In this document: positions 1 through 36,151 of the stretch, in pieces
Position numbering within the stretch: the first letter of the stretch is position 1
Layout of the letters: each line of letters opens with the position of its first letter
DNA from: Desulfomonilaceae bacterium
GTDB lineage: Bacteria; Desulfobacterota; Desulfomonilia; Desulfomonilales; Desulfomonilaceae
DNA length: 36,151 bases
Direction of reading: 5' to 3'
Assembly (NCBI GenBank): GCA_031082285.1
Contig: JAVHLK010000050.1
Coordinates: 1-36,151, forward strand
The notes under the pieces: model-generated
Seen by the model: only the letters and a program-made list of their open reading frames with translations
Told to the model about the DNA's origin: nothing
The model's database searches: none
Made by a program: the position numbers and the translations under genes

Positions 1-440
1 GGGTGGGCCGCGGGGCGGGGTACACGGTAAACCTGCCCGTCTTCAAGCAGATGGAAGACGCGGATGTGGTACATATTTACCGGGACGTGCTTGTGCCGGT
101 GGTACGGAAGTACAAACCTCAGCTGATTCTCGTTGCCGCCGGCTTCGACGCGCATCACCGCGATCCGTTGGGACGGACCCGCTTGACGGAGCATTCATTC
201 CGATGGCTTACCCAGATCGTACTTCAGACCGCGGACGCCGTGAAGCGAGCTCCCATTCTCCTGGCACTTGAAGGCGGTTACGATAATTACGCCCTTGCGG
301 CTTCCGTGAGAGAAGTTCTCAAAGTGTTGACCACGAAAGAACGCCGGGAACGGATTCCTTTGACAAGGACCGTGCAAGCGGAACAACTGGTGGACAAAGT
401 AATCAACGTACACCGTGAATTCGGCATCTGGACGGACTGA
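1..440 (+). CDS. Histone deacetylase family protein, 3' part (AcuC/HDAC superfamily)
   Basis: The gene is cut by the left edge of the window, so only the C-terminal ~145 residues are visible; the GTG at position 3 is internal. The fragment has the class I/II deacetylase landmarks in order: a GRGAGYTVNLP segment (the Gly-rich 'G-x-G-x-T-x-N-x-P' loop), LILVAAGFDAHHRDPLG with the metal-binding Asp of the AGFDAH motif, and the LEGGYD active-site loop that normally precedes the terminal helices. Enzymes of this fold remove acetyl groups from lysines (AcuC) or hydrolyse acetylpolyamines, using a Zn or Fe ion. A gene for an acetyl-CoA-synthetase-like enzyme lies 227 bp downstream on the same strand, which recalls the acuC-acsA neighbourhood of Bacillus. 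The family is clear; the substrate is inferred from context only. Confidence 0.88.
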   Translation, partial: VGRGAGYTVNLPVFKQMEDADVVHIYRDVLVPVVRKYKPQLILVAAGFDAHHRDPLGRTRLTEHSFRWLTQIVLQTADAVKRAPILLALEGGYDNYALAASVREVLKVLTTKERRERIPLTRTVQAEQLVDKVINVHREFGIWTD

Positions 441-482
441 TACCAATGCGCTTTCGAGGATGTAATATGGTGGAATGACGTC

Positions 483-542
483 TGCGGTGGATCTCCAAAG
501 TCCCGCGGGACGCGGGATCCGTAGCGGAGGAGATTCACCGCA
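483..542. repeat. Nested 60-bp palindrome between the deacetylase and synthetase genes
   Basis: Outer arms 483-496 and 529-542 are reverse complements at 13 of 14 positions. Inside them lies a second stem, TCCCGC (501-506) with GCGGGA (512-517). There is no T-run after it, so it is not a standard intrinsic terminator, although it could still stop or protect the upstream transcript. The form resembles extragenic palindromic (REP-like) elements. Confidence 0.6.
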
Positions 543-570
543 AACGACGGCAAAGAGCGCTGAACCTATG

Positions 571-599
571 TTGCTTGTTTGAAAGCACATTGGTATGAT
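571..599 (+). promoter_or_regulatory. Possible sigma70-type promoter for the acyl-CoA synthetase
   Basis: TTGCTT (571-576) and TATGAT (594-599) are separated by 17 bp and lie 69 bp upstream of the synthetase ATG. The -10 box is good and the -35 box is only partly matched. The call rests on sequence match alone. Confidence 0.4.
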
Positions 600-667
600 T
601 TGAGCTTCGGCGGCCGGCTCCGAACGGTCCGCGTCACAATGGGCGGAGAAATCGTGAAGGAAAACGA

Positions 668-2386
668 ATGATAAAGGCTCGAATACCAGCTGAAAACCCT
701 GACGCGAATCTCAAGTCGTACTATCGAACGTATCAGAGCTTTTCTTGGTCCCAATTGGAAAAAGAATTTCATCGGATGAAAGGAAACCTGATCAACATAG
801 TCCACGAGGCGATTGATCGATGGGCCGCCGACCCGGTGCAGGGAGGCAAGCCTGCTCTCACTGTCGAGCAGGGCGGAGAGGTAAAGACTTTTTCCTTCCG
901 GGAACTCAGGGACGAGTCATGTCGATGGGCGAACCTTCTTGCTCGGCACGGCTTCCAGAGAGGAGATCGACTATTCATTTTCTTACCCCCGTGCCCGGAA
1001 ATCTACCTGGCTATGCTCGGCAGTGCACGCATTGGTGTTATTTTCTGCAATTTGTATCCTACCCTGGGATTTGAAGAGATCGAATGGCGATTGGCAAATG
1101 CGGAACCCAAAGGCGTGGTCACCAATCCCGACCTTGTGGAACACCTTTCTTCCGAAGCCATGAAGGGGTCAAAGACCGTCTTTCTTACTTCCGGTGAACG
1201 CCCCGGTCTCTTCGCATGGGAAGTTGTGGTGCCTGAGGTTCTTCATCGCATGCCCACGGACTTTGAGACTGTCTGGGTGCCGCCCGAAACTCCGTTGTAT
1301 CTGCTGTACAGTTCCGGTTCCACGGGCCCCGCGAAAGGGGTGGTACATGCCCACCGGGACATGGCGGGACACCTCATGACCGGCCGCTACGTTCTTGACC
1401 TGCGACAGGATTCCATCCTCTGGACGGATGGAAATCCCGCGTGGGTTACCGGAACCGTGTACGGCGCGTTCGCTCCATGGATTTGCGGTGCCGCGTCGGT
1501 GATACAGGGTGACGGGTTTTCCGCTTCCACATGGTATCGGACCATTGAACGCCACCGAGTGACGGTATGGTACACGACCCCGAGAAGAATCAGGCGTCTC
1601 ATGGAGGCCGGCGGGGACCTTCCCGGCCGATACGATTTTTCTCATCTGCGTCACATCGCAACCGCGGGCGAGACACTACCGCCGGAGCTGTTCTATTGGG
1701 TGAGAAAGAATCTGAAGCACTCGCCACACGACACGTGGTGGATGACGGAGACCGGGATGATCTGCATTGCCAACTATCCGTCACATCAAATCAAACCGGG
1801 GTCCATGGGGAAACCGGTCCCCGGAGTCGAGGCTGCGGTGTTTGATTCCAAGGGCGAACAGTTGTCCATTCTCACATTCGGAGAGCTTGGCTTGAGAGCG
1901 GGCTGGCCGGCCATGATGCAAAGCATATGGCGAGACGGCGCTCGATACGCGGAGTATTTCCGGGGAGACTGGTTCATGACCGGCGATATGGTGATCAAGG
2001 ACGAGGACGGCCACTACTACCACCAGGGGAGAAACGACGACTTGATCAAAGCCGGCCAGGAGTTCATCGGGCCTTACGAGATAGAGGCCGTTCTGAGGCA
2101 GCATCCGGCGGTGGCTGAGGCCGCGGTCATTTCCAAGAGCTCGGAGGGAGGAACGCCCGTAGTCAAGGCTTTTGTCACCATTAACAAGACTTACACGCAG
2201 TCCGCACGTCTGAACCATGAAATCAAGACCTTTGTGAGAACCCACCTTTCTTCCGAAGTGCATATCGCGGAGATCGAGTTTCTGGCTGAACTTCCAAAGA
2301 CCCGTTCCGGAAAACTCGTCCGCAGGGCCCTCCGAGCCATGGAATTGGGCTTGCCGAGCGGAGACCCCTCCAACTTGCAGGACTGA
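668..2386 (+). CDS. Acetyl-CoA synthetase-like AMP-forming acyl-CoA synthetase (572 aa)
   Basis: This adenylating enzyme activates a carboxylic acid with ATP to an acyl-AMP and then transfers it to CoA. The ANL-superfamily core motifs are present: the P-loop YSSGSTGPAKGVVHAH (around residues 215-230), the WWMTETG region near residue 360, the hinge GRNDDLIKAGQEF-G-YEIE near residue 455, and LPKTRSGK near the C-terminus, whose last Lys (K549) is the catalytic lysine that protein acetyltransferases modify in Acs enzymes. The length equals that typical of AcsA. The hinge reads KAGQEFIGPYE instead of the usual KTSGYRVGPFE, so acetate specificity is not certain; propionate or another short acid is possible. 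The ATG has AAGGA six bases upstream. The upstream deacetylase neighbour suggests control by lysine acetylation. Confidence 0.88.
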   Translation: MIKARIPAENPDANLKSYYRTYQSFSWSQLEKEFHRMKGNLINIVHEAIDRWAADPVQGGKPALTVEQGGEVKTFSFRELRDESCRWANLLARHGFQRGDRLFIFLPPCPEIYLAMLGSARIGVIFCNLYPTLGFEEIEWRLANAEPKGVVTNPDLVEHLSSEAMKGSKTVFLTSGERPGLFAWEVVVPEVLHRMPTDFETVWVPPETPLYLLYSSGSTGPAKGVVHAHRDMAGHLMTGRYVLDLRQDSILWTDGNPAWVTGTVYGAFAPWICGAASVIQGDGFSASTWYRTIERHRVTVWYTTPRRIRRLMEAGGDLPGRYDFSHLRHIATAGETLPPELFYWVRKNLKHSPHDTWWMTETGMICIANYPSHQIKPGSMGKPVPGVEAAVFDSKGEQLSILTFGELGLRAGWPAMMQSIWRDGARYAEYFRGDWFMTGDMVIKDEDGHYYHQGRNDDLIKAGQEFIGPYEIEAVLRQHPAVAEAAVISKSSEGGTPVVKAFVTINKTYTQSARLNHEIKTFVRTHLSSEVHIAEIEFLAELPKTRSGKLVRRALRAMELGLPSGDPSNLQD

Positions 2387-2546
2387 TTGATATCAATGTT
2401 ATTTCCTGAACTTTTTTCCTGAGCCGATCTTTCAAAACACGCAACGTGTCTTATGTTATGGTCAGAGTTCGTCCGACTCGAGGGATGCGGAATCTGTGGG
2501 CGTTATTGGCACAGGTTCCGTTTTCCCGTTAGTGGAGCCGTCAGTC

Positions 2547-3998
2547 ATGTCTCGAGAAAAGCCGTACACATTCAAGAAGATTGACGATGTTCGCTGGGAG
2601 ATACCCCGTTCCGGCAGGATGAGAGTTCCCGGCCTGATCTTTGCCGATGAGAGACTACTCCCGGACATAGAGAGCGACCGGAGCGCGGATCAGGTGTACA
2701 ACGTGGCTCACCTTCCGGGAATCGTGGGGCGGTCCATGGCCATGCCCGACGTACACTGGGGATACGGTTTCCCCATCGGAGGGGTGGCGGCCTTTGATCC
2801 TGACGAAGGAGTCGTCTCCCCGGGGGGTGTGGGGTACGACATCAACTGTGGAGTCCGACTGGCCGTGACCGCTCTCGATCGGGACGCGGTAATTGGAAGA
2901 ATCAAGGACCTGATCAACGGTCTGTTCGCTCAAGTACCCAGTGGAGTAGGGTCGAGGGGCGGCATTCGTCTCAACCGGCAGGAATTGTCCCGTGTACTGA
3001 AGGCGGGAGCGGAATGGGCGATAAAGCAGGGAATGGGCGAAATGTCCGACCTGGACCACATCGAAGATCGCGGCATCATCATGGGCGCGGATCCCGACAT
3101 AATCAGTGAACGCGCCTTTGCACGGGGGAAGGACCAACTCGGTACGCTCGGCTCGGGCAACCATTTCCTGGAAATCGGATTTATCGAAGAGATATTTGAC
3201 GAAGCCACCGCGGCTCAATGGGGCCTGTGGGAAGGTCAGGTCACTACGATGGTCCACAGCGGCTCCCGGGGATTCGGTCATCAGGTCTGCGACGATTTCC
3301 TCGCCCGAATGGTGAAGAGCGTTCGCAAGGAGGGCCTTGAACTTCCCGACACCCAGCTGGCGTGCACCCGTCTCAACAGCGCACTGGCCAAGGAGTACCT
3401 TGCGGCAATGGCAGCGGCCGCGAACTATGCGTTCGCCAACCGACAAGTACTCATGCATCTGGCGCGCACCGCGTGGGAGAAGTCGCTGGGTTTGTCTCCG
3501 CGTGAACTACAGTTCAGGCTGCTGTACGACGTGTGTCACAACATCGCCAAGTTCGAGCAACACACGATCAATGGAGAGACGAGGACCGTCTGCGTTCACA
3601 GGAAAGGGGCCACCCGGTCGTTTCCCGCGCATCACCCCGTGCTTCCTATCAAGTTTCGCTCAACCGGCCAACCAGTGCTTATTCCGGGCGACATGGGGCG
3701 CGCTTCATACATACTGGCAGGCGAACAAGGCTCCATGAAGGAGAGCTTCGGTTCTGCGTGCCACGGAGCCGGACGGCTTCTGTCGAGGAGCGCGGCACTC
3801 AAGGTGACCAAAGGAAGAGCCGTGGAACGGGAACTTCAGGACAAGGAAGTCTTTCCACGATGGGTGGGACGGAAAACCTTGCGGGAAGAAGTCCCCGAAG
3901 CGTACAAGGATGTCAGCCTGGTGGTGGACGTTGTGCAGAGGGCCGGCCTGGCCCGCAAGGTTGCCAAGATACGCCCCATGGGTGTCGTCAAGGGGTAG
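2547..3998 (+). CDS. rtcB: RtcB tRNA-splicing/RNA-repair ligase
   Basis: RtcB joins RNA 2',3'-cyclic phosphate or 3'-phosphate ends to 5'-hydroxyl ends in a GTP- and Mn-dependent reaction in the cytoplasm. Family landmarks are intact: MPDVHWGYGFPIGGVAAF, GGVGYDINCGVR with the metal-ligand Cys101, GTLGSGNHFLEIG, VHSGSRGFGHQV, YDVCHNIAK and ACHGAGR, where His406 corresponds to the guanylylated histidine. I place the start at the ATG at 2547, giving 484 residues, close to the ~480 of archaeal-type RtcB, with GTGGAG nine bases upstream; an in-frame GTG at 2496 would add 17 residues without family similarity. No archease gene or RtcR-type regulator is visible beside it. The gene appears to stand alone between its neighbours. 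Confidence 0.96.
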   Translation: MSREKPYTFKKIDDVRWEIPRSGRMRVPGLIFADERLLPDIESDRSADQVYNVAHLPGIVGRSMAMPDVHWGYGFPIGGVAAFDPDEGVVSPGGVGYDINCGVRLAVTALDRDAVIGRIKDLINGLFAQVPSGVGSRGGIRLNRQELSRVLKAGAEWAIKQGMGEMSDLDHIEDRGIIMGADPDIISERAFARGKDQLGTLGSGNHFLEIGFIEEIFDEATAAQWGLWEGQVTTMVHSGSRGFGHQVCDDFLARMVKSVRKEGLELPDTQLACTRLNSALAKEYLAAMAAAANYAFANRQVLMHLARTAWEKSLGLSPRELQFRLLYDVCHNIAKFEQHTINGETRTVCVHRKGATRSFPAHHPVLPIKFRSTGQPVLIPGDMGRASYILAGEQGSMKESFGSACHGAGRLLSRSAALKVTKGRAVERELQDKEVFPRWVGRKTLREEVPEAYKDVSLVVDVVQRAGLARKVAKIRPMGVVKG

Positions 3999-4139
3999 CC
4001 GTGGCTCGGCATTCGGCTCGACGGACGCGGTCTCCCGCCTCGCGACCGTGCATAAAGGCACTCCAGTGGGCACCCGCAATGGTATGAATGAGAACTACTG
4101 CTGAAATGAAATTGCTCGAATGCGACGGGAGGTCTTCTC

Positions 4140-4475
4140 ATGTCGAAGGTCAATTGGGCCAGAGTGAAGGAGATACTTGATAATTCACTAATAAGATGGC
4201 AAACGGAACACGGTCGTGAACCGAAAATGAGAGCGGTTCACGAAGGGCATATAGGATGGAACTCGAAAGAAGAACTTATGGAGAGTCGGCCGTACGACAA
4301 ACAGCTCATCGAACCCGACAAGATCGGAAACGGTCGCGCAGAAGAGACCAACCTGGTAAGGATTCTCAAGAAGAACATCGGGGGATTCAGGCGAATGCCC
4401 TCTCGGGGACCTTACATTCCCGATGACGAAATCAATGAGCTGGTCCAATGGATCAATGACGGTGTGCCGGATTAG
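4140..4475 (+). CDS. Small hypothetical protein with a cytochrome c-like tail but no CxxCH
   Basis: This 111-residue protein has no signal peptide or membrane segment. Its C-terminal third (GFRRMPSRGPYIPDDEINEL then VQWINDGVPD) closely resembles the last helix of small c-type cytochrome domains, where a Met in an MP motif serves as axial haem ligand and the chain ends with a W-I helix. No cysteine is present anywhere, so covalent haem attachment is impossible. The N-terminal half is charged and unrecognised. The start has GGGAGG about nine bases upstream. It is convergent with the DUF2062 gene: the stop codons are 29 bp apart and a 7-bp inverted repeat (TGAGCGG 4478-4484 with CCGCTCA 4501-4507) spans the junction. 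Function is unknown; the cytochrome likeness is by eye and could be superficial. Confidence 0.7.
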   Translation: MSKVNWARVKEILDNSLIRWQTEHGREPKMRAVHEGHIGWNSKEELMESRPYDKQLIEPDKIGNGRAEETNLVRILKKNIGGFRRMPSRGPYIPDDEINELVQWINDGVPD

Positions 4476-4504
4476 GATGAGCGGAGGATGGTTGCACGAG
4501 CCGC

Positions 4505-5305
4505 TCAACGCTTCCGATCGTGCGCTCGGGGCATGGCTTGTTCCATTTTTGCGAGAAGTTTATCGTATGTGACCCCCATGTGAGCGGCCTTGCGCCGACA
4601 GTGCGCACGCTGCACGCGGAGGCCGACTACGTATCCGAGTACCGCGGACGATGTCGCCAGAATGAATGAGGTGACTCCCCATCGAAGCAATATGTCGCAG
4701 CCGAGGTACATAAACTGATGAATTGATTGGAGGAAGTGGTCTGCGTGAACTATGGGGGCCATAACCTCTCTGAACATTTCTCCTGTCAGAGCAACCGGCC
4801 TGTCCAGTATCAGAGACCCGAGATAGTAGTAACCATAGTACATGGGAATCATGGTGAACGGGTTGTTCACCCATGAAAAGGCAAAGGCGACCACCGTGTT
4901 GTATCGGAAGACCGCGCGCAGCACTCCCATTACGGCCAATTGAGCACCGACGGGAACCCCGAAACCTACGGCGAGTCCCACGGCGATCCCGCGGGCATCG
5001 AACCAGGGAGGGTTGGTGGATCCTATCAACGGCTCGATGAAGTGCACTCGGAACAGCTTCCAGAGCCGGGAGTGCGTTTCTCGAGCAGGTTCCGTTCCGT
5101 TGGATTCGGCTTGCCGACGGCCCTCTGCCGTCGGAGTGTCCTCTCCCCGGCCTTCCGCATCTTCAGAGTCTTGATCTACACGTTCCTCAATGCGCTGCGG
5201 CTGCAAGCTCTCATCACCCGTCAATTCGTTTTGCCGACGTGGATCGAGACACCCAATGGATGATCTCCAGCTTGAGATCCTACCGCATGATAATGACGAA
5301 TACAC
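4505..5305 (-). CDS. DUF2062 domain membrane protein
   Basis: This is a predicted inner-membrane protein of up to 266 residues. The segment from residue ~95 to ~240 has the DUF2062 pattern: GIAVGLAVGFGVPVGAQLAV, then FAFSWVNNPFTMIPMYYGYYYLG, followed by a third hydrophobic stretch near residue 215. DUF2062 proteins have two to four spans and no settled biochemical role; some are linked to cell-envelope glycan or lipid biosynthesis. The first ~75 residues are hydrophilic, rich in Glu, Asp and Arg, and unlike the family, so the start is uncertain: the GTG at 5305 has no clear ribosome binding site and a shorter product is possible. It is divergent from the thymidylate-synthase-like gene, with 208 bp between them. 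Confidence 0.82.
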   Translation of the reverse strand: MYSSLSCGRISSWRSSIGCLDPRRQNELTGDESLQPQRIEERVDQDSEDAEGRGEDTPTAEGRRQAESNGTEPARETHSRLWKLFRVHFIEPLIGSTNPPWFDARGIAVGLAVGFGVPVGAQLAVMGVLRAVFRYNTVVAFAFSWVNNPFTMIPMYYGYYYLGSLILDRPVALTGEMFREVMAPIVHADHFLQSIHQFMYLGCDILLRWGVTSFILATSSAVLGYVVGLRVQRAHCRRKAAHMGVTYDKLLAKMEQAMPRAHDRKR

Positions 5306-5417
5306 GCGATTAGTTGTCCCGGCAACTTTTTTTTGGAACGGTGGAGACCAATTTCGTTGTCGGCTTCGCCCGCGTTGACGCCGGCCGCGGTTTCTCCACG
5401 GTTCAAGCCAAAAGGAT

Positions 5418-5445
5418 TTGACTTGTGTCTTGACGCGGATATGAT
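5418..5445 (+). promoter_or_regulatory. Probable sigma70-type promoter for the thymidylate synthase-like gene
   Basis: TTGACT (5418-5423) and TATGAT (5440-5445) are separated by 16 bp and lie about 70 bp upstream of the ATG at 5514. Both boxes match the consensus at five of six positions. The gene also has a strong AAAGGAGG ribosome binding site just before its start. Confidence 0.55.
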
Positions 5446-5513
5446 CTGTCGAGTCGTTTCAGGAAATACCACACAAGTCGATTCACTGCACAGGGCTCAA
5501 AAGGAGGTCCACA

Positions 5514-6233
5514 ATGAAGCCGATTCTCATTGACGCAACCACCATCCCTGATGCTTGGTTCCAATGCCTCTATACCTTGATTGAGGAATCGCGCAAACCC
5601 AACGGCGCGGCCCGACGATATACCGTGGACACGGGCTCGAACCCGGGTGCGGACAGAATAGAATTTGACATGGTTATGGTGCACATACGGCATCCGGGAG
5701 TGCGACCGTTGCTTCCTCAGATCCCCGAGCACCTGAACCTTCCGCCGGTGGCCGACGAAAAGTACCTCGCAGAGTACATGCCCTATCTGCTCTCACCGCA
5801 AAAGGCGCCGGGAGAACACTATACGTATGGAGAACGCCTGCAGATTGCCTGGCAATTCGTGATCGACTACTACAAGAAACACGGTCCCCGCACCAACCGC
5901 ATGTGCATGGAGGTGGGCAGGCCGGAGGATGTTTTTTTCTACGAGGACGTGGACGGCTCGAGCCCGTGTATGAGGTTGGTGGACACTCGAATAATGGACG
6001 GAAAGCTCCATTGGGTCGTCTATTTTCGATCGTGGAATCTCTGGTCGGGATTTCCGGTGAACCTTGCCGGCCTGCAGCAGGCCAAAGAGGTAATGGCTTC
6101 GGAGATCGGCGTGGAAGACGGAGAAATCGTGGCACTGTCAAAAGGTTTGAATATTCGAGATTATAACATTGAAGTGGCCCTCATGAGGCTACAGAAGGAC
6201 ACCGGCCTGAAACTGGGTGAAAGGTGCGAGTGA
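5514..6233 (+). CDS. Thymidylate synthase-fold protein with altered nucleotide-binding residues
   Basis: The 239-residue product aligns without gaps to the catalytic region of ThyA: C152 in the 'PC' motif, then DGKL at 162-165, R172-S173 and N183 match E. coli C146, DGKL, R166-S167 and N177. A TYGERLQIAWQ segment near residue 104 matches the YGxRL motif and TNRMCMEVGRPED matches the loop before the catalytic Cys. The family methylates or hydroxymethylates C5 of dUMP or dCMP using methylene-tetrahydrofolate. Two things differ: the D169 position is Asn175, and the HxY motif that binds the deoxyribose (H207/Y209) reads N-I-R in GLNIRDYNIE. The protein is shorter than bacterial ThyA and nearer the archaeal type. 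The catalytic Cys suggests activity, but the substrate may not be dUMP. A strong ribosome binding site (AAAGGAGG) precedes the ATG. Confidence 0.78.
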   Translation: MKPILIDATTIPDAWFQCLYTLIEESRKPNGAARRYTVDTGSNPGADRIEFDMVMVHIRHPGVRPLLPQIPEHLNLPPVADEKYLAEYMPYLLSPQKAPGEHYTYGERLQIAWQFVIDYYKKHGPRTNRMCMEVGRPEDVFFYEDVDGSSPCMRLVDTRIMDGKLHWVVYFRSWNLWSGFPVNLAGLQQAKEVMASEIGVEDGEIVALSKGLNIRDYNIEVALMRLQKDTGLKLGERCE

Positions 6234-6318
6234 CGGGCACGATAACGAGTTGCCCATGTGTCGGGCTTTCGGTTCCGGAGCTTGATCCCGAAAACGAGAG
6301 GCTGAGCCGGCAAGGCAC

Positions 6319-6347
6319 TTGATGCGGTCAGTAACCTTGTCTATACT
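6319..6347 (+). promoter_or_regulatory. Probable promoter for the 842-residue PLC-like protein
   Basis: TTGATG (6319-6324) and TATACT (6342-6347) are 17 bp apart, 90 bp before the ATG at 6438. A short hairpin, ACGGC-TTTAG-GCCGT, begins about where transcription would start. The match is by inspection only. Confidence 0.45.
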
Positions 6348-6437
6348 GATGCGACGGCTTTAGGCCGTTTCCATGAAGTCGTCAATCACTTCAGGGAGTT
6401 GATTTCATAGAGGTTGCAAGGAATAAGGAGACCGCGC

Positions 6438-8966
6438 ATGAATAGCCGAGTGCATTTCTGGGTGGTCTGCGATGCCGTCGACTTCATCAAGAATCACGGA
6501 GACGAAGCACAGAAGAGGGCATTACAGACTTTCCAGATCGCGTACGGTGAGAACAAGCCGGTTGAAGATATACCTGTGGGGCGGACCGCGGTGGAGTATC
6601 TCGCGGGTTTTGAATCATGGCACACCGACAAGTTTCGCGATCTGGCTTTTGAACTCCCGACTCTTCCCTTTGAGCGAAAGAGGAGTCTCACCGGGTTTGC
6701 CGGTCGAGTGTTCTCGGCGTTCGATCATTTCATCAATCCGTTTCCTCAGGAAGAGAAAACCTGGACGGGAGCCGAGGGGTATTCATACGATCTGTCTTCG
6801 AGAAGAGGACTCGACTCGTTGATCATGCGGGGAGCGTCCGACTGTCTGCACGGACGCATAGACGTGGAGAACTCCCCGGTTCTGGAAAGATTGAGACCGT
6901 TCTGGGAGCGGGAAGCCGGCGAGTGGGACAGCCATTTCTCCCGCGAAGTTCGGCACGTGAAGTTCGCGCCGTGGACCGCGTTGACGAGTTTCTACTACTC
7001 GCAAATTCTCCTGAATCACTACGAGCCCCTCGAAGTGCGGGGGCCCAACGCCGGCATCCTTGGTCTGCAGATCCTTGGCCCGGTGTTACATGCGATAGCC
7101 GATTCCTGTTCGATACAGCACGTCAGACCTGCCTTGGGATTCGGGCATCCTATCTGGGAAAACTATGTCCAGAGTCGGATCTACAACCACGAGATCAAAG
7201 TCGATCCGATCATGGTTCGGACCTTCCTCCAGGAGAAACCCTTCTCTCCATGGCTTACCGGCACGAAGGGACCGTTGAAGGGGCGGTTTGACGTGGAGAC
7301 CTTTGTCCATGAAATGAGCGTCAGGACCGTCAATCGCATGTCGCTGTCCACCGGATCGGACTGGCAACAGATTCTCCAGGCGGATACCGGGTTCTGGTGG
7401 AAGTACTTATCCGGTCCCCGCATGATGGACGACGTCCGCTACATGTACAACCAGGCCGTGGCAGGCACGGTTCATGCCGTGGTGAGATGTTGTGAGGACC
7501 TTACGGCGGTCGGCATCCTTGAACCTGGTCGGGGATTGGTCAATCCGGAGAAGATGCCTCCCGTGGATCTCGCGCAAGACGACCTGACGACGCTGCCTCA
7601 GAAGAAACAGCTTCCGGCCGGTGTACCCTCGGAAAGCTTCCGACTCGACCCGTTTGCCAACGCGGTGGATCTGCTCGGCTACGTGCCGGTGGCGGAAACC
7701 GATTTGGCGGACCGGATTGCGGACGCAAAGAATCTTTTTACCGGCTCCGCAAGTCGAAAGAGACGCTGGGAAGACGTGGAGAGAGTGCTCCACGGTATCG
7801 AATCCTCATTGCGGGTCCAGTACGAGGCAAAGGTTCGAGCAGACGGCCCCGGGTTCTGTCCTTTCAGTCACTTGGAGGAACTCCCGGTCGAATCCGACCT
7901 GAGTGCGCATTTCGGCACGGCTACGTTCCGATTACCCTCGTCGGACGAGTGCAACGATTCGCACCTGATGCAACGGTACATGGACCGGGCGGCATCCCAT
8001 GAATTGCTGGCCGAAACACTGCAGCTTACCCAGCTGGCCGCGGCTTTCTCCCACTATCGTGACCAGCGGTCCTCAGAAATGGAAGCCGCCTGGGAGCTGA
8101 ACCGTATTGTCCAAGGCTTGCGGGAGCTTAGGAACGTGCGGCCCAACCGCCGGGAGAGCACACCGGAAATAAGACTCGAAGGCTCCGCTCGTGCGGCCTC
8201 CGAAGAGGGGGGTGAGGTGTTTAACGCAGGTGCATCGGCGGCTCGACCCGATTTGAAGGCTACAATGCTTAAGATCGGTGCAGCCGGCTTCAACCTGCCG
8301 TCCGCGGCCCTTACCGGTGTGTCCTCCGCGGGCAAGAGTCTGTACGCGCTCATCAGGCGCGGGACCGCATCTCTCATGAATGTCCCCATGGCTGCGCTGG
8401 CCACCGTGGTCGCGACCATTCTCGTTCTTGTTCTGGTGCTTCCACCCGGCCCACCCCAACCGATCATCGGCCTCAGCTCGGAACAGTGGGAACCGCAGCG
8501 ACTCAGACTGATGGCGCCGAGGGAACGACTGCCCAAGGCCCCGCTTTTGAAGCAGGTTCCCAAGACCCGCACCGCGATGATTCTCCAGTTTCAAGGTTTC
8601 GAAACTCCACCGGAGCAAGGTATGGTCGATTCCCTGTATAAGGCACTCACACCCGCAAGCAAGTGGAAGAAGGAATTCGATTTCATTGCACCGAGCACGC
8701 TCAAGCAAGCCGTAACTGACGGCGAGATACAAGCCGCAACCGCGAAGGAATTGATGGAGGGCCTTCGGAGCAACTTCGACGTCGCAATGGTGATACTCTT
8801 GACGGTTCACCAGCGTCGAGACCTGTTCGACGTGACCGCGGAGATGAAGGACCTTTCCACAGGCAAGATAGTAGGAACCGAGACCCGCAACGATTTGAAA
8901 GGAGACGAACTTTCGAAAGGCGTCAGAAACAGTGTCGCCAAACTCTTTGCCCAAACCGAGCACTAG
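6438..8966 (+). CDS. Large single-span protein with phospholipase C/S1-P1-like N-terminal domain
   Basis: I start this gene at the ATG at 6438 (AAGGAG seven bases upstream), giving 842 residues. The N-terminal ~320 residues contain HFWV..AVDFIKNHG, FDHFINPF (near residue 95) and LGPVLHAIADSCSIQHV (near 213-229). This His/Asp pattern resembles the helical zinc-binding fold of phospholipase C and S1/P1 nuclease, in which 'LH-x-x-x-D-x-x-x-P/Q-H' helices supply metal ligands. No export signal precedes it. A low-complexity linker leads to one strong transmembrane helix (about residues 649-672, VPMAALATVVATILVLVLVL). The last ~150 residues begin RTAMILQFQGF and look like a small alpha/beta domain on the other side of the membrane. 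Specific function is unknown. If the N-terminus is cytoplasmic, the enzyme-like domain faces the cytoplasm, which would be unusual for this fold. Confidence 0.72.
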   Translation: MNSRVHFWVVCDAVDFIKNHGDEAQKRALQTFQIAYGENKPVEDIPVGRTAVEYLAGFESWHTDKFRDLAFELPTLPFERKRSLTGFAGRVFSAFDHFINPFPQEEKTWTGAEGYSYDLSSRRGLDSLIMRGASDCLHGRIDVENSPVLERLRPFWEREAGEWDSHFSREVRHVKFAPWTALTSFYYSQILLNHYEPLEVRGPNAGILGLQILGPVLHAIADSCSIQHVRPALGFGHPIWENYVQSRIYNHEIKVDPIMVRTFLQEKPFSPWLTGTKGPLKGRFDVETFVHEMSVRTVNRMSLSTGSDWQQILQADTGFWWKYLSGPRMMDDVRYMYNQAVAGTVHAVVRCCEDLTAVGILEPGRGLVNPEKMPPVDLAQDDLTTLPQKKQLPAGVPSESFRLDPFANAVDLLGYVPVAETDLADRIADAKNLFTGSASRKRRWEDVERVLHGIESSLRVQYEAKVRADGPGFCPFSHLEELPVESDLSAHFGTATFRLPSSDECNDSHLMQRYMDRAASHELLAETLQLTQLAAAFSHYRDQRSSEMEAAWELNRIVQGLRELRNVRPNRRESTPEIRLEGSARAASEEGGEVFNAGASAARPDLKATMLKIGAAGFNLPSAALTGVSSAGKSLYALIRRGTASLMNVPMAALATVVATILVLVLVLPPGPPQPIIGLSSEQWEPQRLRLMAPRERLPKAPLLKQVPKTRTAMILQFQGFETPPEQGMVDSLYKALTPASKWKKEFDFIAPSTLKQAVTDGEIQAATAKELMEGLRSNFDVAMVILLTVHQRRDLFDVTAEMKDLSTGKIVGTETRNDLKGDELSKGVRNSVAKLFAQTEH

Positions 8967-9103
8967 GCCGAAAGGGTTGAATGTGACGCGGCTTGATCTG
9001 TGACACTTCGGCAAGAGCGGCTCGCCTTGGCGTCTCTCTCAAAATAATCGTTACATCCGTGTCGGTCAGGAAACGATCGTGAAATTGCTCGCTTCACTCT
9101 TGA

Positions 9104-9209
9104 CCCGGCACTGAAGTACCGGGCTACTCTCAGTAGCCCCTGTCGGGGCAAGAGATCGCGCACGTCCCGGAGGGACGGTATGAGAGTAGACCGGTCTTTC
9201 AAGGCCGGG
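9104..9209. repeat. 106-bp compound palindrome (REP-like, multi-hairpin)
   Basis: Two 29-nt arms, 9104-9132 and 9181-9209, are reverse complements at about 24 positions, with CTACTCTCA against TGAGAGTAG perfect. Each arm folds on itself: CCCGGCACT..AGTACCGGG in the left arm and CCGGTCT-TTCA-AGGCCGG (9191-9208) in the right. Two alternative hairpins lie between or across them: GGGCTACT-CTC-AGTAGCCC (9121-9139) and CGTCCC-GGA-GGGACG (9163-9177). It sits in the convergent gap between the 842-residue gene and the Cys-rich peptide gene, 138 bp past one stop and 44 bp past the other. No ORF is credible inside it. Confidence 0.75.
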
Positions 9210-9252
9210 CTAGGAAGCTGGAAAGATGGCACATTTATTTCCGGACGGACCC

Positions 9253-9522
9253 TTAAAGGTGAGCGCCGCCGGCATCGCATCGTCCTCCGGGCGCACTCCC
9301 GGCTTGGCACTTTGCCGCGGCAACGGACCCTGAGGCACACTGTGCACCATACGCTGCGGACCCGGCTTGGCACTTTCCCGAGGCGGTGCCGCCATCCATA
9401 CACTGCCACCCGGACGGAACGCTTCCGACCGGGTTGCAGTGAGGCGTCTGGCTCTCGACCGGCGAGAGGTCGAATGGTATCAGGACAGGTTTTTCGTACT
9501 TTGGCTTTGCGTTCCGATGCAT
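9253..9522 (-). CDS. Candidate RiPP precursor: Cys/Gly/Ala repeat peptide with YxxPxL leader
   Basis: This 89-residue peptide has two parts. Residues 1-25 form a charged, leader-like segment with KYEKPVL (Y9, P12, L14), the YxxPxL spacing that RRE/PqqD-type domains recognise in lasso and related leaders. Residues 29-89 are a low-complexity core of Gly, Ala, Ser and six cysteines (C29, C41, C51, C62, C72, C82). The last five head a C-x-x-G unit repeated every 10-11 residues, as in GKCQAGSA and AKCQAGSA. A 16-bp direct repeat (9298-9313 and 9361-9376, spaced 63 bp or 21 codons) shows duplication in frame. There is no signal peptide, and the ATG has only a weak GGTGA before it. No radical SAM, RRE or transporter gene is in the window. 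It could be a false ORF in GC-rich DNA, but the in-frame periodicity argues against this. Confidence 0.62.
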   Translation of the reverse strand: MHRNAKPKYEKPVLIPFDLSPVESQTPHCNPVGSVPSGWQCMDGGTASGKCQAGSAAYGAQCASGSVAAAKCQAGSAPGGRCDAGGAHL

Positions 9523-9758
9523 GAATCACCGCACGGCGGATGCGACTCTTGTGCGCGCTCTCACGTGGATGCCGCGTCGGGCGCCGTCTATCCCTTCCTC
9601 GGGTTGGACGGCGGCCGAAGGCCGCGCAGAACTCAACGATTACAACTGGACACCCGCCTTAAGGTCACTGTAACGCACCGGAGAAAAAGAAGCAAGGGTT
9701 CGCCCTCTTAGGGGTCGTGTCGAAGGGACGATCGGCAGGTAGTTCCGGGTCGCCGCGG
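9523..9758. other. Gap upstream of the Cys-rich peptide gene
   Basis: These 236 bp hold no credible gene. The only structure I see is the hairpin GCGGCC-GAA-GGCCGC (9611-9625), with a 6-bp perfect stem and no T-run on either side. It lies downstream of the minus-strand GT-C gene and upstream of the peptide gene. No consensus promoter for the peptide is evident. Confidence 0.5.
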
Positions 9759-11582
9759 TCACTCCGGTTGCGGGAAGCAACGACCCGCGATTCCGGGATA
9801 TTCTATCCGCAGCCTCACCGTGTGTGCTTCAACAGAGCGCACGTCAACGTGCATCCGGCGAGGCGCGGTTTCCGGGCTGAATCTGCTGAGAACCACGACT
9901 TTCATTCTGTTGTCCGGACTGTGCAAGTTCAACCATGACTTGATACCGTAATCGTTGAGGTACCCCACATCCCTTGCACGCGGGATCTGCGATTCGTATC
10001 GGGTGATGAACGACGGGAGGTTCTCGACCTCGATGGTGGAGTTGATGTTGAAAGTTGCCGCCGGATCGATGAGTTGATTCAAGAAGAAACTTGTCATACG
10101 AGAGCTGTCGTGCCAGTGATTGTAATTCCTGAGCAGCGGCGAGCAAAACACGTGTCCTGCAATGAGTCCGAGTGCGACGATGAGAATCGGTAAAGCTGCG
10201 TGGGCCATCGGTTTCGGGTAAAGGCCGGTACATCTATTCGTAATTGGCTTCACATTCTTCAATAGGCCGAATCCGCTTGCCCCCTCGCCCTCTGGGAGAG
10301 GGTATTTGTGAATCGCACCACTAGTTGAGGAAAGCGGTTCACCGGAATGAACGAGGCCTTTCAAGCGTCGCACGCTGATCGTGAGAAAAAGTCCCACGAG
10401 CGCTGCATAGGGGATTGCACAGGTGTACATGCTCCGATGGTTGAACGTCGACGTGACAATGAAGACCCCGAGGGGCAGTAGAAGCCACCATATCAGGAAT
10501 AGGACCAACTTTCGCTCGTGCGCGAAGGTGCGGGAAGCCGTTGGATCTGCGGATCTCCCGACGCAAAGGATCAGCCACAGTACCGGAAAGATCAGGAGCG
10601 CCGGCGCAACGAATCCCTTGGGTATCACGTCGAAGACGGCAAGGAAATCGTGAGGATAGACCAGGTCAGCTGTGTACAGGACGACAATCTGTTGCATCCT
10701 CAGGAGGAATTCTTGAAGTCCCGGATATGGTTCAACATATCCGCCGAGGCCCCCCAGGAGATGGACTCTCCACACAAGATACGCCGCACCGGCACACAGG
10801 TACGGCGCCGTCCCTCTGAGCGAACCCCCGAGGCGGGTTTTCCATGAGGTCGCCGGCGCAACAATAAGGAGATAGGAGAACACGATTCCGGGAAGGACGA
10901 TTGCAGTCTCTTTTGCTCCCAAGGCCATGAAATAACTCAACACGGAAAAGACGATGAAGGCCTTTCCCGCCGGGTGCCTGCGGCGACCCTTGAGGAACAG
11001 GAGGAAAGAGACAAGCAGGAAGCATCCCGCGATAATATCGTGCCGATAATCCAGTGCGGGTACCGTCTCCGCGAGTATGGGATGAACCGCGAAGATCAGC
11101 GCGGAGCAAAGACCGGCCGAAAGATCGCCGTTGGTGAGTTCCCGTACCATCAAGAGAATCAATATGACCGTGAGCAGATGAAGAGCCATGTTGGTCAGAT
11201 GGTACCCGAACGGATTCAGTTTCCATAATCGGTAGTCAAGACTATAGGAAAGCGCGGCTGTCGGTCGGTAGAACCGTGCCCGATCGGTGAAGTCCGATCC
11301 CCACATGAGGGGTTTGAGAAGTATCCTCGCCAGGTCCTCGGAAGATTCCGCTCGGCTCGTCTCAATCAACGTGAAGGTGTCCGTACCGGTGAAGAAGTAT
11401 CCCAGTACGGGCCTGTACGGGATGAACGCGATGGCGATCGCGGCCATAGCGGCCGCAAGAACCTTGAGCCGGCACGTAATTGCCGATTGACGTGCACCAC
11501 ACCTCATCGGCGGCCGACCTGAAGCACATGAGGACTTTGCATCAGATGCCTCGCACATAAGTTCACGCGCCCTATCCGACAT
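9759..11582 (-). CDS. GT-C/TMTC-like polytopic membrane protein
   Basis: This protein of up to 607 residues is mostly hydrophobic, with about ten to twelve membrane spans. The first luminal-type loop holds FFTGTDTFTLIETSR, in the place of the acidic DD/DxD loop of GT-C glycosyltransferases, and then RFYRPTAALSYSLDYRLWKL and PFGYHLTNMALHLL, which are typical of TMTC/PMT-like proteins. HPILAETVPALDYRHDI and a GAKETAIVLPG stretch follow the same pattern. Such proteins transfer sugars from lipid-linked donors outside the membrane; the specific reaction is unknown here. The C-terminal ~100 residues form a soluble domain. A short hydrophilic insert containing KYPLPEGEGA (codons around 10282-10304) interrupts the loop after the seventh or eighth span. 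The start is uncertain: ATGs at 11582, 11558 and 11507 all lack a clear ribosome binding site. Confidence 0.75.
   Translation of the reverse strand: MSDRARELMCEASDAKSSCASGRPPMRCGARQSAITCRLKVLAAAMAAIAIAFIPYRPVLGYFFTGTDTFTLIETSRAESSEDLARILLKPLMWGSDFTDRARFYRPTAALSYSLDYRLWKLNPFGYHLTNMALHLLTVILILLMVRELTNGDLSAGLCSALIFAVHPILAETVPALDYRHDIIAGCFLLVSFLLFLKGRRRHPAGKAFIVFSVLSYFMALGAKETAIVLPGIVFSYLLIVAPATSWKTRLGGSLRGTAPYLCAGAAYLVWRVHLLGGLGGYVEPYPGLQEFLLRMQQIVVLYTADLVYPHDFLAVFDVIPKGFVAPALLIFPVLWLILCVGRSADPTASRTFAHERKLVLFLIWWLLLPLGVFIVTSTFNHRSMYTCAIPYAALVGLFLTISVRRLKGLVHSGEPLSSTSGAIHKYPLPEGEGASGFGLLKNVKPITNRCTGLYPKPMAHAALPILIVALGLIAGHVFCSPLLRNYNHWHDSSRMTSFFLNQLIDPAATFNINSTIEVENLPSFITRYESQIPRARDVGYLNDYGIKSWLNLHSPDNRMKVVVLSRFSPETAPRRMHVDVRSVEAHTVRLRIEYPGIAGRCFPQPE
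10280..10305. repeat. Short palindromic repeat inserted in frame in a membrane protein gene
   Basis: The segment contains CCCTCGCCCTCTGGGAGAGG, whose core CCCTCTGGGAGAGGG is a perfect inverted repeat. It is translated on the minus strand as PLPEGEGA, a signature of a dispersed repeat that I have seen in many bacterial proteins and intergenic regions. It lies in a hydrophilic loop of the GT-C-like protein and keeps the reading frame. Confidence 0.55.
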
Positions 11583-11655
11583 AATGATGCGTGCGAAAAC
11601 GGGCTTCGGTTCCCGAGATTCGGCCCAAGAAACTCTAAGTGCAGCCTTTCACAAG

Positions 11656-11828
11656 TACGGTGTCACATTTACGGCAACCGTTCCTGCTTTGGTAGCGCCG
11701 GCATCCTGCCGGTATTCTTTCTTCCCACGCCCGGCGCGTCCCTGCCGGGCGCGGTCGGGGAAGAATACCCCGCGTTCTGCGCGGGGCGCTACCAAGGCAT
11801 GGATAATTGCCGTGAATTCGACACCGTA
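11656..11828. repeat. 173-bp compound palindrome (MITE/REP-like) read similarly on both strands
   Basis: Outer arms TACGGTGTC (11656-11664) and GACACCGTA (11820-11828) begin an imperfect inverted repeat that continues through ACGGCAA/TTGCCGT to TTGGTAGCGCC/GGCGCTACCAA. Inside are three hairpins: CCGGCA-TCC-TGCCGG (11698-11712), CGCCCGGC..GCCGGGCG (11728-11751) and CCCCGCG-TTCTG-CGCGGGG (11768-11786). Because the arms mirror each other, the two strands read into similar peptides (KYGVxFTAxxxALVAP on each), so the ORFs here are artefacts of symmetry. The element lies between the divergent GT-C-like and TPR membrane-protein genes. No transposase is adjacent. Confidence 0.75.
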
Positions 11829-12116
11829 TTTGCGCCACAGAGCACTAGGCGATCCTCTCGATCTCGGGAGAAACGCAACCGGGTTGCGCATTATACCAGA
11901 TTCCAGGTACGGCGCGGTCCGAACCGGAACACACATTCGCCGACAATGCATTCCGGCCGACCGTGCGATCTGCGGTCCAATTGTTCTATGGACTTCTCAC
12001 CGTTTTTTCTTCAGAATCTGAGTGCACGATTGCATGAATACGGACCGGCGGCCGACTCGGGCGAACCCGCGTTCTCGGATTTGAGGGCGTGAAGCGGTCA
12101 TTCGCAGGATAGTTGA
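11829..12116. other. Gap before the TPR membrane protein
   Basis: These 288 bp follow the compound palindrome. I see no gene, no clear terminator and no convincing consensus promoter. The ATG of the next gene, at 12117, has only a weak purine stretch (GCAGGATAG) before it. Confidence 0.4.
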
Positions 12117-14600
12117 ATGGATGAGAAGAGTCCCACTGCAGACACGTCCAGCGGTTTTACCAAAGAAGATGCGAGCGGTGTCCGGATAGCCGCTCCTCTG
12201 GAACTCATGTGCGGTTTTGCCCTCTTTACGGCACTTGCACTCTTCCTCCATCACAAAGGCTTCAGCTCTCCTTTCATCTACGACTCGACGTTCCTCAGCG
12301 ACAATATTCGTTCGTTTGCTCGCCACGACTTGTCGGAAGTGATACGCATCGTTCCCGAGCGGTCGTTCACGTTCCTGACCTTTTATGCGAACTACCTCAT
12401 ATCGGGCATGGACCCCTACTATTTTCGTCTCGCTAACGTTCTCGTCATGGCTGCCGCGGGCCTGGTCCTGGTGCTGATGTTCCAAGTGATCTTCTCGATC
12501 CCGGGTCTACTCGTCCCCGGATCTCAATGGGAGAAGATGAGCGTCGCCTGGTTTCTCGGGTTCGTGTTCGTCATACATCCGATTCAGAGTTTGGTTGTTC
12601 TCTATGTGTGGCAGAGGATGGCCATAATGGCATGCTTCTTCTATTTCTCATCGGTCACGGTCTATCTTGCCGCGCGTTCGGGTAGATTTCCGAGAAAAGG
12701 ACTTTCTTATGTTCTGGTGAGTGTGCTCGTGACGGCCGGGCTGCTATGCAAGGAGAACGTGCTGACGGTTCCCGCGGTATTGCTTGCGGCCGAGGCAACG
12801 CTTTTTCGGCAATCATTCACCAGTCTCGTCAAGAAAGCAGCGCTTCTTGCGTTGCTGGCGCTGCCGGCGCTGCTGACGTACCTCCTTGTGACTCACACGC
12901 TGCATGAACCCACGAGCCTTGTACCAAAGGGTGTGTTGAACCGACTGAATCAGCATTATCTGATGAGCAGCCTCTCCCCTGTTCAGGTGCTCATGACCGA
13001 GTCGCGGGTGTTCTTCTCGTACCTGCTCACGATCTTGGCACCTTTTGCGGATAACGTGCAGCTCATCAGAGCGGAAACGATCTCCCGTTCACTTTGGACC
13101 CCGCCGACAACCATCTTCGCCTGCACTGGACTGATTGGGCTCCTGTTCTTGGGCGTCATGACGGCTCGCCGCGCTCGGTTAATGTCGTTTGGTATCCTCT
13201 TTACGCTTGTTGCAATGATACCGGAGCTCATACTGAGTCCGGAGTACCTGTTCTTCGGATACAGGGCCATTCTGCCCATGGCAGGAGTTCTCCTGTTGGT
13301 AGGGCAGGCCATACTCATTGTGATATCAAAGTCCCAGGCCAAGATTCCCAGGAGCATTTTGGTTCGCGCCTTGGCATCGTCCGCATTACTGTTCGCAGTG
13401 AGCCTCGGCTTGGTTACGTGGTCGCAGGCCGCTCGATGGAATCCGTTGAATTTTTGGCAGGAAAGCTACCTGAAGTTGCCCCCGTTCTCGCCTGATACCC
13501 AGGAACGTTCGTACGTTCACATCCTCTCCAACTATGGCGGCGAACTCATGAAGGCGAGGAGGTACCCGGAGGCAATTGCTCTGTTTGAGAAAGCCCTTGC
13601 TATTCAGCCGGAGTCACACGAGATACACGGTAACCTTGGCAGTGCATCGTTGGGTCAGGGTAGGGCAGGGCAAGCGGTCAAGTACTTTCAGAAAGCCATA
13701 GAACTCAAACCCGATTCAGCGAAAGCCCAAATGGAACTCGGGAACGCGTACCTGAAATTGGGTAAGACATCGGAAGCGGTCACACATTATGAGAGAGCAC
13801 GGGGACTGACTCCCCGTTCCGCCGTTCCCCTCGTGGGGTTGGCCAACGTCTTACACCTTGTCGGCAAGCCGGAAGAGGCCGTGGCCGCGTATAGAAGGGC
13901 CATTGACTTGGATCCCGCGTCCGCGGACGCGCACACGAGGCTGGGCAACATATTGCTGGGCCGGGGAAAAGTTCACGACGCGCTGTCACACTATGAAAGT
14001 GCGGTGAAAGCCTCGCCGCATTCCGCGATAGCGTACAACAATGTGGGAGCCGCGCTGCTCAGACTCAGCCGGATTTCCGAAGCCAAAGACAGTTTTCAAA
14101 AGGCCCTCGCCCTGCAACCGGGTTTTGCCCAGGCGTACGCGAATCTCGGCATTGTATCTTTGGCATTGGGACAACCTGACAAGGCCATAGGCTATTTAAG
14201 GAAATCCCTCGAACGAGACGGCAGGCTCGTTTTGGCCTATGTTCATCTCGGCCATGCGTATCGTGCCACAGGAGAAACTCGGCAGGCTGCCGAACAGTAT
14301 GCAAAGGCTGTCGAGATTGCACCGCACCTGGTGGAGGCTCACTACGGCCTGGCAAATGCCATGGCCGAGCTCGGGCGGGTGGATTCGGCAAGCGAACATT
14401 ACAACACTGTATTGCGGCTCGACCAAAGGCATTATATGGCCCACAACGCCCTCGGCGCGGTTTACGCCATGACGGGAAAACTTCCCGAAGCAGTGCATCA
14501 TTTTCGCCGGGCGTTGAAGATCAATCCGTCTTTTGGCGACGCTCGAAAAAACCTCGAAGAGGCCCTGCGCCGACGTGGAAATGGCAAAGGGAGCAGGTAA
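12117..14600 (+). CDS. TMTC-like membrane protein with C-terminal TPR array
   Basis: The first ~460 residues are polytopic, with about ten hydrophobic spans. They carry the GT-C/TMTC-like signatures IYDSTFLSDN (first loop), FRLANVLVMAAAGLV, HPIQSLVVLYVWQRMAIMA and CKENVLTVPAV. From about residue 465 to the end there are around ten tetratricopeptide repeats with the usual AxxxF/Y..A....P spacing, for example AIALFEKALAIQPES, AVKYFQKAIELKPDS and AVHHFRRALKINPSF. This layout matches TMTC proteins, which use the membrane part for lipid-linked sugar transfer and the TPR part for partner or acceptor binding. The acceptor is unknown. The gene is divergent from the other GT-C-like gene and converges with the GT2 gene, with 13 bp between their stops. 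The role is inferred from fold and context. Confidence 0.8.
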   Translation: MDEKSPTADTSSGFTKEDASGVRIAAPLELMCGFALFTALALFLHHKGFSSPFIYDSTFLSDNIRSFARHDLSEVIRIVPERSFTFLTFYANYLISGMDPYYFRLANVLVMAAAGLVLVLMFQVIFSIPGLLVPGSQWEKMSVAWFLGFVFVIHPIQSLVVLYVWQRMAIMACFFYFSSVTVYLAARSGRFPRKGLSYVLVSVLVTAGLLCKENVLTVPAVLLAAEATLFRQSFTSLVKKAALLALLALPALLTYLLVTHTLHEPTSLVPKGVLNRLNQHYLMSSLSPVQVLMTESRVFFSYLLTILAPFADNVQLIRAETISRSLWTPPTTIFACTGLIGLLFLGVMTARRARLMSFGILFTLVAMIPELILSPEYLFFGYRAILPMAGVLLLVGQAILIVISKSQAKIPRSILVRALASSALLFAVSLGLVTWSQAARWNPLNFWQESYLKLPPFSPDTQERSYVHILSNYGGELMKARRYPEAIALFEKALAIQPESHEIHGNLGSASLGQGRAGQAVKYFQKAIELKPDSAKAQMELGNAYLKLGKTSEAVTHYERARGLTPRSAVPLVGLANVLHLVGKPEEAVAAYRRAIDLDPASADAHTRLGNILLGRGKVHDALSHYESAVKASPHSAIAYNNVGAALLRLSRISEAKDSFQKALALQPGFAQAYANLGIVSLALGQPDKAIGYLRKSLERDGRLVLAYVHLGHAYRATGETRQAAEQYAKAVEIAPHLVEAHYGLANAMAELGRVDSASEHYNTVLRLDQRHYMAHNALGAVYAMTGKLPEAVHHFRRALKINPSFGDARKNLEEALRRRGNGKGSR

Positions 14601-14613
14601 CCTGTCGCACTCG

Positions 14614-15312
14614 TCAACGAGGCAATCTTCTCAGGTTATACTTGAGGATGCACCAGAGAGCCCACAGACCGTCTTTCCAAGTAATCTTCTTCCCCTCGTC
14701 ATAGGTACGACCGTGATAAGGTATACCTATTTCGTAGACTCGGCATCCCAGCTTAGCGATCTTGGCGGTTATCTCGGGCTCGAAGCCGAACCGATCCTCT
14801 TCGATGGTGATCTGTTCCATGACCTCTCGTCGAAACACTTTGTAGCCTGTTTCCATGTCTGTGAGATTCAAATTGGTGAGAGCGTTGGACAAGAGAGTGA
14901 GAAACTTGTTGCCGACCGAGTGCCAGAAATAGAGTACCCGGTGCCCTTCACGCGTGAGAAATCGGGAACCATAGACAACGTCCGCCTTCCCGTCGGTTAT
15001 CGGTTTGACAAGCTTGGGATAGCAGGCAGGGTCGTACTCGAGATCCGCATCTTGTACTATGATAACATCGCCCGTCGATACCCGAATACCGGTTCGGAGC
15101 GCAGCACCCTTCCCGCAATTCCTCTGGTGATAGATCACGCGGTCCACGCTGCGTTCCAGTCCTTGCAGCAGGATTTCCCGGGTGCCGTCTGTAGAACAGT
15201 CGTCCACCACGATTATTTCTTTGGGATCCAAGGGAGATGCTTGGACTGACGCGATAACCTCCTCGATCAAATGGAGTTCGTTGTAACATGCAATAACAAC
15301 CGAGAATTTCAT
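14614..15312 (-). CDS. Family 2 glycosyltransferase (DPM1/polyprenyl-phosphate type)
   Basis: The soluble 232-residue product has the GT-A fold signatures of family 2: SVVIACYNELHLIEEVIASV at the N-terminus, IIVVDDCSTDGT near residue 40, the metal-binding DAD in VIIVQDADLEYDP near residue 90, and the acceptor-side ETGYKVFRREV. This spacing is typical of dolichol/undecaprenyl-phosphate mannosyl- or glucosyltransferases, which make the lipid-linked sugars used by GT-C enzymes, two of which are encoded close by. No C-terminal membrane helix is present. I choose the ATG at 15312 rather than 15336 because it follows the methyltransferase stop by one base (TAA-G-ATG), indicating translational coupling. 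The donor sugar cannot be told from sequence. Confidence 0.87.
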   Translation of the reverse strand: MKFSVVIACYNELHLIEEVIASVQASPLDPKEIIVVDDCSTDGTREILLQGLERSVDRVIYHQRNCGKGAALRTGIRVSTGDVIIVQDADLEYDPACYPKLVKPITDGKADVVYGSRFLTREGHRVLYFWHSVGNKFLTLLSNALTNLNLTDMETGYKVFRREVMEQITIEEDRFGFEPEITAKIAKLGCRVYEIGIPYHGRTYDEGKKITWKDGLWALWCILKYNLRRLPR

Positions 15313-15313
15313 C

Positions 15314-15931
15314 TTAACCTTTCCCTTTACCGGCAAACGCCCAGCAGTTCATGCCACACTCGAAATATCCGTACCGGATCGTTTCTCCGACAAAGCCTGC
15401 GTCTCTCTGAAGCTTTCCCAGCTGTGCCGGACTATAGGTCGCTTGGTGTTCGGCAATCTCCTGGGGACTCACAAGACGGAGGCAGGCCATGAAGCGCAAG
15501 AGTCTGTCGGTCCAAGGCGCCGGTGTGGTAACGATGAAGACGCCGCCTTTTTTCAGAACCCTGAGGATATCTCGCATTAGCGGGGGGACCCGAACCGGAG
15601 GGAGATGCTCCAGCACGGCCAGCATCGTCACTACGTCGCAGGATTCATCCGGCAGAGGAAGCGACGTTTCTGCGGACAAGTCGAGGTATTCGAGCTGCAC
15701 GTCGCGAGAATCGAAGCGATCGTCAGGGGTTCTGTGCAAGAGCCTATCGAGCCCGATCTTCTCCGAGAAATTGGTGCTGATTAGGAACAGTGGGAACGAG
15801 CCACACCCGAGGTCTACGATGCGACCCGACCTCAAGTGATTGGGAATCAACCGGTCGGCCCGATAGTATCTTCCTCTCGCTAGGAATCCTTCCAGCAGGC
15901 CCCAGTCTCTGGTCGCACGCGGTCCAGGCAT
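15314..15931 (-). CDS. Class I SAM-dependent methyltransferase
   Basis: The 205-residue product has motif I RIVDLGCGSFPLFLI (near residues 37-50), the acidic motif II around EYLDLSAETSLPLPDESCD, and post-motif EHLPP followed by LKKGGVFIVTTPAPWTD. These define the Rossmann-fold methyltransferase-11/25 class, cytoplasmic and SAM-dependent. It is the first gene of a two-gene minus-strand operon with the GT2 gene, whose start codon begins one base after this stop. The partnership suggests modification of a glycan or glycolipid, but the acceptor is unknown. The ATG at 15931 is accepted by default; no strong ribosome binding site is apparent. Confidence 0.85.
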   Translation of the reverse strand: MPGPRATRDWGLLEGFLARGRYYRADRLIPNHLRSGRIVDLGCGSFPLFLISTNFSEKIGLDRLLHRTPDDRFDSRDVQLEYLDLSAETSLPLPDESCDVVTMLAVLEHLPPVRVPPLMRDILRVLKKGGVFIVTTPAPWTDRLLRFMACLRLVSPQEIAEHQATYSPAQLGKLQRDAGFVGETIRYGYFECGMNCWAFAGKGKG

Positions 15932-16338
15932 CGATCTCCAAGGTCAAGGGTTTGAAATTTGATTCGAGGCAAGCCGGGGTATATCAGAGTACCAGCTGCT
16001 TCCTTTTCGTTCCACGGTCAAGAAAGCACTGCCTTCACGTCTTCTGTTCAGCGTAAACCAACAAAGTTGGTGCACGCGCTTATCATCCGCCGGCAAGTGC
16101 TCTTCCGTCGCCGCATCAAGTGGTGAGGAATGCAGAGAAGACGCGCATGCGCCTTTCCTTCCCATCATTGAACGCTACACCGATCCTCGTGTCGCGTCAA
16201 TACGTGTGCGTTGCCGCGGAATCCACGGTCTGCGTTGAGGAGATCCGCGTGGGCATCCTCCGCAGTTTGACGCACGTGTCGGTGAGCTCATCCGAGGACT
16301 TCTCCTTCATGAATACGACATCTCGTCCGCGGCTCCCA
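15932..16338. other. Gap upstream of the methyltransferase
   Basis: These 407 bp contain no credible gene on either strand. A hairpin, ACCAAC-AAA-GTTGGT (16057-16071), extended by GCGT/ACGC flanks to 16051-16077, is the only structure seen. It has no T-run on either side. It lies downstream of the QPRTase-like gene and upstream of the methyltransferase, both on the minus strand. Confidence 0.45.
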
Positions 16339-17151
16339 TCAGGGCGAGTCAATCACGTCGAACGTCATCGGTACACATGGTGCGTCCAGAATTGCGTATC
16401 CCACGTCCACCACGTCCACGTCCCTATTGTGAAGCCCGATCAGATCGTCAAGCGAGACGTTTCCGGCAAAAGCCACCCTGACCCCGGATCGTAGTCCTTT
16501 CTCCCTCAGGGCCTTGGAAACGGCAGCGAGGTCGTCGAGCCGTCCCGTGTCGACCATCACGACCGCCGCGCCGGTGAGCGCCGCTTCAACGGCCTCTTCC
16601 CCGATCGGCCCGGTCTCACCGCGAATCTGGATTGCCGCGTTCCGTTCAAGCGGAGCCGCGGCCAGCAGCGTACGCGCGATTCCCCCCAGGATCCGTACGT
16701 AGTTCTTGTCCAGGTAGACGAAGGGCCCGTCCAGGATTCGAATCCCGATACCACCGTCCTGGGCCGCCTTCCTGACAATATGCTTGATCTCGGTGGGCAT
16801 CTTCTTGAATCCGCCCGAAACCACCCGGAAATGAGAGCCCGCGGTTTCACGTGCTCGACGCGCCGCGGTGGCAATTCCCGACGATTTGGAAAGCGTCCCT
16901 ATGATGACGTCTTCTGCACGGGCGATCGCACAGGGATTTCCTCTCAGCTCGACGACTCGAGAGCCCGCGTCCAGACGGTCTCCGTCGCGCAGGGTGGAAG
17001 AGACCTTCAAACCCAGGTCCGTGCCGGTTTCCGCGGCGCGTTCCAACCCGCTGACCACACCGGCGGCCTCGGCCCTGATCACTGCCGTTATGTCTCTGTG
17101 CAAGTGGCCCCGGAATATGGTTTCCCTGATGTCCGGTGAACTCGATTTCAT
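16339..17151 (-). CDS. QPRTase-fold protein, divergent NadC/ModD paralogue
   Basis: The 270-residue product (ATG at 17151, with AAAGGA at optimal distance; an ORF start at 17190 is less likely) follows the quinolinate phosphoribosyltransferase layout. It has HRDITAVIRAEAAGVVSG, DGDRLDAGSRVVELRGNP and the helix TLSKSSGIATAARRA, then a barrel ending with FAGNVSLDDLIGLHNRDVDV and VDVGYAI. NadC uses quinolinate and PRPP to make nicotinate mononucleotide. Several catalytic positions differ: the T-R-K-T loop reads SGGFKKMP, the HR pair reads IR, the 'K-x-N-H' region reads YLDKNYVRILGG, and EASGG is replaced by FAGN. It is therefore probably not a standard NadC, and may act on another substrate, as ModD paralogues do. 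It stands alone with gaps on both sides. Confidence 0.7.
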   Translation of the reverse strand: MKSSSPDIRETIFRGHLHRDITAVIRAEAAGVVSGLERAAETGTDLGLKVSSTLRDGDRLDAGSRVVELRGNPCAIARAEDVIIGTLSKSSGIATAARRARETAGSHFRVVSGGFKKMPTEIKHIVRKAAQDGGIGIRILDGPFVYLDKNYVRILGGIARTLLAAAPLERNAAIQIRGETGPIGEEAVEAALTGAAVVMVDTGRLDDLAAVSKALREKGLRSGVRVAFAGNVSLDDLIGLHNRDVDVVDVGYAILDAPCVPMTFDVIDSP

Positions 17152-17518
17152 CATTCTTCCTTTGGATCCGTTGGCGGCAGCAAGAAGCATGAGGACGAAC
17201 CCGGCCGCGTCGCGGTCGGAACCGCGAAAGCTCCGGCCGTCTTCAGCCTCGCACCGATCTGCCGGCGAGCTATGGAACAGGATAATGAGGCGCGACGAAA
17301 AGCCAACAGCGGCCGTAAAGAGGTGATTCGGTCCTTCCCCTCTTGTGGGCGCTCCTGGTGTCTCAAGAATGGAATCTCGACGTACGGCAATGATTATGGA
17401 TCGCGGTATGGAACTCTGTCAAGCGTCTTCACGTCGTCTGAGGTTCCACGGCTTTCAGTGACGTACTTGGTTCGACGGCGGCTCGCAACGGAATGCAGAA
17501 AAAAAAGACCGTTTGTTC

Positions 17519-17547
17519 TTGACAAAGGACTTGTGTGGGGATATCCT
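17519..17547 (+). promoter_or_regulatory. Strong sigma70-type promoter for the TetR gene
   Basis: TTGACA (17519-17524, perfect) and TATCCT (17542-17547) are separated by exactly 17 bp and lie 52 bp before the TetR ATG at 17600. The inverted repeat GGACTT (17527-17532) with AAGTCC (17553-17558) brackets the -10 box and could be an autoregulatory operator. This is the best promoter match in the window. Confidence 0.7.
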
Positions 17548-17573
17548 AAAAAAAGTCCGGCTGGCCGGTTTTT
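17544..17573 (+). terminator. Terminator-like A-run, hairpin, T-run in the TetR leader
   Basis: CCGG-CTGG-CCGG (17557-17568) is preceded by seven A residues and followed by TTTTT. It begins about where transcription from the promoter at 17519-17547 would start. The stem is short, so it may be an operator half-site or a weak terminator for transcripts coming from either side rather than a real attenuator. Confidence 0.35.
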
Positions 17574-17599
17574 GTTTCCGAAACCAAGGCAGACCCTAA

Positions 17600-18292
17600 A
17601 TGGCAAAAAATCCCAAAAAATCAAGCCAAAAAGAACTCGATAAGAAGTGCGCAATAGGAAGGGCCGCCGTCCGCCTCTTCGGCGAAATGGGATACCTGGA
17701 GACAACGCTCAAGGATATCTCAGATGCCGCGCAATTGAGCAAGGGAGGCATCTACCATTATTTCTCCAACAAACACGAGATCCTCTATTTTGTTCTCGAC
17801 AATTATATGGATCGCCTCCTGGAAGGGCTGCTCGAAGAATTGGAGAGGATTCCCGAAAACGATGCGAAGATTGAGTTCGTCATATTCAGGCACCTAAGGT
17901 TCTTTGCAAAGAAACCCGCTGAGGCGAAGGCTCTGCTCATTGATTCGCGCAACCTCCCTTCAGAGTATTTCAAGATTATCGCGGAAAAAGAAAAGGCATA
18001 TGCGCACATTTTTTCGACCGTCCTTTGGGACTATCTGGGCGGCTCCATGCCCATCGATCGAATAAAGGCCATCAGCTATACCATGTTTGGGATGTGCAAC
18101 GCCATCATGTATTGGTATGACCCTGACGGGTTGGTCACGATCGAAGAACTGTCACGCATTTGCTACGACATATTCACCAAAGGAGTGCGTTCCTACAGGC
18201 AGACGTCTCCCGACATCGGGCTCGGCACGAATGGAGGAATCTCGGCTTCAGCACGAACAAGAACCGACCCGACTTGTCGAGGAGGGCTGTGA
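17600..18292 (+). CDS. TetR/AcrR family transcriptional regulator
   Basis: The 230-residue product has an N-terminal helix-turn-helix of TetR type at about residues 18-65: AVRLFGEMGYLETTLKDIS, then SKGGIYHYFSNKHEIL. The C-terminal helical domain is the ligand-sensing and dimerisation part, with a TetR_C-like stretch around FRHLRFFAKKP and SRICYDIFTKGVRSY. Regulators of this type usually bind an acyl-CoA, an acid or a drug and repress nearby genes. The dehydrogenase operon begins about 900 bp downstream on the same strand. Whether this regulator controls that operon is inference. The last ~25 residues (from TSPDIGLG) look disordered. The ATG has only a weak AAGG eleven bases upstream. The promoter region is noted separately. 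Confidence 0.88.
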   Translation: MAKNPKKSSQKELDKKCAIGRAAVRLFGEMGYLETTLKDISDAAQLSKGGIYHYFSNKHEILYFVLDNYMDRLLEGLLEELERIPENDAKIEFVIFRHLRFFAKKPAEAKALLIDSRNLPSEYFKIIAEKEKAYAHIFSTVLWDYLGGSMPIDRIKAISYTMFGMCNAIMYWYDPDGLVTIEELSRICYDIFTKGVRSYRQTSPDIGLGTNGGISASARTRTDPTCRGGL

Positions 18293-19206
18293 GTGAATCT
18301 CGAGCACATGTAACCGATTGGAACAGGAAGACGTGGAATAGACGAGTTCATGACGACCGACGTAAACACGCGTCGTTATGCAAAGGAGTACTGGCCTCAC
18401 GCTGATGTGTCGCCGACATGGAAGCCCCCGGGGCGGAACAAAGCATGCCGCACGAGCGTGCGCTCAGTGATGACCGATGCGGGAAGATCAATCGGAATGG
18501 GGGCGCAGCAGCGAAGATACGATCGACTCGTAGGACTGGTTGGTTGTACGGACTTCGAGATCTCGAAGTGCCGTCAAATTTCTCCGGACCGCCCCCCGAC
18601 GGCCCGGGGCCTCCGATATGCCGATGGATGCCGACTGCGCAGAGTCTAAGTGCGGGTCGGCTTGCTTAAGGAAGCAGAGAACGCTCTCAACAGACAAGAT
18701 TACGATGCACCAGCTCGCTTGATATACCGGATGTGATCCGCGTATCGGCGTACGAGAGGTACCTCGGCGTCAACAGGCTGGTATGGGCGCCGGAGCGCTG
18801 CAAAAAAGGGTTCCGGCGACAGGCGGTGTCGTGCGCCCGTGGTGAGGCACCCCGTTCCACCACATTTGGCGCACCATGGTGAGCATCCTTCACCAGGTTG
18901 GATGCCTTCGGGTCTTGTGATGTCAAGAGAACGACGGATTGGATTCACGTCCCATGAGTACCGGCTCAAGGGACGGCGGGTCATTGCGAGCGCCCTCTGT
19001 TTATCACGCTCCGGTGCCTCATTTAAGACTCTTGTGAAATAGCCGCAAGACTTGCGTGCTCGTCGCGAGCATGCTTACGACATAGAGCAGCAGACGATAT
19101 GTGTGACGTCTTGCTGCTACGCAAACGGCATGATCGGTTATTTCGCGGGTCGCTCTCCGCAGCGATTCAAATGTCGGGAATTGTCTTCTCGTAAGGGGAT
19201 CCGAGT
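18293..19206. other. 914-bp gap with hairpins, including a leader hairpin before the dehydrogenase operon
   Basis: No convincing gene is seen; short ORFs on both strands (for example 18700-18984 on the minus strand, with a GCSPWCAKCGGTGC segment) match nothing I recognise. Palindromic features are CGCACG-AG-CGTGCG (18449-18462), a perfect 16-bp palindrome CTTCGAGATCTCGAAG (18553-18568) inside ACGG/CCGT flanks, a 9-bp stem at 19054-19074 (TGCTCG-TCG-CGAGCA core), and a larger hairpin at 19086-19118. The last, AGCAGCAGACG against CGTCTTGCTGCT with a 10-nt loop, lies 89 bp before the E1 alpha start. No clear consensus promoter was found for the operon. Confidence 0.5.
19086..19118 (+). promoter_or_regulatory. 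Leader hairpin before the dehydrogenase operon
   Basis: AGCAGCAGACG (19086-19096) pairs with CGTC-T-TGCTGCT (19107-19118) across a 10-nt loop, leaving one bulged T. It lies between the probable start of transcription and the E1 alpha ribosome binding site (AAGGGG, 19191-19196). A regulatory or protective role is possible; no T-run follows. Confidence 0.4.
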
Positions 19207-20163
19207 ATGGTCAACAAAGAGGAACTTTTGAGATTGCTTTACCTGATGGTAAAGGTCAGGCGGGTAGAGGAATGTCTCGTCGACATATTCTCTCAGGGTA
19301 AAATTCCGGGGTTCATCCACGTAGGGATCGGACAGGAGGCGGTATCGGCCGGCGTTTGCTCGTGCCTGAGGGAACGCGACGTGGTCTTCACCACTCATCG
19401 AGGCCATGGACAGGCTTTGGCCAAAGGAATCGATCTGAATCGATTCATGGCGGAAATCTACGGTCGAAGGGACGGCTTCTGTAAGGGAAAAGCCGGATCC
19501 ATGCACATCGCGTCCAGAGAAGCCGGCGTCGCCGGATCGAATGGGATCGTCGGCGGCGGACTTCCGATAGCCGTTGGGAACGCTTTCGCCGCCCAGTACA
19601 GAAACGAGGACAGAGTCACGGTGTGTTTCTTTGGAGACGGTGCTTCCAATGAGGGTACGTTTCATGAATCGTTGAACCTGGCCGCGTTATGGAATCTTCC
19701 CGTTGTGTTCTGTTGCGAAAACAACGGTTGGGCTCAATTCACGCCGCAAAAAGTCTATATGAAGTTGCAAAACATCAGCAAAAGGGCCGAATCGTACGGA
19801 ATGATCGGTGTAACCGTTGACGGCGACGACGTATTGATGGTGCGGGAAGAAGCGGAGAAAGCGGTCGAGCGGGCAATAAGGGGTATGGGGCCTACTCTGT
19901 TGGAATGCAAAACTCATCGCTGGTTAGGGCATTACGTGGGAGACCCTCAGAAATACAGGACTACCGAAGAAGTCGAAGAAGTCCGGAAGTTTGATCCGAT
20001 AATCAGGTTTCAGAAGTACTTGCTCGAAAACAAGCATGTTGACCGTCAGTACTTGGATGGGCTGGAAGCGGGGATCAAGATGGAGATTGAGGAAGCTCTC
20101 GCATTTGCCGAAAACAGCCCGATTGCCCCCGCGGAAGAACTGTTCACGGACGTCTATGCCTGA
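19207..20163 (+). CDS. 2-oxoacid dehydrogenase E1 alpha subunit (acetoin/pyruvate type)
   Basis: The 318-residue product is the alpha chain of the thiamine-diphosphate E1 component that decarboxylates a 2-oxo acid or cleaves acetoin and passes the acyl group to lipoyl-E2. Visible motifs are FIHVGIGQEAVSAGV, THRGHGQALAKG, GKAGSMHI and the TPP-Mg site GDGASNEGTFHESLNLAALW through ENN (about residues 140-176). The GDG...NN spacing of ~28-30 is canonical. At this length it resembles AcoA and short PdhA proteins. It starts the four-gene operon with E1 beta, E2 and E3. Substrate (pyruvate, acetoin or a branched-chain 2-oxo acid) cannot be settled from sequence alone. The ATG has AAGGGGAT about nine bases upstream. 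Confidence 0.93.
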   Translation: MVNKEELLRLLYLMVKVRRVEECLVDIFSQGKIPGFIHVGIGQEAVSAGVCSCLRERDVVFTTHRGHGQALAKGIDLNRFMAEIYGRRDGFCKGKAGSMHIASREAGVAGSNGIVGGGLPIAVGNAFAAQYRNEDRVTVCFFGDGASNEGTFHESLNLAALWNLPVVFCCENNGWAQFTPQKVYMKLQNISKRAESYGMIGVTVDGDDVLMVREEAEKAVERAIRGMGPTLLECKTHRWLGHYVGDPQKYRTTEEVEEVRKFDPIIRFQKYLLENKHVDRQYLDGLEAGIKMEIEEALAFAENSPIAPAEELFTDVYA

Positions 20164-20186
20164 GAGTCGAACCGGAGAAGCGTAAC

Positions 20187-21158
20187 ATGAGAGAGACACG
20201 ATATATCAGAGCAATCGCAGAAGCCCTTCATGAGGAAATGGCGAGAGATGAGGACGTCTTCGTCGTCGGCGAGGACGTAGGCGGACCCGGGGGCGCGTTC
20301 AGCGCCACCAAGGGTCTGATGGAAGCTTATGGCGAACGGCGGGTCAGGGACACGCCGATCAGCGAATCAGCCATTATAGGACTTGCGATCGGCGCGGCGG
20401 CCGAGGGTCTGAGACCTGTGGCGGAGGTCATGTTTGCAGATTTCTTGACTGTTTGCATGGATCAGTTGGTGAATCAAATGGCCAAGACTCGGTACATGTT
20501 CGGAGGCATGTACACGTTGCCCGTGGTAGTGCGTGCTCCGGGAGGTGCAGGCCTCAATGCGGGGCCTCAGCATTCACAAAGTCTGGAAGCCTGGTTCGCA
20601 CACGTTCCGGGACTGAAGGTTGTATCGCCGGCGACCCCGTACGATGCAAAGGGCCTGCTCAAGAGTTCCATCAGAGATGACAATCCCGTAATTTTCCTCG
20701 AACACAAGGCACTCTACGGATCGAAGGGCGAGATACCCGATGAAGAGTATCTTGTTCCCTTGGGAAAAGCCGATGTGAAACGGATCGGCAAAGACGTAAC
20801 CGTGGTCGCAGCCTCCCGCATGGTGCATGAAGCGTTGGACGCGGCAAAGGACCTGTCGAAGGACGGCATCGAGGCGGAGGTGATCGATCTGAGGACCATT
20901 ACCCCATTGGACAGGGAGACCATCTTCACCTCGGTTGAAAAGACATCCAGACTGGTGGTGGCGCATGAGGCGGTGAAAGCATTCGGGATCGGAGCTGAAA
21001 TCTCCGCGATGGTTACCGAAGAAATGCTCGATCATTTGGATGCGCCGGTCCTGCGAGTGGGGGCCCCATTCGTACCGGTCCCGTTCAACCTGGAGAGATA
21101 CTATCTCCCAAATGCTCGGGATATCGCGGCCGCGGTAAGAAGAGTCATGGAGTATTGA
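20187..21158 (+). CDS. 2-oxoacid dehydrogenase E1 beta subunit (acetoin/pyruvate type)
   Basis: The 323-residue product is the beta chain of the same E1 heterotetramer. It has the transketolase pyrimidine-binding domain, with VVGEDVGGPGGAF, RVRDTPISESAIIGLAIGAA and EVMFADFLTVCMDQLVNQ, and the C-terminal domain, with EAEVIDLRTITPLDRETI and the VVAHEAVKAFGIGAEISA stretch. The GAGLNAGPQHSQSLEAWFAH segment matches the family's active-site loop, whose His takes part in reductive acylation of E2. It lies 23 bp after E1 alpha. Its length is normal. The next gene, E2, starts 78 bp later. Nothing in the sequence indicates a broken or unusual subunit. Confidence 0.94.
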   Translation: MRETRYIRAIAEALHEEMARDEDVFVVGEDVGGPGGAFSATKGLMEAYGERRVRDTPISESAIIGLAIGAAAEGLRPVAEVMFADFLTVCMDQLVNQMAKTRYMFGGMYTLPVVVRAPGGAGLNAGPQHSQSLEAWFAHVPGLKVVSPATPYDAKGLLKSSIRDDNPVIFLEHKALYGSKGEIPDEEYLVPLGKADVKRIGKDVTVVAASRMVHEALDAAKDLSKDGIEAEVIDLRTITPLDRETIFTSVEKTSRLVVAHEAVKAFGIGAEISAMVTEEMLDHLDAPVLRVGAPFVPVPFNLERYYLPNARDIAAAVRRVMEY

Positions 21159-21236
21159 AACGCGTCTGTTCCGTCTGCAGGCAACTGAAGAATCCAGAGT
21201 CGAGCAGCGACCTCCTGCGTGTAAGGGAAGGTGATC

Positions 21237-22418
21237 ATGGCAATCGAAGTCATTATGCCGAAAGTGGGCCTTACAATGACTGAAGGCACGATTCGAGAAT
21301 GGAAGAAGCAAGAAGGCGATTGGGTTGAAAAGGGAGAAATTCTCTTTGTGTTTGAAACCGAGAAGGTCACCATCGACGTAGAGGCTCCGGAGTCGGGATT
21401 TCTTGCCAAGATCCTCGCACGGGAAGATGAGGTCGTCCCGGTCGGGCAGCCGGTCGGTTTGCTTGTGAAGGAGAAGGGGGAACAGGTTGATGTAACCGGG
21501 GAGATGCCGGAGGCGCCGCCTCGGAGTGAGGAACAAGGGGCTGCAAACCACGGCATGGAGGCAACGGGGGGAATCAAGGCCACCCCAATGGCCAGGAAAA
21601 TTGCAAAGGTGCGTGGAATCGACTTGCGACGGGTCTCCGGATCGGGACCCGGAGGGCGAATACGGGCGAGTGACGTGGAGGCGCAGCTTGAAGCGTCTGC
21701 CGACGAGCCCGTGCCGAGCCGCGCGGCCGAGGGAAGACTGGTTAAGTTGTCCGGAATGAGAAGCATCATTGCTCGAAAAATGTTGGCGAGCAAGACGGAA
21801 ACTGCACAGACATACATGACGATCTCCGTCGACGCGGCAAGGATCGTGGAAGCAAGGGACAGATTGGCTCCCATCGTGGGAGAGACTGCAGGGGTTCATC
21901 TTACGATAACCGATCTCCTTATGAAGATAGCCGCGTCGGCCATCTCGCGTCATCCCATAATCAATACGAAATGGACCGAGGAAGGAATACTATGGTTGGA
22001 CGCCGTCCACATGGGGATGGCAATGGCTCTGGAGGAGGGGCTTATCGTTCCGGTGATTTGGGATATTGTCGGAAAGTCGCTTTCCGAGACGGCAAAGAGC
22101 AGGGCTGAAATCGTCGCAAAGGGAAAGGCGGGAATGCTGACGCCCGACGATATGAAGGGCAGTACCTTTACCCTTTCTTCGTTGGGCATGTTTGGCGTGG
22201 AGGAATTCACCGCCAACATAAATCAACCTGAAAGCGCCATCCTCGCCGTCGGCACCATTATGGATACCCCTGTGGCGGTGAACAAGCAAGTAGTGATCAG
22301 ACCGGTCATGAAATTGACATTGAGCTACGACCATAGAGTGATTGACGGCGCGAAGGCGGCTCAATTCATGAAGACGCTCAGGGAATTCATGGAAGAGCCG
22401 ATCCTCATTCTCTCGTGA
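21237..22418 (+). CDS. Dihydrolipoamide acyltransferase E2 of the 2-oxoacid dehydrogenase complex
   Basis: The 393-residue E2 takes the acyl group from E1 on a swinging lipoyl arm and transfers it to CoA. It has one N-terminal lipoyl domain (residues 1-80) with FETEKVTIDVEAPESG, in which K43 is the lipoylation site; the usual D before this lysine is Glu. A Gly/Glu-rich linker is followed by a peripheral subunit-binding domain (ATPMARKIAKVRGIDLRRVS..GGRIRASDV, about 114-145). The catalytic domain ends in DHRVIDG, giving active-site His366 and Asp370. I start at the ATG at 21237, two codons inside the ORF, because GAAGG precedes it. The 393-residue single-lipoyl layout fits E2 of acetoin or pyruvate complexes. 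The E3 gene follows with overlap or near contact. Confidence 0.94.
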   Translation: MAIEVIMPKVGLTMTEGTIREWKKQEGDWVEKGEILFVFETEKVTIDVEAPESGFLAKILAREDEVVPVGQPVGLLVKEKGEQVDVTGEMPEAPPRSEEQGAANHGMEATGGIKATPMARKIAKVRGIDLRRVSGSGPGGRIRASDVEAQLEASADEPVPSRAAEGRLVKLSGMRSIIARKMLASKTETAQTYMTISVDAARIVEARDRLAPIVGETAGVHLTITDLLMKIAASAISRHPIINTKWTEEGILWLDAVHMGMAMALEEGLIVPVIWDIVGKSLSETAKSRAEIVAKGKAGMLTPDDMKGSTFTLSSLGMFGVEEFTANINQPESAILAVGTIMDTPVAVNKQVVIRPVMKLTLSYDHRVIDGAKAAQFMKTLREFMEEPILILS

Positions 22419-22429
22419 AGGGGCCGGAC

Positions 22430-23812
22430 ATGAACAAGGAGCGCGTATTAGTAGTCGGCGGCGGAGTTGGAGGCTATCCAGCGGCCCTTCGCGCGGCCCG
22501 ACTGGGTGCGAACGTCACTCTCATCGAAAAGGAAAAGATAGGAGGCGTATGCCTCAACAAGGGATGCATCCCCACGAAAGTCCTTCTTCACTGCGCGTCC
22601 CTGTATGAAGAGTTCAAGCGAGCATCGATCTTCGGCCTCATAACGGACGAGGTGCGGATCGATTACGGCAAGGTGTCGGCTCGCAAGAATGCAATCGTCG
22701 CACGACTTGCTGCGGGCGTGAAGAGTCTATTGAACGCGAAAAACGTATCCATGATTACGGGCACCGCGGTCTTCAGAGACTCGAACCGCTTGGAAATCTT
22801 GGAGACGGGAGAAGTGCTCACCGGGGACAAGATCATCCTGGCCACCGGGTCCGTACCTGCCCAGCTCCCCGTTTCCGGAAACAACGATATTCGCCTCCTG
22901 ACGAGCGACGATCTTCTGACACTGGAAGAGCCGTCCCGCAGCCTGCTGATCGTCGGCGGCGGTTACATCGGCGTCGAACTCGGCCAATTTTTCGGCAGGA
23001 TGGGAGTCGACGTGACCATCGTGGAGATGCTGGACAGGGTCGTCCCGACGGAGGATGCCGAAATCGGCAAGGCTCTGGAAGCTTCCTTGTCGAAGGAGGG
23101 CATAAAGATTCTCACGCGGACGACGGTCAAGAGCATTGAGAAGTCCGGAGGCGACAAGAAAGTGATTCTTGCCGCTCCTGATGGGGTCAAAGAGATCGTG
23201 GTCTCGGAAGTGGCTCAAACGATCGGAAGAAGACCGAACTGTTCGGGCATGAATGTCGAGAGAATCGGCCTGAGAACGGAGATGGGCCGGATACCGGTCA
23301 ACGACAAAATGCAGACAAATGTACCCCACGTCTATGCGGTCGGGGATGTGATCGGCGGAATCATGCTCGCCCACGTGGCAATGGCGGAAGGAGAATGTGC
23401 GGCTCGCAATGCGATGGGAGTACCTAACTCAATGAGCTACCGGGCGGTTCCTCGTTGTGTGTACACATCACCGGAGGTCGCATGCGTAGGATTGACCGAA
23501 CAGGCCGCGGTCGAATCAAGAGGAGCGGTGCAAATCGGCAGGTTTCCGTTGCACGCAGTGGGAAAGGCCGCTTTGGAAGAACAAACGGACGGAATGATCA
23601 AGATCGTTGCCGACAAACGGCATGACGAGGTTCTGGGGGTTCACATTATCGGACCTCATGCTACGGAACTGATCGCCGAAGCCGTGTTGGCCATTGAGAT
23701 GGAAGCGACCGTAGAGGAATTGGCCCACGCAATTCATCCTCATCCCACTGTTTCAGAGGGAATCGGCGAAGCCGCCATGATGCTGGCCGGCGGAGCCGTT
23801 CATCTCCCCTAG
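22430..23812 (+). CDS. lpdA: Dihydrolipoyl dehydrogenase (E3)
   Basis: E3 reoxidises the dihydrolipoyl arm of E2 through FAD and a redox-active disulfide, passing electrons to NAD+. The 460-residue product has the N-terminal FAD motif VLVVGGGVGGYPAALRAARLG, the disulfide GGVCLNKGCIPTK (C41 and C46), the second nucleotide motif LLIVGGGYIGVELGQFFGRMG, VYAVGDVIGG, and the C-terminal HPHPTVSEG that supplies the catalytic His-Glu pair from the other subunit. I start at the ATG at 22430 (AAGGGG six bases before); an alternative GTG at 22415 overlaps the E2 stop. It is the last gene of the operon. The 280-bp gap that follows separates it from livG. Confidence 0.95.
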   Translation: MNKERVLVVGGGVGGYPAALRAARLGANVTLIEKEKIGGVCLNKGCIPTKVLLHCASLYEEFKRASIFGLITDEVRIDYGKVSARKNAIVARLAAGVKSLLNAKNVSMITGTAVFRDSNRLEILETGEVLTGDKIILATGSVPAQLPVSGNNDIRLLTSDDLLTLEEPSRSLLIVGGGYIGVELGQFFGRMGVDVTIVEMLDRVVPTEDAEIGKALEASLSKEGIKILTRTTVKSIEKSGGDKKVILAAPDGVKEIVVSEVAQTIGRRPNCSGMNVERIGLRTEMGRIPVNDKMQTNVPHVYAVGDVIGGIMLAHVAMAEGECAARNAMGVPNSMSYRAVPRCVYTSPEVACVGLTEQAAVESRGAVQIGRFPLHAVGKAALEEQTDGMIKIVADKRHDEVLGVHIIGPHATELIAEAVLAIEMEATVEELAHAIHPHPTVSEGIGEAAMMLAGGAVHLP

Positions 23813-24092
23813 TACGGCTGAGGAAGGCGAGGAGTAGCCCATGACGCGGGAAACCTCGACATACATTTCGTGATCCGCGGTTCCGATCGCCGCATCGCGT
23901 CGCCGGAGTGCAGCACCAATGATCGGATTTAGTGCATGGGGTCATGAAGCAAGTGCTTGAGTGACGGACTATTGTGCCGGCACCGGTTGCATGGCCCGAG
24001 CAGGCATGCACCGGGATGGACCGCAATTGTGCTCGCCGATCGCACGGAACGCGTACGGTTGTCGGCGACGCACGAACATGTGAGGGAACGCT
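23813..24092. other. Gap between lpdA and livG with a hairpin
   Basis: These 280 bp hold no gene. A hairpin is formed by CCGGT-T-GCATG (23983-23993) and CATGCACCGG (24005-24014), with a 10-bp stem and one bulge and without a T-run. It may mark the operon boundary. The livG start follows at 24093 after GAGGGA. Confidence 0.4.
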
Positions 24093-24878
24093 ATGGCAAG
24101 CAGAGAGAACGGTGACGCCTCATTTCTGAACTGTGAACACATCGGTCTGAAGTTCGGAGGAGTTACGGCTCTTTCGGATATCTCCCTTCAGGTGAATCAG
24201 GGCGAGATAGTCAGCATCATAGGACCGAACGGCGCAGGGAAGACGTGCATCATCAACACGATTACGGGCTTCTACAAGCCTTACCGAGGCCAAATCCACT
24301 TCAAGAGCGACGACATCACCGGCCTGCCTCCTCACAAAGTGTGTGCCCGCGGGATTGCCAGAACCTTTCAAAACATCGAACTTTTCACAGGGCTTACCGT
24401 GCTGGACAACTTGCTGGCGGCCAGACACATATACTTGAGAAGCAATTTGCTTGCAAGTGCTCTGTACATCGGCCCGGCTTTGCACGAGGAGATCAAGGAA
24501 AGGGAAGTGGTCGAAGAGATCATCGATTTCCTGGAGATGGAAGCCATAAGGAAGCGGGAAGTCGGAATTCTACCCTACGGACAACGGAAACGAGTCGAGC
24601 TTGGCAGGGCGCTCGCGTTGGAGCCGGAATTAATCCTCTTGGACGAACCGACCGCCGGCATGAACGTGGAGGAGAAGGAGGACATGGTCAGGTTCGTCCT
24701 GGACATTAACGAAGAGAAAGGAACGACCATACTCCTTGTTGAACACGATATGGACATAGTCATGGACATTTCCGACAGGATTATCGTGTTCGATTTCGGG
24801 GTCAAGATTGCCGATGGGCTTCCCGCGGAGATCAAACAGGACGAGAGAGTCATCAAGGCCTACCTGGGCGAAAACTGA
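24093..24878 (+). CDS. livG: ABC transporter ATP-binding protein, branched-chain type (LivG)
   Basis: The 261-residue ATPase powers import by a hydrophobic/branched-chain amino-acid-type permease. It has Walker A GPNGAGKT (residues ~44-51), the TFQNIELFTGLTVLDNL Q-loop region, the signature LPYGQRKRVELGRAL, Walker B LILLDEPTAGM and the H-loop in LVEHDMDIVM. The signature LPYGQ replaces the canonical LSGGQ, as is normal in LivG. The C-terminal segment VFDFGVKIADGLPAEI is of LivG type. It is the first gene of a co-oriented set (livG, acyl-CoA synthetase, livF). Genes of this set in other anaerobic and aromatic-degrading bacteria often pair a CoA ligase with a Liv transporter, suggesting that the imported compound is activated to a CoA ester; this is context inference. 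Confidence 0.94.
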   Translation: MASRENGDASFLNCEHIGLKFGGVTALSDISLQVNQGEIVSIIGPNGAGKTCIINTITGFYKPYRGQIHFKSDDITGLPPHKVCARGIARTFQNIELFTGLTVLDNLLAARHIYLRSNLLASALYIGPALHEEIKEREVVEEIIDFLEMEAIRKREVGILPYGQRKRVELGRALALEPELILLDEPTAGMNVEEKEDMVRFVLDINEEKGTTILLVEHDMDIVMDISDRIIVFDFGVKIADGLPAEIKQDERVIKAYLGEN

Positions 24879-24902
24879 TTCACTTCAGGAGGAGGTGCCG
24901 GC

Positions 24903-26816
24903 TTGTTGCGAGAAGACACTTATCCCAAGCTTCTGATCCGAAACAGCAGGCTTTGGAGCGACGGCGTGGCTCTTCGGCGCAAAGACATGGGAATCTGGCA
25001 GAGTTACACATGGAAAGATTGCCATGAGATCGCAAGAGATCTGTGCCTGGGGCTGGTGGATTTGGGATTGAAACCTGGAGACAAGGTTGCCGTCATTGGA
25101 GACGACGAGCCGGAAGGCTACCTGGCCGAGGCGGCCATCCAGGCGGCAGGAGGCATTGTGGTTGCCCTCTGGAGCGATTCCATCCCGTCCGAGGTCGCCT
25201 ATATCATCCAACATTCGGACTCCAAGTTTGTATTGGCCGAAGATCAGGAGCAAGTGGATAAGATACTGGAAATCAAGAATGATATTCCCGCGGTGCAGAG
25301 GCTCATATACTGGGATCCCAAGGGAATGAGAAAGTATCGGGACCCTCTCCTGCTCAGCTACAAGGATCTCCGGGCACTTGGGGCGAAGCGTGCACGCGCC
25401 CATGCGGAATTGTTTGAAGAACTGGTCTCCGCAACAAAGGGGACGGACATCGCTCAAATATCATATACTTCCGGAACAACCAGCCTGCCCAAGGGGGCCA
25501 TGATCACCCACAATGCGATCATCGCGTCGGCCAAACGGATGCAGGAGGCGGCCCCGCTCGAGCGAGGCGATGACGTCATCACGACGCTGGCATCCGCCTC
25601 CGTGTTTCATTCGTGGTTTGCAGGGTACAACTACATCACCGGAGTAACCATCAACTTCCCTGAAGAACCGGAAACTTTGGTGCAGGATTACCGGGAAATA
25701 TCTCCGCGGTTCATACTTATCACCCCGCGTCAGTGGGAGAGCGTTTCATCCATGACCCAAGTACGGGTGAACGACGCCGGGTTGCTTAAACGTTCGTGTT
25801 ACAACTTCTTCCTCCCCGTAGGCTACGAAATGGTGGATGCGCGGAGATCGAAGGCGGATCCCGGCCCGGCGAGAAGATTGCTCTACAAGCTTGGAAATCT
25901 ACTCGTATTCGCACCGCTCAGAGACAAACTGGGATTCAGAAAAACCAAGTACCCCTTTACGGGGAGCGCGTTTCTCAGTCCGGATTTTTTCAGATTCTTC
26001 CAGGCGTTGGGCATCAGCCTCTCACAAGTCTATGGGAGCACCGAATCCGGTGTCGTGAGTATGCACACGCAAGACGACATCGATAACGACAGCGTCGGAA
26101 AAATATGCGGCGGGGTGGAAATCAAGATTTCCGACACACAGGAAATCCTCGTGCGCGGCGAAAGCATCTTCTCAGGGTATTACAAGGATCCCGACAAAAC
26201 CGAGCAAGCCATACGGGACGGTTGGTTCCATACGGGCGACTCCGGTCACATCAACGAAAGGAATCACCTCTTCTACCTCGACCGAATCGATAACCTTGAC
26301 GAACTCAGCGACGGGCACCGGTATGCGCCGGCATACATTGAGGGAAAGCTGAAGTTCAGCAGGTTCATTCAGGACGTAATGGTCATCGGAGGCAAGACGA
26401 GAGAATACCTCTCGGTCATCATCAACATAGACTTTGAAAGCATCGGGAAATGGGCGGAAGCCCATCAGGTCCCATATACGACGTTTGTTGACCTTTCTCA
26501 GAAGAAGGCTGTGAGCGACCTCGTGAGACAGGATCTGGTGAGAGTGAACAAGACGCTTCCGGAGCCGTCGAGGGTGATCAAGTTCGTTCTCCTTCATAAG
26601 GAGTTCGATGCCGACGAAGGCGAACTTACCAGAACGAGAAAATTGAGGAGGTCGTTCCTGCAGAAGCGTTACGAAGACCTGATCGAAGCCGTGTACGGCA
26701 ACAAGAGTGAAGTGCCGGTCGTTACGGAGGTGAAGTACCGGGACGGCAGGACGGGAATGGTGGAAACGAGCCTCAAAATACGAACCGTATACCAAGACGA
26801 GATTACGCAACGTTGA
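24903..26816 (+). CDS. Long-chain-type AMP-forming acyl-CoA synthetase in a Liv transporter operon
   Basis: The 637-residue product activates a carboxylic acid with ATP and CoA. It has the AMP-binding P-loop SYTSGTTSLPKGAMITH (around residues 187-203), GSTESGVVSMHTQDD and the hinge-side GDSGHINERNHLFYLDRI, with VIGGKTREYLSVII near the C-terminal lid. The size and the LVFAPLRDKLGF segment resemble FadD15-like long-chain synthetases of mycobacteria and Desulfobacterota rather than short-chain Acs. The start is the TTG at 24903, with an unusually strong SD (AGGAGGAGGTG) five to six bases upstream; a second TTG follows directly. It lies between livG and livF, in the same direction and 24 bp after livG, so it belongs to the transporter operon. 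The true substrate is unknown (fatty, branched or aromatic acid). Confidence 0.9.
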   Translation: MLREDTYPKLLIRNSRLWSDGVALRRKDMGIWQSYTWKDCHEIARDLCLGLVDLGLKPGDKVAVIGDDEPEGYLAEAAIQAAGGIVVALWSDSIPSEVAYIIQHSDSKFVLAEDQEQVDKILEIKNDIPAVQRLIYWDPKGMRKYRDPLLLSYKDLRALGAKRARAHAELFEELVSATKGTDIAQISYTSGTTSLPKGAMITHNAIIASAKRMQEAAPLERGDDVITTLASASVFHSWFAGYNYITGVTINFPEEPETLVQDYREISPRFILITPRQWESVSSMTQVRVNDAGLLKRSCYNFFLPVGYEMVDARRSKADPGPARRLLYKLGNLLVFAPLRDKLGFRKTKYPFTGSAFLSPDFFRFFQALGISLSQVYGSTESGVVSMHTQDDIDNDSVGKICGGVEIKISDTQEILVRGESIFSGYYKDPDKTEQAIRDGWFHTGDSGHINERNHLFYLDRIDNLDELSDGHRYAPAYIEGKLKFSRFIQDVMVIGGKTREYLSVIINIDFESIGKWAEAHQVPYTTFVDLSQKKAVSDLVRQDLVRVNKTLPEPSRVIKFVLLHKEFDADEGELTRTRKLRRSFLQKRYEDLIEAVYGNKSEVPVVTEVKYRDGRTGMVETSLKIRTVYQDEITQR

Positions 26817-26909
26817 GGCGCATGTGTTGCGGGTAACGAGGAAAGGGCGGCGTATTCCTCGGACCGATGACCGTTTCCATTGTGCGGGCTGAAAGCTCGG
26901 GAGGCGAAT

Positions 26910-27698
26910 ATGCTGAAGTTGAGCAACGTTGAAGTCAAGTATGCCGGGGTCATCTTGGTATTGCGGGGAGTCTCCCTTGAGATACGCGGCGGAAAGATCG
27001 TGGCCCTTCTGGGAAGCAACGGAGCCGGAAAGACGACGACACTCAAATCCATATCGGGTCTTCTTCACACCGAACTCGGGGAGGTAACTGCCGGAACGAT
27101 TGAATATGACGGTCAACGAATAGACAAGCTGGGTCCGGAGGAAGTCGCGAAAAAAGGCATAATTCAGGTAATGGAAGGTCGCCAGGTGCTCGAGCACCTC
27201 ACTGTTGAGGAGAATCTGCGCCTGGGCGGCTATATCCGGAAAAAGAAGAGCCTTAAACAGGACCTGGATATGGTCTACGGCTACTTTCCCAAGCTCACCC
27301 GTTTGCGCAATTCCACCAGCGGCTACTTGTCCGGTGGAGAGCAGCAGATGTTGGCCATGGGCAGGGCCATGATGGCGCACCCCAAAATCATGTTGCTTGA
27401 CGAACCGTCCATGGGACTGGCCCCACTGGTAGTGGAGGAGATCTACGCCATTATTGAGCGGTTCAACGCCGAGGAGGCTACCGGGATACTTGTCGTGGAG
27501 CAGAATGCGCGGGCCGCGCTGGCCGTCAGCGAGTTTGCCTACGTCATGGAAAACGGACGGGTGGTCTTGGACGGCTCATCCGCCAAACTGGCCGAAAATG
27601 AAGACATCAAGGAGTTCTATTTGGGGCTGAGCAAGTTCGGGGAGAAGAGGAGTTACCGTGACGTGAAACACTACAAGAGACGAAAGAGATGGTTATAG
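26910..27698 (+). CDS. livF: ABC transporter ATP-binding protein, branched-chain type (LivF)
   Basis: The second ATPase of the importer: Walker A GSNGAGKT, signature LSGGEQQMLAMGRAM, Walker B IMLLDEPSMGLAP and a conserved His in place of Glu-rich variation (LVVEQNARAAL) follow the LivF pattern. I start at the ATG at 26910 with GGGAGG six bases before; an ORF start at 26880 has no such support. The product is 262 residues, including a basic tail (YKRRKRWL) that is longer than usual for LivF. It lies 93 bp after the synthetase. An intrinsic terminator follows, so expression of the membrane components downstream may depend on readthrough or on a separate promoter. Confidence 0.94.
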   Translation: MLKLSNVEVKYAGVILVLRGVSLEIRGGKIVALLGSNGAGKTTTLKSISGLLHTELGEVTAGTIEYDGQRIDKLGPEEVAKKGIIQVMEGRQVLEHLTVEENLRLGGYIRKKKSLKQDLDMVYGYFPKLTRLRNSTSGYLSGGEQQMLAMGRAMMAHPKIMLLDEPSMGLAPLVVEEIYAIIERFNAEEATGILVVEQNARAALAVSEFAYVMENGRVVLDGSSAKLAENEDIKEFYLGLSKFGEKRSYRDVKHYKRRKRWL

Positions 27699-27705
27699 GT
27701 TCAGA

Positions 27706-27745
27706 CCGCGCCCGCGGGTGTGGAGTGTCCGCGGGAGCGGGTTTT
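27706..27745 (+). terminator. Intrinsic terminator between livF and livH
   Basis: CCGC-G-CCCGCGG (27706-27717) and CCGCGGG-A-GCGG (27729-27740) form a strong stem of 11 pairs with one mismatch and an 11-nt loop, followed directly by GTTTTGT. It lies 8 bp after the livF stop, ahead of livH. It splits a cluster that would otherwise appear to be one transcript. Confidence 0.8.
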
Positions 27746-27789
27746 GTCGTCGGCAAGTCTTCAACCCACATTATCGGACGAGGAAAGAA

Positions 27790-28662
27790 ATGGAGTTCCT
27801 GGGAAAGATAGTCATAGCAGGGCTCATGAACGGGTCCATTTACGGCTTGGTGGCCATTGGGTTTGTCCTGGTGTACAAATCTTCATCGGTACTCAATTTT
27901 TCCCAGGGATACATGCTGCTCCTGGGAGCATACATTTTCTGGTTCTTCAAGGCATCGCTCAAACTCGATCTCCTGCCGAGCCTCCTGTTGGCCCTTCCCT
28001 CGGGATTTCTCATGGGTATTGCCATAGAACGCATTACGTTGCGTCCTTTGATCGGGCAACCGTTGATCTCCATGATTACCGTGACGATCTTCCTTTCTCT
28101 TGTCTTGGAAGGATTGGTGTCGTTGATCTGGGGAACCTATCCCTTGGAGCAGATCACCGTCTTCGGCAGGGGCTCGGGGACGGTGGGAAGCATCGTGTTA
28201 ACCACTGAAAACGTGTGCGCGTTCGGGGTTGCTTTCGGAGCCATGGTGGTGCTCATCCTGTTCTTCCGCTACACCAATCTGGGGCTTGCCATGAGAGGCG
28301 TGGCCGAGGGTCACCAGATTGTGCAAAGCATGGGAATAGGGGTCAGGAGGATCTTCAGCATATCCTGGGGAATTGCGGGAGTCGCGGCCACGATAGGAGG
28401 AATCCTCATGGGAACCACCCTCGGATTTCAACTGGGCCTGAGCCACATCGGTTTGCTCGCCATACCCGCGGCATTCATCGGGGGGCTCGAATCGCCGGAG
28501 GGCGCTATTCTGGGCGGGCTGCTCATTGGTCTCATCGAGAGCGTCGTATCCGGGTACCTGGGCAATGCGGCGGGGGTGCCGGCAACGTTTGTGGTGTTGA
28601 TCCTGGTCATGCTGATCAGACCGTACGGGTTTTTTGGTCTAGAAAGGATTGAAAGGGTTTAA
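27790..28662 (+). CDS. livH: Branched-chain-type ABC transporter permease (LivH)
   Basis: The 290-residue product is one of two inner-membrane permeases. It has about eight hydrophobic spans and the LivH family signature GLMNGSIYGLVAIGFVLVYK followed by LNFSQGYMLLLGAY. The cytoplasmic EAA-like loop for ATPase contact lies near AMRGVAEGHQIVQSMGIG, and the late span near GGLESPEGAILGGLLIGL is typical of LivH. I take the ATG at 27790 with AGGAAAG just upstream, not the earlier ORF start at 27718, which lies in the terminator. The stop is five bases before the livM ATG. The transported substrate cannot be told from the permease sequence. Confidence 0.93.
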   Translation: MEFLGKIVIAGLMNGSIYGLVAIGFVLVYKSSSVLNFSQGYMLLLGAYIFWFFKASLKLDLLPSLLLALPSGFLMGIAIERITLRPLIGQPLISMITVTIFLSLVLEGLVSLIWGTYPLEQITVFGRGSGTVGSIVLTTENVCAFGVAFGAMVVLILFFRYTNLGLAMRGVAEGHQIVQSMGIGVRRIFSISWGIAGVAATIGGILMGTTLGFQLGLSHIGLLAIPAAFIGGLESPEGAILGGLLIGLIESVVSGYLGNAAGVPATFVVLILVMLIRPYGFFGLERIERV

Positions 28663-28666
28663 CAAA

Positions 28667-29737
28667 ATGGCTCACACGACGTACTACCCTCCAAGCGGTA
28701 TCTATGCCGACAGCTTCAAGAAGGACATCCGCATCGTCAAAACAAGGACGCAGCTGATTTTAGCCGTTTCCGCAATGCTCCTTCTCGTTGCCGTACCGTT
28801 GATTCCGGGGCTCAACAGTCCGTACCTCCTCAGACTCCTAATCGGGATAGGGATTACCATCATCATCTGTCTCGGCCTCAACATATTGACCGGATATTGC
28901 GGACAACTCAACATCGGTCAATCCGCATTCGTGATGGTGGGAGCATTCACATCGGGATTGCTCAATCACAGCTTTGGTTGGTCCTTCTGGGCGTGCGTGA
29001 TTCCCGCGGGAATGGTTGCCGCCGCGGTCGGCGTTGTCTTCGGCATTCCCTCGGTACGATTGAAAGGATTATACCTGGCCTTGACCACACTGGGCGCTCA
29101 GATAATTCTAACATGGGTCGCTCTGTTTCACATCCCGTTGACATCCGCGGGTTTTACCGTTGAGCCGGTCAAGATTGGAAGCTTCTATTTCGATACCCCG
29201 GAACGATTCTATTACATCGCGTTGGTTTTCACGGCCGTAATGGCCTTCGCGGCCAAGAATCTCATGAGGACCAGGTGGGGAAGAGCCTTCATTGCGGTGA
29301 GAGACAACGACAGGGCTGCCGAGGCGATGGGTATCGACATCTTTCGTTACAAGCTCATCGCGTTTGCTATTTGCACCTTCTATGCCGGAGTAGCAGGCTC
29401 GCTCTTGGTCCACTACATGATGTGGGCGCAATTGGAATCATTCACCCTGAACGATTCCATCTGGTATGTGGTCATGATCATTGTCGGAGGACTTGGAAGC
29501 ATCGAAGGAACGATTTTCGGCGTCATCTTCATAACGGCGTTGAAGGAATTGATTTTCGTCATTGGCCCAATGCTGGAGGGCACCCTGGCTTTTCTTCCCA
29601 TCGGGGCCGGCAGCGGCTTGCTTCTGGTGATCATAGGCGGCGTCGCGATATTCTTTCTGATCTTCGAGCCCCGAGGTTTGGCGCACAGGTGGAACCTTAT
29701 AAAGGCCTATTATAGACTCTGGCCGTTCGGTTACTAA
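28667..29737 (+). CDS. livM: Branched-chain-type ABC transporter permease (LivM)
   Basis: The 356-residue product is the second permease subunit. It begins with a hydrophilic ~30-residue N-terminus, then spans such as LILAVSAMLLLVAVPLIPGL, and has the LivM-type motifs LNILTGYCGQLNIGQSAFVMVGAF and FIAVRDNDRAAEAMGIDIFRYK, the loop that meets the ATPase. The late GGLGSIEGTIFGVIFI segment corresponds to the conserved GGxGSxxG stretch. The ATG at 28667 is preferred over a TTG at 28649 because AAAGGG lies nine bases upstream. It is translated close after livH. A 240-bp gap to livK contains no terminator or gene that I can see. Confidence 0.93.
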   Translation: MAHTTYYPPSGIYADSFKKDIRIVKTRTQLILAVSAMLLLVAVPLIPGLNSPYLLRLLIGIGITIIICLGLNILTGYCGQLNIGQSAFVMVGAFTSGLLNHSFGWSFWACVIPAGMVAAAVGVVFGIPSVRLKGLYLALTTLGAQIILTWVALFHIPLTSAGFTVEPVKIGSFYFDTPERFYYIALVFTAVMAFAAKNLMRTRWGRAFIAVRDNDRAAEAMGIDIFRYKLIAFAICTFYAGVAGSLLVHYMMWAQLESFTLNDSIWYVVMIIVGGLGSIEGTIFGVIFITALKELIFVIGPMLEGTLAFLPIGAGSGLLLVIIGGVAIFFLIFEPRGLAHRWNLIKAYYRLWPFGY

Positions 29738-29977
29738 AAGGAGAAGGGAGGTGAGAGATTCCGTAACGAGCCCTTGAGACGGAAAGCAGGATCCGGGTTC
29801 GTCGAGTAGACCGTCGAGGATTATGACCGATCGGCGACCCAATGGATCAAGGCCTGCGTCTCGGCACCGCATCAGGACAACACCGTCGGAGCAACACTGT
29901 CGATGTGTGTAAGTCGGGTGATAAACCAAAGGGCATGCACTTGCCCGACAAGCAGAAAGACCATGAGGAGGCGTTCT

Positions 29978-31228
29978 ATGAGGACGAAAACATTTGCAGC
30001 GGTCCTTTTCTTGATGGTAACCGCAGTGATGATGTCGCCGACTTCCATTAGTTGGGCCAAGGGCTCTGTCGGAGAAGTCCTGGTAGGCAATGTGAGCGCC
30101 ATGACCGGGCCTACCAGCGGAACCCACATGATGTGTCAGTCCGGCTCAAAGGATTATCTGTACTATCTCAACGAGAAGCAAGGGGGCATCAAAGGCGAGA
30201 AGGGACAAGTGAAGGTGAAGTATGTCAGCTACGATTCCCAATACGTGGCCACCAAGGCAAAGGACGGTTTTGCCAGACTGCGCGGGCAAGGCATCATTGT
30301 CCTTACTCACTGTGCCTCAGGCCATTCCGACGCCCTGCAGGTAGACTATGAGCGTGCAAAGATTCCGCTGGTGACGGGTTCCCACGGCATAGCCAGCGTA
30401 TGGTCGGACTGGGCATACGGCAATTATCATTCGGGCGTAGCAAACATGATTCGCACGTGGATAGTGTGGTGCAAAGAAAACTGGGAGAAGGAAGGAAAAC
30501 CGGGGGGACAATTGGTACTCGGTTGCGTCGCGACTGACGAGCCGTTTGTTCCATTGGCTCTTTGGGACATAGATTCCTTCGTCAAGGAGCAAGGGATCAA
30601 GCTTGTCAAGGAGACGATCCCAAAAGGCACAACCGACGCGAGTCCGCAATTGCTGCGCCTCAAGGAAGCAGGATCAAAGGCGATATTCGTTCAGTCGTCG
30701 GCTCCTGGAGCGGTCGTTATTCTCAATTCCGCGAAGGCCATGAACCTTGGTATTCCCATGACTCAGTGCGCCGCCGCGACGCTGGGTGACGTCATCGCGC
30801 TGGGCGGTCCTGAATTGGCCGAAGGTTACCAGGGGGAGTACTTCTTTGAGCCCATGTCGAAAAATCCTAAGTACGAGGATTCCCAGGGAATGAAGCTGGT
30901 GAAGGAACTGTGGGCCAAGAATCATCCCGGAGAGAAGCCGAACGATATGTACGTGAACGGCATCATGTCGGGCATGGTCATTGCCGAGGGCATTCGCCTC
31001 GCCTTGAACGAGGTTCCCCCGGCGGAACTGACCGGAGAAACTCTCAAGAAGTACGGGCTGGATCGGATTAAGAACTTTGACTGCATGGGGTTAAGCAAAC
31101 CTATTACCTATGTCGAAGACGACCATATAGGACCCAAGCACCTGAGGTACTGGGTTGTTCGGAAGGGTGTTCTGGAGCCGGTGAGCGATTGGATTCCGAC
31201 CACGGACTTTCGTATACCCAAGAAATGA
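29978..31228 (+). CDS. livK: Periplasmic substrate-binding protein of the ABC importer (LivK type)
   Basis: The exported 417-residue protein captures the substrate outside the inner membrane and delivers it to LivHM. The N-terminus is a Sec signal peptide: basic RTK, a hydrophobic core AAVLFLMVTAVMM, and a likely cut after SISWA. The mature part has VGNVSAMTGPTSGT, the FARLRGQGIIVLTHCASGHS stretch and DASPQLLRLKEAGSKAIFVQ, typical of the type I periplasmic binding fold in the Leu/Ile/Val-binding group. I start at the ATG at 29978, with GAGGAGG seven bases before it. The family includes sensors of amino acids, aromatic acids and short acids, so the ligand is not known. Several cysteines (for example in THCASG, MMCQSG and TQCAA) are unusual for this family. 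Confidence 0.93.
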   Translation: MRTKTFAAVLFLMVTAVMMSPTSISWAKGSVGEVLVGNVSAMTGPTSGTHMMCQSGSKDYLYYLNEKQGGIKGEKGQVKVKYVSYDSQYVATKAKDGFARLRGQGIIVLTHCASGHSDALQVDYERAKIPLVTGSHGIASVWSDWAYGNYHSGVANMIRTWIVWCKENWEKEGKPGGQLVLGCVATDEPFVPLALWDIDSFVKEQGIKLVKETIPKGTTDASPQLLRLKEAGSKAIFVQSSAPGAVVILNSAKAMNLGIPMTQCAAATLGDVIALGGPELAEGYQGEYFFEPMSKNPKYEDSQGMKLVKELWAKNHPGEKPNDMYVNGIMSGMVIAEGIRLALNEVPPAELTGETLKKYGLDRIKNFDCMGLSKPITYVEDDHIGPKHLRYWVVRKGVLEPVSDWIPTTDFRIPKK

Positions 31229-31559
31229 AAGGGCGGATCCGATCTTGCGGCACGGAAGTTTCACAGATCGACGCGAGAAATCCCCGCGTGCCGCGACCGG
31301 CAGACGGTTTCCATGAGGCCGCAGCCGCCGACGTGTGAAAGGGAATGAGTGATCGGGAGAAGAATCGGTCGATCCGCTGTCGACGAACATTCCGGCCGTC
31401 GACTTGAAGACCGGGGAAGAGTCCTCACGGATCGGCCAATTCGTCCCGGCCGCCCCTTCCCGGAACCGAGGTACGGGATCGGGAACGTAACGGGGACAGT
31501 CTGAGTTTCGGATGAAACACGAGCGCGTCCGGAGCGACCGCGGAATTGGAGGAGAAGTG
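31229..31559. other. Gap between livK and the ferredoxin gene
   Basis: These 331 bp hold no clear gene. A long-loop inverted repeat, GCGGCACG (31247-31254) with CGTGCCGC (31287-31294), is the only structure seen and is weak. No T-run follows it. No good consensus promoter was identified for the next gene. Confidence 0.4.
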
Positions 31560-32138
31560 ATGGTGGAAATCAAGAATGTAGCACGCGTCGATACGGAAAA
31601 ATGCTTAGGTTGCGCGGTGTGCCAAAACGTGTGCCCGACGGAAGCTATTCTCGTGGTGAACAAGAAAGCCGAGGTTTCGCCTGAAAAATGTGTGGCCTGT
31701 CCCAATTGCTCGGGCATGTGTCCGGAGGACGCCGTGGAGTTGGTTCCGCGAGCAGAACCGCTCAAACTGGGGTTGAACTGGAGACAAGTGGATCAGGATC
31801 GGCTGGTTGAGATGTGCAGAAAGGCGCATCTTCACCCCCACCAGTGGCTGTGCCTGTGCAGCGCAGTACGCGTGCGGGACGGGGCCGCGGCGATCCTGAA
31901 GGGTGCCCGATCCCCAGAGGAGATAGCCCTCATGACCGGTGCACGAACGGGGTGCACCGTGTACTGTTTTCAAACCATGATGAGATTGCTGAAGGCTCAC
32001 GGCGTGGAAATAGAGCCGCAGAAAGGCTACCGATGGTACGATTCGACCCAGACTTTATGGGACGTCCCCGAAGAGATCGTCAAGAAATACCCGGGGCACT
32101 TTCTGGAAGAAGACAAAGACGTGTTCAGAAAAATATAG
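31560..32138 (+). CDS. Dicluster ferredoxin with C-terminal BFD-like domain
   Basis: The 192-residue product starts at the ATG at 31560 (GGAGGA six bases before). Residues 15-25 (CLGCAVCQNVC) and 44-54 (CVACPNCSGMC) are two complete 4Fe-4S motifs, so it is a bacterial-type 2[4Fe-4S] electron carrier. The following domain has LCLCSAVRVRD (C98, C100) and TGARTGCTVYC (C132, C136), separated by the helix-rich AAILKGARSPEEI. This is the layout of the bacterioferritin-associated ferredoxin [2Fe-2S] fold, except that the second pair is C-x3-C rather than C-x2-C. A histidine cluster (H90, H92, H94) precedes it. The next gene begins 34 bp later, so the two probably act together. It may pass electrons to or from the 473-residue protein; this is inference from adjacency. 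Confidence 0.82.
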   Translation: MVEIKNVARVDTEKCLGCAVCQNVCPTEAILVVNKKAEVSPEKCVACPNCSGMCPEDAVELVPRAEPLKLGLNWRQVDQDRLVEMCRKAHLHPHQWLCLCSAVRVRDGAAAILKGARSPEEIALMTGARTGCTVYCFQTMMRLLKAHGVEIEPQKGYRWYDSTQTLWDVPEEIVKKYPGHFLEEDKDVFRKI

Positions 32139-32172
32139 TGTTTTTGTTTCACCGGGAGAAAAGAGGAAAACC

Positions 32173-33594
32173 ATGCTGAAGCAAGCTTCACCGTCATATA
32201 TCCGAAAATCCATGTATGGGCCCGATCCGCGCAAACGAGCGGCCGAGCTCGCCGGGATCGGGGCTCTCGAGATCAGGGATCTGTTTCCGGAGGTTCCGGA
32301 GGAAATATACAGAGAGGGCGCAGATCTCTCGATCATTCGCAATGCAACGGACGCCGCGCTCGAGAATGTGAATATGGATAAGATCGGTCCCGATGACTCG
32401 GTCAACATCCTGTCTTCACAGTATGGGTTTCAACTTATGGGGGGCGATGCGTATGCTGAAATGATCAGGACGATACATGATGCGGTGAGGGCACGCACGG
32501 GTTGTGAGAACATACGATTGCGGGTGGCGACCGGATTCAGGATACGTGAGCCTGACGAGATTATTCGGCACTACAAGCTGGACGAGTTCTTCCAAGGAAA
32601 GGCCCGCGGGGTTCGAGCACTCGACCGAGGCGTGCCCATAGAGACGGACATCGGCACGCTCTACGGGTCGGCGAGGGTGTATGACGCCGATTGGATCATC
32701 CACGCTCACCACGGTGAATTGCGAGAGTTGGACATGCACCGCATGATCAACCGAGCGGTTAAACCATTTGCCATGTCCTATGCACGGATGGAGACGCGAG
32801 GGGTTGCTCATATCAATTTCGGACCGAGAAGCAGCAATCTTATCGCACGAGTCATCTTCGAATCCGAGTTCGTTCAGAGCAAGTTCACATTCGGCTGTTT
32901 TCTCCTCACGTCGCCGGAAGGAATCATCGGTGTGGAGGCGGGCAACGACCTCGATCGACTTGACCGGAAACTCATGACCGCGGCCTTCAAGTCGTACGGA
33001 AAAATACGTGAGTTACTGAGTGAAATCACGGAATGCATAGCGGTGATGGATGCAACGGGAGAACCGCGGTACATGGTGGGAGGCGGCACGACATTCGGCA
33101 ATCTGACCGAAGCGGAACTGGATCTGTTCGATTTGGACATTATCCCGGTGAGCCTTGGGTACGGCCTCTACGAAAGGCCTCCGGGGCCTCGGGTAAGCTC
33201 GGTGAACCCCGCGATCAAGGCCCTCGTGCTCAATCACATGTGGTTGGGAGTACCTCAGATGGAACTGCCCACTCATATTCCCACCATAGTTGTGGGCCGG
33301 GACCTGGCGGAAATCCTGGACGGAGATCCGATGAATCGTGAATTCATGAGTCGTGTCGTGACGGCGGAGAATCTGGATACCGCGATGGAATTCGCCTACG
33401 GCATAGCCAAGACGGATAAAGTGTTCGTGTTCGATGGGAGTTTCGGTGCCATGACCGTGAGCGAATCCCTTGCAGACTTCCTATTGGATCGTGCCCCCGA
33501 GGTGAGAAGGAGAGTCGACGATGTGCTCATGCCCAAGTGGCTGCGGCAAAGGGGGTTGGACATGGAACAACTCTCGGACGATCGACCGGACTAA
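32173..33594 (+). CDS. Unrecognised 473-residue protein, possibly LarA/DUF2088-like
   Basis: I do not firmly recognise this protein. It has no signal peptide or membrane spans. From residue ~75 it reads NILSSQYGFQLMGGDAYAEM, then NIRLRVATGFRIREPDEIIR, and GVPIETDIGTLYGSARVYDA ahead of DWIIHAHHGEL. The middle segments recall the lactate-racemase-like (LarA, DUF2088) pattern of 'atGtH..pt.eEi' followed by a 'G.p...n....+aD..i.+G.i..H' unit, but the GGxK region of LarA is absent. LarA enzymes use a pyridinium-based Ni pincer cofactor to racemise 2-hydroxy acids. The second half (GGGTTFGNLTEAELDLFDLD onward) is unmatched. AGAGGAAAACC precedes the ATG. It is 34 bp after the ferredoxin gene and 68 bp before the MaoC-like gene, so it probably shares their pathway. 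Confidence 0.7.
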   Translation: MLKQASPSYIRKSMYGPDPRKRAAELAGIGALEIRDLFPEVPEEIYREGADLSIIRNATDAALENVNMDKIGPDDSVNILSSQYGFQLMGGDAYAEMIRTIHDAVRARTGCENIRLRVATGFRIREPDEIIRHYKLDEFFQGKARGVRALDRGVPIETDIGTLYGSARVYDADWIIHAHHGELRELDMHRMINRAVKPFAMSYARMETRGVAHINFGPRSSNLIARVIFESEFVQSKFTFGCFLLTSPEGIIGVEAGNDLDRLDRKLMTAAFKSYGKIRELLSEITECIAVMDATGEPRYMVGGGTTFGNLTEAELDLFDLDIIPVSLGYGLYERPPGPRVSSVNPAIKALVLNHMWLGVPQMELPTHIPTIVVGRDLAEILDGDPMNREFMSRVVTAENLDTAMEFAYGIAKTDKVFVFDGSFGAMTVSESLADFLLDRAPEVRRRVDDVLMPKWLRQRGLDMEQLSDDRPD

Positions 33595-33662
33595 AACGAG
33601 GGGCGACGCAGCTGATTTGCGCACGGAATATGAACGTCTCTTGATACTGACGAGGAGGTCTT

Positions 33663-34190
33663 ATGAAAGAATCGTTGTTGGATAGTCTCGGGTGGAGAAA
33701 GTACATTGGGCAGGAAACCTCAACCCATACCGGCGAGCCGGTACTGGCAAGGGATATCAGGCGTTACGCACTCGCCGTTGACGATCACAATCCGATCTTT
33801 TTCGATGAAAACGCGGCAAAAGAGGGGAAATACCGCGGACTCACGGCCCCGATGGGCTACATCAGTTGGGCCGTTGGCGTGCCCGGATCGGAGAAGGCGG
33901 CCAAAGACTTGGGCGAGGACGGTCTCGCGACGTTTGTGGGGGTGCCCGAAATTCCCGATGCCTGGACCCTCGGCTGGGTCCGCGGCGGCGAGGAAATTGA
34001 GTTCATCAGACCCGTGTATGTAAACGACCGGGTCACGGTAAGAGGCAAGATAGTCGACATGAGTGAGAAGGCGGGGAAGAGCGGGTCGCTGATTTTCGTC
34101 ACTTCGGAATTCGTCTATACGAACCAGGACGGCCAAGAATTGGCAAGACATCGCGTCACTATGATCGCCACCCCTCGCAAGGAGTCTTAG
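33663..34190 (+). CDS. MaoC-like dehydratase, N-terminal-type subunit
   Basis: The 175-residue product belongs to the hot-dog-fold MaoC group in its FAS1-like/N-terminal form. Members hydrate or dehydrate acyl-CoA thioesters. It has RDIRRYALAVDDHNPIFFDE, where the family's D-x-N-P-x-H motif reads D41-H-N43-P-I-F46: the catalytic His is replaced by Phe. TAPMGYISWA and FIRPVYVNDRVTVRGKIVDM follow the usual pattern. Loss of the His suggests that this subunit is structural or binds substrate, with the catalytic site supplied by the next gene's product, as in split MaoC heterodimers. The stop is followed by one base and the next ATG (TAG-A-ATG), indicating coupling. GAGGAGGTC precedes its own start. 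Confidence 0.88.
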   Translation: MKESLLDSLGWRKYIGQETSTHTGEPVLARDIRRYALAVDDHNPIFFDENAAKEGKYRGLTAPMGYISWAVGVPGSEKAAKDLGEDGLATFVGVPEIPDAWTLGWVRGGEEIEFIRPVYVNDRVTVRGKIVDMSEKAGKSGSLIFVTSEFVYTNQDGQELARHRVTMIATPRKES

Positions 34191-34191
34191 A

Positions 34192-34638
34192 ATGGATAAT
34201 CAGATCTACTATGAGGATGTTGCTGAAGGCCAGGAAATCAGCCGGATTGAAAAAAGAGTCACGACCGTCAACATATTGATGTATTTGTCCACTGTCTGGC
34301 TCATGGACAGAATTCATTTTGACCATCCCTTTGCGACTCGGCGTCGCGGTCTCCCCAACGTGGTGGCGCCCGGAAATATGGCCGGCGACTACTACGCCGA
34401 ACTTCTGTCCGGTTGGGCGGGAGAGAAAGGCAACCTTCGCAAGTTGTCCATTCAGTTCCGAAGCTTTATGGTGCCCGACGATGTGCTTACCTGCAGCGGG
34501 GTCATAACCAAGAAGTATGTGAGCGAAGGCAAAGGGTATGTGGAATTGGATCTGTGGTTGAAGAACGGAAACGATGTCAATTGCGTGCCGGGTAAGGCCT
34601 TGGTGGAGTTGCCCATTCGTGCATCCGCGACGACGTAA
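34192..34638 (+). CDS. MaoC-like dehydratase, C-terminal catalytic-type subunit
   Basis: The 148-residue hot-dog-fold partner carries WLMDRIHFDHPFATRRRGLP. It matches the 'HRIHYD.xYA' active-site motif of mesaconyl-CoA-type and HTD2-type MaoC proteins, with H42 as the expected catalytic His. VVAPGNMAGDYYAELLSGW and ISIQFRSFMVPDDVL-like strands (here LSIQFRSFMVPDDVL) give the rest of the fold. Together with the upstream gene it probably forms one heterodimeric enoyl-CoA hydratase or hydroxyacyl-CoA dehydratase. The gene begins one base after the upstream stop, with AAGGAG eight bases before. The pair sits in the CoA-ester cluster, consistent with a hydration step after CoA activation. The substrate is not known. 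Confidence 0.86.
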   Translation: MDNQIYYEDVAEGQEISRIEKRVTTVNILMYLSTVWLMDRIHFDHPFATRRRGLPNVVAPGNMAGDYYAELLSGWAGEKGNLRKLSIQFRSFMVPDDVLTCSGVITKKYVSEGKGYVELDLWLKNGNDVNCVPGKALVELPIRASATT

Positions 34639-34704
34639 CATGCCGGCGTGCCGATATCCGACCGGAAAAGAAGACGGTTATGTACAATTCGGAGACGAGA
34701 GAAC

Positions 34705-35607
34705 ATGAACCCTGAATTTGAGCGCATATTCCCGCACGGGACGGAAACGGCGAAACTGGGGACGGGTTTTCAATTCACGGAAGGACCTGTCTGGGATGCG
34801 AGAGGCGAATACTTATTGTTCAGCGATATTCCCGGAGACCGTATTTCGAGATGGACTTCCCAGGAAGGCCTCTCGGTTTTTCGATCCCCCAGCGGCAAAT
34901 CCAACGGTCTTACACTGGATGGAAGAGGGAGGCTTGTGGCCTGCGAGCACGCGAATCGCCGAGTGTCCCGTACAGAGGAGGACGGCACGGTTGTGACCAT
35001 CGCTTCGCACTTCCAAGGCAAGAAGCTCAACAGCCCGAACGACGTCGTCGTTAAATCCGACGGGAGTGTCTATTTCACGGATCCGCCCTACGGACTGAAC
35101 CCGATGTTTGGGACTATGGGAAGACAGGAGCTGCCCTTTTACGGGGTCTATCGCCTGTCGCCGGACGGAAGCGATCTCAAACCCGTGATCGTTGATTCGG
35201 TGCCCAATGGATTGGCATTCTCTCCTGACGAGTCATTGCTTTACGTTGCCGACACCGAGAAGAACCACGTTCGCGTATTCGACGTGGATGCCGCGGGGAA
35301 CACGGCCAACGGGAGACTTTTCGCCGATCTTCCGGGCGAACCGTTGGCTCCGGACGGCATGAAAGTGGACACCGAAGGGAATCTCTACGTCACGGGGAAA
35401 GGGGGAGTCTGGGTGTTCGACCCGAAAGGCGTGCGGCTCGGCATTATCCCCGTTCCCGAACTTCCGGCCAACTTATGTTGGGGGGAGTCGGACTGGAAGA
35501 CGCTCTTCATAGCGGCACGGAGCTCGGTGTACAGGGTTCGTCTCGCCGTCGCGGGAATACCGGTGGGGTCGCCGCGGCGGCTTCATAACGAGACCGACGT
35601 GCCGTGA
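34705..35607 (+). CDS. SMP-30/gluconolactonase family protein
   Basis: The 300-residue product is a six-bladed beta-propeller lactonase of the SMP-30 family. The metal-ligand regions are visible: FTEGPVWDARGEYLLFSD with the Glu near residue 19, LNSPNDVVVKSDGSVYFTDP with the Asn near residue 110, and SVPNGLAFSPDE plus LAPDGMKVDTEGNLYVTG with the Asp that completes the site. Members open sugar or other lactones using Ca or Zn, and usually are cytoplasmic unless exported; no signal peptide is seen. I start at the ATG at 34705 with GGAGACGAGAG before it, not at the upstream ORF start at 34648. It is the last gene of the cluster. The specific lactone cannot be named from sequence. Confidence 0.92.
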   Translation: MNPEFERIFPHGTETAKLGTGFQFTEGPVWDARGEYLLFSDIPGDRISRWTSQEGLSVFRSPSGKSNGLTLDGRGRLVACEHANRRVSRTEEDGTVVTIASHFQGKKLNSPNDVVVKSDGSVYFTDPPYGLNPMFGTMGRQELPFYGVYRLSPDGSDLKPVIVDSVPNGLAFSPDESLLYVADTEKNHVRVFDVDAAGNTANGRLFADLPGEPLAPDGMKVDTEGNLYVTGKGGVWVFDPKGVRLGIIPVPELPANLCWGESDWKTLFIAARSSVYRVRLAVAGIPVGSPRRLHNETDVP

Positions 35608-35720
35608 ACCGGTCTCTTCCGTTCAGCGCGATCTTGTCGACAAAACCAGGTGCGTGCCCCGGCCTATGCCCGGAAAATCCGCCCGGCACCCCCCTGTGTT
35701 CCTGATGGGAATTTCGGGAA
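35608..35720. other. Short gap after the SMP-30 gene
   Basis: These 113 bp contain no gene or clear terminator. The sequence is followed directly by the inverted-repeat element. Confidence 0.4.
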
Positions 35721-35991
35721 TTCCGGGGACACCATACTTAATTCGTAACACAGACTGGATAATACGAAATCTTCAGGAATTTTCCTTGATTGGCTCGCAC
35801 GATAGCGTTATTGGTCCTGACCGCACCATCCAATGCGGCACTCCGCGGCACAAGCCTACCGGTGCGAACTCGAGGGACGAGAGATTCTTCCCGAGGCTCG
35901 AATCGGATTCACGGGATTGATGCGCCTACGAAGAATTTGGTCTACAGGGCTCCGAGAACTCCTTACTGAATTAAGTATGGTGTCCCCGGAA
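35721..35991. mobile_element. 271-bp element with 28-29-bp terminal inverted repeats (MITE-like)
   Basis: The left arm 35721-35748 (TTCCGGGGACACCATACTTA then ATTCGTAA) and the right arm 35963-35991 are reverse complements except for one extra base. The ~214 bp between them hold no recognised transposase; short ORFs cross the arms but match nothing. The arm core GGGGACACCATACTTAATT is, as I recall, a motif often seen beside REP-associated Y1-type transposase genes in Desulfobacterota and other bacteria, so this may be a non-autonomous relic. No target-site duplication was clear by eye. A transposase could lie beyond the right edge or have been lost. Confidence 0.65.
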
Positions 35992-36151
35992 CGTGCCGAA
36001 CGTGGCGGAACTTGGGCTCGGCAGGATCTTCAACGTCCGTGTTGCAAGAGTTTGTTTCGGTCACTCGTGCAGATCACTGCAGTTCTGCGAGGCGGAGCGA
36101 CACGTCAACGGGTCTCCCACGACTTGAGCCGGCTCACGTAATCTTCGGGGA
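35992..36151. other. Right edge of the window
   Basis: These 160 bp continue past the element's right arm. No gene is supported; the ORF that crosses the arm (35833-36141) matches nothing and is likely to be spurious. Confidence 0.35.

Follow-up and report, generated by a model that had tools for sequence, protein, structure and literature searches.

A probable ScmA-like RiPP precursor gene in a Desulfomonilaceae genome in which the SynChlorMet-type genes are dispersed

The minus-strand frame at 9253-9522 of the window (the whole stretch of 36,151 nt analysed here) is, with a probability that we put at roughly 85%, the ScmA-like precursor of a RiPP pathway of SynChlorMet type, and in this lineage the genes of that pathway lie dispersed. 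The sequence evidence shows the precursor family and its association with ScmD, ScmE, ScmF, ScmC, an S26 peptidase, an exporter and a nucleotidyltransferase. The SynChlorMet system is catalogued in NCBIfam and apparently uncharacterised in the open PMC literature, where a search over 5.39 million papers found none naming SynChlorMet, its TIGR accessions, or ScmE or ScmF together with radical SAM. The NCBIfam models are TIGR04248 (ScmD), TIGR04249 (ScmC), TIGR04250 (ScmE), TIGR04251 (ScmF) and TIGR04252 (the ScmA precursor), and the associated set comprises a PqqD-type RRE (ScmD), two radical SAM/SPASM enzymes (ScmE and ScmF), a protein of HPr-kinase fold (ScmC), a SipW-type peptidase, an ABC exporter and a nucleotidyltransferase. 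The features in the window are the following.

9253-9522, minus strand: predicted scmA-like RiPP precursor gene, 89 aa, ATG at 9522, stop at 9255-9253
9481-9498, minus strand: YxxPxL leader motif Y-E-K-P-V-L, residues 9-14, predicted contact of the PqqD-type RRE ScmD
9256-9438, minus strand: core, from Cys29 to the C-terminus, with six Cys and five C-x-x-G units of period 10-11
9361-9384, minus strand: repeat copy 1, upstream on the coding strand, encoding KCQAG with Cys51
9298-9321, minus strand: repeat copy 2, encoding KCQAG with Cys72
9694-9707, minus strand: weak hairpin resembling a terminator, with a T-tail, lying between scmA and the 607-aa gene upstream of it

Translation of the frame gives the N-terminus MHRNAKPKYEKPVL and the leader MHRNAKPKYEKPVLIPFDL, followed by cysteines at positions 29, 41, 51, 62, 72 and 82, of which the last five each open a C-x-x-G unit, while Cys29 lies in CNPVG, a C-x-x-x-G unlike the other five. 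A stop codon is found two codons 5' of the ATG at 9522 (stop-to-stop frame F-M-H-R...), so that, counting ATG, GTG and TTG, the frame offers no other upstream start. The direct repeat measures 24 nt at 92% identity, including 16 exact bases, and its copies lie 63 nt apart from start to start, in frame. The preliminary description had reported this 89-codon frame, its leader and cysteine pattern, and the repeat that duplicates KCQAG at a 63-bp spacing, and on all these points it reads the DNA correctly. Of 100,000 shuffles of the same core, 34 had as many as five C-x-x-G units, and no ORF of 40-200 aa with five such units occurred in 60 first-order-Markov copies of the window. GC by codon position did not separate the frame from the frames overlapping it, and the coding case therefore rests on homology. 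Scans of the peptide alone against Pfam and NCBIfam gave only sub-threshold matches (gamma-thionin, E 0.48; ScmA, E 0.48), no sequence relative of it was found among solved structures and no match for its gene among plasmids. In the AlphaFold model the core is predicted to be disordered, with a pLDDT of about 40. The hairpin at 9694-9707 (one found, against 0.8 expected in shuffles) is compatible with a separate scmA transcript; a simple scan found no sigma-70-like promoter for the gene.

The peptide gene adjoins, on the other strand, a gene for an 850-aa protein (6414-8966) with no Pfam match. Downstream of the peptide gene there is an inverted repeat (9104-9132 and 9181-9209; 29 nt, 83% complementary, 48 nt apart), and two words taken from 9104-9209 have exact matches only in loci covering that site. 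The neighbours of the gene in the window do not recur at the peptide loci of the compared relatives; this orphan site is therefore not an orthologous locus in them.

Peptides sharing this leader and these repeats turned up in a search of related genomes, and by its sequence the frame is a member of a real family, with a K-x-Y-E-x-P-x-L leader and a C-x-x-G unit every 10-11 residues. For a test free of circularity, 17 peptides encoded close to ScmE or ScmC genes of other genomes, all identified without the window peptide, served as the input of an HMM. Among 3,717 ORFs this model gave the window peptide 50.8 bits (E 3.6e-14); the highest-scoring of 20,000 shuffles obtained 17.5 bits. Across 33 peptides, Gly stands at +3 of 185 of the 216 core cysteines (86%), while shuffles gave a mean of 41 of 216 (19%) and a maximum of 60 in 2,000 rounds. 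The spacing between cysteines in these peptides is mostly 10 or 11, the residue at +6 is Ala or Pro after about 62% of the core cysteines, and a peptide of the family may have up to 14 of them. The Tyr and Pro of the leader are invariant in all three peptide alignments of relatives, but a regular expression demanding the leader motif and Cys had served for the initial selection of the cassette peptides, to which this conservation is partly due. Independent support for the family comes from the position beside scm genes, from the excess of C-x-x-G over shuffles and from 13 genomes of the host family that have neither peptide nor enzymes.

The NCBIfam ScmA model reaches these peptides poorly. 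With a cut-off of 35 bits, it gave the window peptide 10.7 bits; of 19 peptides it matched 10, weakly and with E values no higher than 1 (2.5e-7 at best), and four sister peptides obtained 28.6, 18.4, 17.9 and 15.9 bits, all below the cut-off. Several matches from the first search of relatives, at E 0.02-0.1, lay inside the frames of other genes or contained stops and were dropped, and weak matches in the host genome on contigs C286 and C111 were unrelated frames in ordinary operons. The search of this genome for further peptides of the kind, proposed in the preliminary description, was run by alignment and found no second one.

From the neighbourhoods of the relatives it is evident how the family is placed. 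In the phylum sample, with the genome of the window excluded, a homologous peptide lies beside ScmE at 18 of the 21 ScmE loci, the stretches read around the other three (G072, G194 and G322) having no recognisable one; it is also present at all six of the named SynChlorMet loci outside that sample, which belong to Nitrospirae (with three peptides), Lentisphaeria, Chlorobiaceae, Anaerolineales, Chloroflexi and a Methanospirillum MAG. Only about 7 of the 80 loci listed in the genome-contig scan were SynChlorMet-like, and the taxonomic spread is a lower bound. The usual order is scmD, scmE, scmF, peptide, scmC, S26 peptidase, ABC exporter and nucleotidyltransferase, with variations, the peptide being commonly just 5' of scmC. 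The relatives thus combine a conserved leader, a variable core and a place beside leader-binding and modifying enzymes, as a RiPP precursor does, and the window copy stands in trans. On this genomic evidence two earlier proposals hold, that the YxxPxL leader belongs to a RiPP precursor read by an RRE and that the Cys-repeat core belongs to radical SAM/SPASM enzymes; the absence of any homologous peptide family beside a maturase, named then as a refuting outcome, did not occur.

Two loci of the sample show other arrangements. In G010 (L117:1103-3307) ScmE and ScmF form a single frame of 735 aa, a natural fusion of both radical SAM/SPASM enzymes. The single-contig genome G072 (L090:8953-10340) has ScmD together with ScmE, and neither ScmF, ScmC nor a peptide is found up to about 9 kb from them; this is possibly a second, independent dispersal of the cassette.

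No maturase gene is found within the window, and the enzymes lie elsewhere in the same genome, each above the cut-off of its model.

Contig C77: scmE and scmF, ScmE 590 bits and ScmF 586 bits, cut-off 400
Contig C253: scmC, 233 bits, cut-off 125
Contig C254: scmD, 131 bits, cut-off 100

The genome therefore contains ScmC, ScmD, ScmE and ScmF, spread over three contigs other than the one with scmA (C260), and not a single cassette; an S26 peptidase gene lies about 300 nt from scmD on C254. It should be noted that this MAG is fragmented into 314 contigs, with contamination estimated at 4.2%, and that scmE starts 58 bases from a contig edge, so that distances within it are minimum estimates. In a near-closed relative, G005, the dispersal is not an assembly artefact, because all the placed genes are at separate sites of one 6.5-Mb contig: ScmE at 2.00 Mb, a peptide at 4.42, ScmF at 4.94, ScmC at 5.32 and 6.11, ScmD at 5.42 and a second peptide at 6.11 Mb, spanning about 4 Mb. 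In another relative, G008, the cassette is complete, and the genome has in addition a peptide-scmC pair at a separate site and one more peptide, its third. The same five of 18 genomes of the host family have the peptide, ScmC and ScmE, and none of the three occurs in the other 13; the odds of one such coincidence under random placement, kinship ignored, are 1 in 8,568. In the ScmE tree these five genomes form one group (SH-aLRT 98), inside which the genome of the window pairs with the clustered G008, and the dispersed G005 and G012 join the clustered G010 (84 and 83). This mixture of dispersed and clustered genomes suggests that an inherited cassette broke up repeatedly. The maturases probably act in trans, with the gene of their precursor placed elsewhere on the chromosome. 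The preliminary description had placed the maturase outside the window, acting in trans, which agrees with these four enzymes; beyond what it proposed, the maturase set is a catalogued one (SynChlorMet), is dispersed here and includes an HPr-kinase-like protein and a SipW-type peptidase.

In G005 and G008 (L114:11075-18204 and L028:11490-17525) the scmA and scmC genes adjoin genes for very large surface-type proteins, two of which have DUF4347 and FG-GAP repeats and all of which have an N-terminal LExRIVLD-like motif. A functional link between scmA/scmC and these proteins is possible.

Concerning the accessory functions, leaders of YxxP type are bound by PqqD-type RREs in lasso and LPP (linear polyphosphorylated peptide) systems (PMC6784204, PMC13381572). 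The structural model of ScmC (pLDDT 86) matches PEPCK and HPr kinase, and the protein has an invariant P-loop Lys and an Asp-Asp pair. With this PEPCK/HprK fold and P-loop, ScmC is predicted to be an HPr kinase-like tailoring kinase; HPr-kinase homologs phosphorylate Ser of lasso precursors (PMC8498205). The S26 (SipW-type) peptidases of the SynChlorMet loci keep Ser, His and Asp, the residues needed by the LppS peptidase of the LPP system, which cleaves the leader only when the RRE is present (PMC13381572). The exporter and kinase genes suggest that the product is a secreted, phosphorylated peptide.

On these grounds a pathway can be proposed. ScmD would bind the KxYExPxL leader and present the core to ScmE and ScmF, which would abstract hydrogen and form thioethers, each linking one Cys with the alpha-carbon of its +3 Gly; the result would be a string of unnested four-residue rings, one per C-x-x-G unit. 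ScmC, with its PEPCK/HPr-kinase fold, would phosphorylate a hydroxyl residue; the SipW-type peptidase, helped by ScmD, would remove the leader, and the MsbA-like exporter would secrete the product. The SPASM enzyme GggB makes the two unnested rings of streptosactin, Cys31-Gly34 and Cys25-Ser28, each with the spacing i to i+3 (PMC8172795), and it is from this spacing that one four-residue ring per C-x-x-G unit is predicted. By analogy we infer that the window peptide may carry Cys-Gly(+3) thioether rings, and the presence of two radical SAM enzymes would imply a second step besides thioether closure. Tentatively, and with the odds somewhat against it, the system may represent a RiPP class in which long cores carry strings of four-residue Cys-Gly thioethers and kinase/nucleotidyl tailoring, two radical SAM/SPASM enzymes cooperate, and the genes are separately placed yet interdependent in one lineage.

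Compared with known systems, the nearest likeness is to the SynChlorMet cassette as catalogued, since ScmC, ScmD, ScmE and ScmF of the host genome exceed the cut-offs of their models and the sister peptides resemble ScmA; the differences are that the window precursor falls below the ScmA cut-off and that the genes are spread over several loci and do not form one cassette. The LPP system, published in 2026 (PMC13381572), shares the RRE, a YxxPx[V/L] leader, an HprK-like kinase, a SipW-type peptidase, an NTP transferase and an MsbA-like exporter, but SynChlorMet adds two radical SAM/SPASM enzymes and Cys-repeat cores; the word 'radical' is absent from the main text of the LPP paper (PMC13381572). 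Lasso peptides of paeninodin/pseudomycoidin type (PMC8498205) have a YxxPxL-type leader, a PqqD-type RRE and tailoring by an HPr-kinase homolog and a nucleotidyltransferase, whereas the SynChlorMet set is without macrolactam synthetase or B2 peptidase and radical SAM chemistry of the core is expected. Neither the gene list of the window nor the recurrent genes of the cassettes contain a macrolactam synthetase and B2 peptidase with the precursor. With the sactipeptide streptosactin (PMC8172795) the likeness is in the SPASM radical SAM enzyme and, as predicted for SynChlorMet, in unnested linkages from Cys to +3; streptosactin has one radical SAM enzyme, two rings, a short core and clustered genes, while the SynChlorMet peptides have up to 14 core cysteines and two radical SAM enzymes, with a chemistry predicted from spacing.

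The host genome also has a lasso-like group on contig C144 (L060:7504-11133), consisting of Asn-synthase-type, Transglut_core3 and HPr-kinase-like proteins and a PqqD-like match, with a short frame at 8420-8677 on the minus strand that has the leader motif KKPYETPEL. Two systems with nearly equal YxxPxL leaders, SynChlorMet and lasso-like, are thus found in one cell.

The dispersal raises the question of whether the precursor is still in use. A cassette that broke up could have left 9253-9522 as a stranded relic, no longer processed, and the gene does adjoin no scm gene and shows no sigma-70-like promoter by the simple scan. We consider this unlikely: the frame, the leader and the six cysteines are intact, and the independent profile scores the peptide like those borne by cassettes. 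It is, moreover, the sole such peptide found in a genome whose ScmC, ScmD, ScmE and ScmF, all above cut-offs, would otherwise be without substrate, and the trio of peptide, ScmC and ScmE is retained jointly in 5 of 18 family genomes, dispersed ones included.

The peptide might also be processed by the lasso-peptide machinery elsewhere in the genome rather than by ScmD, ScmE and ScmF, given the nearly identical leader motif at the C144 locus and the relatedness of RREs for YxxP leaders (PMC13381572, PMC12710340). The Cys-repeat core, however, matches the ScmA-like family and not lasso cores, the peptide co-occurs with ScmC and ScmE, and RREs are able to discriminate between Y/WxxP leaders (PMC13381572), so that we judge this very improbable. 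We give still less credit to a Gly/Cys-rich peptide used directly, in metal binding, as a disulfide or at the surface, and not as a RiPP precursor. Such a role would suit the predicted disorder of the core, and a C-x-x-G repeat alone is not diagnostic, but the YxxPxL leader is conserved and homologs stand repeatedly beside ScmD, ScmE, ScmF, ScmC, the S26 peptidase and the exporter in the phylum of the host, with the same placement in records from Nitrospirae, Chlorobi, Lentisphaeria, Chloroflexi and Methanospirillum.

As a ScmA-like precursor, the frame gives SynChlorMet a chemistry that can be tested and a precursor family which extends far past what the ScmA model covers, with members in several bacterial phyla and in a Methanospirillum MAG. 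It also represents a RiPP pathway whose genes are scattered and yet retained together in the same genomes; genome mining based on gene clusters would miss such precursors. The SynChlorMet and lasso leaders, KPKYEKPVL and KKPYETPEL, are a natural test, within one genome, of how RREs avoid cross-talk. Finally, the retention of the dispersed pathway across several genera suggests that it is of use to the producer.
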